Below are positions 1 to 64,000 of a stretch of 64,000 nucleotides of DNA, one piece after another (position 1 is the first letter of the stretch; each line of letters opens with the position of its first letter). The DNA is taken from positions 496,001 to 560,000 of the forward strand of contig NZ_UZAC03000001.1 of NCBI RefSeq assembly GCF_900538055.1, given 5' to 3'. Source of the DNA: Pasteuria penetrans (GTDB lineage: Bacteria > Bacillota > Bacilli > Thermoactinomycetales > Thermoactinomycetaceae). The notes beneath the pieces were generated by a model, which was not told the origin of the DNA, did no database searches, and saw only the letters and a list, made by a program, of their open reading frames with translations. The position numbers and the translations under genes were made by a program.

Positions 1-518
1 CCGTCCACCATGATGGGTAGCTTGGGGGCCAACGAACGGATCCTTTCAATTTTAGGCAACACGAAGGGCAGAAAGGCTTGTCCACCAAACCCTGGATTCA
101 CTGTCATAATAAGAACCATATCAAGCTCGTCCAAAATCGGTTCTATCATGGAAGCAGGCGTAGCAGGATTGAGCGCTACGCCTGCTTCGACACCACAGGA
201 GCGAATACATTGCAGCAAACGATGGAGATGGGGAGAGGTCTCATAATGAACTGTGATACGTTGCGCACCGCTCCCGAGATAAGCATCCAATAGACGATCG
301 GGTTCTTTCACCATCAGATGGAGATCAAAGTAGAGGGTTGTAACCTTACGGAGGGAGGAAATGATGGGTGGACCGAACGTAAGATTGGGAACAAAATGTC
401 CATCCATTACATCCAAGTGCAAACCATCAGCACCTGCTGTTTCAACATCCTCTATCTCCTCTCTAAGACGGGAAAAATCCGCTGCCAGTAGGGAGGGAAA
501 AACCGTAACCATACTCAT
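1..518 (-). CDS. rpe: Ribulose-phosphate 3-epimerase, 3' end outside window
   Basis: Interconverts ribulose-5-phosphate and xylulose-5-phosphate in the cytoplasmic pentose phosphate pathway. The minus-strand translation begins MSMVTVFPSLLAADFSRL and contains the family metal-site stretches LHLDVMDGHFVPN and DLHLMVKEPDR, then the phosphate-loop region MTVNPGFGGQAF. About 172 residues are visible; the C-terminal quarter lies left of position 1. The ATG at 518-516 overlaps the rsgA stop codon in an ATGA tetramer, so the two are translationally coupled. A second in-frame ATG lies two codons later (512). The order rsgA-rpe is the Bacillus one. The identification is secure. Confidence 0.96.
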   Translation of the reverse strand, partial: MSMVTVFPSLLAADFSRLREEIEDVETAGADGLHLDVMDGHFVPNLTFGPPIISSLRKVTTLYFDLHLMVKEPDRLLDAYLGSGAQRITVHYETSPHLHRLLQCIRSCGVEAGVALNPATPASMIEPILDELDMVLIMTVNPGFGGQAFLPFVLPKIERIRSLAPKLPIMVD

Positions 519-1420
519 CGACCCCTTTTATAGCGAGGGCGAATTCCTGCAAGCATGTGGAGATAATTATTGTATCGACTCTCGACAATGGTACCTTGCT
601 GCACAGCCTGCTGGATCACGCATCCAGGCTCATTATGATGCAAACAGGCCCGGAAACGACAAACACTCTCTTCCTTCACCCATATAAACTCAGGGAAACA
701 CTCAGCCAAATCCTGGGGGTGATAAATTTCCAGTTCCAATTGGCTAAAACCTGGTGTGTCTGCTATTTGTCCCCCACCGGGGAGGGGGAACAACTCTACC
801 GTTCTTGTTGTGTGACGACCCCGAGGGCGTCTACGACTTACTTCACCTGTTTGTAATCTATGGTCTGGCAGAAGATGATTGAGAAGGGTGGATTTACCAA
901 CTCCGGATTCCCCAGCCATCACTGCCACACGACCGCACAACAGTTTCGAAAGTGTCTCAATAACTTGTCGGATGCTTCTATCCGCCCCCAGAAGGAAGAC
1001 GGGATATCCCACCCCGTCATAGATATTGTAAAAGATGAGGGCAGTTTCCTCATCCACTAAATCGGTCTTTGTAAAAATCAACAGAACCTCAAGTCCTACC
1101 TTCTCGATCTGGACGAGTAGGCGGTCCAATGTTAGGGTGTGGACGGGTGGCGAGGCCAACGAGGCGGTAACAAGTACCACATCTACGTTGGCAACGGCTG
1201 GGCGGAGAAGTTCATTCCGGCGTGGCTGAACGGCTACAATTACGCCCATACCATCCCTGTTCGTTGCATGAGTATCATATTGCACATAATCGCCCACGAG
1301 GGGGTGAATCTTTTTTCCCTTACAACGAAATACACCCCGTGCTTTGCAATCAATCCTACTCCCATCCCCTGTCAAAACCCCGTACACGCCGCTTACACTC
1401 GTTACAATTTGTCCCTCCAC
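515..1420 (-). CDS. rsgA: Ribosome small subunit GTPase RsgA
   Basis: Circularly permuted GTPase acting late in 30S subunit maturation. From the chosen start it has 301 residues: an N-terminal OB fold, G4 motif TKTD near 118, P-loop GESGVGKST near 170-178, G3 DTPGF near 222, and a zinc-binding C-x5-C-x-H-x6-C cluster near 254-267. I chose GTG at 1420 because GGGGAG lies six bases upstream and the length then matches the usual 290-300. An ATG at 1462 would overlap prkC by 20 bases and has no clear ribosome site. It sits between prkC and rpe, as in Bacillus subtilis (cpgA/yloQ). Confidence 0.95.
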   Translation of the reverse strand: MEGQIVTSVSGVYGVLTGDGSRIDCKARGVFRCKGKKIHPLVGDYVQYDTHATNRDGMGVIVAVQPRRNELLRPAVANVDVVLVTASLASPPVHTLTLDRLLVQIEKVGLEVLLIFTKTDLVDEETALIFYNIYDGVGYPVFLLGADRSIRQVIETLSKLLCGRVAVMAGESGVGKSTLLNHLLPDHRLQTGEVSRRRPRGRHTTRTVELFPLPGGGQIADTPGFSQLELEIYHPQDLAECFPEFIWVKEESVCRFRACLHHNEPGCVIQQAVQQGTIVESRYNNYLHMLAGIRPRYKRGR

Positions 1421-1442
1421 GATTTTCTCCCCGCACTCCGAT

Positions 1443-3110
1443 TCAATCGAATGAAACATCATTGCAACTCTTAGTACCTGGTATATGGACGATTACCTGT
1501 AAGGTCTCACTACCCACTGAGGGAGATCCTTCTGGCGGTGATTGCGCAACTACATGGGCTCTCGTGGGGTTTGGATAAATACCGGTAGCATCACAGTACT
1601 TAACCGTTGCGCCATCCTTTGTAGCACGGGATTCATATCCCCCCACATAGTTTTTAACAACAGACCCTTCTATAGGGGAACCATCCATGGAAGCATCCCC
1701 AGGGTACATTGCCCCTACAAAGAGCCGTATAGGATCCCGTTGGCTGGCCATTTGTCCTGGGGCAGGTTGCTGTTTCCAAATAGCCCCCGCATCCGTTCCC
1801 GGATGATAGATAGAATAAACCACGGGCAAAGGTAGTCCTCTCTCCTTTGCGAACTTTCTCGCCTCGTCCCGGGTGGAAAAACGGGGGAGCCTCAAAGAGC
1901 TGGACACATCCCCCTGAAGGGAAGGGTCTTTAGTATCCGTAGGATCATTCCGTATAAAATTCCATAGGGCAATGAATCCCCATACGCTTAATACCAGAAT
2001 TACGATCATAGTAAAAACAACAAAAAGTGCCCTTTTCCAAAGTGGCAAGCGTTGTGGACCCACTACACCCAACCAGGCTGTCGTTTTCTGTAAAATCGTA
2101 CCCTCTACAGGGTCTACCGTAGACCGTGTGTCCCCTGTGACACTATTTCTTCGGGGGAAAGAGCGCGAGGAAAGGGGTAAGCCACTGTCTGTAAGGTAAT
2201 CCTCACTCTGGTTCCGTTGTCCGTCGTCGGTTGATGACTCAGGGACCTCAAAATTCTGCCAATGTAACTCCTGATGGCGGTCCATCGGAACGGCCTGTAA
2301 AAGAGTTCTTTTGAAGGTTTGTGCAGAGTTGAAACGCAGCTCAGGGTCCTTCTCCAAAGCATGCAGAAGAATAGCTACCACTTCTTCTGATATATCCGGA
2401 TTGTATTCGCGCGGGTCCGCAACGGGATCTTGGAGATGCTTCAACGCAATGCTAATAGCGGCATCACCCATAAAGGGAAGGCGACCTGTCAACATTTCAT
2501 ATAAGACGATACCCAACGAATAAAGATCGGATTTCAAATCAATGGATTCGCCCCGTGCTTGTTCGGGGGAGAAGTAGTGAACGGATCCCATGACAGAACC
2601 TGTTTGAGTGATGGTAGCTGAACTAGCGGCACGGGCAATCCCAAAATCGGTAACCTTTACCCTCCCACGACTGCCCAGGAGAATGTTATGGGGCTTGATA
2701 TCACGGTGCACAATCTGATTCTCATGCGCATGAATGAGCCCGTCACATATCTGAACAGCAATCGTTGTTGTTTCTTCTGTACTCAGGGGAGCCCGGGCAC
2801 GAACGTACTGTTTTAGGGTGGGTCCCTCTACCAATTCCATCACGATGTAATGTGTGTATCCGTCGTATCCTACATCATACACATTGACGATATTAGGATG
2901 TGATAAACTCGCTGCTGCCTGGGCTTCGCGGCTGAAGCGACGTACGAATTCGGAATCATTACTCAGTGATTCGTTGAGCACCTTGATGGCAACGTATCGA
3001 TTGAGTAGAGAATCACGTGCCTTGTACACCGCAGCCATGCCCCCGCCCCCAACACGGGTGATGATCTCATAACGCCCTCTTAGCTTTTTCCCTAACATCT
3101 GCATGGCCAC
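1443..3110 (-). CDS. prkC: Ser/Thr protein kinase with PASTA domains (PrkC/PknB type)
   Basis: Membrane Hanks-type kinase that senses muropeptides or lipid II and phosphorylates cytoplasmic targets; in Bacillus it also triggers spore germination. The 555 residues show a kinase domain (glycine loop RVGGGGMAAVYKA at 19-31, catalytic Lys43, HRDIKPHN at 135-142, DFG at 155-157), a linker, one membrane helix at about 361-385, and an outside region with two PASTA-like repeats. B. subtilis PrkC has three, so this ectodomain is short. The start used is GTG at 3110 with GGGAGG eight bases upstream; ATGs at 3104 and 3098 are possible. It lies 25 bases after the phosphatase gene prpC, so kinase and phosphatase are co-transcribed. 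Confidence 0.95.
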   Translation of the reverse strand: MAMQMLGKKLRGRYEIITRVGGGGMAAVYKARDSLLNRYVAIKVLNESLSNDSEFVRRFSREAQAAASLSHPNIVNVYDVGYDGYTHYIVMELVEGPTLKQYVRARAPLSTEETTTIAVQICDGLIHAHENQIVHRDIKPHNILLGSRGRVKVTDFGIARAASSATITQTGSVMGSVHYFSPEQARGESIDLKSDLYSLGIVLYEMLTGRLPFMGDAAISIALKHLQDPVADPREYNPDISEEVVAILLHALEKDPELRFNSAQTFKRTLLQAVPMDRHQELHWQNFEVPESSTDDGQRNQSEDYLTDSGLPLSSRSFPRRNSVTGDTRSTVDPVEGTILQKTTAWLGVVGPQRLPLWKRALFVVFTMIVILVLSVWGFIALWNFIRNDPTDTKDPSLQGDVSSSLRLPRFSTRDEARKFAKERGLPLPVVYSIYHPGTDAGAIWKQQPAPGQMASQRDPIRLFVGAMYPGDASMDGSPIEGSVVKNYVGGYESRATKDGATVKYCDATGIYPNPTRAHVVAQSPPEGSPSVGSETLQVIVHIPGTKSCNDVSFD

Positions 3111-3135
3111 CTCTCGTTCCTCCCTTTGCTCTTTA

Positions 3136-3897
3136 CTAGATGTCAGAGGATGATGCTCCTGTATGTCGCAAGAGGATTAGAGAAATATTATCTGTACCAC
3201 CAGCATCCAGAGCGCGCTGTAGGAGGGAATCAGCCTTTTCCTCCAACGTCATCGTCCGCGAAGCGAGGAACAAACCAATCTCCCTGTCTTCCACCATAGC
3301 AGTGAGGCCATCAGAACAGAGGAGAAGTATGTCCTTCTCTTCCCAGGGTGTATTCACAATGTCGACTTTCACGTCCTCCTTCTTTGTACCCACGGCATGC
3401 ACGATCCAATGCCGTTGGGGATGGTTTTTGGCCTCCTCTTCCGTAATTTGGCCATGCTGTTTGAGAATTTCCACATAGGTATGATCCACAGTCAGACGGT
3501 ATAATCGTTCTCCGCGCAACAAATAAGCCCGACTATCCCCCACATGGGCGAGGACAATCTCATGCTCATCGACAAGAGAGGCTAAAACCGTCGTACCCAT
3601 ATCGAGGAGATTGGGGTCACCCTGGGCCAACTCGAAAATTTTCCGATTGGCCGCTTGCACAGATTGGAAGAGCTTATTTCGTTTCTCATCCGTCGAAACC
3701 TTCAACGTATCGGGAACAAATACCCCTTGAATCGTTTCCACGGCGTAACGACTTGCTAATTCCCCCGCCTGGTGCCCACCCATGCCGTCGGCTACCAAAG
3801 CAAGGATCGTACCACAGGCAGTACGTGTCAAACTGGTTCGGTCTTCATTGTGGCTGCGTACGTGCCCAATATCGGTTCGCTGTACCATCTCCATCAC
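3136..3897 (-). CDS. prpC: PP2C-type Ser/Thr phosphatase (PrpC/Stp)
   Basis: Manganese-dependent PPM phosphatase that reverses PrkC phosphorylation. The 253 residues carry the family landmarks in order: RSHNEDR, VADGMGGHQAGE (metal-binding Asp), GTTVLASL, HVGDSRAYLL, LLLCSDGLT and GGTDNIS. Length is typical (about 250). Three nested starts exist (GTG 3897, ATG 3894, ATG 3888); AAGGGG seven bases upstream favours the GTG. It follows rlmN by 108 bases and precedes prkC by 25, the usual Bacillota order. Confidence 0.96.
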   Translation of the reverse strand: MMEMVQRTDIGHVRSHNEDRTSLTRTACGTILALVADGMGGHQAGELASRYAVETIQGVFVPDTLKVSTDEKRNKLFQSVQAANRKIFELAQGDPNLLDMGTTVLASLVDEHEIVLAHVGDSRAYLLRGERLYRLTVDHTYVEILKQHGQITEEEAKNHPQRHWIVHAVGTKKEDVKVDIVNTPWEEKDILLLCSDGLTAMVEDREIGLFLASRTMTLEEKADSLLQRALDAGGTDNISLILLRHTGASSSDI

Positions 3898-3993
3898 GGG
3901 GCTACCCCTTCCCTGAGCCGACTGCCCTTTTTACGCGGGATTATGAACCATGATTAGGTCAAAATTGGGGGACATTAGGGAACGCTTTCCGTT

Positions 3994-5085
3994 CTACTGT
4001 CCCCGATCCTCTTTTGATCCCATCATTGTGCCCTTCGCAACCGGGAAATCGTCCGTACCCTTACGCAGCCGCAACTGGCCACATGCCGCATCGATATCAT
4101 GTCCATGTTCACGTCGAATGGTTACTGCTATCCCATAACCTGCAACGATCTTCCGGAACATTAGAATACGCTGGTGTGGTGTGCGTTTGAAACCACGCTC
4201 GGGAACGCTGTTGATTGGAATCAAATTGAGAAGACAGCATAGACCCGACAGGAGTTTACCTAACGCATGGGCATGTTCCTTTTGGTCATTGTGTCCGTCC
4301 ATCAAAGCATACTCAAAGGTGAGTCTACGTCGTGTTTGTTGCCCATAGTACCGGCAGGCAGCCATCAGTTCAGAAAGCGGATAACGACGCGCGATGGGCA
4401 TGAGATTTGCCCGCAGATCCTGTTCGGGGGCATGCAGCGAAATAGCCAAACCCACTTGCCATGGTTCATGAGTGAAACGATAAATTTCCGGTACTAAACC
4501 GCTAGTGGAAACGGTAATGCGTCGTTGACCAATGGAAAAACCCTTCATAATGATGCACAGGGCCTGTACCATTGCCTCATAATTTTCCATCGGCTCACCC
4601 ATACCCATCACTACGACGGAACGCACACGCTCCCCGCAGGGGGACAGAAATCGTTCAACCTCCATCACCTGGGCAACAATTTCACCTACCGTAAGGTTAC
4701 GTTTCAAGCCACCAAGGGCAGAGGCGCAGAATTTGCAACCTAAACGGCAACCCACCTGTGTTGTCACACAAACACAGATCCCGTACTCATGACGCATGAG
4801 AACGGTTTCGATTGCATGATGATCACGCAATCCAAAAAGAAATTTGACGGTACCATCTGCAGAATCCTGCTTTGTCAAACAGCGTAACGGCTGAAGATCA
4901 AAGGAGGAATCCAACTGTGTTTTCAAATCTCGCGGTAGATTCGTGATATCAGCAAAGGCTGTCACTTTTTTTTCGTATAAACCTTGCCAAATCTGTTGGG
5001 CACGGAATGGGGGCTGTTTCCTCCGTTCCATTTCCTGGGACCAATCTTCCTGAGTTTGCCCGTAGGCAGAAGAAACTAAAGACAT
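3994..5085 (-). CDS. rlmN: 23S rRNA A2503 C2-methyltransferase RlmN
   Basis: Radical-SAM enzyme that methylates C2 of A2503 in 23S rRNA (and A37 in some tRNAs). From ATG 5085 it has 363 residues, the same as the Bacillus protein. The cluster-binding C-x3-C-x2-C is at 113-120 (GCRLGCKFC) and the methyl-carrier cysteine region is near the C-terminus (REHGHDIDAACGQL). GGAGG six bases before 5085 favours this ATG over the in-frame ATG at 5100. It is first in the rlmN-prpC-prkC-rsgA-rpe cluster; rsmB, common upstream, is not present. Confidence 0.96.
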   Translation of the reverse strand: MSLVSSAYGQTQEDWSQEMERRKQPPFRAQQIWQGLYEKKVTAFADITNLPRDLKTQLDSSFDLQPLRCLTKQDSADGTVKFLFGLRDHHAIETVLMRHEYGICVCVTTQVGCRLGCKFCASALGGLKRNLTVGEIVAQVMEVERFLSPCGERVRSVVVMGMGEPMENYEAMVQALCIIMKGFSIGQRRITVSTSGLVPEIYRFTHEPWQVGLAISLHAPEQDLRANLMPIARRYPLSELMAACRYYGQQTRRRLTFEYALMDGHNDQKEHAHALGKLLSGLCCLLNLIPINSVPERGFKRTPHQRILMFRKIVAGYGIAVTIRREHGHDIDAACGQLRLRKGTDDFPVAKGTMMGSKEDRGQ

Positions 5086-5100
5086 TGAGATTCCTCCCAT

Positions 5101-5892
5101 GACCCCTTCCCTTACCGGTTGTAGACAATAACGCTAAAACGGGTGCAAAAAGAGCGAGATCAGATCCAGCATGGTTTTTTATCTCCTACTTTATAGCAAA
5201 AAACAAATCGCAAAGCCATTGGAAAAGGGGAAACCGAAATACCAACAGGTCCTAAAAATTCCTACCCTACAATTGTAACAATCCTGACCTCGGAATCCAA
5301 TCCATTGTACGGTTCCCGCTTCGGCGAAGAATTCCGAACTGTGATCTCTATACCACGTCCACAATACAGGAATCGGTGATCCGTGAATTCCTGGTGAATG
5401 TCCCGGGTATTACGATCAACACCTCTGACTTTTATCAGGATTTAGAGCGTCTGAGAGAGGGAAGAGGGTTCTAAACGGAATCTAGGGGACAAGATACCTT
5501 TTCGCACGGAAGAGTTCATGTCATTGGGGTATAGGAGATGGGGTATAAGAATCCAATCTTGATCCCCGGCACTGTGGTAATGCCCATAGAAAGAATATTA
5601 TATATTTTATTAAATGTATGTTATAATTGATAATGTAGTGGTAGTGGTATTTGGATTTCATTTTAATTTACTACCCTTTTATATCTATCTTGTATCGATA
5701 GATCCCCAATTTGGGTTGTCTGCACACTTGTTGTTGGATTGCCAGGACGATCCTCGTTGTGGATCATTTCTGTTTTTCTAGTATTTTGCTGATTGGGAAG
5801 TATTTTTTTATGATTTCTTCCATGTCGGTAATTAAGAACACAGAAAATTTTCAATAGAGATAACGAAGTGGAGAAATTGCTAGGGGGATTCT
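5101..5892. other. Intergenic region upstream of rlmN
   Basis: No convincing gene. On the plus strand near 5345-5476 an open stretch without a start encodes a peptide ending DFYQDLERLREGRGF before a stop. It may be the tail of a lost gene; I do not recognise it. From about 5585 the sequence is strongly AT-rich. Minus-strand transcription of rlmN must begin somewhere in 5090-5250, but I see no clear sigma-A promoter. Confidence 0.5.
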
Positions 5893-6210
5893 GTGGTGGA
5901 AGAAGAAGTGTCCGAACCAGAGGAGTCGTTGAATAGGAATTTTTTTAGAATAGGTAAATTAGAAAAATATTCATTCATTTTATTGTTAGGGGTTCATATT
6001 ATGTCAGTAGACTGGACAGAATCTTGGGTTATGGCTGCGAAAGGACAACAGGCCCAATTTGCTTACAAGTCAACTGTAGTCTGTATGGAAGGAACTCACG
6101 ATCCAAAGGGGACCCAAAAATCACCGCCCCGACCCCGGAGGAGAAAACGCATAAGGGCGCAGGATGAACTATCCCTAACCTCGTACACTTCTACAGGTGG
6201 AGACTTGTAA
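5893..6210 (+). CDS. Hypothetical small protein, basic C-terminus
   Basis: An ORF of 105 residues from GTG 5893, with AGGGGG five bases upstream; an inner ATG at 6001 would give 69 residues. The product has an acidic start (EEEVSEPEES), a short hydrophobic stretch around 35-46 (too weak for a sure membrane helix), and a Pro/Arg/Lys cluster (PPRPRRRKRIR) near the end. I do not recognise it. It stands alone between two minus-strand genes and could be a spurious ORF. Confidence 0.3.
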   Translation: MVEEEVSEPEESLNRNFFRIGKLEKYSFILLLGVHIMSVDWTESWVMAAKGQQAQFAYKSTVVCMEGTHDPKGTQKSPPRPRRRKRIRAQDELSLTSYTSTGGDL

Positions 6211-6357
6211 TCAGCTATTCATTCACCCCCCGTGAAAATTCCACTGCAATCCAGCTCATCTTATAATACGTGGAAAGAGGGAGGAAATCCCCCTGAGAGT
6301 TGACGTTTGGGGGAATATTCGTTAGGGATTTAAACCGATAGGGACAACTGGAAAAGA

Positions 6358-6389
6358 CACCCCCGTAATCCAAAAAGGTTCCGGGGGTG
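6358..6389 (-). terminator. Hairpin after the large repeat gene
   Basis: Perfect 8-bp arms CACCCCCG/CGGGGGTG. On the minus strand the stem is followed by TGTCTTTTCC, a short T-rich tail. It lies 150 bases past the stop at 6541, so it could end that transcript. Confidence 0.5.
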
Positions 6390-6540
6390 TGGTATATGGG
6401 AACGGAAGGGTAGGCATTCCTCTTGGGTGTCCCTAGGGAATTCCATAACTCCCCGACTGTGACGTCCCTTGGGGGGTACCCCTTCTCACTCCTCTCCTAC
6501 TAACGGGAGGAATTATACATAAGGGGGACAATCCCCCATC

Positions 6541-9369
6541 CTATATCGTACGCGTTGTCCTCATGCCGGTTCCACCGCCTCTCCATCTCTTTTGATCAAT
6601 ACCCTTTATCTTGTATCCAATTCTTCTTCCCTTAGCATGAACCTTGGTTCTACTACGAACACTATCACAAACTCCCGACAATCTTTTCCCAACCCCGCTA
6701 CTGCAAAGACCCAATGATGGGGAGTTACGCACCCCTGATTCACTCCCCCTGCTACCACTAGGATAGGGGGATAATGAATACCCCTCCAGCTTTTGTATCT
6801 GCTGCGTATGTTGAGTTTGCTGTATCTTTTGTATTTTCTGTATCTGATGTATTTCATGGATCTGCTGCGCGTGTTGGGTCTGCATCTGTTGAATTTGTAT
6901 CTGTTGTATTTGCTGCATTTGTTGCATTCGCTCTATTTGCATATGCATAGGGGGGATATGAATTTGCTGTATCTGCTGTGGGAGAATCATAGGGTTCATA
7001 TGGGGGGGGACAACCTGTGGAGGAACTATGGATTGCATGTGGGGAGGGACAACCTGTGGAGGAACTATGGATTGCATGTGGGGAGGGACAACCTGTAGAG
7101 GAACCATGGATTGCATGTGGAGGGGGACAATCTGCGGAGGAACCATGGATTGCATGTGGGGAGGGACAACTTGTGGAGGAACCATGAATTGCATGTGGGG
7201 AGGGACAACTTGTGGAGGAACCATGGATTGCATGTGGGGAGGGACAACCTGCGGAGGAATCATGGATTGCATGTGGGGGGGGACAACTTGTGGAGGAACC
7301 ATGGATTGCATCTGGTGGGAAACAACCTGTGGAGGAATCATGGATTGCATGTGGGGGGGGACAACTTGTGGAGGAACCATGGATTGCATCTGGTGGGAAA
7401 CAACCTGTGGAGGAACCATGGATCGCATCCGATAGGGAGGAACTTGTGGGGGAACTACGGATTGTACCTGGGGGGAAATTTGATAGACTGCTGGGGGTTG
7501 CGCTGGGTGTGCAACTCTAGGACGAGGGAGGAATAGGGATCCTATTTGTGGCGGCGTGATCTCGGATGATAACGGGGGTGGGGACTTCATTTGGGATGAT
7601 TTTCCCTTCGCAGATAAGGGGAATGAAGGGTCCTTTACTTCTGCATTCCACTCGGGAGGGGGGGGATGATGGATTGAGGGACGGCCTTGGTATGGTTCGT
7701 TGTCTGCTTTGGTACCAAAAGGGTGTTGCTCCCAAAACGTAACGGTCTTACGGTAGTGAGATGGATGATCAGTTGGGGGAATGGTTGTATGAGTTGGTGG
7801 CATATGATTTGTGGTATGCCCTGCTGATGGGGCTAGCTTACCTGTTGTGCCCAACTGCTGTACTCCTCCCGACGGGGACGGGGGCAACACCTGTTGATTG
7901 GGTCCTGGATCCTGTGCCTTCTTTGGTGGTGGGGATAATCGTTGCAATTTCTGGTTCGTTTGTTGCAATGTTGGACCTGTCTTGTTGGTAGGGGAATGGG
8001 AGGACCCTTGCCGTTGTCCACGATTTGCATTGTGATCGGAAGAGGGTCGTTCTTCCCACGTTGTGGTCCCACGATTGAGGGATGGGGGATTATTGGCCGT
8101 AGAGGCTGATGACATAGTAGAACCTGCGGGCTTTCCTCCTAATGTTCCATGCACCGTCCTACTCGTTGCATCTAACTTTTGTACTTCCTCCGATGGGGAC
8201 GAATGCAACCCCTGCTGATTGGGTCCTGGATTCTGTGTCCCCTCTGGTGGTGGGGAAAGAAATAACCCCCGTAATCTCTGGTTCACTTGTTGGAGTAATG
8301 GATGATCCGTTTTGTTGCTAGGGGAACGGGAGGACCCTTGCCGTTGTCCACGATCCGTATTGTGACCAGAAGTGGGCTGTTCTTCCCATGTTACAGCTCC
8401 ACGATTGGGGGATGGGGGATCGACCGTAGGGGCTGATGACATATTGTGAACCGTGGGTCCCCCTTCTGATGTTCCATGCACCGTCCTACTCGTTGCATCG
8501 AACCGCTCTACTTCTTTCGATGGGGACGAATGCAACTCCTGCTCATTGGGTCCTCCCGAATCCTGTGTCCCTCCCGGTAGTGAAGGGAGGGGTAACCTCT
8601 GTAATTCCTGGTTTGCTCGTTGTAACGATGGATCGGATCGAGGAGGTTGTTGATCTGTTTGAACTACCGCTGCGTAAGTGGGTATTGTGTGGTGGGCACC
8701 GGGAGAATTCCTGGATTGGGAATGTGGGGAGTTTTCCATTGTGATCCTATTCGCCTCTACAATGGTAGGGGGTGAATGCTGTTGTTTCCGTGGTGATTGC
8801 GGCTGCAGAGACCCCTGGGTTTTAGGGGGGAATGATGGTGGTTCCTCCTTTGTATGGTTCGTGCGGGAAATGGATAGGTTCCCTCTTTCCTGTTTCCTCC
8901 CCTGAATTTCTTGCTGTAATTCCTGACTCCCCAGGTTCGATGGGGGGTCCCCCTTTTTCCCAGTAGGAGGGGGTGTGTGTTTACTATTCTCATCATTATC
9001 CAAAGGGAGGGGCCTGGATTTTCCTACTACCTGCTTTCCCCTTTGATCCGTCCATAGTCCCTGATTTTCCTGTACCGACGGTGGCAATGTCTCCTCCGCG
9101 ATGGTGTATAGGGATCGTTTGGTTGCCGTATTGTTGAGGGGGGCTCTATGGGATTTTTCCCCTGCCTGTTCTCCATCTGCATGCTTTTCCCTTTTGTTTT
9201 GTTGCAGTCCCCGACTCCCTCGTACCCATGATGATTCCCCTCCCCCCATGGATTGCTCATTTGCTATATTTTCGCGGGGTGGGGTATTGGTTTTTTCCTT
9301 TACCTCTTGATCCTTTCGTGATCCTTGTTTTTTTCGTACAGATGGTTCCTCTTTTCTGGCAATGGACAA
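6541..9369 (-). CDS. Large Pro/Gln-rich repeat protein; downstream part of a gene split at G11
   Basis: A 942-residue ORF with no own good start (TTG at 9369, no ribosome site) and no signal peptide. Its frame is open upstream to the G11 run at 9423-9433. Deleting one G there would join it to the ORF ending at 9413 as a single 1398-codon gene (6541-10738). Content, N to C: low-complexity Lys/Glu/Gln/Pro/Ser text; three diverged copies of a roughly 125-residue module with RTVHGT and RGQRQGSS marks; a Pro-rich segment; twelve 13-residue units of the type VPPQVVPPHMQSM; a Gln/Ile/His-rich stretch (QQMQQIQQIQ); and a basic tail. Probably a surface or secreted structural protein; function unknown. 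No enzyme domain is visible. Confidence 0.75.
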   Translation of the reverse strand: MSIARKEEPSVRKKQGSRKDQEVKEKTNTPPRENIANEQSMGGGESSWVRGSRGLQQNKREKHADGEQAGEKSHRAPLNNTATKRSLYTIAEETLPPSVQENQGLWTDQRGKQVVGKSRPLPLDNDENSKHTPPPTGKKGDPPSNLGSQELQQEIQGRKQERGNLSISRTNHTKEEPPSFPPKTQGSLQPQSPRKQQHSPPTIVEANRITMENSPHSQSRNSPGAHHTIPTYAAVVQTDQQPPRSDPSLQRANQELQRLPLPSLPGGTQDSGGPNEQELHSSPSKEVERFDATSRTVHGTSEGGPTVHNMSSAPTVDPPSPNRGAVTWEEQPTSGHNTDRGQRQGSSRSPSNKTDHPLLQQVNQRLRGLFLSPPPEGTQNPGPNQQGLHSSPSEEVQKLDATSRTVHGTLGGKPAGSTMSSASTANNPPSLNRGTTTWEERPSSDHNANRGQRQGSSHSPTNKTGPTLQQTNQKLQRLSPPPKKAQDPGPNQQVLPPSPSGGVQQLGTTGKLAPSAGHTTNHMPPTHTTIPPTDHPSHYRKTVTFWEQHPFGTKADNEPYQGRPSIHHPPPPEWNAEVKDPSFPLSAKGKSSQMKSPPPLSSEITPPQIGSLFLPRPRVAHPAQPPAVYQISPQVQSVVPPQVPPYRMRSMVPPQVVSHQMQSMVPPQVVPPHMQSMIPPQVVSHQMQSMVPPQVVPPHMQSMIPPQVVPPHMQSMVPPQVVPPHMQFMVPPQVVPPHMQSMVPPQIVPLHMQSMVPLQVVPPHMQSIVPPQVVPPHMQSIVPPQVVPPHMNPMILPQQIQQIHIPPMHMQIERMQQMQQIQQIQIQQMQTQHAQQIHEIHQIQKIQKIQQTQHTQQIQKLEGYSLSPYPSGSRGSESGVRNSPSLGLCSSGVGKRLSGVCDSVRSRTKVHAKGRRIGYKIKGIDQKRWRGGGTGMRTTRTI
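6985..7452 (-). repeat. Twelve tandem 39-bp coding repeats (13-residue unit)
   Basis: In-frame tandem units encoding variants of [VI]PPQVVPPHMQSM; some read VVSHQMQSM. Neighbouring units are nearly identical at DNA level, which implies recent expansion and likely length variation between strains. Confidence 0.9.
7850..8640 (-). repeat. Diverged long coding repeats, about 125 residues each
   Basis: Three related segments of the repeat protein share, in order, a Q-rich LQ-x2-NQ-x-L start, SPS-EEV, DATSRTVHGT, MSSA, NRG, TWEE and RGQRQGSS. Boundaries are approximate. The copies are more diverged than the 39-bp units, so this duplication is older. Confidence 0.7.
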
Positions 9370-9412
9370 GGATCGCTTAGCCTCAGCACTGCTAGGGGGG
9401 AGGGCATTAGTT

Positions 9413-10738
9413 TTATTTTTTGCCCCCCCCCCCTTCTTGGCTTTGCCGTGATCCTTCCCCCCTTTTTCCTATCTCAGGGGTGGGGGATGAACCATCATTC
9501 TCCACCCTACTGGATTGGGAAGGCCCTGGCTGTACTTTTTCTATCCCCTTTGCCCAGTATTGTTGCAAGGATTCTGGTAGCACCTTTATTTCCCGTTTCA
9601 AAATATGAAGTTCCTCTGGAGTGAAATACTTTATCGAATGCTGTACTTTTTCTATCTCCTTCGCCCAATACCGTTGCAGAGGTTCCGGTAGCACCTTTAT
9701 TTCCTGTTTTAAAATATGAAGTTCCTCTGGAGTGAAATACCTTATGGAATTCCGTAACATATTATGTGTCATTCCAGGGGGGAGATGGGATATATCCTGT
9801 TCCATTCGTAATCGTACCTCTATCCCCTTTGTCCAATACCATTGCAGGGGTTCCGGTAACACCTTTATTTCCTGTGTCAAAATATGAAGCTCTTCTATTG
9901 TGAAATACTTTATCAAATTTTGCAACATATTATGTGCCGTTTCAGGGGGGAGACTAGACAAACTTTGTATGGCTTGTAATCGCATTTCCGGATTTTTCCG
10001 TATCTCCTTCCCATATCGTTCCTGCGGCGATGGTACTTGGGTCGATTCTGACTCTGCAGAGGGGGACATTCTTTGTTCCTCCCCCCCATAGCCAACAATA
10101 GGCGAATGTACCATCGGGTTTTCGCTCAGGGCTTTTTCCAGTACCCCCTTGAGTAATTTCCTCTTCTGTTCCTCGGACAATTGAGGTGGCAATTCTCCAG
10201 GTTCCAATTTTAGGTTTCGTATTTGTTGAGGTGTTAGGTTCTGTACCAACTCCCACATTTTTTTTCGCTGAGCTTGTGGCATTTGCTCCTGCACTTTTTC
10301 CAGGTACTTCTGTTGCCCTCGTTCCCATTTGGGTAGATCTAGTTTTTGTTCGAAGGTGAGATGATGGCTCTGCCAGGGGGCTATCCATCCCAGTTGCTCG
10401 AAACGCAACTGCTGTATTAGGTCGGGTCGTACTATCTGCTGTACTACCTTAGGGGATGATAGATATTGTATCTGATGTTTCCCTAGGCTATTGATTTCCT
10501 CAGGTAGCATCCACTCCTGCTGTTGCTGTGTCAGATTCTCTATCCGCGTCCCTAGCTGTTGTATCTGTTGCGTGTAATATACCCCTTCCACCGAGGAGGT
10601 CCCCTGTTCTTGTATATCCCCGGACGTCTGCTGTTGTTGCGATGGTTTTCCAGTAGCAAAGGTATGTGGGGTGATGCTGGGACTCCCTCCCTGTGAAAAC
10701 ACTAACATGGATAGAATATATTTACTTATTTTATTCAT
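9413..10738 (-). CDS. Secreted repeat protein; upstream part of a gene split at G11
   Basis: A 441-residue ORF from ATG 10738, with AGGGAAGGG just upstream. The N-terminus MNKISKYILSMLVFSQGG looks like a weak signal peptide with possible cleavage after TFA near 28. The rest is Gln-rich and then carries three copies of a motif of the type YFTPEELHILKQEIKVLPEP followed by LQ-x-YWAKGIE, spaced 67 and 45 residues. The ORF ends GGGGKK at the G11 run 9423-9433; with ten G it would read on into the 942-residue ORF. So 6541-10738 is best seen as one gene that is phase-variable, recently broken, or misread at the homopolymer. Function unknown. Confidence 0.75.
   Translation of the reverse strand: MNKISKYILSMLVFSQGGSPSITPHTFATGKPSQQQQTSGDIQEQGTSSVEGVYYTQQIQQLGTRIENLTQQQQEWMLPEEINSLGKHQIQYLSSPKVVQQIVRPDLIQQLRFEQLGWIAPWQSHHLTFEQKLDLPKWERGQQKYLEKVQEQMPQAQRKKMWELVQNLTPQQIRNLKLEPGELPPQLSEEQKRKLLKGVLEKALSENPMVHSPIVGYGGEEQRMSPSAESESTQVPSPQERYGKEIRKNPEMRLQAIQSLSSLPPETAHNMLQNLIKYFTIEELHILTQEIKVLPEPLQWYWTKGIEVRLRMEQDISHLPPGMTHNMLRNSIRYFTPEELHILKQEIKVLPEPLQRYWAKEIEKVQHSIKYFTPEELHILKREIKVLPESLQQYWAKGIEKVQPGPSQSSRVENDGSSPTPEIGKRGEGSRQSQEGGGGKK
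9423..9433 (-). repeat. G11 homopolymer at the ORF junction
   Basis: Eleven consecutive C on the plus strand (G on the coding strand) directly before the stop of the upstream ORF. The span 6541-10738 is 4198 bases; minus one base is 4197 = 3 x 1399, and the frames then join with no stop between them. Confidence 0.9.
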
Positions 10739-11220
10739 GTTTTCCCTTCCCTAAAATATTTTTATATATTTTAATTTTATGTTTAACCAAAATATTTTAA
10801 ATAAAATATTTATAATATTAATAAATTACTAAATAAAAACAATTTCTTTTATATAATGATTCAGGATTTTGATCATGAACCGGATCCGGGTTATCTGTGG
10901 GAACTCCTATGAATCAAAAATTACACAAATGTAGTATTTTTGGAAAAAGTTTTGAACCAACCGTTCTATTCAGGAGGATATGGGGCTGAGGCCGACAACG
11001 AGTCAAAAATTTAGGTCCATACCCCACTTTGTGCTGTAAGGTCCAAGAGAGGGCGGTTTGTGGTCTCCAAAAATTCTTTTGTCCATGCCTTTTCTATGAA
11101 CCATCGTAACGATGGTTCATAGACCATTTATAGATATTTATAAGTTTATTGTTATTTATATTCACAAAGGGTACGAAAATCGTTACAGTGGTGCTTTTCC
11201 ATGGAATCGGGGGATTCCTG
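10739..11220. other. AT-rich intergenic region with a perfect palindrome
   Basis: Non-coding. The promoter of the minus-strand gene starting at 10738 must lie in the AT-rich part 10740-10870. A perfect 14-bp inverted repeat with a TAA loop (arms TCTATGAACCATCG and its complement) lies at 11093-11123, about 100 bases past the stop of the HtrA-like gene. Neither strand has a T-run after it, so a protein-binding site or processing hairpin is as likely as a terminator. Confidence 0.6.
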
Positions 11221-14200
11221 CTAGGGGGATTCTGTGAGGGTTTCAGTTGAACTATTGGGTTCACTGGACGGTTGTGATTCTTGCTTCCCCTTCAACAACC
11301 ACCCCTTTTCTATGAACGATCCGATTAGCTTCTTATACCTTTGGTATGCCTCTTGATATGCTTGTTCTCTATCACGATCCTCATCCCCATCCTCATCCGT
11401 GTTTGTTGGGTTTCTCCCGGATTGTTCATGATTCCACATCGTGTATGCCGCTTTTTGAAATTCCAACAAATCGTTTGATTCCTGATTGGTTATTGGTTTT
11501 CCCATGTCGTCCCTCTTGTCCACAAATCGCTCGATGGCCATATGAAGATGATCTATACCCACACTGTCATGGTTCTTTACCCATGAATCCATATCGGGGA
11601 GCTGGAGAAAAAGATGGTCTGGTTTGTCCCTATGCGGCACATCATCTGGCTGGGATCTCATCCATCTTATTCTTTTCGATAATGATTCCTTATAAATATC
11701 ATAAGGGGGCATATTGTGCGGTTCAGTCCATATAGGTACTATTTTTTCCAATCCGCGCACACCCTTTTTCTCGAAGGTTTGGGCTATTCTTTCTAGATCG
11801 CCTGGTGGCAACTTTATTTCTTTTTCCTTCCCCTTGTAGTGATAGACAAGTTTGTGATCACCCGACCTCATTGTTTTGCTTGCCATGTTTCCTAATGCAT
11901 TGTATAGATCGTTCTTGGTAGAGTGGGGCCCTAATACTTCTAGTTTGGGAACTTTACCCGATCTTTTTTTTGTGGGTAATCCAAAGATAACGTAGTGGTT
12001 TTTTACTATACTTTCCCTGTTCCTTACCAAATCATCTCTTGCTATTTGTTTTGTGTCTATCATACTGTGCATCCCTATAGCGGAGGGTAGATCCCCTGAA
12101 TACATCATCATTTCCTTAATTTTATAAGCAAATATATTATCTAATAATAATTCACTGTGATCCATTTGGTTGTTTTTATGATCCCCGTACTTTTCCCTCC
12201 CATCCATGAATTCGATAAGAGAGTCGAATAAATCCCCACGTATTTTTTCCTGTGCCAATGGATGATTCTGATACGTATTATTCTGATGACTAAGTTGGTA
12301 CAAGAATTGGGCCGGATTATGGATCTCCTCAGTTGAATCCTTGTCTTGATCCATCGTCCCAGGAATATCTTCCAGAAGGACTTCCTTTTCTACCTCCGTT
12401 CTATTCCCTTGCGGATAGTATTCAATGGTAAGTGGTTTGCCCGGTTCTCCATATTGGTTCATGAGTGTATTGTAGCTTTGTAAGTTATTGATTCTAATTT
12501 TATTATTATCTATTTTAATATGGGTAAAGATGTCACCTTCGTGGAATCCACTCCGATCCGCTACCCCTCCAGGTTCAATAGCAGTAATCACCATACCCTG
12601 TCTAATTTCATCGGGAACGTTGAAACTGGATCTTAGTTCCGGGGTGATCGTTGCCCCCAGAGCACCCAAGTTGCCCCTGCGGAACCGACCATGCTTTATC
12701 AGTTGCTCCGCAACCCGCTTTGCCAGATTGGAGGGTATGGCGAATCCCGTTCCCCTTCCCATGCTGCTCTCATTGATCCCTACTACCTCTGCCCTCATGT
12801 TGAATAATGGTCCACCGCTGTTGCCTTTTTCTATATGTGCATCGGTTTGAATACAACTGCCAATGCTAAAACATGGTAATTCCCATCCTGATAATCCCGG
12901 TGTGATGGCAGAGACGGAACTCATGGGGAAATCTGATCCTTTTTTGGAATAGCGGGTTACGATCCCTGCGGAATGAGATTGACCAATTCCCATGGGGCTA
13001 CCGCTGGCTACCACCGTCTCCCCCTTGCGTACCGAATCGGAGCTGGCGAACGTAGCCGGCCGCACTCCTTGAAGGTCGTGGGACCTTATCTTCACAACGG
13101 ATAGATCCGTTCCAGGGTCGGAGCCTACAAATTTGGCTTGTATTGAGGGGAGATTTTCTTCTTCCCCCTTGGCGGTTAATATATCAATATCCCCTTGGCC
13201 GTTTTCTACCACATGGTGATTGGTAAGGATCCAAGTTTCACCATTTTCCTCCTTGATAACCACACCCGAACCATAGATCATTTCCCTTTCCTCCTGGATG
13301 AGATTTTTGGGAAAGGGAAATGGGCGAACGCCTGGAACACGATTCACTGCGATTGCTACCGTGGATTGTTCGGCCTTTTGGATTACCCATGGTATAGTTC
13401 CATGTAAAACAGTTGTTTCTGATGCAGGGGATGGTTTTTCCACAGATTGCTCATCCCTCCCTGACTCACCCCCCGATGTCTCTACCATTGTGGGGACGGA
13501 TTGTTGTCCATTGGAATTCGAGTTCACCTGTTCTGTTTTTTTCTCTTTTTTCCTATCTATGGTAGATGGATCTTCTACTGTTTCAGTAGATCCTCGGTTT
13601 CCCTCGGACCTTTCCCCGGGCGTTTCCTGTTCCATCGTGGTGGGTAGGGGTTTGTTGGAATCTTCTCCCGTTTTCCCCATTTTTTCCGCTGGTTTGGGAT
13701 CCATGGGGGGTTGGTTTTCCACTGTTTCCCTATCTATAGTGGACGGATCTCCTGCTGTTTCAGTGGATCCTCGGTTTCCCTCGGATTTACCCCCGGGTGT
13801 TTTCCGTTCCGTCGTGGTGGGTAGGGGTTTGTTGGAATTTTCCCCTGTTTTCCCTATTTTTTCCGCTGGTTTGGGATCCATGGGGGGTTGGTTTTCCACT
13901 GTTTCCCTATCTATAGTGGACGGATCTTCTGCTGTTTCAGTGGATCCTCGGTTTCCCTCGGATTTACCCCCGGGTGTTTTCCGTTCCGTCGTGGTGGGTA
14001 GGGGTTTGTTGGAATTTTCCCCCGTTTTCCCCATTTTTTCCGCTGGTTTGGGATCCATGGGGGGTTGGTTTTCCACTGTTTTCCTATCCATAGTGGATGG
14101 ATCTTCTGCTGTTTCAGTGGATCCTCGGTTTCCCTCGGATTTACCCCCGGGTGTTTTCCGTTTCGTCGTGGTGGGTAGGGGTTTGTTGGAATTTTCCACT

Positions 14201-14478
14201 GTTTTCCCCATTTTTTCCGCTGGTTCGCGATCCATGGGGGGGTGGTTTTCCACGGTTTCTCTCTTCCCCATTCCCGTGGATTCCTTTGTTGCTAGATTGG
14301 GGAGATATTTTCCTGACGTTTCCAACGAAATGTCTCCTCCTCCGGTCCCCGCTTCTTGTTCTGCCTTTATCATTTGAGGGGAGAAACCAGATAGGAGAAG
14401 GCCCACAGTAAGATAACCCCACAGCGGTAGGGGTTTATGGTGGGCTAGGAAACACCTCTTTTTGTTTAATTTCTTCAT
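11221..14478 (-). CDS. Secreted HtrA/DegP-like serine protease with N-terminal repeats
   Basis: Extracytoplasmic trypsin-fold protease of the HtrA family. From ATG 14478 (AGGGG upstream; the GTG at 14511 has no ribosome site) it has 1085 residues, far longer than the usual 400-450. Order: basic start and hydrophobic segment (signal peptide or anchor, about 15-33); four tandem 59-residue Pro/Lys/Glu-rich repeats (about 74-309); protease domain with His in TNHHVV (about 422), Asp in DPGTDLSVV (about 458) and Ser in GNSGGP (about 554); one PDZ domain (about 600-700); then some 375 charged residues that I do not recognise. The triad is complete. It lies upstream of the split repeat gene on the same strand and may act on it. 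Confidence 0.9.
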   Translation of the reverse strand: MKKLNKKRCFLAHHKPLPLWGYLTVGLLLSGFSPQMIKAEQEAGTGGGDISLETSGKYLPNLATKESTGMGKRETVENHPPMDREPAEKMGKTVENSNKPLPTTTKRKTPGGKSEGNRGSTETAEDPSTMDRKTVENQPPMDPKPAEKMGKTGENSNKPLPTTTERKTPGGKSEGNRGSTETAEDPSTIDRETVENQPPMDPKPAEKIGKTGENSNKPLPTTTERKTPGGKSEGNRGSTETAGDPSTIDRETVENQPPMDPKPAEKMGKTGEDSNKPLPTTMEQETPGERSEGNRGSTETVEDPSTIDRKKEKKTEQVNSNSNGQQSVPTMVETSGGESGRDEQSVEKPSPASETTVLHGTIPWVIQKAEQSTVAIAVNRVPGVRPFPFPKNLIQEEREMIYGSGVVIKEENGETWILTNHHVVENGQGDIDILTAKGEEENLPSIQAKFVGSDPGTDLSVVKIRSHDLQGVRPATFASSDSVRKGETVVASGSPMGIGQSHSAGIVTRYSKKGSDFPMSSVSAITPGLSGWELPCFSIGSCIQTDAHIEKGNSGGPLFNMRAEVVGINESSMGRGTGFAIPSNLAKRVAEQLIKHGRFRRGNLGALGATITPELRSSFNVPDEIRQGMVITAIEPGGVADRSGFHEGDIFTHIKIDNNKIRINNLQSYNTLMNQYGEPGKPLTIEYYPQGNRTEVEKEVLLEDIPGTMDQDKDSTEEIHNPAQFLYQLSHQNNTYQNHPLAQEKIRGDLFDSLIEFMDGREKYGDHKNNQMDHSELLLDNIFAYKIKEMMMYSGDLPSAIGMHSMIDTKQIARDDLVRNRESIVKNHYVIFGLPTKKRSGKVPKLEVLGPHSTKNDLYNALGNMASKTMRSGDHKLVYHYKGKEKEIKLPPGDLERIAQTFEKKGVRGLEKIVPIWTEPHNMPPYDIYKESLSKRIRWMRSQPDDVPHRDKPDHLFLQLPDMDSWVKNHDSVGIDHLHMAIERFVDKRDDMGKPITNQESNDLLEFQKAAYTMWNHEQSGRNPTNTDEDGDEDRDREQAYQEAYQRYKKLIGSFIEKGWLLKGKQESQPSSEPNSSTETLTESP
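13554..14259 (-). repeat. Four tandem 177-bp coding repeats in the HtrA-like gene
   Basis: Units begin at ETVENxPPMD with an exact 59-codon spacing (original-frame residues 85, 144, 203, 262) and end PSTIDR. The copies are highly similar at DNA level, so in-frame copy-number change is likely. Confidence 0.9.
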
Positions 14479-14622
14479 GTAATTATCCCCTTTGCAATTA
14501 TTTTCTACCACCTATTTTCCATACGCGTGTCGACACGGTAGCAAACTTTGGCAGGGGAGTCAAGGGATGTGTAGTACTATCGCATGCGGAATAGAGGAGA
14601 TAGGGGGGGAATTTCTTTGCAA

Positions 14623-15247
14623 GTGTAAGCTGTGTAAGTGATGAGGGTTTGTAATGGGCCCCTAGGAGACGGCTGGTAGGTAGTAGGCTTCCAACTACCT
14701 AATGTTGCTGGTGTGGAAACACCCCGGTTGTGAGCGATCTAGGAAGAGGAGGGGGCATGACCCCGTCAGGTGGGAGTCGGGGAGATCAGCGAAAGCGAAC
14801 CGTTCGAAGACGCATTGAAAATCGTAGTCCATGTCAAAACCGGGGTGGGGTGCAAACGTCGGGATCAACCGTGGGGGACGACCTATCTTCTGCTCCGGTG
14901 GCATGCGGTGTACAGGCGGGATAAACCCGATGTAGGCTCTTGATCGGAATTTAGGAGATCGTCGTACGGCATTTGGCTGTCGCCAGATGGAAAGACCGAG
15001 GACAAACCGGGGTTCCGTGCACGAAGTCAGATCAGCTCATACTGAGATAAGGAGATGATCGAAAGTTGGACCAGGCAACATTGGATCGAAATCCGGATAG
15101 AACACAGCAGAGGAAGGTAGGAAGAACGTGACACCAGACCGGGGTTCTGAATGGGCAAAATCCTATGAGGCCATAAGAGCCACATAATGCGAGAGTAGTA
15201 CGTGTAGTTTTGTAAGGGGGTTGGCTAAGATGCCATCCCTATTCAAC
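14623..15247 (+). mobile_element. Group II intron, ORF-less degenerate copy A
   Basis: Shares with the other copies the 5' segment (GTGT start, AATGGGCCCC, GCTGGTGTGGAAACACCCC, GTGAGCGATCTAGG) and a 3' domain V/VI (AGCCACATAATGCGAGAGTA, then GTTGGCTAAGATGCC and CTATTCAAC). No reverse transcriptase remains between them. Boundaries are judged by comparison with copies C and D. Confidence 0.75.
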
Positions 15248-15706
15248 GTGAGGGAACTTGGCATGTGTTAGGAAAAAATAGGCCTTCATCCAATCCATCT
15301 TTGGAATCTAGAACTAGGCAAAAGCCCTCAAGGATATTCCAAGACCGAATCTTGGGCGGGGGCTCATTACAACCTTTATCACTCGTACGGCCCATTGAAC
15401 ACACGATCCCCAAATTTTTACTATCCATCCTATAGCATTACAGTTGCAGAAGTTGTACCATATGGGATGCGGTGGGTAGTTGGGAGAGGATCGAGAATCC
15501 ATCTAAATTTTTACTAGTCAATCCACAGCATTACAGTTGTGAAAGTTGTACTACATGGGATGCGGCAGGTAGTTTCCGATGGATAGGATCTTAGGAAGTA
15601 ACTTATTACCCCTCTTTGGCTTGGGATGGTTATAGAACCACAATTACTCCCAATAGGGAATCCTGCCTGCAATTATCTAACAAGTGAGTGAGGAGAGGAT
15701 CTGAAA
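15248..15706. repeat. Non-coding spacer with a diverged direct repeat
   Basis: Two copies of a segment of about 65 bp, at 15415-15482 and 15511-15577, share TTTTTACTA, AGCATTACAGTTG and ATGGGATGCGG. Its role is unknown; it is a candidate regulatory or recombination site upstream of the secreted protein gene at 15707. Confidence 0.6.
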
Positions 15707-16225
15707 GTGAGAAAGAATGCAAAAATGATCTTTGCTACTGTGTTGTCGCTTACTCCTTTTTTTTCAGCAACATTTAATGTTCATTCGTATGCGGAGGGGA
15801 GAGATGAAGGTACTAGTCTAAACGTTTACAATGGCAATTCATACGAAAACCGAATGGATGAGAATGTTGAGAGAGTAGAGAAGTTATTGAAGGAAAATCA
15901 TATGAGTGAGGATCAGCTGAGGGAGGCCAGGTGGCTATATAAAAATGAAGAGTATGTAATTGATCGTTTAGAAAAATTCATTCTTTATAGGAAACCAGAA
16001 TGGAAAAATCTCAGTCCATCGGAACGGATCGACAAGGCAGTAGAGTTTGGGTCCCATTCTTTTGAACTTGCAGCTGATAGGGGGGAGGGGGGATACATCA
16101 TTAATCCGAGTATGGATGAGGAAGACATTCGTAGCATATTAGAAAGATTAGGATTTCCAGAAAATAATGAATTTTATTATCAACACATGGATCAATGGTT
16201 TCCATTGAGTTCTGTACCACTTTGA
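15707..16225 (+). CDS. Small secreted protein, unknown
   Basis: 172 residues from GTG 15707, with GGAGAGG nine bases upstream. A clear signal peptide (RKNAK, then a hydrophobic core FATVLSLTPFFSATF, cleavage likely after SYA near 28) is followed by an acidic, mostly helical mature domain without cysteines (EKLLKENHMSEDQLREARWL). I do not recognise a family. It lies between two group II introns in an accessory region and is probably exported. A hairpin of five G and five C follows at 16243-16262. Confidence 0.65.
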   Translation: MRKNAKMIFATVLSLTPFFSATFNVHSYAEGRDEGTSLNVYNGNSYENRMDENVERVEKLLKENHMSEDQLREARWLYKNEEYVIDRLEKFILYRKPEWKNLSPSERIDKAVEFGSHSFELAADRGEGGYIINPSMDEEDIRSILERLGFPENNEFYYQHMDQWFPLSSVPL

Positions 16226-16500
16226 GACTCCTAAACTGTTGAGGGGGGGCTTGCTCTCCCCCATACATCATATGTTATCAAGAACCGTATCCATATACGA
16301 TAGAATTTAATATATAGAAAAATTTAAATTAAGGAATATCATTTTTGCGCGTAGTTTTTCGGATATGGTAATTTTCAACCCTAAAGTACTGAATTACTGA
16401 AGTTTTCTGGAGTATTTATATGTATTGTTTTTCTTCTTAAAAAATTAATAATTAAAACATTTATGAATTTCTGAAACTAATTGTTTCATTTTTTCAAAAA
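16226..16500. other. Spacer after the secreted protein gene
   Basis: Contains a GGGGG/CCCCC hairpin at 16243-16262 without a T-run (weak terminator), then AT-rich sequence up to the group II intron at 16501. No gene seen. Confidence 0.5.
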
Positions 16501-17924
16501 GTGTGCCCAGTGCTTTGTATGGGCGGCGGAGGTTGTAATCGTTCCTTCGAAGCTTGCTGATAGGTAGCGGGCTTCCCGCCTTCTGAATGCTGCTGGTGTG
16601 GAAACCATGGGCGGTTCTAGGAAAAGGCGGAGCCATATATCCTCGTTCGGTGGGGGTCAGGGAGCTCGACGAAAGGTAAATCGTTCGACGAGGACGTATT
16701 GGAAAGAGTAGTTCGTGTCCAAGCCGGGGTGTGTTCGGGAACGTCGGGAGAAGTCGCGGAAGACGACCTATGTACGATTCGGGCGGGTATGCTGGTGAAA
16801 GACGGAAGAAGCCTAATCCAGGCGTTGATACGGAACTTGGGAGGTCTTCGCACGGCGCGCGCCTGGCAACGGCCAGGCGTAGTCAAAAGCCAAAGGCAAC
16901 TGGGCCTCCCGTTTACAAAGTTGGATCAGCCCATAGTAGCTTAATGAAATCTTTGTAATGAAGATGGAGTGAAGGGGAGCTGAAGGGTCGTGTCCGATAC
17001 GGGGGTGGGGACGGTAAAGAGGAGACTCCGTCGTGGGTCAGGCGACATCAGATGAGAAACTCCGTTAGGCACCATATACAACAAACAAAAGTACTGCTAG
17101 CATGGCGCTAGGTCCATAAAGAAGAGTAGAGGGCTGGCTAGGGATGGATGGGCTGAAGATGGAGGAATTGGGAAGCCATCGAAAGAACAATCGATACGTC
17201 ACTGGGAACCCAAATGGGTGCAGGTTTCTACTTCCCACCCGAAGTCCGGCGGGAGTGGATATCCCGGAGTCTGATGATAGCAAGGAACCGCTTAGAATTC
17301 CTGCCGTAGCGGGTCGAGTTGTTCAGATCGTCCTCAAGAACAGACTAGAACCGTACCTAGAACCTTCTTTTCATGTTTCATCTCATGGGTGCTGCTCGGA
17401 AACATCGTCTCTTCAGGTTCTTCCGTCCTATCGAAAGGACGGTTAGACCCATGCCTGGGGGATCCATTCAAACCCCGAACGACTGTAACCCGGGCGGGTA
17501 CAGTATTCCTGGGCTTCCATCCATCCAATCAGTCGAAAAGCCAGGAATGAGAGGGCGAAACGTCCGAAGGTGATGGGGATCCATCGATGGACACGAAGGG
17601 AATGGACTGGGGAGCTGAGTGACCCAATCCATTGTGGGTAGGGGGGATCCAACCACTAGGGCGCTTTTCAACTGTCTAGGGTGATAAAAGCCCTTACCCT
17701 ATCCATTAGACAACAGAGGAATGATCGAAACACAAATATAAAAGATCCAAGAGAAGATGGAGAAGATCTGGATATCCTACTATCTGTTCCAAGTACAGAA
17801 AGTTGTGTGCGCCTTGACGTTTCATTGGGTGAATCCTGATCCCATGGATCCTGAGGGCTGCATAATGGGGAGAATAGTACATGTTCTTGTGCGGGGGGTG
17901 GCTGAAATGCCAGCCCTACTCGAC
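16501..17924 (+). mobile_element. Group II intron copy B with broken reverse transcriptase
   Basis: Begins GTGTGCCCAG, a normal group II 5' end. It carries the shared domain I text (GCTGCTGGTGTGGAAACC), a dead reverse transcriptase (next entry), a domain V-like segment (CTGCATAATGGGGAGAATAG), a domain VI stem (GGTGGCTGAAATGCCAGCC) and a 3' end CTACTCGAC. It lies in the spacer upstream of nuoA. It is probably not mobile. Confidence 0.8.
17144..17652 (+). pseudogene. Group II intron reverse transcriptase, deleted and frameshifted
   Basis: Fragments in shifting frames match the reverse transcriptase part of intron-encoded proteins: FLLPTRSPAGVDIPESDD with KEPLRIPAVAGR (palm start), then LKNRLEPYLEPSFHVSSHG, then a decayed piece that aligns with the RAGSVFLGFNPVIS segment of copy C. 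The catalytic YxDD region is deleted. It is a pseudogene. Confidence 0.75.
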
Positions 17925-18375
17925 ATGGTTACGTACCTAGGCATGGGGGGGATGGGCCCCTTGGATTTACGCCCTGTTGATGTGGGGGGTTCCTAGGTGA
18001 TGGAGAGATTACATTCCCCCGCTGAATCCATCCTGAATTTTATGAATCGGGGGTATTTTACATGTCCTTGGTGTTCATTCGAATTCATTCCCAATGCTAG
18101 ACATTATTGCCTGATGTCGTTATGCTGGTGGTGGGGGTGCGTTGTTTCCAGTCCCATGTGGGTAATGAATGTCCTTTCTTTTTTGGAGTAGCGTCCCACT
18201 CCCGATGTTTTTTTCCAAATGGTGGGATTTCGGTGCGAATAGTGAGTATTTCTCTTGGGAATGAATATTATCTGAAGTGAGTTTTTCCTGTGGATTGTTT
18301 GTCATTTTCGCATATTTCTAGGTAATATGGTTGTTTTTCAGAATTTTCCCGGCCTGGAAGAAGGGGGTATACTTG
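17925..18375. other. Region upstream of the nuo operon
   Basis: No gene. The sequence just after intron B (TTACGTACCTA) resembles that after intron C (TTACGTGCCTA), so these may be related target sites or conserved intron tail. The nuo promoter should be here, but I cannot place one with confidence. Confidence 0.4.
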
Positions 18376-18750
18376 GTGTCTGGATCCTTCATGCCCTTGC
18401 TTTTTTTTCTGTTGGTTCCCCTGGTTCTTCCCCTTTTTTCCTCTCTGTTGGCACGTTGGATACGTCCCAACAGTCCCAATGCAATCAAGGAACTCCCCTA
18501 CGAGAGTGGGGTAATCCCAGAGGGTGTGGGGAATATCCGTTTCCATGCTGCCTATTGGCCCGCGGCTTTACTCTTTCTCGTCTTTGATGCGGAGGCGATT
18601 TTTCTTTTTCCCTGGGCTGTTGTTTACAATCACCTCCGATCCGTGGAGGGTTGGGGTGCACTCATCAAAATGTTGATTTTCCTTGGTTTCCTCGCCCTGG
18701 GTCTTATCTACGCCTGGCAAAAGAAGGTGTTACGATGGGAGCGGACCTAG
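18376..18750 (+). CDS. nuoA: Complex I subunit A
   Basis: Membrane subunit of the proton-pumping NADH:quinone oxidoreductase-like complex. From GTG 18376 (AAGGGGG eight bases upstream; TTG 18373 also possible) it has 124 residues, the family norm. Three helices are seen, with the conserved YESGVIPEG loop and [13 protein letters not shown], whose acidic residues are characteristic of NuoA. The open frame extends upstream to a TTG at 18331, which would add residues the family lacks. The last 16 bases overlap nuoB. Confidence 0.93.
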
Positions 18751-19253
18751 GCGTTTTGTCTCCCTTCGGGGATGCGGAGGATTCCCGTAATCTTCTTCTG
18801 ACGAAGGTAGATCAGATCAAGGCTTGGACACGGAGCAATTCTCTATGGCCGCTCAGTTTCGGACTAGCCTGCTGTGCAATTGAAATGATGGCTACGGGTG
18901 GTTCCCACTATGATCTGGATCGATTTGGTGTTCTCTTTCGGGCCTCACCACGTCAATCTGATTTGATGATTGTAGCGGGTACTGTAACCAAAAAAATGGC
19001 GCCGGTTTTGCATCGTCTGTATGAACAAATGGCAGATCCCAAATGGGTGATCGCCATGGGTTCGTGTGCGACAGCGGGGGGTCCCTATTGTGCCTCTTAT
19101 TCTGTCGTCAAGGGGGTCGATCAGGTCGTTCCCGTGGACGTTTATATACCAGGGTGCCCGCCGAATCCAGCCGCGTTGCTTTATGGGATTTATAAATTAC
19201 AATGCAAAATTCGTGAGGAGGCCCGTATGGGAAAGCGGGTGATTGAGGGTTGA
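18735..19253 (+). CDS. nuoB: Complex I subunit B (iron-sulfur, N2)
   Basis: Peripheral-arm subunit that holds the terminal cluster N2, the electron donor to quinone. The 172 residues contain the tandem cysteines of [10 protein letters not shown] (46-47), GSCATAGG and PGCPPNP, the four N2 ligands. ATG 18735 fits the family start; the longer upstream frame does not. It overlaps nuoA by 16 bases and ends in a TTGA overlap with nuoC. Confidence 0.97.
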
Positions 19254-20053
19254 ACGAGGAAAAGGATTCTGGAACCCAGTCGCGGAGACATGGGGATGGT
19301 TCTGACGCGTCGTCGTCGGAGGGATCTCCTACCTTGGAATCAGAGATGGAGGCTACGACTCGACGTGGAGGGGGATCGGAGGAGGACAAGAAAGTGGACG
19401 ATCCCCCGGAATCGGAGGGGAATGATTCTGATTCCAAGGTTAAGGTTAAGGCAGATCCTAAGATAGCACCGGAGGGTGTGATAGGAACCGAGGCGAAGTC
19501 CAAGGATGTCCCCAATAGGGCTCGTCCTACCTCGCGGGGTTCGGCTCGTGCTCAGCCTGATCCCCCGCCGATAGACCCTGAGTGGCAGGAGAGGGCAGAG
19601 AGTTGGCGTGATGCGGTCAACCGGGCTATGGGGGATATGGTTGCCCCGGAGGTGATCGTGTTGCCGCATATTTCCCTGCCAGTACTTTCCATTGTTCCAT
19701 TGGCCTGGCGGGAGGTGGCGTTGTTTTTTCGCCAGAATCATGAGTATTCTTTTTCCTACATGCGTAATTATGCAGCAGCCGATCAAGGGGCGCACTTTGA
19801 TGTCATTCTCCAACTTGCTTCCCTCATCCAACCCTATGATATTTGTCTCAAGGCCTCCCTTTTGAGAGGGGAGCCGAGTATTCCTAGCTTGGCTACAGAT
19901 TGGGAGGCGGCGAATTGGAACGAGAGGGAAATGTATGACTTGTTGGGTATTCATTTTGAGGGCCATCCTGACCTGCGACGTATTATGCTTCCTGATGGTT
20001 GGGTAGGACACCCTTTACGTAAGGATTACGAGCCGTTTGATGAGGGGGTGTAG
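19250..20053 (+). CDS. nuoC: Complex I subunit C with long charged N-terminal extension
   Basis: The 30-kDa peripheral subunit that partners NuoD. 267 residues from TTG 19250, which overlaps the nuoB stop (TTGA). The conserved domain occupies about 120-267 and ends with [25 protein letters not shown] and [10 protein letters not shown]. The first 110 residues are low-complexity, rich in Ser, Glu, Asp and Lys, without a recognised fold. An ATG at 19346 would remove a third of that extension. Confidence 0.94.
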
Positions 20054-20058
20054 AAGGG

Positions 20059-21156
20059 GTGCGTACGGAGGAAATGTTGCTCAACGTTGGGCCTCAGCAT
20101 CCCAGTACCCATGGTGTTTTGCGGTTGCGGGTTACGATTGATGGCGAACAAATTGTCAAGGTTGACCCTGTGTTGGGTTATTTGCATCGTGGCACGGAGA
20201 AGTTGGCCGAAGATCTGAATTATACACAAATCATTCCTTATACAGATCGCATGGATTATCTATCGGCAATGACGAATAATTTTTCTCTCGTTCATTCTGT
20301 GGAGACCCTATTGGGTTTGGATATCCCTGAGCGGGCTCAGTACCTACGCGTTATGGTTATGGAAATGAACCGTATTGCAAGTCATCTTGTTTGGATGGGG
20401 ACGTATCTTCTGGACATAGGTGCCATGAGCCCATTTCTCTATGCGTTCAAGGACCGTGAAGAAATCCTTGATATGTTCAATGAGTTGTGCGGGGCACGCC
20501 TCACTTATAACTACATGCGTGTTGGGGGGGTCAAATGGGATGCCCCCCCCGGTTGGGTAGAGAAATTGAGTGATTGGATCGGGAGAATGCAGAAGCGGAT
20601 GGGGGAGTATCATCAGCTCATCACAGGAAATTCCATTTTCCGTCAGCGTACACAGGGTGTAGGTAAGTATGATCAGGGGACAGCTATTGCCTATGGGCTT
20701 TCGGGTGCCAATCTCCGCGTTACGGGGGTGGACTGGGATCTTCGGAAAACGCGCCCTTATTCGTTGTATGGAGGATTGGATTTTACCGTTCCCATAGGGA
20801 AAAATGGGGATCTCTATGACAAATACTTGTGCAGGATGGGGGAGATTGATCAGTCCCTTCACATTTTGGAGCAGTTGACGGGGCAATGTCCCTCTTCGGG
20901 CGCTTTCATGGCCAAGGTGCCCCGCATTTTGAGGGCACCCGAGGGAGAGGTTTATACAGGGATTGAGTCTCCGCGTGGCGAATTGGGATGTTATATCATT
21001 AGTCGTGGACGTGACAAACCCTGGCGTCTCAAGTTTCGTCGACCCTCATTTTACAATCTCCAAATTCTCCCTTATCTCCTGCAGGGGGAAAACCTGTCCA
21101 ATCTTGTAGCGATCCTGGGTAGTATTGATATCGTACTTGGGGAGGTGGATGGATGA
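20059..21156 (+). CDS. nuoD: Complex I subunit D (49 kDa)
   Basis: Forms the quinone-reduction cavity with NuoB. 365 residues from GTG 20059, start sequence RTEEMLLNVGPQHPSTHG with the quinone-site His of the HPSTHG loop. The frame continues through the expected RGTEKL, DRMDYLS and RGELG motifs to PDFxN-type residues near the end. A G7 run (20524-20530) and a C8 run (20543-20550) inside the gene can pair as a stem. It overlaps nuoH by ATGA. Confidence 0.97.
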   Translation: MRTEEMLLNVGPQHPSTHGVLRLRVTIDGEQIVKVDPVLGYLHRGTEKLAEDLNYTQIIPYTDRMDYLSAMTNNFSLVHSVETLLGLDIPERAQYLRVMVMEMNRIASHLVWMGTYLLDIGAMSPFLYAFKDREEILDMFNELCGARLTYNYMRVGGVKWDAPPGWVEKLSDWIGRMQKRMGEYHQLITGNSIFRQRTQGVGKYDQGTAIAYGLSGANLRVTGVDWDLRKTRPYSLYGGLDFTVPIGKNGDLYDKYLCRMGEIDQSLHILEQLTGQCPSSGAFMAKVPRILRAPEGEVYTGIESPRGELGCYIISRGRDKPWRLKFRRPSFYNLQILPYLLQGENLSNLVAILGSIDIVLGEVDG

Positions 21157-22136
21157 TTGGTGATTTGTTGTATGCCGGTATTCTTCTTGCGGTTGTATTG
21201 CTGTTCGTTATGTTGGCCGTGTTGGCAGAGAGAAAAGTGATTGGATGGATCCAGCTGCGGCATGGACCCAATCGTGTGGGTCCCTGGGGGATGTTGCAAA
21301 CGATGGCGGATGTGGGTAAACTTTTCTGCAAAGAAGATATACGGCCTGCCCAGGTGGATCCAAGGCTTTTTCGCTGGGCGCCCATTCTGGCTTTTCTGCC
21401 ATCCTTTGCGGGGCTTGTGGTTGTCCCCTTTATGCCGCAGGGTATGAATGTCAATCTGTCCGCTGGGTTGTTGTACGGTGTGGCGTGGTCTAGCATTACC
21501 ACCCTAGCGATCATTGTGGCTGGATGGTCCTCCAATAACAAATACGCGCTTATCGGTGCCATGCGTGCGGCTGCCCAGATGATTAGCTATGAAGTCCCCT
21601 TGTTGTTGGCACTCGCTGGTGTGGCACTGGGTGCGGGTAGTTTGCAGTTGGATGAGATTGTTAGAGCCCAGTCCTATGTCTGGTTTCTACTACCGCAGGT
21701 TGTTGGGTTTGCTGTGTTTTGTGTTTCCTTGTTAGCTGAGTTGCATCGGACCCCTTTTGATTTTCCGGAGGCGGAATCGGAGTTGGTGGCTGGTTATCAT
21801 GTAGAATACAGCGGTTTCCGTTTTGCCCTTTTCATGCTTACGGAGTATGTTTACGTTTTTTCTATGGCTGCCTTAGCGACGGTTCTTTATCTTGGCGGTT
21901 GGGATTCTCCGTTTGGTGTGGGTATCTTGCCGCCTGCCCTTTGGTTTGGTTTGAAGATGTCGTCCATCCTGTTTGTGATTTTTTGGGTACGGGCTACCTG
22001 GCCACGTTTGCGTGTAGATTCCCTATTGCCGTTAGCATGGAAGGTACTCGTACCCCTTGCCCTGCTCAATTTACTTTGGGTAGCTGTTGCTAAAGAGATT
22101 CCTGTTTTGCGGTCGTTTTATGGGGCAGGGCAATGA
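21153..22136 (+). CDS. nuoH: Complex I subunit H
   Basis: Membrane subunit that links the quinone site to the pump modules. 327 residues and about eight helices. Conserved text includes ERKVIGWIQLRHGPNRVGP, KEDIRP, AAAQMISYE and the PFDFPEAESELVAGY loop with its acidic residues. ATG 21153 is preceded by GGGGAGG. Confidence 0.97.
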   Translation: MIGDLLYAGILLAVVLLFVMLAVLAERKVIGWIQLRHGPNRVGPWGMLQTMADVGKLFCKEDIRPAQVDPRLFRWAPILAFLPSFAGLVVVPFMPQGMNVNLSAGLLYGVAWSSITTLAIIVAGWSSNNKYALIGAMRAAAQMISYEVPLLLALAGVALGAGSLQLDEIVRAQSYVWFLLPQVVGFAVFCVSLLAELHRTPFDFPEAESELVAGYHVEYSGFRFALFMLTEYVYVFSMAALATVLYLGGWDSPFGVGILPPALWFGLKMSSILFVIFWVRATWPRLRVDSLLPLAWKVLVPLALLNLLWVAVAKEIPVLRSFYGAGQ

Positions 22137-22166
22137 AACATTCGTTTTCCGGGGAGGGGGGCTCGC

Positions 22167-22694
22167 ATGTTAGGATTAGCAAAGGGAATGGCGGTTACCT
22201 TGCGTAATCTCGTTCGACCTAAGGTGACACACCGCTATCCCGATGCACCTATTCCCATGCCTGATCGTTTCCGAGGTATTCAGCACTTTGATCCAGAAAA
22301 ATGTATCGTTTGCAATCAGTGTGCATTGGTTTGTCCCACCGATTGCATCACACTAACGGGAAGGAAGAGTACGGATCCGGAGCGCAAGGGTAAGGTTATA
22401 GAAACGTATGATATCCAATTCGAGACCTGTATCCTCTGCGATCTGTGTACGGAGGTTTGCCCTACAGAGGCAGTGGTTATGACCCACAACTACGAATTAG
22501 CCGTTTACGGACGGGATGAGTTATTCAAGGATTTGGAGTGGCTAGATGATAACAATACGCAGATTCGAAAGCAGAATTTGCCCGTTCCTTCTCCCGCTGC
22601 TGCTGCGATGGCAAAACAAATTGCAGCACGGAAGGCGCGTGTAGCTGCGGCGACGAAAGGGGGGGAGGAGGTGGATAAGGATCCTTCTCCTTGA
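22167..22694 (+). CDS. nuoI: Complex I subunit I (2x[4Fe-4S])
   Basis: Ferredoxin-like subunit carrying clusters N6a and N6b. The 175 residues contain two full C-x2-C-x2-C-x3-CP motifs, CIVCNQCALVCP and CILCDLCTEVCP. The C-terminus is Ala/Lys-rich and longer than in enteric NuoI. ATG 22167 follows GGGGAGGGGGG by six bases. It ends in a TTGA overlap with the nuoJ frame. Confidence 0.97.
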   Translation: MLGLAKGMAVTLRNLVRPKVTHRYPDAPIPMPDRFRGIQHFDPEKCIVCNQCALVCPTDCITLTGRKSTDPERKGKVIETYDIQFETCILCDLCTEVCPTEAVVMTHNYELAVYGRDELFKDLEWLDDNNTQIRKQNLPVPSPAAAAMAKQIAARKARVAAATKGGEEVDKDPSP

Positions 22695-23233
22695 ACAATG
22701 TTGATGAGGGGGTGGGTTTGGGCTTGGATACAGGAAATGATATAGGCTCCACTATCGTTTTTTTTCTGCTGGCTATTTGGATTCTCGCTGGCGCTCTGTT
22801 TGCCATTCAGCTCAAACGCGTCGTTCATGTTGTGTTGGCCATTGCGAGTACCATGGTCGGAATCGCTGCGTTGTACTTTTTCCTCAATGCTATGTTCGTG
22901 GCGGTAGCCCAACTGTTGATCTATGCGGGTGCGGTGTCGGTACTGATGTTATTCGGTATCATGTTGACCCGTCACGAGGTGGAAGAGGATGGTGACTTTG
23001 TCCCCCATCCCCGATCCTTTTTCTATTCGCATGTGTTGTTGTTTCTTGTCATGATCTTATTGATCGAGCGTGGTAACAGCGGGGAGCTCCCTGGTGCGGG
23101 TCGAGAGGCGTCCCTTATGTCTATAGGTACACTTATTTTTCGTGACTATTCCCTGCCTCTGGAAGCCCTGTCCATTTTATTGTTGGTGGCTGTTGTTGGG
23201 GCCGTGGCTTTGACCCGTCCGAAGGAGGGATAG
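22691..23233 (+). CDS. nuoJ: Complex I subunit J
   Basis: Membrane subunit with the pi-bulge helix of complex I. About 180 residues and five helices, with the conserved AVAQLLIYAGAVSVLMLF segment. TTG 22691 overlaps the nuoI stop. However, a GAGGGGG ribosome site points to TTG 22718 or 22724, which would give an N-terminus closer to the family. Confidence 0.94.
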   Translation: MNNVDEGVGLGLDTGNDIGSTIVFFLLAIWILAGALFAIQLKRVVHVVLAIASTMVGIAALYFFLNAMFVAVAQLLIYAGAVSVLMLFGIMLTRHEVEEDGDFVPHPRSFFYSHVLLFLVMILLIERGNSGELPGAGREASLMSIGTLIFRDYSLPLEALSILLLVAVVGAVALTRPKEG

Positions 23234-23237
23234 CCTG

Positions 23238-23624
23238 ATGTTGGGGTCCTTGTTGTTTTTGTCTTCCCTGTTGTTTGTGGTGGGTTTGTACGGTGTGTTG
23301 GTAAAGAAAAATGCTGTTGTGGTTCTCTTTTCTCTTGAATTGATGCTCAACTCGGTTAATATCAATTTTATTGCGTTTGCGCAACGCGGTCCCATTGCAG
23401 GCGCGCAGGGTCATGTGTTTTCTTTGTTCTCCATGGGGGTGGCCGCGGCAGGAGCCGCGGTTGGTCTGGCTATCCTGTTGGCCCTTTATCGTCATACAGG
23501 GACGACGGATATAAGATCTTTTCGTGCCTTGGCGAGTAGGAAGCCAGTGCGCTTGCAGGGTGGTTTAGGTCCGGTATGGGCGGAAGAGAAGCAAGACAGT
23601 GGAGGGGGGGGAGGTACTACTTGA
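23238..23624 (+). CDS. nuoK: Complex I subunit K
   Basis: Small membrane subunit with three helices and two conserved buried glutamates, here in SLELMLNSVNINF and, for the other, replaced or shifted around GAAVGLAILLALYR. 128 residues instead of about 100; the extra 25 (after FRALASRKP) are hydrophilic and end in a Gly run encoded by a G8 tract (23604-23611). ATG 23238 follows nuoJ by four bases. Confidence 0.93.
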   Translation: MLGSLLFLSSLLFVVGLYGVLVKKNAVVVLFSLELMLNSVNINFIAFAQRGPIAGAQGHVFSLFSMGVAAAGAAVGLAILLALYRHTGTTDIRSFRALASRKPVRLQGGLGPVWAEEKQDSGGGGGTT

Positions 23625-25435
23625 GTGCACCAATGGTAGGTACTATTGTGGCGTTGCCACTTTTGGTTCCTCTCTTGTTTTTATTGATGGGGGCGAAGTT
23701 GGCGAGAGGGGTGGCTGCGGGGGCGGGTGTTTTTTCTGCCGTCGGTTCGGCTGTTTTGGTGACGTGGTTGGCTTGGCAATATGGACCCTCATTGTCCGTT
23801 TGGAAGGCTAAGATGCCTTGGTTCCAGATAGGTCACCATTCCGTGGACTTGGGTTTTTTGATCCGCCCAACAACGCTGTGGTTGTTGCTCGTTGTGGCCT
23901 GGATTAGTGTATTTGTTCATGGGTATGCTTGGAGCTATATGAAAAATAAGTCGGGTGTGGGTTCTCGTTTTGTCGGTTTTTTTGCTTTGCTGGGGTTTTT
24001 CACAGCGTCTATGCAGAGTTTTGTTGTATCCTCCAATTTCTTACAGTTGGTTATGGGTTGGGAGGCTCTTGGTGTTGCTTCCTTTCTGCTCATTGGATTC
24101 TGGCAAGAGGAACAAAAGGCCAGACGGGCTGCCATCAAGGCTTTCTTAATGACCAGGTTGGGTGATATGGGTCTCTTGGCAGCATTGGGGTTGACATGGT
24201 GGTATTGGAAAACTTGGGAGATTGATGTGTTAGCGCAATTGGTGGATGGTGGTGCTTTGGCGGGTTCGTCTGTTACCCTTGTCGCCCTCCTGGTTGCCGT
24301 CGCCGCGTTGGCAAAGGCGGGTCAGATGCCCCTACATACTTGGCTCCCCGATGCGATGGTAGGGCCTACCCCTGTGAGTGCGTTCCTCCATGCGGCGACC
24401 ATGGTGGTAGCTGGTGTTTATCTTGTGGACCAATTTTCCTTCCTTTTCTCCTCCGGGGATATGGCCAATATGGTATTGCTCTGGGCGGGCGCGGTTACAG
24501 CCATTTACGCATCCTTTATGGCCTGCCTGCAAACGGATCTCAAGCGTTTGTTGGCTTATTCTACCGCAAGTCATTTGGGTTTCATGTTTGCCGCTATGGG
24601 GCTACAGATGCCTGGCTATGCTTTTTTGTTGTTATGTGCACATGCCTCCTTTAAGGCACTTCTCTTCCTAATCGTGGGGGTGCTCCTTTCTTCGCAGCGG
24701 TTGAAAGGGGCCTGGACAATGAGTACGGGTATGCTGTTTACTTGGGTGGTAGGTGTTCTGGCTATGTGTGATTTTCCTTCCCTGAAAAAGGATATTTTGG
24801 CTGCTGCTTTTTCCCAGGGTGCTTCCCTTTCTTTTTATCTCCTCCTGGGCGCCTATGCGTTTACCTTTGGATATGTATTTCGTTTGGGGCTACAGGTTCG
24901 CCGTGTGTCGGCCTCCACCATATCCTCTGGGGGGAAGGTAAACCTTCCGGGCAATTCCATGGGGTGGTCCATTGTAGCATTAACCGGAGTGGTGGGGTTG
25001 GTTCAGGGCGTGCTTATCGCCTACAAGGGGGGTTTGTTTCATTGGTTGGAGGCTCGCCCCAATTCCCGTCTACCCTTTGCTTATCCTCCTAGCTGGTGGA
25101 CTCCTGCTATGGTGGTGCTAGGTTTGGGCTTGGCGGTGTGCTTTGTGCGCATTTTGGGAAAAAAACAGTCCTGGTGGTGGGAGGATAGGGATCCATGGGA
25201 TGCGGTGTACCGTGTGGTCGTAGTGGGTCCAGTCCGGGGGCTGGCACGGGGGCTGTTGTGTTTTGATCAGTTTGTTATCCATGGTGCCGTCCATTTTGTC
25301 AGTAGGGCGTCGATGGGCTTAGGACGGTGTGCTGTTGGATGGCAGCGGGGGCGATTGGAACGTTATCTCCTTGTTGCCGTGTTGGCATTGGCCGTATCTC
25401 TGCTGTTATTGCTATGGATAGGGATAGGGGGGTGA
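23621..25435 (+). CDS. nuoL: Complex I subunit L (antiporter-like)
   Basis: Distal Mrp-type proton-pump subunit. 604 residues from TTG 23621, which has GGGGGAGG six bases upstream and overlaps the nuoK stop; an ATG at 23576 would overlap nuoK by 49 bases. Many helices, with LVMGWEALGVASFLLIGFW, AKAGQMPLHTWLPDAM and GPTPVSAFLHAATMVVAGVY, the conserved pump signature. The C-terminal lateral helix region is present. Confidence 0.96.
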   Translation: MSAPMVGTIVALPLLVPLLFLLMGAKLARGVAAGAGVFSAVGSAVLVTWLAWQYGPSLSVWKAKMPWFQIGHHSVDLGFLIRPTTLWLLLVVAWISVFVHGYAWSYMKNKSGVGSRFVGFFALLGFFTASMQSFVVSSNFLQLVMGWEALGVASFLLIGFWQEEQKARRAAIKAFLMTRLGDMGLLAALGLTWWYWKTWEIDVLAQLVDGGALAGSSVTLVALLVAVAALAKAGQMPLHTWLPDAMVGPTPVSAFLHAATMVVAGVYLVDQFSFLFSSGDMANMVLLWAGAVTAIYASFMACLQTDLKRLLAYSTASHLGFMFAAMGLQMPGYAFLLLCAHASFKALLFLIVGVLLSSQRLKGAWTMSTGMLFTWVVGVLAMCDFPSLKKDILAAAFSQGASLSFYLLLGAYAFTFGYVFRLGLQVRRVSASTISSGGKVNLPGNSMGWSIVALTGVVGLVQGVLIAYKGGLFHWLEARPNSRLPFAYPPSWWTPAMVVLGLGLAVCFVRILGKKQSWWWEDRDPWDAVYRVVVVGPVRGLARGLLCFDQFVIHGAVHFVSRASMGLGRCAVGWQRGRLERYLLVAVLALAVSLLLLLWIGIGG

Positions 25436-25445
25436 GTGAGGACGT

Positions 25446-27071
25446 ATGGATCGTTCTCTCGTCGATGTTGCGGCCTGGAATCTCCCTACGTTGGCTTGGT
25501 GTATACCCCTATTAGGTGCTCTGTTCGTGTTCTGTTGTCCGAAGCGGTGGCAGGCTGTCCTGCATAGGGTGACTTCCTGTTGGATGTTGTTGCCGTTCTC
25601 TGTGGTCGCAGCCATGGCGATGGTCTTATTTTCCGCTGGTGCGGGTTTTTATTTTGAAAAGCAGTTCTTTTGGGATTCGTTGCAATTAGGAATTTCATCC
25701 CTTCCCATCACCTATCATGTGGGCGTAGATGGTATTAGCCTGCCGCTGTTATTGTTGGCTGTTGTTCTCTTTCCTATTGCGGCTATGGTTTCTCGTTCCG
25801 TACGCGGGGTTACGAGGGGTTATTATGGCCTGTTATTGGTTCTGCAGTCTTGTACGCTGGGTGCCCTAGTGGCGAAGGACGCGTTGCTTTTCTTCCTCTT
25901 CCTGGAGGGTACACTGCTCTGCATGTTTTTTCTGATCGGGAAGTTTGGCTATCTGTACCGCGAGAGGGCCGCCTTCACGTATTTGATTATGGGTGGGGTT
26001 GGTTCCCTGTTTTTCCTCATGGCCCTGTTCATGTTTCTGGTTTATTTTGAGAGCCTGGACATGGAAGTCATTTCTGACAAGTTACGCCAGGTTGCGGCCC
26101 TCAGGGGTGTACCCGAGTTACCCGAGCATTTGCGAGCGGGATACGAGGGGTTGTTGGAAACGTTTTTTTGGTTGGTTCTGATTGGTTTGGCTGTAAAGTT
26201 ACCCGTCGTTCCTTTTCATACATGGATGGTGCGCACCCACATGGAGGCCCCCCTACCCGTGGTGTTGATTCACTCTGGGGTTTTACTCAAGTTGGGTGCC
26301 TACGGTTTTTATCGTTTCATTTACAATGCCTTTCCTACGATGTTAGATCGTTATTCCCATTGGCTTGTCATCGCAGGATTGGTCAACCTATTGTACGGTG
26401 CGTTCGTTGCGTTGTCGGCACGGAAGGTAAGGATGTTGTATGGTACGCCGGTTGCGTTGTCGGCACGGAAGGGTTTTTCTTGGTCCTCGCAGGGGGCTAG
26501 GAAGATCATGGCTTATGCTAGTTTGAGCCACATGGGGATCGTGTTGATGGGTATTGGTTCCCTCAACAGCATGGGTGTAGAGGGTTCTTTGTATCAGTTG
26601 GTGGGGCATGGCCTGACGGCAGCTTTCGCTTTTCTGCTGATTTTGTACCTTGAAGGGCGGTTGGAAACCACGTACCTACGGGAGTGGGATGGTCTAGGTG
26701 CAGCGTTGCCACGTTTTGCGGTGGGTATGCGCTTTCTTGCTCTTGCCTTGCTAGGTTTGCCGGGTTTAGCAGGTTTCGTGGGTGAGGTGTTGGTGTTTTC
26801 GGGTGTGATACAAACGTATCCCACGGTTTTTCCATGGGTCCTAGTGGGGTTTGTGTTGGCGGCGGCCTATGCTTTGCGACTGGCGGTGCGTCCCACGTTT
26901 GGTCGTCCTCCTGTAGTAAACCGAACCTATGGTTCGGACCTAGCCGGAAATGAGAGGGTCTGGTTGATGATTCTGGGTGGTTTGATCCTGCTGCTGGGTC
27001 TCTGGCCGGATCTGCTTCTTCATTGGTTTCGTCCCGTTGTCGAAACATTTTTTTCTCCAACGGATCGTTGA
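25446..27071 (+). CDS. nuoM: Complex I subunit M with a 15-residue tandem duplication
   Basis: Second antiporter-like proton-pump subunit, 541 residues against roughly 500-510 in the family. Conserved marks are FLEGTLLCMFFLIG, GLAVKLPVVPFHTWM, AHMEAPLPVVLIHSGVLLKLGAYG-type text and AYASLSHMG. Between LLYGAFVALSARK and the AYASLSHMG helix is an in-frame 45-bp duplication (26391-26435 and 26436-26480) repeating LYGxxVALSARK. This replaces the usual short QxDxKRLIAYSS loop. ATG 25446. Confidence 0.95.
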   Translation: MDRSLVDVAAWNLPTLAWCIPLLGALFVFCCPKRWQAVLHRVTSCWMLLPFSVVAAMAMVLFSAGAGFYFEKQFFWDSLQLGISSLPITYHVGVDGISLPLLLLAVVLFPIAAMVSRSVRGVTRGYYGLLLVLQSCTLGALVAKDALLFFLFLEGTLLCMFFLIGKFGYLYRERAAFTYLIMGGVGSLFFLMALFMFLVYFESLDMEVISDKLRQVAALRGVPELPEHLRAGYEGLLETFFWLVLIGLAVKLPVVPFHTWMVRTHMEAPLPVVLIHSGVLLKLGAYGFYRFIYNAFPTMLDRYSHWLVIAGLVNLLYGAFVALSARKVRMLYGTPVALSARKGFSWSSQGARKIMAYASLSHMGIVLMGIGSLNSMGVEGSLYQLVGHGLTAAFAFLLILYLEGRLETTYLREWDGLGAALPRFAVGMRFLALALLGLPGLAGFVGEVLVFSGVIQTYPTVFPWVLVGFVLAAAYALRLAVRPTFGRPPVVNRTYGSDLAGNERVWLMILGGLILLLGLWPDLLLHWFRPVVETFFSPTDR

Positions 27072-27146
27072 TATGGAGATTCAACCCCCGGGGATGGTTT
27101 TCATTCCAATGTGAAGGGGGATTTCCTTTAGCTAAGGGGGGGTGGT

Positions 27147-28700
27147 TTGTACGTGAAGGGGTCTTGGTGGGATATTTCATGGCTCCATGTATTGTCGCCC
27201 TTGCTCGTAGTGGTGGCGGGGGTAACGCTTGTTTTACTGCTCACGTTGATGGATAAGCGTTCCTCCGGCCGGGGTACTGCGTTTCGTTGGGTTGGACTGA
27301 GTTCGTTGTTGTTCTCCCTGGGTCTTGTCCTAGCACGGAGTGGAGCTCCGATTGAGTCGATATTGGCTCGTTCGTATCGTTGGGACACCCCTACTATGGT
27401 TTTTACGGCCGCTCTACTGGTGATTGCGATCGTTTCCCTGTTGTTCTCTTTGCATGAGACCCTTGCGTGGGAAGGTGAATGGGTGGCCACGCTCCTCTGT
27501 GCGGTGGTGGGTGGTTGTTTGGCTATCGGGGCTACGGATTTCATTTCTCTGTTTGTCAGTCTAGAGTTATTTGGTTTGTCAACCTACATTCTGGTGGGTT
27601 TGCAGAAGGGAAATAGGTTCACCATGGAGGCCGCGTGGAAGTACTTGATCACAGGTGGTGTGGCTACGGCTGTTTTCTTGTACGGTGTTTCCTTTATGGT
27701 AGGTCCTGCAGGGGAAACGGGTTTCAGTTCCTTTTATACTTACATTTTGGTAATGTTGCAAAGCGGTGCTAAGGGTTCCATGGCTTGGATTCTGTTTTCT
27801 TTCTTTCTGATTTTCATTGGCTTGGCATTGAAATTGGCCCTAGTTCCCTTCCACCTCTGGGCCCCTGATGTGTATCGTGGTTCAGGTAGCCCCATGCTGG
27901 TTTGGTTGCTGGTGGGTGTTAAGGTTACTCTTTTGGCCGTTTTGTTCCGTTTGGCTACTTTGGTTTATCAGCCTGTTCTTTATCTCCTTTCGTTGTTGGG
28001 ATATCGGATGGTCCCCTGGTTGATTTTCGGTCTGGCCCTGCTTACGATTCTGGTGGGGAATGTCGCCTCATTATTTCAGAAAAGGGTCAAGGGTGCGTTT
28101 GCCTTTGCTAGTCTTGCGCAGGGGGGTTACTTTCTTCTTCCTTTTTCTAATAATCAACCCATTTTTGAATCGGTTTCCCCCCTGGTTTTGCCAGGAGGCG
28201 TGAGTTTGCTGGTTTATGTGGTAGCATATGCCTTGGTGGTTTTTGGTGGTTTAGCGATCATAGAAACGGTGACGTCCGAGAGCGGTTCTGAAGATGTGGG
28301 GGCCTTTGCTGGTCTTATTCATCGCTCTCCCGTCATCGCCCTATCGATGACGGGTTTGCTGCTCTCTGCCGCGGGTGTTCCTCTCCTGACAGCGGGATTC
28401 TTTGCGAAATTCTATTTGTTGCTCAATGTAATGGAACACGATAGTTACCGTGCGATGTTGTTCTTGTTGGTTACACTTTTTTCCTATCTTGCCTACTTTC
28501 GTATCCTCCGGCAAATTTTCTTCCGTCGTTGTTCTGTTGATTTCAAGCGGATGAATGTACCTTGGAACCTCTCTTTTGTTATAACGGTTAGTGTTGCAGG
28601 GACGTTACTGTTGGGTTTTTTCCCAGGGGGTGTTAGTAGGTTTATCGATGCGGAGAATTGGGTTCGTTCGGGGTCTTTGGTTTCCAATGAATCTAGATAG
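27147..28700 (+). CDS. nuoN: Complex I subunit N (antiporter-like)
   Basis: Third antiporter-like subunit and last gene of the operon, 517 residues. It has SLELFGLSTYILVGL, KYLITGGVATAVFLYG, FIGLALKLALVPFHLWAPDVY and FASLAQGGYFLLP, in family order. TTG 27147 and GTG 27153 are both possible after AAGGGGGG. A strong terminator follows at 28763. Confidence 0.96.
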   Translation: MYVKGSWWDISWLHVLSPLLVVVAGVTLVLLLTLMDKRSSGRGTAFRWVGLSSLLFSLGLVLARSGAPIESILARSYRWDTPTMVFTAALLVIAIVSLLFSLHETLAWEGEWVATLLCAVVGGCLAIGATDFISLFVSLELFGLSTYILVGLQKGNRFTMEAAWKYLITGGVATAVFLYGVSFMVGPAGETGFSSFYTYILVMLQSGAKGSMAWILFSFFLIFIGLALKLALVPFHLWAPDVYRGSGSPMLVWLLVGVKVTLLAVLFRLATLVYQPVLYLLSLLGYRMVPWLIFGLALLTILVGNVASLFQKRVKGAFAFASLAQGGYFLLPFSNNQPIFESVSPLVLPGGVSLLVYVVAYALVVFGGLAIIETVTSESGSEDVGAFAGLIHRSPVIALSMTGLLLSAAGVPLLTAGFFAKFYLLLNVMEHDSYRAMLFLLVTLFSYLAYFRILRQIFFRRCSVDFKRMNVPWNLSFVITVSVAGTLLLGFFPGGVSRFIDAENWVRSGSLVSNESR

Positions 28701-28762
28701 GATTGTCCCCCTATCCTTTCATGGGTATTGTGATTTCCTCCCGAATATGGTATGAGGATAGT

Positions 28763-28803
28763 GACCCCCTTGTAGGATAGGTGGGGGTCTTTTTTATTTT
28801 TTT
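28763..28803 (+). terminator. Terminator of the nuo operon
   Basis: Stem GACCCCC/GGGGGTC with a 13-base loop, followed by TTTTTTATTTTTTTG. This is a classic rho-independent terminator 62 bases after nuoN. Confidence 0.93.
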
Positions 28804-30290
28804 GTAAAAATTGATAGGTAAGGTGAATGGTGGTGTCCATTCGTTTGCGATTGTTAGGAGTTTCATCACGGCATGGCTTGGTGTCGGGGCCCCTTTTTTG
28901 TTCCCCTTGCTTCCTCTATGGGGAATCCATCCGTCTCCGTATCTATTTTTTCTTAATTATTTACCTATAATATATAATAAAATCCGGATTGGACCCGATT
29001 ATCATATAGATTTATTCTTCCCTATTTTCCTTCTACGTAGAACCCCTTTGTTGGCCCTGTCTTGGCTTACTCTCGGTTGAAATCCCTTGCTGGGGGAAGA
29101 TGATTTTTGTCTGAATTCTTGTTCTTTGTTGGGGCAGGGTGGACTTTCCCCTGGACTTCTTCCCAAGCCCCTTATTTTTCCATACCAATAGTATAATATT
29201 TCCTATTAAATTTAAAATTTATAGGAAAGGAACAACATTGTGGGTGATCGAAATTCCGGCTCTGTTCCCTAGAAACGTAAGAAGGATACGTGCTTTTTAC
29301 AATACTATTTAAATTTATATAAAAATAGATATTTCGTTCAAGGATGATATTTTGCATTGAGTGAGGAAACCTTTTCAAGATTCCAATATGGTTCTATTTC
29401 CAAGGCTTTGTAGTGGTTCGTGGATCATGCGCGGGACCGCGCTATCGGCAGCGGCAGAGAAGCTTCAGAGGGAGTCCCGACGGTTTCTTCCGGTAGGGAT
29501 GATTCGCAGAAACGGTTACAGGAAAGGAACAATACAGACAGGTTGCGGTTCCCTTACGATCCCCTTCCTGTCGTGTTGGGGCGCTATTATGATATTTCAT
29601 ATCCGAGTGCATGGAATCAACGTTTCCTACCTATGGTACAGCCCCCTTCAGGGGGGTTGTAGGTTCGTGGTTTTGGGACACTCATAGCCGTATCCATCGT
29701 CATGGGATTCGGAAACTGGTTCGCATTCAGGATCTTTTGTACTACGGAATCGATCCAGCCAGAATGCGTTTCAACCTGGTGCAGGGTTCTCCAAAACCTT
29801 CGTTCACGCGGTTTGCATACAACCTTTGATGACTACGGATGCCCATGTCGGACTTTGTACAGGCCATACCAAGAGAAAATATTCCCTTGTCTGATGGGCG
29901 GCAACGGTAGGTGTAGCCCATTGAATCCGGAATCTATGGAGGCGGCGGGTCTCTAGAGCAGGATCATCCCTTCAATCGCGGAGTGGGGATCCCTTTCAGA
30001 GAGAATTCGCGGGGGAGGGTTTGGGGTGGGAAGCCCCTAATCAGGAAATGGCCTATTAGGACGGCCGTGGGGATTCATCATGAATATTGTTCTTCCGGCT
30101 ACCTTGGGGATGTTTCGGAAGGGATGGTTCCAGATTGCGATTCATCCTAAAAAGGTTCGCTTCCCTGAGTGCCCTCCATTCAACTCATTAATTATTAGCA
30201 ATCAATACATATTATTTTTAAATACAATTAATATCAGGAAAAACCAAATCAACTGATTTTTAATTCACACACCAGCACCATATCTTGATT
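28804..30290. other. Start of the 15-kb gene-poor island
   Basis: No intact gene. One long frame with an internal stop (29420-29956) is listed separately. The remainder is AT-rich with short open frames lacking ribosome sites. The conserved neighbours expected after nuoN (ywmB, murA) occur only beyond 44 kb. Confidence 0.5.
29420..29956 (+). pseudogene. Possible broken gene with one in-frame stop
   Basis: One frame stays open for 179 codons except for a TAG at 29660. The first part is hydrophilic (DPLPVVLGRYYDISYPSAW). The second starts with a membrane-like helix (LIAVSIVMGFGNWFAF) and is Cys-rich (five or more Cys). Another frame also stays open over 29611-29829, so coding is uncertain. I do not recognise the product. 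Confidence 0.3.
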
Positions 30291-30353
30291 GGAAATCCGG
30301 ATAGGCCCCCGCTGATTCGGGGGCTTCACTAGGGACTTTTGACCCGACACCCA
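30291..30353 (+). repeat. Left arm of a 63-bp inverted repeat around CPBP gene 1
   Basis: Contains GGCCCCCGCTGATTCGGGGG and CTAGGGACTTTTGACCCGAC. Its reverse complement matches 32738-32806 (mate arm), at roughly 85 percent by eye. The pair brackets 2.4 kb that includes the CPBP gene at 31441. Confidence 0.75.
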
Positions 30354-30894
30354 CTGTTCCCTCTTTGGCTGCTGCTTTCTCCCATTTCCTTGTTGTTCAG
30401 GGTTCTGCTGTCTTCTGTTGCCTTTTTGGTATACCTTGCCGTCCCGATTTTGCTGGTCGGTCTCCTGTGTGGTTATATGTACTCTTTCTTGCCGTTCCAT
30501 TCTTTCTATCTCCCTTTGTCCGTGTGTGGCTTCCATACTTTTGCTGTTTCTTTCCTTACTGGTGATGGCCCCGGGTGCTTTTAGTGCCTCTTTCCTTTAT
30601 TGTCGTCCCAGTTTTGCTGGCTCGATGATCTCCGTTGGCTATGGTATTAGAGCCTATCTGGATCATATAGAAAAAATTATTTAAAATGATTAATTTATTA
30701 TTAAAAATGAAAATATGGTAATTAGACAAGCAAAATATAATTATAGAAAGTAAATAAATGTTTAATGAACATAATAGTTAATTCGATCCATCCTTTCCTT
30801 AAGTTGCCAATACATATGACCCTGTATTACAATCTTTTCTGTGCCTGTTCCTTACATTGTTTGGGTGTAGTATATTGGAATAGTAAGTAGCGAG

Positions 30895-31010
30895 GGGGTC
30901 TCCGCTGTTCATAGCGGGTAGATGAATGGCGACTCTTTAGCATGGATTTTTTTATAGGAATCGGGTGGGCGGTGACGTATTAGAAAACGAATAAGATGCT
31001 TGCTAGGGAG
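30895..31010 (+). repeat. Repeat of the GGGGTCTCCGCTGTTCATAGCGGG family, copy 1
   Basis: About 116 bp. It begins with a small hairpin (CCGCTGTTCATAGCGG), then GATGAAT, TTTTTTTATA, GAATCGG, TTAGAAAACGAAT and ATGCTTGCTAGGG. It matches 32613-32740 along its length; a core-only copy is at 31107-31135. Confidence 0.8.
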
Positions 31011-31106
31011 CACCTATCCGATGACTGTAAAATTAAGGATCATGGTCCCCTAGTTTGATAGTTATTAAGAAAACAACAAAAAAATTAGGTCATTAGCCCC
31101 TCTTCT

Positions 31107-31135
31107 GGGGTCTCCGCCGTTCATAGCGGGGACCC
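31107..31135 (+). repeat. Core-only copy of the GGGGTCTCCGC repeat, terminator-like
   Basis: Arms GGGTCTCCGC/GCGGGGACCC (one mismatch) around CGTTCATA, followed by TTTT. It could act as a hairpin terminator on the plus strand. Confidence 0.55.
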
Positions 31136-31140
31136 TTTTG

Positions 31141-31215
31141 GGGTTGAGCCCCTCCTACTCCTACAAATCGTACGTGACAGCCCTCCGTTATACGGCTTAT
31201 GATAAGGTTCAATTG
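31141..31215 (-). mobile_element. Group II intron domain V-like fragment
   Basis: On the minus strand the text AAGCCGTATAACGGAGG ... GTCACGTACGATTTG has the AGC triad and the paired CGTA/TACG ends of group II domain V, followed by a GGGG/CCCC domain VI-like stem. The type differs from introns A-D. The minus-strand frame before it (to about 31366) may be the eroded intron protein tail; I cannot confirm that. Confidence 0.4.
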
Positions 31216-31440
31216 TCCCAGGGGGTGTGGGCCTTTTGTGGAATTTTGTCGTTTCCCTTTTGGGCCGCTTGCTCTTTATCAAATCCCCTCTTATAGGATA
31301 TAAGCAACCTAGATGAGCCAGTTTCATATTAGGGTGAGAATCCTTCCTCGCTCCTGGTTCTGCCATTCATCAAAGTGCCTATTTTGCAGTTTCTTCATTA
31401 CATATTGCTGAGTATGGTAGCAAGGGAGATATAGGAACCC

Positions 31441-32643
31441 ATGTTTGAATTGATAATACCTTTTGTTTTAATTTTACCTATATTGTTTTTTGTAAGATTC
31501 GATCGTGCTTACTATCAAAATATGGTATTGTTAGGAAATAGTCCCCATCATAGTAATTTTATTTTCTGGGGCAATAAGATAACCAGCGTTTTTTTGATGA
31601 TCCTTTATGTTTGTGGAGCATTAGCCGGCGTGTTTCTCCCATTGAATCGTTTTATGTATGATATACTTGTCTTCCTTTATCCGTTATTAGGTTTGCTCTT
31701 AGTCTGGACAGCCTTTCCGGAACGCATCATGCTTAAACTGGGCTTAAACCCACAGCGATATATTCATTCTACCGTAGTGATGTTTGGCGTTCTGCAGCTG
31801 ATTTCTTATGTTATCGGAGTAGTATTTAGCATGGTTACATTTTCAAAATTTGTTGAAAAAAAATATCCATATCTGGGCTTTTTGGACTTTCCAATATGGG
31901 TTCAGGTTTTTGCTTATGGACTGATCTTGCTTTATCTGTTATCAGGCCTGTTCCTGGTGTGGCCAGCTTTCCGAAAATACGTCATGCTTAAATTGCATTT
32001 GGACCCACAGAGGTATATTCATCGCGTCGCGGTATGGTGGATGTTTTATGTCTTTATAAAGTCGCTAATTGTCAATAGTTTTTTTTTCCCGACCCTCCCT
32101 AGGGATGTAATGTCAGATGTGGAATTCTCCCGTTTGCTTGAGCTGTGCATAGATGTGATTACTGCCATACTGGCTGTGGGTGGGGGTGTTACCCGTAGTT
32201 GGCAAGAGACGTGGGCTCGCTTAGGACTGAACAAGAAACCAACCTGGGCAGGCTTTGGGGTGGTTATCGGTTTGTATTTTTTGTTACAGGCGGTATCATG
32301 GTATTTCCTGCCTGATTCTGATTCTGAGTCCGGGCCTTTCCCCACGTTAACTTGGGTTGGCATTCTCCTCCTGGGGATTGGCCCAGGGATTGGGGAAGAA
32401 CTCTTTTTCCGCGGTGCTCTCCAACCGCGTGTAGGGATATGGATCACGAGTATCTTGTTTACTTTATGTCATACGCAGTATGAATGGAATGGACTTCTCG
32501 ATGTCTTTCTAGGTTCGCTGCTATTGGGTTGGGTAGCACGCCGGTATTCGATATGGTTGTCGATAGGTATCCATATTCTCAATAATATTGTTTATGCAGT
32601 GTTTTCCTATCCGGGGTCTCCGCTGTTCATAGCGGGTGGATGA
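31441..32643 (+). CDS. CPBP family intramembrane protease 1
   Basis: Polytopic membrane protein of the CAAX-protease/bacteriocin-processing (Abi) family. The C-terminal domain has the expected glutamates and arginine EELFFRGALQ (E319, E320, R324), a histidine in LCHTQY (344) and H378/N382 in HILNN. 400 residues; ATG 31441 has only a weak site. The N-terminal half contains two copies of a segment, marked by LKLGLNPQRYIH (109) and LKLHLDPQRYIH (194), 85 residues apart, that the two paralogues (40815, 56558) have once. The last eight codons and the stop lie inside a dispersed repeat. Family members can process peptides or give bacteriocin immunity; the role here is unproven. Confidence 0.88.
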   Translation: MFELIIPFVLILPILFFVRFDRAYYQNMVLLGNSPHHSNFIFWGNKITSVFLMILYVCGALAGVFLPLNRFMYDILVFLYPLLGLLLVWTAFPERIMLKLGLNPQRYIHSTVVMFGVLQLISYVIGVVFSMVTFSKFVEKKYPYLGFLDFPIWVQVFAYGLILLYLLSGLFLVWPAFRKYVMLKLHLDPQRYIHRVAVWWMFYVFIKSLIVNSFFFPTLPRDVMSDVEFSRLLELCIDVITAILAVGGGVTRSWQETWARLGLNKKPTWAGFGVVIGLYFLLQAVSWYFLPDSDSESGPFPTLTWVGILLLGIGPGIGEELFFRGALQPRVGIWITSILFTLCHTQYEWNGLLDVFLGSLLLGWVARRYSIWLSIGIHILNNIVYAVFSYPGSPLFIAGG

Positions 32644-32740
32644 ATAACAACTTTCCAGCACGAATTTTTTTACAAGAATCGGATGGGCAAATGTGTTTAT
32701 GGGGTGACGCATTTAGAAAACGAATGATATGCTTGCTAGG
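32613..32740 (+). repeat. Repeat of the GGGGTCTCCGC family, copy 2, overlapping the CPBP stop
   Basis: Full-length partner of 30895-31010. It supplies the final residues (SPLFIAGG) and stop of CPBP gene 1, so insertion of, or recombination at, this repeat set the present C-terminus. Confidence 0.8.
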
Positions 32741-32806
32741 GGTGTCGGGTCAAAAGTCCCTAGTGGGGCTGGGGCTCCCGAATCTGCGGGGGCCTGTTCG
32801 GATTCC
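32738..32806 (-). repeat. Right arm of the inverted repeat around CPBP gene 1
   Basis: Reads GGTGTCGGGTCAAAAGTCCC, TAGTG and then CGAATCTGCGGGGGCC; it is the reverse complement of 30291-30353. Confidence 0.75.
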
Positions 32807-32810
32807 TGGG

Positions 32811-32975
32811 ACCGTGCAATTTCTTGTGGGGAATGTCCTATCTATGAATCTAGTCTCACCTTTTGGTAAAGCAATTGGGTAACATAAATAATAACATTTT
32901 ATCATGACACTGTTCCTGTTTTTGTATCCCCAGGGGATTATTACCTTATATTTGTAAAGGTTCCTTTAATCATTA
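32811..32975 (+). repeat. Repeat shared downstream of CPBP genes 1 and 2
   Basis: Matches 41956-42115: GTGCAATTTCTTGTG, CCTATCTATGAATCTAGTCT, TTTGGTAAAG, ATGACACTG and TTCCTGTTTT-like blocks in the same order. The copy after CPBP gene 2 is preceded by TCTATTTTTATCCCACCATGG, which also occurs after CPBP gene 3 (about 57840). Confidence 0.8.
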
Positions 32976-33232
32976 ATTTATTGTAAATTCAGAAAATAAT
33001 GGGCTGGACAGGACTCTACCATTGCGGGATTCAGGGGTGTAATGGATATTGAGATGGGGCGGATACCCAGTCTGATGCTGGAAGGATCGAGGTTACCACG
33101 GAACTAGGCAGTGGGATTTTTGAGGGGAGGAATATGGGGTCTCCGTTCCGTGGGAAAACCCGCCGTAGGGGGGAGTTGCCTGGGGAAAAATCGTCGTGGC
33201 GTCTTAGACGGTTTTTCCCTGAAAGGTGCTAG
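32976..33232. other. Spacer with a terminator-like stem beyond the transposase
   Basis: Arms GGGAAAAATCGTC/GACGGTTTTTCCC (one mismatch) at 33182-33219 lie just past the stop of the minus-strand transposase. They could be its terminator or part of the IS end. Confidence 0.55.
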
Positions 33233-34514
33233 CTAAAAATCAATGGTATGGACATCGTCCATGCAACCATTCCCTTGTTCCGTGCATAAGAGGGGATGAA
33301 AGTCATAAGCTGTGGCGGGGAGAGGTTCCCCGTTCGAAATTTCGGACGTATAATCAGCAGGGATAGCAAGGAGATCTTCGACAGGCAATGGGTTGGGGTT
33401 TTCTTTTTGTTTCCCCACCCAATAGAAAGCGGTAAGCATCAATTTCTTCATCGCTACCTCAAGACCAACGAATCCACCTTTTTTGCTATTCGTTCTCTCA
33501 CGAAACAAAGCATTCAGCGATTCCGTGTAGTTCGTGGACAGTATATAGGGCAGAAGTATGGGGTTTTGGGTTATGGATGCCGCTTGTAAGCTCAGGGAGA
33601 TTTTTTTAGGACTGAACCTTTCCCATGCTTCGCATGTTGCCTTATTTCCAAACCGATACTTCTCTGCACACTCGGACCACCGTTCTAGTGCCTGTCCCGT
33701 ATCCCCAGACCGTAAGACGTAAGAAGCGTCCTTAGCCATTCCCTTCTTCATACTTTTAGGAGCTGCATTCATGATGTTACGAATCGCGTGAACGTAACAC
33801 CGTTGGTGAACCGTATGGCGAGGAAAATGCTTGCATACAACTAAGGGAAAAGCCCTATGCCCATCTGTGGTAACGATACATATATCGTTGACATTCAGGC
33901 CCCGTTCCTTTAGTTTCCCTATATGCTGATCGTAGGATTCAATATTCTCATCAGGCGAGGGGGTGATTCCTATTATATCCCGCCGTGATACCCGTGTTGA
34001 CTGCGATCGCCTTCGAAACATAACGACCCTCCTCCCGAATGGGAACAAAGAGGGTATCTATGCCTATGGCTGTATATACTGTCATGCTAAGATCCCTTTC
34101 GAAATATCGTATAGCATCGTTGTAATAGGGTTGCAGCCACTGCGAAAGCGTTTCCGGGGGCGTCCGAAGGTTGAATCCTTCCTCCAGTAGTTTACTACTA
34201 TTTCGCAAGGAGAGGCCCGGAAGATAAAGATGATAAATGAAATCTTTGAGGGTATTCTTTGCACTCTGATAACGTGGTAACGAGTACGCTGAAAATTCCC
34301 ATCTTGTCCTAGGAATCTCTAGATCTAATTCCCCAAACAGTGTGCTATATCCGCGATGATAGACCCCATTCCCCTCATCCTGGAGATGTTCCAGACGATG
34401 GAGGGTTCGAGCTACACGCATGCGTAAGTTACATAGGTCCTCGACAACAGGTTTCCAATTCTTTGGGTCGGTTAGGGAGTCTATCTCTGGTGCTACCGCG
34501 AAAAAAGGTATCAA
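33233..34514 (-). pseudogene. IS256-family (Mutator-type) transposase, one frameshift
   Basis: DDE transposase in two overlapping frames: 33951-34514 (to VSKAIAVNTGIT) and 33233-34048 (from RRDIIGITPSPDEN). The span is 1282 bases; removing one gives 427 codons, the usual length. Family marks are IPRTRW-type text, IGIDTLFVPIREEGRYVSKA, VTTDGHRAFPLVV, HQRCYVHAIRN and STNYTESLNALFRERT. The break is in the GITxGY region. IS256 elements do not need programmed frameshifting, so it is most likely dead. No terminal inverted repeats could be recognised. Confidence 0.88.
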
Positions 34515-34929
34515 ACTTATTAAAATATTTTTGTAGATTAAATGATGTGTTTAGGAAATGTTTATATTGTTAATGGATATAAAAACAGTCTGTCTGGGTA
34601 TTTCCGGCGTAAGTTCTTTGGGGTGGAAAGGTACCCCTTTCTAGGGGATTGCACCTGAAAATTTCGTGCGATCGGTTATTTTTTGTTGAACCACCGAAAT
34701 CACCGTGGAATCATAGGAACCGGTTCCTATCTCGCCCCTTTTGCGCACACTAAAGAAACCGACATGAAGTCGAATTTTATTTTTTATTTAAATATTATTA
34801 TATATTAAACTCTATGTAGTTATGGGTGATCTTATCCTTATCTTCCTGATCTTCTTTTGAAGATAACGAACGGCCTGGGAAGATCCTTTTGCCATCATGG
34901 CCCGTGCCACCCTCGTCTTACCACGCACC
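34490..34929 (-). repeat. Long dispersed repeat, copy 1 (transposase 3' part)
   Basis: Nearly colinear with 51390-51843 over about 440 bp: both start GGTGCTACCGCGAAAAAA and include ATTAAATGATGTGTTT, ATTGCACCTGAAAATTTCGT and ACCGACATGAAGTCGAATTT. It includes the end of the transposase fragment below. Confidence 0.85.
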
Positions 34930-35036
34930 TTCATTTTGGCTGCCTGAAAACGATTCTTCATAGAAGAACAAACCCCTTCCACAGCTGCACGACGATTACT
35001 CGGAAAAATAATGGGGGAGAATGTAATTAGGGTCAA
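34812..35036 (-). pseudogene. DDE transposase C-terminal fragment
   Basis: A 74-residue minus-strand frame reads RRAAVEGVCSSMKNRFQAAK, then MKVRGKTRVARAMMAKG. The pattern of Arg, Glu and Lys resembles the last part of IS5/IS1182-type transposases (the E-x-K helix), but the family is uncertain. No upstream catalytic part is attached. Further scraps are at 42985 (plus) and in the 51.4-kb repeat. Confidence 0.5.
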
Positions 35037-35118
35037 TTTAGATTTTATTACATATTAGATTTAAATAATTAATAAAAAAATAGATTCAGAGACAGGTCAT
35101 TAGACGACGCGGGGAGGA

Positions 35119-35142
35119 CAAAAAAGGGCCCTTGCGGGGCCC
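35119..35142 (-). terminator. Minus-strand terminator facing the peptide gene promoter
   Basis: GGGCCC-CGCAA-GGGCCC followed by TTTTTTG on the minus strand. No minus-strand gene lies nearby to the right, so it may end an antisense transcript running through the peptide locus or protect the region from read-through. Confidence 0.55.
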
Positions 35143-35176
35143 TGACACCAAATTTGGGATGCAACCGTTTGTATTG

Positions 35177-35205
35177 TTGACTAAGTATTTCATCTAGGTT
35201 ACAAT
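35177..35205 (+). promoter_or_regulatory. Sigma-A-type promoter of peptide gene copy 1
   Basis: TTGACT, 17 bases, TACAAT. The same promoter with one base changed in the spacer is repeated at 36013-36041 before copy 2, which strengthens the call. Confidence 0.8.
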
Positions 35206-35537
35206 CGCGCAGGTTTCGTTCCTCCTTTGGATGGGTTTCTTCATATGGGAGGAGGATACACAGCTAAAGAGGGAGGGAGGACAGGGAAGTTTTAGAGTGC
35301 AATGGGTAGGGAGATTTGGATTGTGTGTTCTTCTTTAGTTTTCAACTTTGAGTAGGGTTTGTGAAAGGTGTTGTTTGTGGGGTCGTTTGAAGGTTGCCCT
35401 AGGTGTTTCGAGTTTGTGTTTCCTTAGGATTGTTTTATACTTGGCATAAGTTTAAAATTAATAGAAAAATCTTAGTATTAAAGAAAATAACAAATACATT
35501 TTATAGAAATAGAGAAGTCTAGGGGTGTATAATAACC
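35206..35537 (+). other. Long conserved leader of the peptide gene
   Basis: About 325 bases between promoter and start codon. Blocks such as TTTTAGAGTGCA, GTAGGGAGATTTGGAT, TTGTTTGTGGGG and a GGATT-T-TT-ATA segment recur in the same order in copy 2 (36042-36315), although the coding part there has decayed. It is a candidate structured RNA or regulatory leader. Confidence 0.55.
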
Positions 35538-35753
35538 ATGGAGAAATCATCTAAATTGTATGGCAAACTGCTAAAGGTTGTCGCATATTTGTTTCTATCC
35601 ATAACTGTTTTTTCCTTCGTACCTGATGCATCGGCAGGGTCGAAATCGGGTGCAGATTTTGGAGAAATTGTCAAGGGAATAGGTACGGTGGTGAAGCTTG
35701 CGATCAAGGTTTGGGTCCTTGTCAGAGATTGTTCATGGTGCCCATGGAACTGA
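35538..35753 (+). CDS. Small secreted amphipathic peptide precursor ending CSWCPWN
   Basis: 71 residues from ATG 35538. A signal peptide (KLLKVVAYLFLSITVFSFVP, cleavage after DASA near 34) precedes a mature peptide of about 37 residues: a Gly/Lys/Val-rich segment with helix-forming, amphipathic spacing (GEIVKGIGTVVKLAIKVW) and a C-terminal RDCSWCPWN, where the C-x2-C may form a small disulfide loop. Size and pattern resemble bacteriocin-like or antimicrobial peptides exported by Sec. I recognise no named family. AGGGG lies 12 bases upstream. A paralogue at 36316 keeps the C-terminus. CPBP membrane proteins, which in lactobacilli can give bacteriocin immunity, flank the locus on both sides within about 5 kb. 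Confidence 0.7.
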   Translation: MEKSSKLYGKLLKVVAYLFLSITVFSFVPDASAGSKSGADFGEIVKGIGTVVKLAIKVWVLVRDCSWCPWN

Positions 35754-36012
35754 TATCTAAACCTATAGGGGATCCACCCGGCACTTTTTCTCGATGGTAG
35801 ATGTTCTATCAAAAAATAGGTTCCTGTTATAGGAACGAATCTTAGCTGAATGATCGGACCCGGAGATTCAATCCCAGGAATGAGTTTTTGGAACGGGTCC
35901 ACTCTCTCTATATTTTGTTCCACCATCAAATGCAACTGGTGTTCTCCCTTCATTCCTTTGTACTATGGGCGTGGTTATTCCATTGACTTTACAATCGTAT
36001 GCGTTCGTATTG
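35754..36012. other. Spacer between peptide copies
   Basis: Starts AAACCTATAGGGGATC, which recurs near 36938 (AAACCTATAAGGGATC). A stretch GCTGAATGATCGGACCCGG / GATTCAATCCCAGGAATG resembles the repeats that flank CPBP gene 3 (56233, 57693). No gene seen. Confidence 0.5.
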
Positions 36013-36041
36013 TTGACTAAGTATTTCATCTACGTTACAAT
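36013..36041 (+). promoter_or_regulatory. Promoter of peptide gene copy 2
   Basis: TTGACT, 17 bases, TACAAT; a duplicate of 35177-35205. It appears intact although the gene behind it is broken. Confidence 0.75.
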
Positions 36042-36315
36042 CGTGCGAGTCTTGCCTCTCTGGGAGGGTTTTCCCATACGAGGTAGGATGATATGCAGGT
36101 GAGAAGGGGGGGGATGACAGGGGAATTTTAGAGTGCATGAGTAGGGAGATTTGGATCGTGTGTCTTTTTAGTTTCCCACCAGAGCATTGTTTGTGGGGCC
36201 GTCTAAAGTTGGCCCAGGCATTTTGAATTTGGGTCCCCTTTGGATTATTTCATATAGACAGAAACTCAATTGTAATTGTATAAAAGTTTTATATTAAAAT
36301 AAAAATATTTTTAAA

Positions 36316-36556
36316 GATAAGAAAACGTCTAGAGTTTATGGAAAATTATTAAAGGTTGTTGCATGTTTGTCTCTATCCATAACCGCTCTCTCCTTCGTGC
36401 CCAGCGCATCGGCAGAGTCAGAACCTACATAGTATGGCGATAGATTGGTCGAAAGTTGGCAGGGGAATAAAGGAAGGATTTGATTGGCTCGACAGAACGG
36501 AAGTTGCGTACAACACGGCAGAAGCGGTCAGAAATTGTTCATGGTGCCCATGGTAA
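36316..36556 (+). pseudogene. Second copy of the CSWCPW peptide gene, start lost and frameshifted
   Basis: The frame aligned with copy 1 reads KKTSRVYGKLLKVVACLSLS then ALSFVPSASAESEPT and stops; the codon matching ATG is GAT. The mature part continues one base out of frame from ATG 36434 as a 40-residue peptide MAIDWSKVGRGIKEGFDW ... RNCSWCPW. So signal and mature parts are uncoupled. The C-terminal CSWCPW is kept although the middle has diverged strongly, which suggests it was the selected part. A terminator follows at 36701. Confidence 0.7.
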
Positions 36557-36700
36557 TGACTAATTCGGCAGGTTCCGCATGCATAAATATCAACATCAAG
36601 ATGGGGGTCTCTGAATCGAAGGGGTTTTGCGGAGGTCAAATGGTAGTTTAGAGCGCATAGTAATGGGTTACCTATGATTTTACCGACCAGTCCTCTAAAT
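36557..36700 (+). repeat. Post-peptide repeat, copy 1
   Basis: AATTCGGCAGGTTCCGCATG, CATAAATATCAA, GGTAGTTTA and GGGTTACCTATGATTTTACC recur in order at 37049-37260, followed in both by a GGATAGGTGTCCG hairpin. So the 3' part of the peptide unit exists a third time without its coding part. Confidence 0.75.
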
Positions 36701-36746
36701 CCCCCCGGATCCTAAAATGGATAGGTGTCCGGGGGGTCCATTTTTT
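36701..36746 (+). terminator. Terminator of peptide copy 2
   Basis: Stem CCCCCCGGA/TCCGGGGGG with an 18-base loop, then TCCATTTTTT. A decayed version is at about 37195-37250. Confidence 0.8.
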
Positions 36747-38098
36747 AAAAAATCAATCCTAAAAAACGATCGGGGGCCAAGTTAGTTACTCAAGTCAATT
36801 ATAGTGGGTGGATACAGGAAAATGGATAGGTACCCCAGATCTTCTAAAATACCAGCAGAGAACGGGTCGCTATTTTTCCAAAAAATCCAGCAGCTACCGT
36901 TTGCTGACGCGTTGCGTACTTTTAACTAAAACATCCAAACCTATAAGGGATCACCGGTATTTTTTCCGACTCAGATGCCCTACAGTGAAATAGTATAACA
37001 GAAGGATAAACAAAAAGAAAATGGAAATTTATTGACATTTTTTATAGTAATGATTAATTCGGCAGGTTCCGCATGCATAAATATCAATATCAAGGTGGGG
37101 GCCTCTGAATCGAGGGGGCTTTGTGGAGGTTGAATGGTAGTTTAGGACGCATAGAATGGGTTACCTATGATTTTACCACTTACCACCCAATTTTCTGATC
37201 CCCTAGATCCTGAAAGGGATAGGTGTCCGTGGGGCCATCTTTAAAAAACCCATTCCTTCTTCACGGCCACCAACTTATCCGCTATAGTCAATTCTATCTA
37301 TACGCGGGTACCCAGGGATTTACCCACCACCGGTTTTATGTCCTACTCTCGTTGGGTTCTGCAGTTCTTTGGGGGCAGTCCGGACAAGAAAATTTCCTGT
37401 TGATGACCATGGATAAAATCTATTTTTGATAAACAAATTAGGGTATTATCATGTTATCTACAACGAATGAGGATGAAAGCCATCATTGTTATGTAAAAAA
37501 ATGAACGATTCATGTCTTTTACCTTTGGTAGAATATTGATCCACACAGAACAATAAAATTGGGGAAGGAAACCATAAGCATCTGCATTCATGATACAACA
37601 TTATCAAGAAAAGTCAATACTTAGGAAAGAAAAATCATGGATGACGGGGGCGATGGGGGTACATAATTCGTCCATTGACTCCTTCCAACTCATTAGGAAA
37701 GCGCTAGAAAGTCTATGTTTCCTTTGCTATAGTCATGATGTCTTGGTAGATTGAGAAGTGGTCCTAGCCAATGGGATAATGGCAAACGGGGAGATGGCCC
37801 CCACCCAACAAGACAATGGTAACAGCAAATGGGAGCACAGAATGGGTCCATTCTAAGCTGGTGGTAGCTGATGGTGAAACTGGGAAATCCAATATTACGG
37901 GTTCGTCCCCTGTCCTCCAGGGGTATGAACCCGTAATGGAGGGTGTCTGCGGGCAATGATTGCGGAAACGAAACCAGATCCACTGATGGGCGGTTCCCCA
38001 TTTACAATTTCGTACAGCGGGAAAGGTAATGGTCCGGGGAATGTATCATCCGAGGGGGATGGATATCACTAATCGATGGGTCCAGAGGTTTGGGATCA
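36747..38098. repeat. Decayed duplicates and non-coding sequence
   Basis: 37049-37260 is the third copy of the post-peptide repeat. At about 37320-37400 the text TTATGT-CTA-CTCGTTGGGTTCTGCAGTTCT matches 57965-58020 downstream of CPBP gene 3. The rest (37430-38098) holds no gene I can support. Confidence 0.6.
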
Positions 38099-39999
38099 GT
38101 GTGTCAAGCAAAGCTGTGTGAGTGGTGAAGGTTTGTAATGGGCCCCCTTTGGAGCCGGGGCTGGTGGGAGCAGGCTTCAAACCACCTAACGCTGCTGGTG
38201 TGGAAACGCCCCAGTGGTGAGCGATTCAGGAAAAGGTGGGCCTAGAATTATCGTCAAGTGGGGACTAAGGAGTTCAACGGGAGTGAACCGTTCGAGGACG
38301 CATTGAAGGAACTAGTCCATGTCAAAACCGAGGTGTGTGTTCCCGCGTCGGGAAGAGGCTACGGAGGACAACCTACTTACGATCCGGGCGGCATGCGCAT
38401 GGGTGTGTAGACGGGAGGAACCTAATCTAGGCGTTTATACGGAACTTGAGAGGTCGTCGCACGGCAATGGCCGAGCGTAAAATAAAAGCTAAAGATAATA
38501 GAGGTTCCGTGCACGAAGTCGGATCAGCCCATAGTAGTAGCGAAGTCTTTGTAATGAAGATGGAGTGAAGGAGCTGGATTGTCATGCCCGAAACAGGGAT
38601 GAGAATGGCAAAAAGGAGACTCAAACATGGGTCAGGCGACATCAGATCAAAACTCCGCTAGGCACAATATACAGCAATACAGAAGTACTACAGGCATGGC
38701 GCTAGGTCCAAAGAAATGGCGGAGGGCCAGGGATCGATAGGCAGACGATTGCAGAGTTTGAAAGCAATCTAAGGAATAATCTGTACGTTATTTGAAATCA
38801 AATGTGTGCGGGTACCTACTTTCCCCCTGAAGTCAAGCGAGTGGGATACCTCAAAGTCTGATGGCAGCAGGAAGACCACTCGGAATTTCTTCCGTAGCAG
38901 ATCGAGTGGCTCAGACCGTTATCAAGAATAGACTAGAACCCTATCTGGAACCCCACTTTCATGCCTCATCCTAGGGGTGCCATCCGAGAAAATCGGCCAT
39001 TCAGGTTCTCCAGTCCTGTCGAAAGAATGGTTGGATTCGTGTCTGGGGGATCGATCTCGACATCAAAGGGTACTTTGGTCCTATTTCGAATGACAAGATC
39101 ACGCAAGCCCTTCACCTCTTTACGGAGGACGAAGGACAGAGTGATACCGGTCTACTGCGAAAGACGGCTAAAGGCGTCTGTTCCAATGTCGGATGGAACG
39201 AGCCAAGCAGGGACCAAGGGCACATCGTAAGGTGGGGTTATTAGTCCACTGTTGGCCAATCTATACTTGCATTGTGTAAAGGACTGGTAGATGGAAATTC
39301 ATCATTCTTCCTATTCCATTCGAGAGGTACATGGACGACATTGTATATCATTGTAAGAATAAGGATCAGGCTGAATACCTGCTTGAGGAACTTAGGATAA
39401 GAATGACACAATGTCATCTAGAGTTACATCCGGGTAAGACTAGGATATTGTACTGCAAGGATGATAATCGAGAGGGGAATCATGAGGTAATGTCTTTCGA
39501 CTTTTTAGGATCTACATTCAAGCCCCGAACGATTGCAACCCGAGCAGGGACCCGAGCAGGGTCAGTATTCCTAGGCTTCAATCCGGTCATCAGTCGGAAA
39601 GATAGGAATAAAATGGCGAAACGTCTGAGGGCAATGAAGATACATCGATGAACACGAATGGAATGAACGGAGATAGCCGGGCAACTCAATCCAATACTGA
39701 TAGGGTGGATCAATTACTATGGCGTTTTCTAGCCGTCTGGAGTTATAAGAGCCCTACAATACCTAGTAGACAACAGATTGAAGGAATGGGCGATACGTAA
39801 GTATAAAAGACTCAAGAGAAGCTGGGGGAAAGCTAGCGGATGAATATCCTACATCCGTCCCAAGTACAGGAAGTTGTTTGCATATTGGCGTCTAGTTTGG
39901 TTGAATCTTTGATCCCATGGACCATAGAGCCGCATAATGCGAGAGTATTACGTGTGATTCTGTGAGAGGGTTGGCTGAAATGCCCAGCCCCACTCGATA
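38099..39999 (+). mobile_element. Group II intron copy C, fullest copy
   Basis: Begins GTGTGTCAAGCAAAGC (as copy D), then AATGGGCCCC and GCTGCTGGTGTGGAAACGCC. It encodes a broken reverse transcriptase, then domain V (AGCCGCATAATGCGAGAGTA, TTACGTGTGATTCTGTGAGA) and domain VI (GTTGGCTGAAATGCCCAGCC), ending near CACTCGATAC. It gives the reference for the shorter copies. Confidence 0.85.
38780..39651 (+). pseudogene. Group II intron reverse transcriptase, several stops
   Basis: Frames are broken in at least three places, but the C-terminal half is readable from 39331: RYMDDIVYHCKNKDQAEYLL carries the YMDD catalytic box (usually YADD), then LELHPGKTRILYCKDD and FLGSTFKPRT, then a piece of the maturase X region (VFLGFNPVISRKDRNKM). 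Not functional as it stands. Confidence 0.85.
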
Positions 40000-40814
40000 C
40001 CCTTACGTGCCTAATGTTTCCTCGATGATCTCAAGGAAGGAACCAAGTTATGGGGTCCTGGGGAGAGTGGGGTGGATGGTTTCTCTCCTCAGAGGGAACG
40101 GGATATTGTAGGTCTCACCCCTTTGCCTGACGAGAGGGTGTTGAATCCTATGATCAGCACATGTAGGAACCAAAGGAACGGGGCTTGAATGTCAACGGGG
40201 TGCGTGTCGTCACTAGTAAGATGGGCAAGGTGTTCCCCCTATTGTTGTATGCAGGTGTTTTCCCTACAATATGCGGTTTACTAACGATGTTATGTTCATG
40301 CTATTCGTACCATCATGAATTCTGCCTCTAAAAGTCTGAAGAAGGAAATAGCTAAGGATGCCTTTTACGTCCTAGGTCCAAAGATAGGGAACAGGCATGG
40401 GAACGGTGGTTCGGGTGTGCAAAGAAGTATTGGTTTGGAAATGGGGTGGTACGAGGGGTATGGGAAAGGCTTAGTCCTAAAAAGATCTCATTGGATTTGC
40501 AAGCAGCACCGATTATCCAACATTGCTATCCTATTTGATGTCTACGAACTACATGGAATCGCTGAATGTCCCTGTTTCATGAGGGAATGAGTTGCAAGGG
40601 GGGCGGATTCGTTAGCCTCGGGGTAGCCGATGAGGGGAGAATGGATGCTTACCGCTTCAATAATGATTTCTCCCAAAGGTGTGACTAAATTCATAATTGT
40701 ACGGGTCCGGTCAGAATACGGGGGGCCCTTAAGACCGAAGGAAAATCTTTTTCGAAAACCCTGTCCAGAGGAATCTACACACAAGGGAATATTGCTCGGA
40801 GGAGGTTTAAATTT
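40000..40814 (+). pseudogene. IS256-family transposase remnant
   Basis: Between about 40160 and 40620 scattered frames match the transposase at 33233: ERGLNVNGV-type text, a TKMGKVFPLLLYAGVFP piece, then HAIRTIMNSASKSLKKEIAK and DAFYVLG, then an N-x-L-NV stretch. Many frameshifts and stops. It lies directly upstream of CPBP gene 2 on the same strand. Confidence 0.75.
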
Positions 40815-41852
40815 TTGTTAACTATATACCTTCCAGTTATGCTAAAGGCAGTCGGTGCTGTCCTTCTTGTGCTTTTCGATCGCAGCTATAAGCGGTCTAT
40901 AGTTCACGGAGGCAGAAAATTTACACTAATAAAGAATATCGGGAAAATTATTGATATAGGAACTATCATAGTATCATTTGTTTTATCCGCTATCTTATTG
41001 ATGCACATGGATTCATTAATAGAACCTTTTTATAATTCATCTGTATTCGAGAAGTTGGCTTTTTTTTCTTTTTTGTCCTTCTGTCTGTTGCCATTTTTAG
41101 TTTCCCTATGGCCAACATTCCGGTCCTATGTCATGATAAAATTAGGTTTGGAACCCCAGCGGTATCTTCATCGTGTTACAGTCTATTGGATACTTTATGA
41201 AATTGCCTACTTCATAGGTTATCAGCAAGTATTTGTAGGGGTCCGTTCGGATGTACCGATCCATGCGAGAAATGGAATTTTTATTGATGGGGCACCGATT
41301 ATTGATGATTTATTGTATACTTTGTGTGGTGCTGTTCCTGCTATCCTCGCTGTGGGGATAGGAATTACCCGTAATAAGAAAGAAACATTGGCTCGTTTAG
41401 GACTCGGGAGAAAACTAACATGCAAGGGTTTTTTTCTCTGTAACTGTCTCCTCGTTGCTTCCTTGTTGTACTCATCAGTGCTTGTATTTTTATTTGGAGA
41501 CGAACATCATGGGTTGGATGATTCTGTGTCGGTACTGGATTCGCTCGTTCTTTATTTTGTGATAGGGGTTTGTACTGCAATCGGTGAGGAACTTTTGTAT
41601 AGAGGGGCTTTGCAGCCACGTTTGGGAATTTGGGTTACTAGCATTGTGTTTGTTGTGGGCCACCTTCAGAAAGCATGGTTCGGATTACTGATCACTTTTC
41701 TGAATTCATTACTCATGGGCTGGATAGCGCATCGGTACAACCTATGGTTATCTATGTGGTTTCATATGTTTCGCAATACTTTAGTTCTTATCCTCTACCC
41801 CCTACTATTCTATCCTCTACTACTTAGGGTTTGGAATCTATGGGGCGGTTAG
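40815..41852 (+). CDS. CPBP family intramembrane protease 2
   Basis: 345 residues from TTG 40815 with GGAGGAGG nine bases upstream. Polytopic, with the CPBP core EELLYRGALQPRLG (E258, E259, R263), a His in VVGHLQ and a final His in WFHMFRN, where the usual Asn is present. It shares with the other two CPBP proteins FDRxY near the start, KLGLEPQRYLHR and ITRNKKETLARLGL, so the three are close paralogues, not just family members. The downstream repeat is common to genes 1 and 2. Possible immunity or peptide-processing role; unproven. Confidence 0.87.
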   Translation: MLTIYLPVMLKAVGAVLLVLFDRSYKRSIVHGGRKFTLIKNIGKIIDIGTIIVSFVLSAILLMHMDSLIEPFYNSSVFEKLAFFSFLSFCLLPFLVSLWPTFRSYVMIKLGLEPQRYLHRVTVYWILYEIAYFIGYQQVFVGVRSDVPIHARNGIFIDGAPIIDDLLYTLCGAVPAILAVGIGITRNKKETLARLGLGRKLTCKGFFLCNCLLVASLLYSSVLVFLFGDEHHGLDDSVSVLDSLVLYFVIGVCTAIGEELLYRGALQPRLGIWVTSIVFVVGHLQKAWFGLLITFLNSLLMGWIAHRYNLWLSMWFHMFRNTLVLILYPLLFYPLLLRVWNLWGG

Positions 41853-41859
41853 GTGTATG

Positions 41860-41904
41860 AATGTCGAGTGAGGTTGGCTGGAATGCCAGTTTTACTTGAC
41901 ATTC
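41860..41904 (+). terminator. Hairpin after CPBP gene 2, also like group II domain VI
   Basis: Arms AATGTCGAGT/ACTTGACATT (one mismatch) with an inner TGGC/GCCA stem. The inner text GAGGTTGGCTGGAATGCCAG is close to domain VI of introns A-D, so it may be an intron remnant now serving as a 3' hairpin. No T-run. Confidence 0.45.
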
Positions 41905-41955
41905 TTAAAATCCAGAAGCGGTTCAATCCCTCTATTTTTATCCCACCATGGCGGG

Positions 41956-42115
41956 ACTGTGCAATTTCTTGTGTGGAATGCCCTATCTATGAATCTAGTC
42001 TCATCCTTTGGTAAAGTAATTGATAAAAAAATAATATTTTATTATGACACTGCTCCTGTTTTGTATCTTCAGGGGATGTATCTTATATTCATAAATTTTC
42101 CCTCATTTTTTCCCC
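41956..42115 (+). repeat. Partner of the repeat at 32811-32975
   Basis: Same block order as after CPBP gene 1 (GTGCAATTTCTTGTG, GAATCTAGTCT, TTTGGTAAAG, TATGACACTGCTCCTGTTTT). Shows that CPBP genes 1 and 2 descend from one duplicated cassette. Confidence 0.8.
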
Positions 42116-42206
42116 TAGGATAGACCAGACATGAGAAAATGAGAGGGGAATACACGGGAATGATAAGCATGGATAGGCGTGCGTGGATTGGAGGGGGCAG
42201 ATCCAT

Positions 42207-42265
42207 TGTCGAGTAGGGTTGGAATCTCAGCCAACCCCCTCACAGACCTGTATGTAATAATCCCC
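42207..42265 (-). mobile_element. Group II intron 3' fragment (domains V-VI)
   Basis: On the minus strand: GATTATTACATACAGGTCTG, TGAGGGGGTTGGCTGAGATT and CCTACTCGAC, the 3' end seen in introns B and D. The rest of the intron is absent. Confidence 0.65.
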
Positions 42266-42984
42266 CATTATAAGGATATGGTTTTCTACAAAGCCCCTTT
42301 TTTGTTCTAGATGCCCGGGGGCGTGCATCAAGGATGAGCCATGGGGGGGGTGCGAATAACCTCCTCCCATTTTACATCTATGAGTATTACTACTTAAAAC
42401 TTTGTTTATTGATATTGCGGATAATATTTTTCATAGTAGGCCAACCATGGGATCGGATAAAACAACGTTCTTTATATATAATTTCATAGTGTATATATAG
42501 AAACAATATGAACAAAAATGGAGTTATGTATAAAATATATATAATCTCTATTTAATGAAGATATGTGTTCCTCTGTTGTTGGGCACCCCTGTTGTGTAGA
42601 GGATAGGTTGGTAATCCTGTCGGGGCCCGTGATGGGGGAAGGAATTGAGTCGAACTACCTATTGGAACACCCCAATGGACCCTTCATTCCAATAGGGATT
42701 TCGGGGTTGATTTTATATCCAACCATGTACCAGGGGGTGACGAGCCCCTATATTTTGATGGCGGGTGACAACTGCCATGGGATGAGGGGGACAGCAAAGG
42801 AACGTACCATCTATCGATATGCACCCAGCCGATAGGACAGGAAGAAAGGAAAATACCAGTAAAAAAAGGGTAAGCGGGTTCTGGGGGGGAATGGAAGGAT
42901 CAAACGGTGCCCTGGATACAAGGCCCCTGACCCATCTACATATCAACCCGGAGAGAATGGGAAGGGTAAGATAGTGGGTCCACT
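42266..42984. other. Non-coding stretch with one doubtful ORF
   Basis: An ORF at 42563-42835 (90 residues, ATG, no ribosome site) reads EGIESNYLLEHPNGPF and ILMAGDNCHGM; I do not recognise it and give it little weight. The rest is AT-rich. Confidence 0.3.
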
Positions 42985-43100
42985 CCAATGGGGGGTTGTT
43001 CTTCTATGAAGAACCGATTTTTGGCCGCTCAAATGAAGGTGCGCGGTGAGATATAGGGATAGGGGTGGTACGAGCCATGATTAGAGAACGGCAAAGGGAT
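42985..43100 (+). pseudogene. Third scrap of the 34.8-kb transposase fragment
   Basis: TTGTTCTTCTATGAAGAA, CAAATGAAGGTGCGCGGTGA and GGTACGAGCCATGAT match the reverse complement of 34890-34990; translation gives CSSMKNRFLAAQMKVRGEI then a stop. The following sequence to 43490 holds no gene I can support. Confidence 0.65.
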
Positions 43101-43528
43101 TAGCTCATTCATTGAGCCCAGATCGTTCGTTAGTATTCTAAATAAGTTTTATATTATTTTCGCGGTAGTGTCTAGAAGGAAGTCTCAAGGATGGGGAGAA
43201 CACCCTCTGAAAAATTTGCTCAGGAATTCACATCCACAGCGATATGCTGTTGTCCCTATCCCCTTCCTATGTCCAATGAACGGAGGACCATAATTCCGAT
43301 AACCCAGCATTACTCTAACTATTAGAGTTTGTGGAGATCCCCGATGGGGTATATTTTTTCTATTCATAATAAATATGAATATTTTTCTTTTTTAATATAT
43401 GCATGAATTTGTAAATTTTTTTCATATTGCAGTAGGTAATAATCATTGCTTTTCTTTCTCATCATTTTGTACTATAATTATGTCAACGGATATAGTTGTG
43501 GTATATTTTGCGAAGGAGTTTTTGCCTT

Positions 43529-44101
43529 ATGAAATTTTTATTAAATTATATTATTAATAAAAATATAAATATACTGAATATTGGAATGGGTTCTGCGGTA
43601 CTTCTTCTGCATTTTTCTGTTTTTCCCCTTTTATTCAAAGGGGGAGATGTTTTGGCTCATGATTTCGGGGCAAGGGAAAAATTATCGAAATCAGAATCAC
43701 CTAGATCCATAAAATCACCGGAAAAAAACGTAAATATTCAGAAAAGAACCCCCATAAGCGAGGACCAATTCCAGGATCTGATGCGCATGATAGCCTCGGT
43801 GAACACCATTGATAGGGTTAATTTTGAGCGAAAGAAGTACTTAGAAAACCAACGGGAATCTCTCTTATCCTTTACCCCTCCCCATGGAGACGGGATTCAT
43901 GGGGTAGAAGCAGCAGAGGAAACGGTGGGGGGTTCGGAAGCGGGAAGGAATCAAAATCAGGGTAAGATGGGTAAGGATCTGGGGATAGGTGGTATTCCCG
44001 GGACAGGGGAGGATCGGAAGAAGGAAAATAAGGATCCTAAGACAAAGGGCGGGAATCGGAAAGGAGGTTCTAAAATAAGGGGAAATCGAAGAGGAAGGTA
44101 G
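43529..44101 (+). CDS. Secreted protein with Gly/Lys/Arg-rich basic tail
   Basis: 190 residues from ATG 43529 with AAGGAG ten bases upstream (a GTG at 43496 is in frame but has no site). Long signal peptide (hydrophobic core MGSAVLLLHFSVFPLLF, cleavage possibly after VLA near 42). A helical middle (SEDQFQDLMRMIASVNTIDR) precedes a low-complexity tail rich in Gly, Asn, Lys and Arg. No cysteines. No family recognised. A CCCGGG-AATA-CCCGGG hairpin follows at 44109-44124. It is the last gene of the island before the core block. Confidence 0.65.
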   Translation: MKFLLNYIINKNINILNIGMGSAVLLLHFSVFPLLFKGGDVLAHDFGAREKLSKSESPRSIKSPEKNVNIQKRTPISEDQFQDLMRMIASVNTIDRVNFERKKYLENQRESLLSFTPPHGDGIHGVEAAEETVGGSEAGRNQNQGKMGKDLGIGGIPGTGEDRKKENKDPKTKGGNRKGGSKIRGNRRGR

Positions 44102-44108
44102 AATATTT

Positions 44109-44124
44109 CCCGGGAATACCCGGG
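44109..44124 (+). terminator. Short GC hairpin
   Basis: CCCGGG-AATA-CCCGGG then TAGGATTTCTAT; weak T content, so only a possible terminator. Confidence 0.4.
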
Positions 44125-44276
44125 TAGGATTTCTATAGAGAAGGGATCCCTATTGGTTCTCAGTGGGGGGACCGGGAAATGTGGCTGATCCGATGCAATG
44201 GTTGTTATTTGCGAGGGAGGGAACAGGGACTAGGTGGGGGTGGGGGATTGATTCTCGGCGTAATGTCCCATGGGGT

Positions 44277-44906
44277 TCATTCAGCAACGACTTTCCAACG
44301 TTTTTCCCCGGTTGTGATCATAAGATCGTGGGTTCGGTTTTTTAGCTGATGGGTTAAGCACCTCATTTTCGTGTCAGGTACCCAGGCGGTGAGGGTAACC
44401 TGTTCGGAAAATGTTGCTTTTATATCTATAGCTTGTACATTTTGCAGAAGGTGCTGTGCGGTAGCGAGGTGACGATGGGGTAGGGTGAACTTCGAGTAGC
44501 TGTGCAATTGTCTCGTACCATAACCAGCAGCTTGTATGACCCCCTTGGCTGTTTGTGCGTATGCGCGTATAAGGCCCCCTAATCCCAGGCGGGTACCACC
44601 AAAGTAACGAACTACAATGACGGCTGCATGGTGTAGTTGGGCGGACTGTAGGACCTCTAGGATGGGTTTTCCTGCCGATCCCTTGGGTTCCCCTGCGTCA
44701 TATGATTTTTTTTGATGCGGGGTGAGAACATAGGCGTAGGTGCAGTGGGTGGCCCTTCTATGGGTTTGCTTAACCCCCATGTGGAAGGTATCCCAGGAAG
44801 ACATATCCTCGATGGGTCGTGCATAGCCCACGAAACGTGACCGGCGCAGGATGAGAGTGTGCTCGGCGGGTTTGGCTAGGGTGCGTTGGTCCACAGGGTG
44901 ATTCAA
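44277..44906 (-). CDS. yvyE: YigZ/IMPACT family protein
   Basis: 209-residue member of the YigZ/YvyE/IMPACT family, thought to bind nucleic acid or regulate translation; the biochemical role is unsettled. Visible marks are RATHCTYAYVL, DAGEPKGSAGKPIL and VVRYFGGTRLGLGGLIRAY, with the smaller C-terminal domain after about 140. Length is typical. It is divergent from metK. Confidence 0.9.
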   Translation of the reverse strand: MNHPVDQRTLAKPAEHTLILRRSRFVGYARPIEDMSSWDTFHMGVKQTHRRATHCTYAYVLTPHQKKSYDAGEPKGSAGKPILEVLQSAQLHHAAVIVVRYFGGTRLGLGGLIRAYAQTAKGVIQAAGYGTRQLHSYSKFTLPHRHLATAQHLLQNVQAIDIKATFSEQVTLTAWVPDTKMRCLTHQLKNRTHDLMITTGEKRWKVVAE

Positions 44907-45118
44907 CTTTTCTAACCCCCTTTGGGATTTAGCGATTTAGGAATCATAGGTCGAATTTTGCTTTCTCTTTGAAGATAGGTACAATTGGGGAAGTGCTGCT
45001 CTTTTGAAAATTTGGGGGCAGGAAGTGGGAATTGGAAAACTCAGTCCGTTTTTCTAGTTGGGGAAGGATGTACTGAATCTATGGGACCGTACAATTATGT
45101 TTTGGGGGGAAGACTATT

Positions 45119-46333
45119 GTGTCTGTTCCACAACACCGCTTTTTTACGTCGGAATCCGTTACTGCGGGTCATCCGGATAAGATGTGCGATCAGATTTCAG
45201 ATGCTATTCTAGATTCCATTTTGTCACAAGATCCCGATGCTCGTGTGGCCTGTGAGACCCTTGTCACTACAGGTTTGGTGTTGGTAGCAGGCGAAATTTC
45301 TACTCATTGCTATGTCGATATACCGAGTGTGGTTCGTTCTACTATTGCCGAGATCGGTTATGTGCGTGCCAAGTATGGTTTTGATGCGTCTACCTGTTCC
45401 GTCCTTACTTCTATCGATGAACAGTCGCCCGATATTGCGCAAGGGGTAGATACAGCTTGGGAGAATCGTTGTTTTGCTTCCCTGCAGGGTTTTGGGGATT
45501 CCTTGGGAGCAGGGGATCAAGGGATGATGTTTGGCTTTGCTTGCAATGATACACCGGAGAAGATGCCCTTGCCGATTTCCTTGGCCAATCGTCTTGCTCA
45601 GCAGTTGCATAGGGTACGAATCGAAGAAAAGGTCCCCTATTTGCGTCCGGACGGGAAGGTTCAGGTGACGGTGGAGTATGATGAGTATGGTTTACCTGTA
45701 CGAATTGATACGGTTGTTTGTTCAGCGCAGCATGCGGAGCAGGTAGATGTGCGGCGGATGGAAGAGGATTTGCGACGTTTTGTGATTCAGCCTGTGTTGC
45801 CATCATCTATGCTGGATGAAAAGACGCGGTATTTTATCAACCCTAGTGGTCGGTTTGTGATTGGGGGCCCCAAGGGGGACGCTGGGCTTACGGGGCGGAA
45901 GGTTATTGTAGATACGTATGGTGGTTTTGCTCGACATGGTGGGGGGGCCTTTTCAGGTAAGGACCCTACTAAGGTAGACCGCTCTGGTGCGTACGCTGCT
46001 CGTTATGTGGCCAAAAATATCGTAGCAGCTGGCTTGGCTGATTGTTGCGAGGTTCAGCTGGCTTATGCCATTGGAGTCTCACAGCCTGTTTCCATACTTG
46101 TGGAGACGTTCGGTACAGGGCAGTTGTCGGGAACCGAGTTGGCGGCTTTAGTGGCTAAGGAGTTTGATTTATCTCCGTCTGGTATCATTGGCATGTTGCG
46201 ACTGCGGAGGCCTATTTATAGATCCCTGGCAGCCTATGGTCATTTTGGCCGTATGGATATGGATTTACCCTGGGAGAGGACGGATCGTTTGGCCTCATTG
46301 CAGAGGGCGGCACGCATTCTACAACCTGTATGA
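45119..46333 (+). CDS. metK: S-adenosylmethionine synthetase
   Basis: Makes SAM from methionine and ATP. 404 residues from GTG 45119, with GGGGGG six bases upstream. Family motifs in order are [52 protein letters not shown] and [16 protein letters not shown] (encoded across a G7 run at 45941-45947). All active-site segments are intact. No SAM-I riboswitch is evident in the 212-base upstream gap. Confidence 0.98.
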
Positions 46334-46568
46334 GTGGGAGGGACTTCTTGTAGGCGTGGTTCTTTCTGCCACCCTATGGGGGGTCCGTTCGGTGAAGAGG
46401 TTGTTTTGGCACGTTGTGGGGTGTTATTTCATAGCCTGGCATGGGCGGGGATTTGAGAAATGTTTCTTAGACGGTCTCCTTGTATCTTCTTGTTGGTGGT
46501 ACAGGTGGATTGTGGATAAGGGGGTGTTTCGTTATTGATGTGATCATTTCATGTATGGGGGGGTCTGG

Positions 46569-47033
46569 ATGATGAAAATGTGGATTTTGCTGTCGCTTGT
46601 TCCTGTGATTGGCGTGGTTTGTTATTTCGTGCTACGCTATCTCATGCGGAAGGTTATAGCCTCCCTAGGGAAATATTATCCCAGTCGCACAGCCCATTTG
46701 GTACTTTTAACGTGCAACAGTCAACGGCGTGTGGAGTGGACGGTTTGGTCCTATCACCTCTGGAATAGTTTGCGCTGTAGGAAGTCACGAATTACTTGTA
46801 TTGATGTGGGTTCGACGGACGATACACTGGCGATTTTAGTTCGCTTACGGGGCCGCTATCGGGAGATGGAAGTGATTCGTATGATGTCGGACGAGGATTC
46901 CGTGGATGACTCCATTCGAACCTGGTTGCAGATCCAAAAACCGCGGCCGAACGAAAAGCGGGTGGTTCTGGATTTGCGGGAGTGCGATCCGCAGCCAGAG
47001 GGCACGAAGAACCATGGTCGAAACCTGGCCTAG
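46569..47033 (+). CDS. Small membrane-anchored GT2-like protein
   Basis: 154 residues from ATG 46569 (GGGGGGG five bases upstream; ATG 46572 equally possible). One N-terminal membrane helix (WILLSLVPVIGVVCYFVLRY) then a short region resembling the start of family 2 glycosyltransferases: HLVLLTCNSQRRVEWTVWSY and ITCIDVGSTDDTLAILVRL, the latter being the usual D-x-GSxD turn. The catalytic second half of a GT2 is missing. Such short GT2-like proteins occur near murA in some Bacillales; function unknown. Confidence 0.65.
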   Translation: MMKMWILLSLVPVIGVVCYFVLRYLMRKVIASLGKYYPSRTAHLVLLTCNSQRRVEWTVWSYHLWNSLRCRKSRITCIDVGSTDDTLAILVRLRGRYREMEVIRMMSDEDSVDDSIRTWLQIQKPRPNEKRVVLDLRECDPQPEGTKNHGRNLA

Positions 47034-47932
47034 GGGGGATCATTAGATATACCTCTGGGTTTTTTCGTGTGTATGGGGATCGGATATTGGTGTGGTGGAG
47101 ACTTGTTACCTATGTGTGAACTAGGTGGATTCTTATGAGTTGGTGTGGGATGCGATTCTTTGCGTTTGGTAGTAACTATGGGTTTGCAGTCGATTGCATA
47201 TTCGACCCTGTCTTGATAGGGTATGGCTCTACTTCAACTAGGATAGCCGATAGAATAGCTGGTATGATAGGAGGAAAGGGGAAATATCCCAGAGAGAGGG
47301 TAAGCTAGAGGGGGGGATAGGAGGATCCAATTCCATGTTCTGGTGGAGGGGGAAAGGGGTCCTGTGTACTATACGGATAGGGGTCCTATCCGACAGCAGA
47401 ACAGATAGGATCAAAGGGGAGTGAAAACCACCGGATGCGGGGAAACGGATGAATAGTCGTGCGGCTGTTCAGGGGGTGTGTACACCTAGAATTGTCTTCA
47501 AACCACTAGTGATTTTCCAGGGTTGTCCGTTATCCCCGAAAAGACCAGAGGGTGGGGGAGAAGAATAGCAATAACTATATAGTTCAATATATAATATAGT
47601 TTCATAATAAAAATAAAAATCGTCTTTATACCGGCAATATCCACACAGATTTTTTGCATACTTAATTGTGTGCATAAACATTTTTATAATATTTTTTTAA
47701 ATATTGAAAAATATTCTAATAATTTTTATATGATGTTCCACAGGTAGCACTACAGGTGCGTATAGTAACAAAAATTACTCGCCCCCTTTTAGACAATCCT
47801 GCCAACTGGGCATTGGCGCCAACTCAATATGCGTGGTAAGATAGTGGGGAGGGTGGCTCGGATTCGTGAAGGGGTCTTTTTGGGGATCTGAGCATCAATT
47901 GAACGGGTGGCGGGGGGAATGCATACGCTTCT
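47034..47932. other. Long non-coding gap
   Basis: About 900 bases without a supportable gene. It is G-rich up to 47560, then strongly AT-rich (47570-47740). A near-palindrome around GGATAGGGGTCCTATCCGAC (47379-47398) is present. No tRNA was recognised. Confidence 0.5.
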
Positions 47933-48451
47933 ATGAGAATGATGGATGCAGGATGGACAGGGCTGGGTACTACGCCGGAGTCAGCATTGCGCCTTATGGT
48001 GTTGGTTCAGTCTGGTGTGCATTTGTTAGTGATTTTGCTGAGTGTAGTGGTTTGCTGGTTTGCCCTTCACTCGATAAACTGGGGGCATTTGTTGATTCCC
48101 TTGCAGGTTAGAAGGTATCGGGTGTTGTTGATTGTGCTGGCTATGGTATTCGGATTTGGTTTAACGCAATTTTTTTTCGATTGTAGTGATTGGTCCCAGT
48201 CATTGATCTATTTTGATGATCGGAATGGGTACCAGGCGTTGTTTCATCTTCCCCTGACTGTGTTGAGCATTGTTGCCTGCGGTATGGCTCTGCGTTCGGT
48301 ACGTTGGGAACGGGTATTGATTCCAAGCCAGCGATTGAGGGCCAGATTCTTGGTGGTAATCGTTACTGTTGTGCTCGGGTATTTTCTATCTAAATTTTTA
48401 TCTTCTTACTTTGATTGGTTCCGTACATTTTTATTACAAATTTTTTATTAA
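47933..48451 (+). CDS. Doubled YwzB-type (DUF1146) membrane protein
   Basis: 172 residues from ATG 47933. YwzB of B. subtilis is about 76 residues with two helices and the pattern WWAL...FF-x-DY. Here two such units are fused: unit 1 about 20-97 (VVCWFALHSINWGHLLIP, GFGLTQFFFDCSDWSQSL) and unit 2 about 101-170 (VACGMALRSVRWERVLIP, LGYFLSKFLSSYFDWFRTFL). Four helices in all. In Bacillus ywzB lies upstream of murA, as here. The doubling looks like a tandem gene duplication that fused. Ribosome site weak. Confidence 0.75.
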   Translation: MRMMDAGWTGLGTTPESALRLMVLVQSGVHLLVILLSVVVCWFALHSINWGHLLIPLQVRRYRVLLIVLAMVFGFGLTQFFFDCSDWSQSLIYFDDRNGYQALFHLPLTVLSIVACGMALRSVRWERVLIPSQRLRARFLVVIVTVVLGYFLSKFLSSYFDWFRTFLLQIFY

Positions 48452-48801
48452 ATAGTACATTGTAGTGTGTTCCGGGTATCGTTCTCTGGTTTTTGTCCGT
48501 GGAGTTGTGGGAAAAGGGCAAGAGTTGTCAAAAAAACAAGGGTGCCTATCGTGGGGGTTTCCCGTAGTACTGCCATACCGTCTAGAATTTTCTTTTGACA
48601 TGATGAGGAAAGGCTTTATTGCGTGTTTTTTCCGTCAGGATTAGGGTAGATTAAGCACGCCGTGCATTAGGAAGGCGTAGAATGGGTGGGTGCCAACTCG
48701 CTGTGTGGCTGTTTTTAATATAGAATAGTCTTTATAAGTTATTGAAATTAACTAGTGCATTTTTGGCAGTGAATCTAAGTAGAGGTTGCATAGGGGGGAA
48801 G
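48452..48801. other. Upstream region of murA
   Basis: 350 bases without a gene. A perfect -35 hexamer TTGACA lies at 48595-48600, but no fitting -10 follows. ywmB, often found here, is absent. Confidence 0.4.
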
Positions 48802-50118
48802 ATGTTGGGAAAAATTGTAGTACGGGGTGGGGTCCGTCTGCGTGGAAGGGTTCGCGTGTATGGGGCTAAGAATGCTTCTCTGCCCCTCATCGCAGCAAGT
48901 CTGTTGCCTATTCGGGGGAGAACGATGATCCACGATGTTCCCACTGGGATAGAGGACGTGCGGGTGATTGTGCAGTTGCTGAGGAGCTTGGGTGTCCGTG
49001 TCACTGAGGGCGTGGGGCAAGTGTTGGTCCGTTCGGGGGATATTGTCTCTGCGGAGGCTCCTTATGACCTGGTCTGTAAGATGAGGGCTTCGATTACCGT
49101 AATGGGGCCGTTGTTGGCGCGGCATCGTTATGCCAAGATCCCTCTACCAGGTGGTTGCAAGATCGGTTCCCGTCCTATTGATCTTCATCTGAAGGGGTTG
49201 CAGGCCTTGGGGGCCTCTTTCCGGATTGAGAAGGGTTGTGTGGAGGGCCGGGTTGTGGATCATCTCCGGGGTGCCAATATTTATCTTGACACCCCTAGCG
49301 TAGGGGCTACGCAGAATATCATGATGGCGGCCACGCTGGCTAAGGGGTTCACGGTAATCAAGAACGCTGCACTCGAACCTGAAATTATCGACCTCTCCAA
49401 TTTTCTGAATGCTATGGGGGCTAAGGTTCGTGGAGCGGGTACGAATGAGATTCGTATCGAAGGTGTAAAGGTATTGCATGGCTGCGAATATACGGTCATT
49501 CCGGATCGGATCGAGGCCGGCACGTATATGGTTGGTGCTGCTATTACACGGGGGGAAATTTTTATTGAGGGTGCCATCGCTGATCATCTGACGGCGCTCA
49601 TTGCCAAATTGCGTGAGATGGGTGTCAGGATTCATGATACGCAGAATGGTATTCATGTAGAGGCCCATCGTGTCCCTCTACATGGTGTGGATATCCAGAC
49701 CCAGCCTTACCCTGGTATGCCCACGGATTTGCAGGCACAGATGATGGCTCTGTTGCTCACGGTTCCTGGGACCAGTCTTGTAAGTGAGACGGTTTTCGAG
49801 AATCGATTTATGCATGCCGAGGAGTTGAGACGGATGGGGGCGAGGATCCGGATCAATGGTCATACGGCAGTGATCGATGGGGGTTATCCTCTTTCGGGGG
49901 CACGCGTGAAGTCTACAGATTTGCGTGCTGGGGCCACTATGGTATTGGCGGGTTTGGCGGCCTCGGGCCAGACGGAGGTGGAGGGTGTGCATCATATTGA
50001 TCGTGGCTACGTAGATTTGGAAGGGAGTTTGCGTATGCTGGGTGCAGATGTGGTACGTGTTTCTGCAGATTCGACTACATCGGCACCCTCGGATCCACTG
50101 TTGAGGCGCCAGGGTTAG
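48802..50118 (+). CDS. murA: UDP-N-acetylglucosamine 1-carboxyvinyltransferase
   Basis: First committed step of peptidoglycan precursor synthesis, PEP transfer to UDP-GlcNAc. 438 residues from ATG 48802, with AGGGGGG just upstream; an open frame to 48742 adds nothing the family has. The catalytic, fosfomycin-target cysteine is present in LPGGCKIGSRPIDLH (C119), and the start GAKNASLPLIAASLL is canonical. The neighbouring spoIID suggests this is the MurAA-type gene of the sporulation-linked cluster. Confidence 0.97.
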   Translation: MLGKIVVRGGVRLRGRVRVYGAKNASLPLIAASLLPIRGRTMIHDVPTGIEDVRVIVQLLRSLGVRVTEGVGQVLVRSGDIVSAEAPYDLVCKMRASITVMGPLLARHRYAKIPLPGGCKIGSRPIDLHLKGLQALGASFRIEKGCVEGRVVDHLRGANIYLDTPSVGATQNIMMAATLAKGFTVIKNAALEPEIIDLSNFLNAMGAKVRGAGTNEIRIEGVKVLHGCEYTVIPDRIEAGTYMVGAAITRGEIFIEGAIADHLTALIAKLREMGVRIHDTQNGIHVEAHRVPLHGVDIQTQPYPGMPTDLQAQMMALLLTVPGTSLVSETVFENRFMHAEELRRMGARIRINGHTAVIDGGYPLSGARVKSTDLRAGATMVLAGLAASGQTEVEGVHHIDRGYVDLEGSLRMLGADVVRVSADSTTSAPSDPLLRRQG

Positions 50119-50291
50119 CATGGATTCGTCCTATTGTCGCAAGGGAGGAAGGGACTAAATTTTTTCAGGTACAATCCTCTCTGGGGTGGGGGATTTCCAT
50201 CCCTGAGGGGTATGTTTGTTTTTTCTCACTCTGTATTTTCTTGTGGTATCAGTTTTTCGATCGCAGATCTATTCTGGTAGGGGGTAGATGG

Positions 50292-51299
50292 GTGCTTCGA
50301 GGTCGATGGGCCGTTTCCAGGGTGGTAGGTTGTTTGTGTATGGTGAGTAGTAGCTTACTATGGCCAGTTTCCGAAGTACAGGGGCAATTCGTTCATAACG
50401 GAAGGGTTGGATGTAGTTCCCGCGGGAGTCCTTGCAGTGGGTGTTCTTTTCCAAAAACCGTTCGGGTGAAAATCCAACGAACGAACCAGGTGGAAACGGT
50501 ACCTTTGGAGGATTATGTGACTCGTGTGGTTGCTTCCGAGATGAGTGATCGCTATCACCCGAGAGCGTTGCAGATGCAGGCCCTCGTGGCTCGTACCAAT
50601 ATTGTGCACCGCATTTGGCGTCGTTGCATCTCAGCCGAGCCCGTGTCAACGTTCGATGTTCCCGATTCCGTTCAATTGGAATATAAGGATTTATCCTTTT
50701 TGCGTTCCAGATCTCGTGGCTCTGAAAATCTGGCGAAGCTTCTTAGGGTGTCTGCAGGGGCTGCAGAGGCCACACGAGGCATGATGTTGGTTTATCGTGG
50801 ACAACCTATCAATGCGTTGTTTTCTTCTTCCAACAATGGTTTCACACAGGCCTCTGCGGATTACTTTGCCGGGGTACCTGTACCCTATTTAGTGAGTAGG
50901 AGATCAGAGTACGAGGATCCGCCCGTTGTGCAGCAGGATTACGCATGGGTGAGTTTTCTTTCCCGCCTGTTTCCTGGAATAGGTTCCATAACACCAGATG
51001 ATATCACTCATTTTTGCCAGGGATTGGTTCGTAATAGGAGTGGTTATGTGCGAACGGCCCGGATGCGGTCGCATGTATTGAGTGGTCGTCAGGTACGTGA
51101 GCGGCTCGGTCTACGGTCTAGTGATTTCACCTGTAGGATTTTACCCGGTCACAACAGGGTACAGTTTACTGTGCGTGGTTATGGGCACGGGGTGGGTATG
51201 AGCCAGTATGGAGTGAATCTCATGGCCAAAAAGGGAAAGACATTGTCGGAAATGGTGCAACAATACTATCCGGGTGCAAATATATCTAAATTTTCCTAG
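50292..51299 (+). CDS. spoIID: Stage II sporulation protein D
   Basis: Membrane-bound lytic transglycosylase that drives engulfment with SpoIIM and SpoIIP. 335 residues from GTG 50292 (AGGGGG seven bases upstream; the frame is open to TTG 50241 without a site). An N-terminal anchor helix (VVGCLCMVSSSLLWPV) precedes the SpoIID/LytB domain, with VPLEDYVTRVVASEM (catalytic Glu), ALQMQALVARTN, SSNNGFTQ and GYGHGVGMSQYGVNLMA. Length fits B. subtilis (343). A strong terminator follows. Confidence 0.95.
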   Translation: MLRGRWAVSRVVGCLCMVSSSLLWPVSEVQGQFVHNGRVGCSSRGSPCSGCSFPKTVRVKIQRTNQVETVPLEDYVTRVVASEMSDRYHPRALQMQALVARTNIVHRIWRRCISAEPVSTFDVPDSVQLEYKDLSFLRSRSRGSENLAKLLRVSAGAAEATRGMMLVYRGQPINALFSSSNNGFTQASADYFAGVPVPYLVSRRSEYEDPPVVQQDYAWVSFLSRLFPGIGSITPDDITHFCQGLVRNRSGYVRTARMRSHVLSGRQVRERLGLRSSDFTCRILPGHNRVQFTVRGYGHGVGMSQYGVNLMAKKGKTLSEMVQQYYPGANISKFS

Positions 51300-51320
51300 T
51301 TTATTTAAAAATCAGAAAAA

Positions 51321-51367
51321 AAGAGAAACCCACCTGATTGTACTGTCAGGTGGGTTTCTCTTTTTTT
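51321..51367 (+). terminator. Terminator after spoIID
   Basis: Long stem AGAGAAACCCACCTGA/TCAGGTGGGTTTCTCT with a short loop and TTTTTTT. It is a clear bidirectional terminator and marks the left edge of the second island. Confidence 0.95.
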
Positions 51368-51389
51368 CTTAAGGGGAAAGTATTATAGG

Positions 51390-51843
51390 TGCTACCGCGA
51401 AAAAAAGATATCAAACTTATTAGAATATTTTTTGTATATTAAATGATGTGTTTGGGAAATGTTTATATTGTTAATGAGTATAGAAACAGTCTGTTTGAGT
51501 ATTTCCAGCGTAAGTGCTTGGGGGTGGAAAGGTACTCCTTTCTGGGGGATTGCACCTGAAAATTTCGTATGATCGGTTATTTTTTTTTGAACCACCGAAA
51601 TCACCGTGGGATCATAGGAACCGGTTCCTATCTCGTCCCTTTTGCGCACACCAAAGAAACCGACATGAAGTCGAATTTTATTTTTTATTTAAATAATATT
51701 ATATATTAAACTCTATGTAGTTATGGGTGATCTTATCCTTATCTTCCTGATCTCCTTTTGAAGATAACGAACGACCTGGGATCAATGATAAGCAGATCCT
51801 TTTGCCATCGTGGCCCGTGCCACCCTCATCTTACCACGCACCT
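51390..51843 (-). repeat. Long dispersed repeat, copy 2
   Basis: Partner of 34490-34929. Differs by a 14-base insert near 51780 (ATCAATGATAAGCAG) and breaks off at CTTACCACGCACCT, inside the transposase fragment. The insertion lies directly after the spoIID terminator. Confidence 0.85.
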
Positions 51844-52147
51844 ATTTTGTATTGCATATTTACAGTGAGGGGCTCCAGCGTTGCAGCCGGGCCCAGTTAG
51901 CGTTCGACTGATGGGAGTACATAGACGAATTAGGAAAAAAAATTAAAAAAATATTGTAAATTATACTTAACTCTGCTACGATGTCATCTAAGGGATTGAT
52001 GTTTAAATCTGGTCGATAGTTAAAATATTCGTATTAATTATTAAATTTATATTATTATGAAGAGAAAAACAATTTAGAATTTTGATTTATTGTTATTCTG
52101 AGTGTCGTTTATTTTTAAATATAATTATAGGAGGTGGTTGTTCGCAG
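51844..52147. other. AT-rich spacer
   Basis: No gene; strongly AT-rich from 51930. Ends with AGGAGGTGG (52131-52139), a perfect ribosome site for the small ORF at 52148. Confidence 0.5.
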
Positions 52148-52321
52148 GTGCTTAGGTCAGATCCAAAGGGGGCCCCATGGCAGCCATGGATCGCAAGGTA
52201 TAACGAATCCCTTCCCTTCTCGGATCACTGGCGGCTAGGATGGTATCCTTTATTGCCCCCATATTGGGGTGTCAATGCGATGTTGATGAGGGAATCTGTT
52301 CGAATGATCGAAAATCACTGA
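52148..52321 (+). CDS. Small ORF upstream of the secreted protein
   Basis: 57 residues from GTG 52148. The AGGAGGTGG upstream is perfect but 11-13 bases away (a TTG directly behind it is also possible). Trp/Pro-rich content (GAPWQPWIARYNESLP, LGWYPLLPPYWG) without a signal peptide. I do not recognise it. It ends 25 bases before the next gene, so the two could form one transcript. Confidence 0.4.
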   Translation: MLRSDPKGAPWQPWIARYNESLPFSDHWRLGWYPLLPPYWGVNAMLMRESVRMIENH

Positions 52322-52345
52322 ACATATAGACTTGGAGATGTTTTT

Positions 52346-53455
52346 TTGAAAACGTGCCCCATGAAAAAGCTTGCGATTGTGTCTGTCGTTTCCTTGTTTA
52401 GCACTACTCCCTTGATTTCAACAGCCGACCCAGTTCAAGCATCCCCTGGTGGGGAGCAACTCATCTTATCAGAAAACTCAATGCATGACATACTATCCCC
52501 TGAATGGATAGACCCTGAATCAGGAGTAAGGGAGATTGAGGTAACAGGACAAGAACTTTCCCGTGATGTATCCGAATCTATAAGGAAACACATGAAACAA
52601 CCACTCAAGGAACAATTATCAGAAAAATTTCACGAAAAAGGTATGAAAGTTGATATTCAAAGTGCCCGATTGTCCAAACTGGTTCCAACAACGGACACTC
52701 CCGAAGAAATACGAAATGCTTTGAAGGATTCCCCTCTGTCTGCCTACGTTATAGCGCATGCGATTGTGGACAAGGAAAGCGGGCAAAGAGTGGGTGCCTT
52801 GGTTTCCAGGGTTAACGGGTTACCTATATTATTCGTTAAGAATAATGAGGATGGAGTTGACGGCTCCTACACCGCATCTCCTTACACCGAAGGGGGAATG
52901 GGTACGTGCTCACCAGGTCGGGTTAAGAGGGACTGGACCTGGGATGATACCTGGGATTGTACGATGGAGACACTTACAGGCACCGGCAAGGATCTTCTCA
53001 AAACCTCAGCATATGGCTATGGCGCCACTAGGGTTTTGGATAAAGTCACCCGCAAAATGGCACTAAAGGCGGGCCTTAGGCTCCTTCCCTGGGGAGGAGG
53101 GGCATTCATGGTTATAGATGGTGCCGGTTGTGTATTGGGAAAGGTGTTTTTAAAGAGGATAGTTGTGCCTGTTTTTAGAGTTTGTGATTTCAATACAGGG
53201 TGCACGCACCTTTTTGGCTTCCCTGACCCATCCTTGCTAAATCTAGCGGGGATGGGTTTTCTTGCTAACCCCCCTGCTAAAGAGCAGGGGCCCATAGGGT
53301 TCTGTCCTTTTTCATCTAAGACCATTGGATCACAAAAAGGGTACCTGATTACAGCTGGGGGATTGGGAGATTTATCTCCGCGTGATCGGGATCACCACCA
53401 AGGAATTTATCCTCTCCGTAATCTGTTTCGTACCTTTTTCCTGGCCCCTCAATAG
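52346..53455 (+). CDS. Secreted protein, unknown, with Gly-rich hydrophobic segment
   Basis: 369 residues from TTG 52346, with GGAG nine bases upstream; ATG 52361 (MKKLAIVSVVSLFSTTPLIS) may be the true start. The signal peptide is likely cleaved near VQAS (about 33). A charged, helical N-terminal half without cysteines precedes a cysteine-containing part (five or more Cys) with a membrane-active-looking stretch, LLPWGGGAFMVIDGAGCVLG. Ends in a basic, aromatic tail. No family recognised. The layout (soluble region, then Gly-rich hydrophobic segment, beside a small membrane protein) is reminiscent of toxin/immunity pairs, but this is only inference. Confidence 0.6.
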   Translation: MKTCPMKKLAIVSVVSLFSTTPLISTADPVQASPGGEQLILSENSMHDILSPEWIDPESGVREIEVTGQELSRDVSESIRKHMKQPLKEQLSEKFHEKGMKVDIQSARLSKLVPTTDTPEEIRNALKDSPLSAYVIAHAIVDKESGQRVGALVSRVNGLPILFVKNNEDGVDGSYTASPYTEGGMGTCSPGRVKRDWTWDDTWDCTMETLTGTGKDLLKTSAYGYGATRVLDKVTRKMALKAGLRLLPWGGGAFMVIDGAGCVLGKVFLKRIVVPVFRVCDFNTGCTHLFGFPDPSLLNLAGMGFLANPPAKEQGPIGFCPFSSKTIGSQKGYLITAGGLGDLSPRDRDHHQGIYPLRNLFRTFFLAPQ

Positions 53456-53631
53456 TTCCCAGCAAATCGAGTTTAGTTAGTTCTTCCATTCCGTGATTCT
53501 CTACGGGGTATTTGCCAGGGTTCCCTCTCCCAACTTCGAGAAAGGTTGTGGTTTACCATTATGCTGAGCAGAGTGCCCCCCGGAATGACACCCTTTGCCT
53601 CCGTATTGGCCCCCCCCTCCTTACATCTCCT

Positions 53632-54036
53632 ATGAATATTCAGGCCACGGCTGTACCCGATCCTATCTCCCTGTCTGATGGTTGTGAAAAAGGATTGTGG
53701 TTAGGTATCTTGATCGGTGTCCTAGGGGGAGCTATGCTTCTCGGCGGTCGTCAGGGTGTCCTTATAGGAATCTCTCTTGGTATAGGTGCAGGCATTATAA
53801 CGAGATGCTTGATTCTCGATATGTTTTGGCCGGATGACCTACTTCCTATGTCGGATAATTCTAAGGACTGGGTGCTGAAAATTACTGTGATTGGCGGTCT
53901 ATTGTGGGCTGCTTATGGTATTTCTAGAGGTTATAAGGGAGAAGGCATTTTCAGATACGCCCTTTACGGAACTGCTTCAGGTATAGTTTTTGGCATCATA
54001 ACGGGATTGCTTGACTTTAATGTACGGTGGCATTGA
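53632..54036 (+). CDS. Small multi-helix membrane protein
   Basis: 134 residues from ATG 53632 (ribosome site weak; the frame is open upstream to TTG 53512). About four helices, rich in Gly and Ile (LGILIGVLGGAMLLGG, GISLGIGAGIITRCLIL). No family recognised. It starts 177 bases after the secreted protein gene on the same strand and could be its membrane partner. Confidence 0.5.
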   Translation: MNIQATAVPDPISLSDGCEKGLWLGILIGVLGGAMLLGGRQGVLIGISLGIGAGIITRCLILDMFWPDDLLPMSDNSKDWVLKITVIGGLLWAAYGISRGYKGEGIFRYALYGTASGIVFGIITGLLDFNVRWH

Positions 54037-54247
54037 AAAACCCCTAGGGTGGGAAATCCCGCCAAGGAATTGGGGGCAATAACAACTGAACCTTTCTATA
54101 CATGATGATATCCGTAAATCATGCTACGTAAAAACCAATCCTGACTGTCTGCTTCCCTTGATCCTGTGTTCCTCGGCCAAGTTTGGAACCCAAAACCAGC
54201 CCACCAGGCTTTGGCTCTATGTACTGAGAAAAAGGGCTAGTAGGGCT

Positions 54248-54843
54248 GTGTGTCAAGAAGTCGTTCAAGAGATGAAGGTTGCTCGGCCCTTCGTAACCGG
54301 ATGATAGGTAGCAGGTTAAAAACCGCCTAGTGCTGCTGGTGTGGAAACACCCCGGTGGTGAGCGATCTAGGAAAAGGTAGAGCATGACCCTGTCAGGTGG
54401 GAATCGGGGAGATCAGCATGAACCGTGGGGGATGACCTATCTACTGCCCCGGTGGCATGCGGTGTTCAGGCGGGATGAACCCGATGTAGGCTCTTGCTCG
54501 GAACTTGAGAGATCGTCGTACGGCGTTTGGCTGTCGCCAGATGGAAAGACCAAGGATAAAACCGAGGTTCCGTGCATGAAGTCGGATCAGCTCATAGTAG
54601 TGAGGAAGCTTCTGTAATGGAAGTGGAGCGAAGGGGCTGACTCATCCTGAGGAGGACAGTAAAACGAAACTTCAGTGGGGGATCCACTGGAGGAGATCAC
54701 TGGAACCTCGGAGCAACATCCCTATAATCGAAGTATGACCTAAAGGGTCTGAAGATTGGGATGGGATGAGAAGAGCTGGATGATGCGAGAGTATCGCGTC
54801 CGGATTTGTGAGGGACTCGGCTGAAATGCCGGGTCTACTCGAC
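54248..54843 (+). mobile_element. Group II intron, ORF-less degenerate copy D
   Basis: Starts GTGTGTCAAG as copy C. It keeps GCTGCTGGTGTGGAAACACC, GTGGTGAGCGATCTAGG, AGGCTCTTGCTCGG and GGATGATGCGAGAGTATCG (domain V), and ends GGTCTACTCGAC. Most of the protein-coding part is missing, as in copy A, with which it shares long stretches (for example GATCGTCGTACGGC). Confidence 0.8.
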
Positions 54844-55106
54844 AGGGATAGGATGGGGCACGTCTGAAACCCTCGCCTTCCACCCACTATAACCGGGAAG
54901 CATGCCTCCTTAAGATTGTGCCTTCTCGATCTTTGTATGATCCTTTTCCCTTCTTGTATTTGCCATTGGCATCCAAGCTGCAACGAATTCAATCTCAAGG
55001 GAGGATTTCTTTAGGGTGCCTATCCCAAAGAAAAAACTTTCGTATGACGTGGTACACAAAACAACCAGGGGGCATAAACCCACCATAGGAGGTTGACCCG
55101 TTCAGC
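54844..55106. other. Spacer downstream of intron D
   Basis: No gene seen. AGGAGG at 55087-55092 precedes the ATG at 55107 by 14 bases, rather far. Confidence 0.4.
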
Positions 55107-55900
55107 ATGAAAATACCCACACAAAATTCCAATGAAGCCCTAGTTCCAGAGCGGATGGCTACCCTATCTTTTCTCGTAACCGGCATGGCATTCCACGTTT
55201 TCATGGTATCCCCTATCTGTATGTACAGCTGGTCTATCGGTCCTACATCCCTTGGTACGTTGGCCTTGGTAGCAGCTGTGTTTTCGTTTTATGTTTCAAT
55301 CTACGCAACCGTATCCCCTCTGCGTAAACCACAAAGACTCCAATGGTTTTATTTACATATGAATATTATAAAAATGCATGATTATAGGCGAAAATGCCTC
55401 CATCTGTACCAAATGCAAGGCTTCCCTAAATGGAGATGGTACGCTCTCCACTGGGTCGGTCCACTGTGGATGATTGCATCTATGTTCACATTTGCCTGCA
55501 TAAATTCACAAAAGGGGGCTTGGGGGTATTGCTGGCAGGTATTATTGGTTGGTGTGTATCCTTCCGCCTGCAAATTCAACGGGAACGTCGATGGTGTTCG
55601 GAGGCAGGACCCATTGACCTCGCCTTCGTATATGGGAGAATGTTGCAGTTACTGACATGGTACACACTATCTTTATATATTTTCCACACCTATGGGAACG
55701 AATGGGAGACGAAACTACAAAAATATTTTCTTGTCATTATTTTCCTTCTCATTATGGTCTACACATGCCTTGTTCCTAACTGGTTTCATCTCTGTCTTGG
55801 GCAACGTAGGGCAACAGCCCGCCATAGTTTTTGGGGCTCTTTATTAGAAACAAATGGAATGGGTACGGGAATTTTGGCGAAACATCCTCTACCCCCCTAA
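55107..55900 (+). pseudogene. Multi-helix membrane protein broken by one base
   Basis: Two overlapping frames (55107-55655 and 55430-55900) together encode a hydrophobic protein; adding one base gives 795 = 3 x 265. The switch lies at a AAAAGGGGGC run near 55510-55520, where frame 1 reads SQKGAWGYC and frame 2 TKGGLGVLLAGIIGW, which continues the membrane pattern. About six helices would result. No family recognised. Either a phase-variable, decayed or misread gene. Confidence 0.6.
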
Positions 55901-56232
55901 CCATGCCTACCACTGGTAAGAAAAAAGCGCTAATTGATATTGTATCGTTTCATTTCGTGGTAATCATCACATTTTTTTGTCTTGCGTTTCTGTTGTATCT
56001 TTTATAGATAAAAGGGGGACGGTCAGATTTTTCTGTACGGAACCTCCATACGTCAAAAAACCTGCCCTAGCAAGGAGCAGGGTTTTATTTGTTTAAAAAT
56101 GTTAATTGGGAATCCATCCCGAATCCTTGTATCTATCTTTCTTTATACCTCTGGCTCTTGGCCAAACTTCGGACCCGGAATATCCTTGGGCGGTTTTTTT
56201 CTACTCTGAATTTTAAGGATGAATAGGTCCTG
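55901..56232. terminator. Spacer with a terminator
   Basis: Arms AACCTGC/GCAGGGTT around a short loop at about 56062-56090, followed by TTATTTGTTTAAAA; it can serve the membrane-protein gene upstream. Otherwise non-coding. Confidence 0.55.
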
Positions 56233-56365
56233 GCTGAATATCGGGCTGGGGATTCAGTCTCGGGAACCGGGGTAACCATTGCATTGCTCAATGTATCGGA
56301 TATGGTTGTGTCGGATCACGTGTGTAAAAATCACCGGGGGGGGATTCTCTCCGGTGATTTTTTGA
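56233..56365 (+). repeat. Direct repeat left of CPBP gene 3, contains a terminator
   Basis: Matches 57693-57825 over about 130 bp: GGGGATTCAGTCTCGGGAAC, GGGGTAACCATTGC, GGATCACGTGTGTAAAAA and a hairpin ATCACCGG/CCGGTGAT followed by TTTTTT. So CPBP gene 3 is bracketed by two copies of the same terminator-bearing repeat. Confidence 0.85.
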
Positions 56366-56557
56366 AGGGTTTACTATGTACCAAGGGAGACCCCCTTTTG
56401 GACCTGAAGTAACGAATAGGGTGCTATTGCGGAAGGGAACGATCCGACAATTCCTGCCCAGAATATTCATTTCCGGGATTTGGTTTTCCCTTTAGCTTAT
56501 GGTAAAATAATATATTATTATGAGGAGTGTGAACAACCCGCTCGATTGGAGGTTCAA

Positions 56558-57679
56558 GTGCAGGAAAACTCTTTCCCTCATTCTACTATGTTTTCCCATT
56601 CTACCGTGTTTTATGTGATACTTATCATGTCTTTGGTGGCGGCAGCATTTGTAACATCGCTTGTATTCTATTCTACAATATCGCTCTTTGTTAAATTCGA
56701 CCATGCCTATTATCAACACACGGTTGTAATAGAGCGTAGTCCGCGGCAGAGGTTGTGGCAAAATTGCGGCAAAGTAGTTGATGTGTTGTTCGCGTCGTTT
56801 TATTTCATCTCCATCGGGATCGCCTTACTCTTCCAGTCCCCTTTCTTCGACGGGGGAATTATTGAAGTTGCATGCAATGTGTTTTCCCTGCTCATCTATT
56901 TGTTTATGGGGATTTTCTTTTTGCTACCCTCAGTAAGAGACCCGGTTATGACTACTCTGGGACTGAATGCACAGCGCTACCTTCATAGATTTCTCATTGT
57001 GGGAATCGCATACTGTATCGTCGTTTTGGTCGGCATGTTTCCTGAAATTCCCCTACAGGGGTATGATTTCTTATGGAATGGCTATTTTCACAGACCCATC
57101 GTAATAGAGGGCGTTGATGGCCTAGCCGTACCCTCTGTTGGTGTTATCTCATACATCCCGTTCATCAACTTCCTCTTCTTTACCCTATGGGCCTTACTGG
57201 GCGCAGGTTGGACCACAACGCGTACCTGGCGGGAAACAATAGTCCGCTTGGGATTCCACAAAAAACTAACGATGAAGGATTGGAGTATAGTTACCGGTCT
57301 TACCATCAGTTTTCTGGGAATTTGGTTCCTGGGGGATGCCCTCCTCTCTTCGTCTTCGATGCAGAAGGCATTTGATATTTCTCTACCAGTGGCTATCCCT
57401 CTTGCTTTCCTATTGATTCTACTTCCTGCACTAGGAGAAGAACTGCTATATCGGGGTGCTATACAACCTCGATTGGGAATCGTATGGACCAGCGTGATTT
57501 CCACCATTGGGTCTACCATTTTAGAACCGGTAAGCCCTAGCTGGCAGATCGTATTCTGGATCTTTCTCTCCTCTTTAGGACTGGGTTGGTTAGCAAATCG
57601 CTATAACCTACAGGCCTCCCTGTGGGCCCACATCCTTCTAAAAGCTTATATTGTTCTGTATATTATGAAGTGGGTGTAG
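56558..57679 (+). CDS. CPBP family intramembrane protease 3
   Basis: 373 residues from GTG 56558, with GGAGG five bases upstream; the frame is open to TTG 56480 but the extra part does not look like protein. Polytopic. CPBP core GEELLYRGAIQPRLG, and a closing His in WAHILLK. The second His position (after WTSVISTIGST) is not obvious and may be lost, so catalysis is doubtful. It shares FDHAYYQ, LGLNAQRYLHR and TRTWRETIVRLGF with genes 1 and 2. Confidence 0.86.
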   Translation: MQENSFPHSTMFSHSTVFYVILIMSLVAAAFVTSLVFYSTISLFVKFDHAYYQHTVVIERSPRQRLWQNCGKVVDVLFASFYFISIGIALLFQSPFFDGGIIEVACNVFSLLIYLFMGIFFLLPSVRDPVMTTLGLNAQRYLHRFLIVGIAYCIVVLVGMFPEIPLQGYDFLWNGYFHRPIVIEGVDGLAVPSVGVISYIPFINFLFFTLWALLGAGWTTTRTWRETIVRLGFHKKLTMKDWSIVTGLTISFLGIWFLGDALLSSSSMQKAFDISLPVAIPLAFLLILLPALGEELLYRGAIQPRLGIVWTSVISTIGSTILEPVSPSWQIVFWIFLSSLGLGWLANRYNLQASLWAHILLKAYIVLYIMKWV

Positions 57680-57692
57680 AAACACAGATCTT

Positions 57693-57825
57693 GGCTAAAT
57701 ATCGAGCTGGGGATTCAGTCTCGGGAACGGGGGTAACCATTGCTCGATGTACCGGATGTGGTTATGTCAGATCACGTGTGTAAAAACACCGGGGAGACTC
57801 TTCCCGGTGTTTTTTTGAAGGGGCG
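57693..57825 (+). repeat. Direct repeat right of CPBP gene 3, terminator
   Basis: Partner of 56233-56365. The hairpin ACACCGGG/CCCGGTGT is followed by TTTTTTG, a good terminator for the gene. Confidence 0.88.
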
Positions 57826-58774
57826 GGTCTCAACCCCCTATTTTTATTCCACCATGGCAAAATAGCCCTACCCTTCACCTGTGCGGAACAAAATAGGTCC
57901 ACTCCCTATTTTTATTCATAATTATACTTAAATTTATAATGTATTAGGAACTTACCATCGCTGGTTTATGTTCCATACCCGTTGGTTGGGTCCGCAGTTC
58001 TCCGGGGCCGTCTGAACGAGAGAGGGAAGTTGCCTATCCGGAATTGTGAATAAGATGCAATCCTAATCTATAGCAGTACCCCGAGCCAACCTCTGGGAAT
58101 AGTACACAAAAAAACCATTCAGGGGGGGAAGGGGGCACAGATCCTCTCCTTGGAATGGGGAGATCAAGCGTTTCACCCCAAAGGTTTGCTTTTTTTGGGG
58201 ACATCGTGTTTGGGATGCGACCGTGGATTCCCTGATATATAATTTCCACACTATCATTTGAAATTAAAAGATGATATGACAGGAAATTCCCGTCTTTTTG
58301 TGGTTCTTGGGAAACCGGGGAATTTCTGCATAGGGCCCCTGACATGTTTTTGAATTATTCTATATATTTGTTATAATATTATATTACATGTATATTTTAT
58401 TTTTTTATATGACCATATATTTAATAACATAGCAATTAAGGAATTACATAATCATATAATATTATCGTTGTTTTGAAATTTGTAATAATTTAAGTATATT
58501 TAAAATAGTATATGGTTTAAAATTTCTATAATTATATATATAATATATAATATATAATTCTTTGTATATTTTGTGATGATTTGTTTATTATGAAGACGGT
58601 ATGTAAATATAAATATTTAATATAAGTATAAATAAAAGGAATACCAAGTTCGACATTTGTGTGCAAAGGGTGGTACAATCGTCATGTGCAGTGGGAGCGT
58701 TATTATTTTCTAGTCTCTTGTGGTGAGCGGATTTTGGGTAGGACATTGATGCTTTGCTGAGGGTGTGAGAGATT
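57826..58774. other. Long non-coding stretch, very AT-rich end
   Basis: 57836-57860 (CTATTTTTATTCCACCATGG) matches the region after CPBP gene 2. 57965-58020 matches 37320-37400 beyond the peptide locus. 58340-58640 is extremely AT-rich (ATATAT runs) and has no gene; it could hold the promoter of the lipoprotein gene. Confidence 0.6.
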
Positions 58775-59665
58775 ATGTACAAATTCGGTTGGAGGAATAG
58801 CAACAATAATAATCGCTTGATAGATCATCTTCGGTGTAAAAAAAATCGTAAATTACTCCGTTTAGTAGCGTCATTATCATTGTTACCTATGTTGCTATTA
58901 TTTCTTTCGGCCTGTAATCATGATGTAATTCCTAGCAATGGTCCGAGTCATGATATTGTTCAGCCCAAGAGGTTGGAAGTACGTTGGTCCTGGAAACCGT
59001 CCTTGGTGACAGCTGGGGAAGAAGCGGAACTGCATCTGAGGATCAAGAAGGACGGGGATATACCTAGGGGGGTTCCATTGCTTGTTTGGTCTAGTGAGAA
59101 TTTGGATTCCTTTTTCCGTGTTCTTGATCTTTCCCCAGGTGAAGAGGTTGGGGAGTATAGAGCCCCCATTCGGTTTCCGAGTGGGGGAACCTACCGGTTA
59201 TGGCTGACATTCCCCCACTCGGAGGGTAGATGGATACCAGAGAGTCATCTGGTAGCTGTCCAGGGTAGTACAGGTACAATAACAACGGGTGGTGATCCTT
59301 CCTCAGAATCCCTCACCGTGGATACCAATCCGGAGAAATCCATGAACGGGGCTAGGGTGATTATGCAGACCCCTGGCCCTCTACGTGCTCATCAAGGGGT
59401 TGTTCTAACCTTTTCCCTGCGTGACGATATGGGGAGAGGGTTCATACGGGGCTCATCCGATCATCTCGCTTCTATGGCCCGGTTGGTGGTTTTATCCCCC
59501 GGATCCGATGAGCTTTTGTATTATGAGACTGACGGGGAATTCATGCGGGATCCCCGATTCAGTTTTGTGGTGGTGTTTCCCAGGCCCGGGAAGTACAGAC
59601 TGTGGGCGGAACTCCCTCGCTCGGGTGGAATGATTACTGTTCCCTACACTGTTGAGGTTCTCTAA
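58775..59665 (+). CDS. Lipoprotein with two Ig-like (YtkA/FixH-like) domains
   Basis: 296 residues from ATG 58775. A basic N-terminus and hydrophobic core end in a lipobox LFLSAC (Cys near 47), so membrane-anchored outside. Two similar beta domains follow, each with a G-x-Y-R-A/W-x4-F-P-x2-G-x-YRLW pattern (GEYRAPIRFPSGGTYRLWLT and FSFVVVFPRPGKYRLWAELP). This resembles YtkA-like domains. Ligand unknown. The 47 residues before Cys are long; a later start is possible. It ends tail-to-tail with the YugN-like gene, overlapping four bases. Confidence 0.75.
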   Translation: MYKFGWRNSNNNNRLIDHLRCKKNRKLLRLVASLSLLPMLLLFLSACNHDVIPSNGPSHDIVQPKRLEVRWSWKPSLVTAGEEAELHLRIKKDGDIPRGVPLLVWSSENLDSFFRVLDLSPGEEVGEYRAPIRFPSGGTYRLWLTFPHSEGRWIPESHLVAVQGSTGTITTGGDPSSESLTVDTNPEKSMNGARVIMQTPGPLRAHQGVVLTFSLRDDMGRGFIRGSSDHLASMARLVVLSPGSDELLYYETDGEFMRDPRFSFVVVFPRPGKYRLWAELPRSGGMITVPYTVEVL

Positions 59666-60150
59666 TCTTTTTGGGGTTGTGGTCCACGTACGCTAGCGGT
59701 TCCCTGTAGTGTCTCTATTTTTCCCTGTGTCCAGAGCCTCTCCAATTGGAGTAGCGTGGCTTGCGCCTGGTGCACCCATCGTCTGCTGATGGGAAGATTT
59801 TCATCGGATAGGGGTGACTGGAACTGGTCGATCATGACACCTGCAATTCCCGTTTTGTTGGGGGAGGGGTCGTTTCCTCGCCGGTATTCGTGACGTAGGA
59901 CAAAGGGTTCTTGAAATTCAATGATAGCCTCGGGATCATCAATACCCATGCCATTGCAATCAGGTGGTCGTCTAATGGGGAATCGTAGGTAGTAGTGGGG
60001 CGCAGCATCCCCCTCGTCCAGTGCCTTGTCCAAGAATCCCTGTTCGTTGGTTTTGGCCCCTCCTAGATCGAATCCTAGGGGTTTCATGATGCGGATTGCT
60101 TCCCCTAGGGTGGTCCTTGTCCCAATCAATCGGCTTTGACATAGAATCAT
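59662..60150 (-). CDS. YugN-like family protein
   Basis: 162 residues from ATG 60150 (TTG 60171 is in frame; neither has a strong site; the family starts near this ATG). Visible family pattern: TTLGEAIRIMKPLGFDLGG, YYLRFPI, PFVLRHEYRRGND and DQFQSPL. Soluble, cytoplasmic; function unknown in Bacillus. It is slightly longer than usual at the C-terminus. Divergent from spoIIQ. Confidence 0.75.
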   Translation of the reverse strand: MILCQSRLIGTRTTLGEAIRIMKPLGFDLGGAKTNEQGFLDKALDEGDAAPHYYLRFPIRRPPDCNGMGIDDPEAIIEFQEPFVLRHEYRRGNDPSPNKTGIAGVMIDQFQSPLSDENLPISRRWVHQAQATLLQLERLWTQGKIETLQGTASVRGPQPQKD

Positions 60151-60410
60151 AGGTAGGTGGTCATCTCCCAACGTAGGTGGAATCCTGTAATCAGGGGCCG
60201 ATGGGTAGTGGGTACTTTATTCTTTCTTTTTCTGAGGTTTGTTGTGTCTATTTGTGAGTACCCGCTTGTTTGAATATTGGTATTATCATTCTATCCATTG
60301 CGGTTTCTTTCAACCTCCATTGCTTACTTGGGGGTTCTTTTGGCTTCTTATAAATTTTTCGGTTACCGTTGTCCGGTAAATGGGTGGAATATGTATGAAG
60401 AGGGGGAGGA

Positions 60411-61247
60411 ATGCCCAGACTGGCTTCCGAGGTGGTGGAAGAATTTATGAAGAAGGATGGAACAAAGCCGCAACCTCCAACGTCATTGGAGAAAGCCAAG
60501 CGTCGATACCATTTGCGACGTTTGCTAGGTAAAAAGTGGTTTTTTCCCGTCGTATACGTAACAACTGCTTGTCTAATCTTCAGTGTTCTCTTTGTCTCGC
60601 GGTTTCTTGATTTTGATTCGGGAACCACCTCGTCCTCCATGGGGTCTCCTTCTACCCACCGTTCTCAGGGAATTGCTCCCACTGTTGCCCCTCCCGTTCC
60701 CCCCTCCATGGAGACCAGAGGTGTTTCGTCCAAAGGTAGTAGGAGGGGGGCTCAGCAGGATACCTCAATATCCGCTATTACCCGTTCAGAGGCTATGGGG
60801 TGGCCCGTTCCCTTGAAGTCGGGCGCGGTGAGAACTATGGGTTTTTATCAGGGTGGATCCTCCAAAGGGGGAGGAGAGGGGGCATCCCTAATTCATTATG
60901 AGAATGTTTTTTTCCCTCATTCGGGGATCGATTTTGCGCGTCCTGACGGTCATACATTCGATGTCTTGGCCACGGCCGCAGGGCGGGTTACCCGTGTGGA
61001 GGAGGATGCGGTTGTGGGTAAACAGGTTGAGGTTACTCATCCGGATGGACGGAAGAGTATTTATCAAAGTCTGGCCGATATCGTTGTTCAAAAGGGCCAG
61101 TCTGTGCAGAGAGGTCAAGTACTTGCGAGGGCAGGTAACAACCGATTGGAAGGTGGTTCCGGTGTCCATTTGCATTTGGAGACATTGGATGCCCAAGGGC
61201 GAGTGGTGAATCCGGAAAATCAGCTTCGGTCGGATGTCGTAAATTAG
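60411..61247 (+). CDS. spoIIQ: Forespore M23/LytM protein SpoIIQ type
   Basis: Membrane protein of the forespore whose outside LytM domain pairs with SpoIIIAH across the septum during engulfment. 278 residues: cytoplasmic start, one membrane helix (about 43-65, WFFPVVYVTTACLIFSVLFV), a Ser/Pro/Thr-rich linker, then a LytM domain. The zinc ligands are complete: HSGIDFA (H, D) and VHLHLE (HxH), unlike the degenerate site in B. subtilis SpoIIQ. AGGGGGAGGA directly precedes ATG 60411; ATG 60447 is possible. It lies between spoIID and spoIIID, as in related genomes. A terminator follows. Confidence 0.9.
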   Translation: MPRLASEVVEEFMKKDGTKPQPPTSLEKAKRRYHLRRLLGKKWFFPVVYVTTACLIFSVLFVSRFLDFDSGTTSSSMGSPSTHRSQGIAPTVAPPVPPSMETRGVSSKGSRRGAQQDTSISAITRSEAMGWPVPLKSGAVRTMGFYQGGSSKGGGEGASLIHYENVFFPHSGIDFARPDGHTFDVLATAAGRVTRVEEDAVVGKQVEVTHPDGRKSIYQSLADIVVQKGQSVQRGQVLARAGNNRLEGGSGVHLHLETLDAQGRVVNPENQLRSDVVN

Positions 61248-61289
61248 GAATAATGGGGGGGTTCTTCCACGAATTGAGGATTTTAAAAT

Positions 61290-61319
61290 CGTTCTGCTAT
61301 CCAGAACGGTTTTTTTTTT
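61290..61319 (+). terminator. Terminator after spoIIQ
   Basis: GTTCTG/CAGAAC stem with a five-base loop followed by ten T. Rho-independent. Confidence 0.92.
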
Positions 61320-61359
61320 GCTATGTGATTGATTCCATCTTTTAGAGCTTGGGTCCTGT

Positions 61360-61389
61360 GAATAACCGCTTACCGACCTCTCATACAAT
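61360..61389 (+). promoter_or_regulatory. Sigma-E-type promoter of spoIIID
   Basis: GAATAAC, 15 bases, CATACAAT: the -10 is a perfect match to the sigma-E consensus (CATACAnT), and the -35 agrees at five of seven (KMATATT). Start codon 33 bases downstream. spoIIID is sigma-E-driven in B. subtilis. Confidence 0.8.
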
Positions 61390-61421
61390 GTACCAACTGT
61401 GGGAGGAGAGGAGAAAAGCGT

Positions 61422-61712
61422 GTGCATGACTATATCAAGGAGCGAACCATCAAAATTGGCCGCTACTTCGTCGAGACCCGCAATACGGTGCGAACGATTG
61501 CCAAGGAGTTTGGTGTCTCCAAGAGCACGGTGCACAAGGATCTTACAGAGAGGCTCCCGGAAATCAACCCAGATCTAGCGAACCAGGTGAAAGAGATCTT
61601 AGAGTACCACAAATCCATTCGTCATATTCGTGGTGGAGAGGCCACCAAAATAAAGTATAAGAGGAAAATAAACCCGGGACGTTTTCCTGAAGGCGTAGGA
61701 TCCAGGGGCTGA
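61422..61712 (+). CDS. spoIIID: Mother-cell transcription factor SpoIIID
   Basis: Small DNA-binding regulator of the sigma-E to sigma-K stage. 96 residues, starting HDYIKERTIKIGRYFVET with a helix-turn-helix (VRTIAKEFGVSKSTVHKDL, about 22-42) and ending IRHIRGGEATKIKYKRK; nearly identical to the Bacillus protein through residue 85. GTG 61422 is preceded by GGAGGAGAGGAG with eight bases of spacing. mbl/mreB, its usual neighbour, is missing. Confidence 0.98.
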   Translation: MHDYIKERTIKIGRYFVETRNTVRTIAKEFGVSKSTVHKDLTERLPEINPDLANQVKEILEYHKSIRHIRGGEATKIKYKRKINPGRFPEGVGSRG

Positions 61713-62170
61713 AACATGTTGTACTCTCCTGTATGTTATGGTTATGCCCAAGAGGGATATCTATCCCCCTACAAGAGAGGGATGGATCAAGGGGTAGTAC
61801 TCCCCAATTGCTTGCCGTAGGCGAGTGCATTTTGGCATCGTGTTTTCATGGTAGGGTGAAATGGCATAGGAATGACTCGATTACTTGATGAGGCGGGAAT
61901 TCCCCTTAGAAAAAAAGTAAGAATATTTAATTATCAACATTTTTATTTTTTGAGGATGATGGATACAGATGGGTTTGGCAATGTTGGTTGAGGAATAATC
62001 CCCTATTCTTATCATTTGGAATATGAGTGTTGCGTTTTCTGTCCCGGGGGTATGGTAAGGGGTTGCAAAGGGTTACAGCCGATGCGTACAATAGGGATGC
62101 AGATTTTTGTATTCTTATGGATACGACAATTTTTCTTATTACGATGATGGTTAGAGAGGAGATGCAGAAG
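61713..62170. other. Gap where mbl/mreB is usually found
   Basis: No gene seen. An AT-rich promoter-like stretch lies at 61915-61955. The frame of fabZ is open upstream to 62027 but reads nothing the family shares. Confidence 0.5.
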
Positions 62171-62674
62171 TTGGATAGCAGCATGATCCAGCGTATCCTC
62201 CCACACCGTCCTCCCTTCCTGCTAGTGGATCGGATTCTCCAATGGGGGCCGGGGCAGCAGGCCGTGGGTAGTAAGAATGTTACGGCTAATGAACCGGTGT
62301 TGGCTGGACATTTTCCGGGGCAGCCTATTTATCCAGGTGTTCTCGTCATTGAATCATTGGCTCAGGTAGGTGCTCTTCTCCTTTTGCGGGATCAGGAGGC
62401 TGTCAAGGGTCGTCTACCGCTCTTTGCAGGCATTGATGGGGTGAGGTTTCGCCGGCCCGTTTTCCCCGGCGATCAGTTACTTCTCACGGTACGTTTAGTA
62501 CGCCGTCGTGGTTGGACAGGCAAGGCGGAGGCTTCAGCCACGGTCCGAGGACAATCTGTTACGGAGGGCGAGTTGCGTTTTGCGTTGGTTCCCTATCCCG
62601 TCGAATCGGCAGGGGGTGTGTCGTCTCCTCATGCTTCCTCTGGTGGGAACAGTGAGGATGGGGGGGATTATTGA
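62171..62674 (+). CDS. fabZ: 3-hydroxyacyl-ACP dehydratase FabZ
   Basis: Dehydration step of fatty acid elongation. 167 residues from TTG 62171 (GAGAGGAG nine bases upstream); this aligns with the common MLD start, while ATG 62162 sits on the ribosome site itself. Catalytic His in AGHFPGQPIYPG and Glu in VLVIESLAQVGAL; start ILPHRPPFLLVDRI is canonical. A 25-residue Ser/Gly-rich tail is extra. Confidence 0.95.
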   Translation: MDSSMIQRILPHRPPFLLVDRILQWGPGQQAVGSKNVTANEPVLAGHFPGQPIYPGVLVIESLAQVGALLLLRDQEAVKGRLPLFAGIDGVRFRRPVFPGDQLLLTVRLVRRRGWTGKAEASATVRGQSVTEGELRFALVPYPVESAGGVSSPHASSGGNSEDGGDY

Positions 62675-62759
62675 TGGATATGTTTATATGGAGTCACGGG
62701 ATTTTTCCCGACGGGGGTTTGGATGCGAATAGTGAGGGTAGCTTATAGGGGGTGGGGAA

Positions 62760-63455
62760 ATGGGTGAATCCGTAATTGTGCATCCCACAGCCCGGATCGG
62801 AACAGGGAGTGTTCTGGGTCCCTTTACCATCGTGGATGCGGGGGTTGTCATCGGCGATGGCGTACGGATTGGGTCCCATGGTAGAATTTATGCAGGAACG
62901 AGGATAGGTGATCGTGTTACGGTGGGGGATCAAGCTTTGTTAGGTGTACCTCCCTATCAGCATTCTCGTCCATCCTCGGGTTTTTCCTCGGACGGGGGGG
63001 GTCTTCCCGTGCTCCGAATTGGTGAGGATGGTTTATTTGGACATGGTGTAGTTCTTTATCGTGGGGCGGAGGTTGGTACCCGCGTTACCATGGGGGATTT
63101 TTCCTGGGTTCGTGAGCGGTGTACGATTGGACAGGCTGTCCATCTCGGATGCAGAGTTTCCCTTTCCCATAATGTGATTATAGAGTCAGGTGCCCAGCTG
63201 CATAGTCATAGTTATTTGGGTGCCTATACCTATGTGGAGTCTTCTGCGGTGTTGGCATCGGGTGTCCTTGCCGTTAGCGATCCCACGGAGTCTGGAAAAT
63301 CACAGCAGGATCTCTTGTCACGTATGCAGCGGCAGGGACCCCGCATTAGTAAGGACGCCCGTGTGGGTAGTGGGGCGATTCTTTTATCTAATGTTTTGGT
63401 TCGTGCAGGTGACTTTGTCCAAGCTGGTGAGTTTGTGGAGGGCCCCCGTTCGTAG
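62760..63455 (+). CDS. Left-handed beta-helix acyltransferase (LpxA-like)
   Basis: 231 residues from ATG 62760, with GGGGGTGGGGA directly upstream. Repeated hexapeptides of the [LIV]-G-x4 type (ARIGTGSVLGPFTIVDAGVV, IGDGVRIGSHGRI, YLGAYTYVESSAVLASGV) form the trimeric coil. The domain order and the neighbour fabZ resemble the lpxA-fabZ pair, but a Gram-positive has no lipid A, so the substrate is probably a different sugar or nucleotide sugar. A G8 run is at 62994-63001. Confidence 0.85.
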   Translation: MGESVIVHPTARIGTGSVLGPFTIVDAGVVIGDGVRIGSHGRIYAGTRIGDRVTVGDQALLGVPPYQHSRPSSGFSSDGGGLPVLRIGEDGLFGHGVVLYRGAEVGTRVTMGDFSWVRERCTIGQAVHLGCRVSLSHNVIIESGAQLHSHSYLGAYTYVESSAVLASGVLAVSDPTESGKSQQDLLSRMQRQGPRISKDARVGSGAILLSNVLVRAGDFVQAGEFVEGPRS

Positions 63456-63504
63456 GGGTTTTATGGTGTGTCTTCGATCGTGCTATGGGTAGGTTTTGAG
63501 GGAG

Positions 63505-64000
63505 TTATTGGTTTTCCGTTAGGGTGTCACGTATTTTCTTTAGTTCTTCTGGATCTATTTGTTGTACGGATGCACCGTTTATTCTGGCTGATTTTCCTGT
63601 CAGATGGAGTGGTTGGATGTGTAGGTTCTCTTTTGTTTGAATGTAGGTGCCATAGAGATTGTACAGTTGTGTGAGAGGGAGGTCGGTTTTTATATGATGG
63701 CTGAGTTCTAGAAGGAGAGCGGGTGTGAGGTGGGCGTTTTCGAGGGAAAGTGCTTTATGGTAGATGCCCTTTAAGGCAATCTGACCCCGCTTGATGCGGC
63801 CAATGTCTCCCTCCCGATCTGCCTTTCGCATTCTCACGAAGTCTAGGGTCTGTTTACCGTCGAGGTGCATGGGACCCCGGTGGAATTCATGCCCTCCAAA
63901 TTGAAAATCGAAAGGTGTGTCTACAGTGATGCCCCCAAGTTGGTCTACAATGGCGCGGAAGCCCTCCATATTGACTTCTATATAGCCATCTATGGGGATA
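63505..64000 (-). CDS. LytR-CpsA-Psr family protein, 5' end outside window
   Basis: Membrane-bound transferase that attaches wall teichoic acids or other polymers to peptidoglycan. About 164 C-terminal residues are visible. Family marks: IDGYIEVNMEGFRAIVDQLG, LDGKQTLDFVRMRKADREGD (the R-x-R-x2-D-x-E-GD signature) and GRIKRGQIALKGI. The N-terminal helix lies beyond 64000. Tail-to-tail with the acyltransferase gene. Confidence 0.93.
   Translation of the reverse strand, partial: IPIDGYIEVNMEGFRAIVDQLGGITVDTPFDFQFGGHEFHRGPMHLDGKQTLDFVRMRKADREGDIGRIKRGQIALKGIYHKALSLENAHLTPALLLELSHHIKTDLPLTQLYNLYGTYIQTKENLHIQPLHLTGKSARINGASVQQIDPEELKKIRDTLTENQ

Follow-up and report, generated by a model that had tools for sequence, protein, structure and literature searches.

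Between positions 6541 and 10738 of the window (the whole 64,000-nucleotide stretch of Pasteuria penetrans DNA that was analysed), two open reading frames of the minus strand meet at a run of eleven G, and we consider it fairly probable (roughly 0.6) that they form one secreted-protein gene, which appears to be split because the length of this run is wrong in the assembly. The repeat protein gene is real and specific to this lineage, and its product is presumably exported. It would encode a signal peptide, a Gln/Leu-rich repeat domain, a long Pro/Ser/Gln-rich region and a Gln/Met-rich tail, and in the living population its frame would most likely be continuous, like that of an intact paralogue. 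The incorrect run length may have arisen through base calling, through the consensus or through DNA amplification.

Structure of the locus and position of the frame break

The upstream piece extends from an ATG at 10738 to 9413, where a TAA just past the G run (9423-9433) closes it after 441 residues. An SD-like site, GGGAAGGG, can be read from the sequence at 10744-10751 of the same strand, five bases ahead of the ATG. Its N-terminal domain is rich in Gln and Leu and is followed by repeats that may be helical according to a low-confidence model, the single-sequence fold of this piece being poor (mean pLDDT 42.3). At the DNA level the piece has repeats of 111 and 168 bp (YFTPEELHILKQEIKVLPEPLQ.., 9529-9953, minus strand). 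The signal peptide is weak, with a best 12-residue hydropathy of 1.49 versus 1.91 in the paralogue. The downstream piece (9369-6541, minus strand, 942 residues) is rich in Pro, Gln and Ser, ends in a Gln/Met-rich tail and includes eleven copies of a 39-bp repeat (6997-7428, minus strand) with units like PPQVVPPHMQSM. Neither piece scores above the Pfam cut-offs.

With regard to start signals, the first-pass annotation holds in both of its parts, except that the signal peptide it gave to the upstream frame is a weak one: the upstream piece has an ATG and an SD-like site, while the downstream one begins at TTG and lacks such a site. This TTG, at 9369, is the first listed start of a frame of 975 open codons that extends from 9468 to its stop at 6541, and near the junction none of the possible starts of this frame was found to have an SD-like site. 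Between 9471 and 6543 there are no stops in the downstream frame and many in the other two frames of the minus strand.

As the two open frames overlap nowhere else, the change of frame is confined to positions 9415-9468 (minus strand). This overlap also contains a run of six G and one of six A, and its longest run is the G11. The earlier description of two minus-strand frames of 441 and 942 residues meeting at this run was confirmed by the limits of the frames and by the sequence, and so was the arithmetic that accompanied it: the region comprises 4198 bases, a multiple of three plus one. A run of this length is in itself within what chance would produce; the coincidence of the frame break with it is not.

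An intact paralogue holds both ends within a single frame

On another contig of the same genome there is a paralogue with an uninterrupted open reading frame of 1181 residues. An alignment of 306 residues links its beginning to the upstream piece (32% identity, E 2e-27). At the other end, the alignment of its tail with that of the downstream piece reached a score of 157, as compared with a mean of 45.3 and a standard deviation of 7.6 in shuffled sequences (z 14.7; 0 of 500 shuffles reached the score). The Pro-rich stretch ahead of the tail is unconvincing, because 49 of 500 shuffles attained its score, and the whole downstream piece gave only E 0.015 against the paralogue at the protein level. 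As the paralogue carries both ends in a single frame, we conclude that the two pieces derive from one ancestral gene, which supports the original proposal of a single repeat gene with a weak signal peptide broken at the run. The alternative of two independent adjacent genes was rejected, since close to the junction no start of the downstream frame comes with an SD-like site, and since the paralogue joins both ends in frame.

The two proteins make up a family of two, with a homologous N-terminal domain and a homologous C-terminal tail, and a profile built from both found no further member in 41 other genomes of the order (42 with the genome itself). Upstream of the locus, at 11221-14511 of the window (minus strand), lies a gene for an HtrA-like protease. 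The N-terminus of this protease is hydrophobic, four repeats of 177 bp precede its trypsin-like domain, and its matches to PDZ domains are below the cut-off. Near the intact paralogue, a collagen-like open reading frame with long GVT repeats was observed (L034:13600-15057).

Other genes split at runs of at least ten G

The genome contains 25 runs of at least ten G, all of which were inspected. Six lie at gene splits, five in open genes of known families, six are uninformative and eight fall outside recognised genes. Besides the present locus, the split genes are the following. The histidyl-tRNA synthetase gene, hisS (L051:4101-5406), is split at a G10, its pieces matching positions 2-282 and then 280-405 of TIGR00442. 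There is no second HisS in the genome, where the two remaining weak matches fall in one other frame of 656 residues. The gene for ThyX, with two Thy1 domains (L046:4330-5968), is split at a G11; among 20 relatives searched, ThyX is one open frame of 499-723 residues in all 12 genomes with a match, and no ThyA was found in the present genome at E<=0.001. A class A penicillin-binding protein gene (PBP1A, L039:3844-6454) is also interrupted at a G11 (TIGR02074, 21-281 and then 276-531), as is an amino-acid permease gene (L043:3437-5306). The first piece of the permease has no match in Pfam; it corresponds to the N-terminus of frames of 610-678 residues in 7 of the 20 relatives and to the start of three paralogues of 628-640 residues. 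Finally, the gene for the succinyl-CoA ligase beta subunit, sucC (L056:4650-5886), is split at a G11 according to TIGR01016 (1-130 and then 128-385) and also to Pfam. Two further open frames (388 and 412 residues) match the C-terminal part of the sucC profile, so that the function may not hinge on the split gene alone. Separately, two short frames at G000:C1:886607-887037 match adjoining parts of the succinyl-CoA ligase beta profile and are perhaps a decayed copy.

A candidate for a seventh split, at L022, was rejected because one of the pieces matches TsaD and the other GNAT; they are therefore neighbouring genes.

The offset of the downstream frame is identical in all six splits, the present locus included (two-sided p 0.03), and corresponds to a surplus of one base, or a deficit of two, with respect to an uninterrupted frame. 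To our knowledge, no clone without histidyl-tRNA synthetase can grow. As a clone with a broken hisS would be inviable, the length of the hisS run must be either wrong in the assembly or compensated at expression, and whatever explains hisS is most simply extended to the locus described here. It is on these grounds that we infer the run lengths to have been miscounted, a reading that had originally been set down as a caveat and that the same-phase breaks in housekeeping genes make preferable to a switch.

Run length, genome background and shorter runs

The genes of known families that remain open across a run of G10-G12 are PurA, DapF, PriA, a pyridine-nucleotide-disulphide oxidoreductase and PlsC. 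The six uninformative runs stand before or after the recognised domains of open genes, namely those for an intron maturase, RsmI, DacA, an ABC permease and a LysM open reading frame (two runs), and in the eight that lie in no recognised gene the longest open frame is at most 159 codons. When the present locus is left out, ten genes of known families contain an internal run; splits were found in one of five at G10, in four of four at G11 and in none of one at G12. Fisher's test gave p 0.048 for G10 versus G11, with the intron maturase counted as intact although all its recognised domains follow the run. The breaks are thus found at the longest runs whatever the function of the gene, which is what homopolymer errors of the assembly would be expected to produce. 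The genome's longest G and C runs, a C18 directly followed by a G15, occur at L050:5022-5054 (G000:C1:2012021-2012053), where there is no long open frame; this junction is either a joining artefact or a perfect hairpin.

Shorter runs were considered in a sample of 404 kb, consisting of 17 arbitrary stretches and the window. Pairs of frames that exchange with one another as those of a split gene would were defined by at least 100 codons in both frames and an overlap of less than 250 bases. There were 84 such pairs, and seven of them had a run of at least seven in the overlap; judged by eye, only the present locus among these seven resembles one broken gene, the other six looking like neighbouring or antisense frames. 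At shorter runs, inspection of this sample by eye revealed no split housekeeping gene. In a looser scan of the same sample, in which the exchanges include ordinary neighbouring genes, 33 exchanges were located at G/C runs of five, 7 at runs of six, 6 at runs of seven and 2 at runs of eight, while 504, 122, 48 and 19 runs of these lengths, respectively, were crossed by open frames. Similarly, among the 45 runs of exactly nine G, no clear split of a single gene was seen in the 18 that were inspected, for twelve of which the view included about 1.5 kb of sequence to either side. The recognised breaks in housekeeping genes are located at the longest G runs, and essential genes are not spared.

Several transposase-like frames of the sample appear, by eye, to be broken away from long runs, so that real breaks may exist as well. 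In the window itself, two overlapping frames at 33236-34550 (minus strand) resemble by eye a broken transposase gene whose junction has no long run.

Alternative explanations

Although we favour a wrong run length in the assembly, there are results that do not fit it easily. Five known-family genes remain open across runs of G10-G12, and the undercalling that is usual in long reads does not agree with the six offsets, all of which are of the other sign. Homopolymer indels are known to fragment genes when assemblies are built from long reads (PMC12007338). The homopolymer-linked errors in that report's nanopore assemblies were deletions following runs of two to eight. As the sign of our offsets is opposite to that of these deletions, we do not take the artefact as proven. 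Among the literature matches listed for Pasteuria, nothing useful was found on homopolymers, and none dealt with multiple displacement amplification.

A first alternative, which we regard as improbable, is that the DNA does contain the breaks and that slippage of RNA polymerase or of the ribosome at long G runs yields sufficient full-length product. Such a rescue would be expected to concern genes that are essential and otherwise undecayed, and essential, otherwise undecayed genes are indeed found broken at a run. Additionally, the single phase of all six breaks is unlike the homopolymer deletions described for nanopore assemblies in PMC12007338. For insect endosymbionts there is a precedent in Blochmannia, where rescue by transcriptional slippage has been proposed for poly-A/T frameshifts in essential genes (PMC3017870). 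That precedent involves poly-A/T and not poly-G, whereas all six runs at the splits described here are G runs. MutS and MutL also speak against the proposal, since both match their entire profiles in open frames; as they are intact, unstable runs are not to be ascribed to a lack of mismatch repair. A broader form of the same idea would be a host-dependent lineage of Bacillota that carries real one-phase G-run breaks in hisS, thyX, the class A PBP gene and sucC, expresses these genes by slippage on poly-G, and doses the repeat protein as one of many genes in this manner. We see little chance of this being so.

The second alternative is the phase-variable gene, in which slipped-strand changes of the G run would switch a full-length secreted protein and the assembly would have caught the OFF state. 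Several characteristics of the locus are those expected of such a system: a homopolymer run whose length sets the frame is found within the gene, this run is a G11 inside a gene for a secreted repeat protein, and the downstream frame is long and undecayed. Moreover, host-dependent parasites are under selection on their surface proteins, which would favour a switch of this kind. By contrast, five of the six splits at runs of at least ten G affect housekeeping, metabolic or transport genes rather than the surface or antigen genes that phase variation would be expected to involve, and these breaks share one phase. The run is also located about one third into the gene, and the paralogue is unbroken.

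Nor do long G runs exceed the genome background clearly. Genome-wide there are 70 runs of at least nine G, 25 of at least ten and 11 of at least eleven, against 89.5, 27.3 and 8.3 expected by extrapolation from shorter runs in the 404-kb sample, and in the window the pattern G9 has three matches versus 4.67 in dinucleotide shuffles. The window has a GC content of about 47%; the value given for Pasteuria penetrans in PMC13233619 is 46%. In the absence of a clear excess of long G runs, nothing points to selection in their favour. Contig scans in search of a second strain gave no match for the upstream piece or for the flanks of the run, near-identical genomes being of a kind that may fall outside these scans. 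The slipped-strand ON/OFF switch proposed by the first-pass annotation is unsupported: hisS and the genes for ThyX, the PBP, the permease and sucC, with their same-phase breaks at runs of at least ten G, cannot all be contingency genes. We consider phase variation an unlikely explanation.

Lastly, a recent and real loss-of-function mutation, with the downstream part beginning to decay, could be accommodated by an intact paralogue able to assume the role of the gene, but it is most unlikely given a downstream frame of 975 codons without a stop, in a region where the two other minus-strand frames have many, and breaks of the same phase in essential genes.

Implications and comparison with known systems

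If, as we favour, the runs have been miscounted, the assembly wrongly splits at least six genes, a tRNA synthetase among them, and conclusions about phase variation or lost genes that are based on it would be false. Should the lengths be real, the genome would offer a poly-G equivalent to the slippage rescue that has been proposed for poly-A/T tracts in endosymbionts.

Poly-G contingency loci are found in Campylobacter jejuni, and the locus described here resembles them in that a coding frame contains a long run of G. The two differ in that, in the present genome, housekeeping genes are hit and long runs show no clear excess.

A second likeness is to the poly-A/T frameshifts of Blochmannia (PMC3017870), where essential genes of a host-dependent bacterium are interrupted at homopolymers but otherwise intact; the organism studied here is presumed to depend on a host as well. 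By contrast, the runs in our case are of G, in a window of about 47% GC.

The homopolymer indel errors described in PMC12007338 are similar in producing single-base frame breaks at homopolymers regardless of the role of the gene. The errors reported there for nanopore assemblies follow runs of two to eight and are deletions, whereas the phase of the breaks found here is that of an added base, and every recognised housekeeping case is located at a run of at least ten G.
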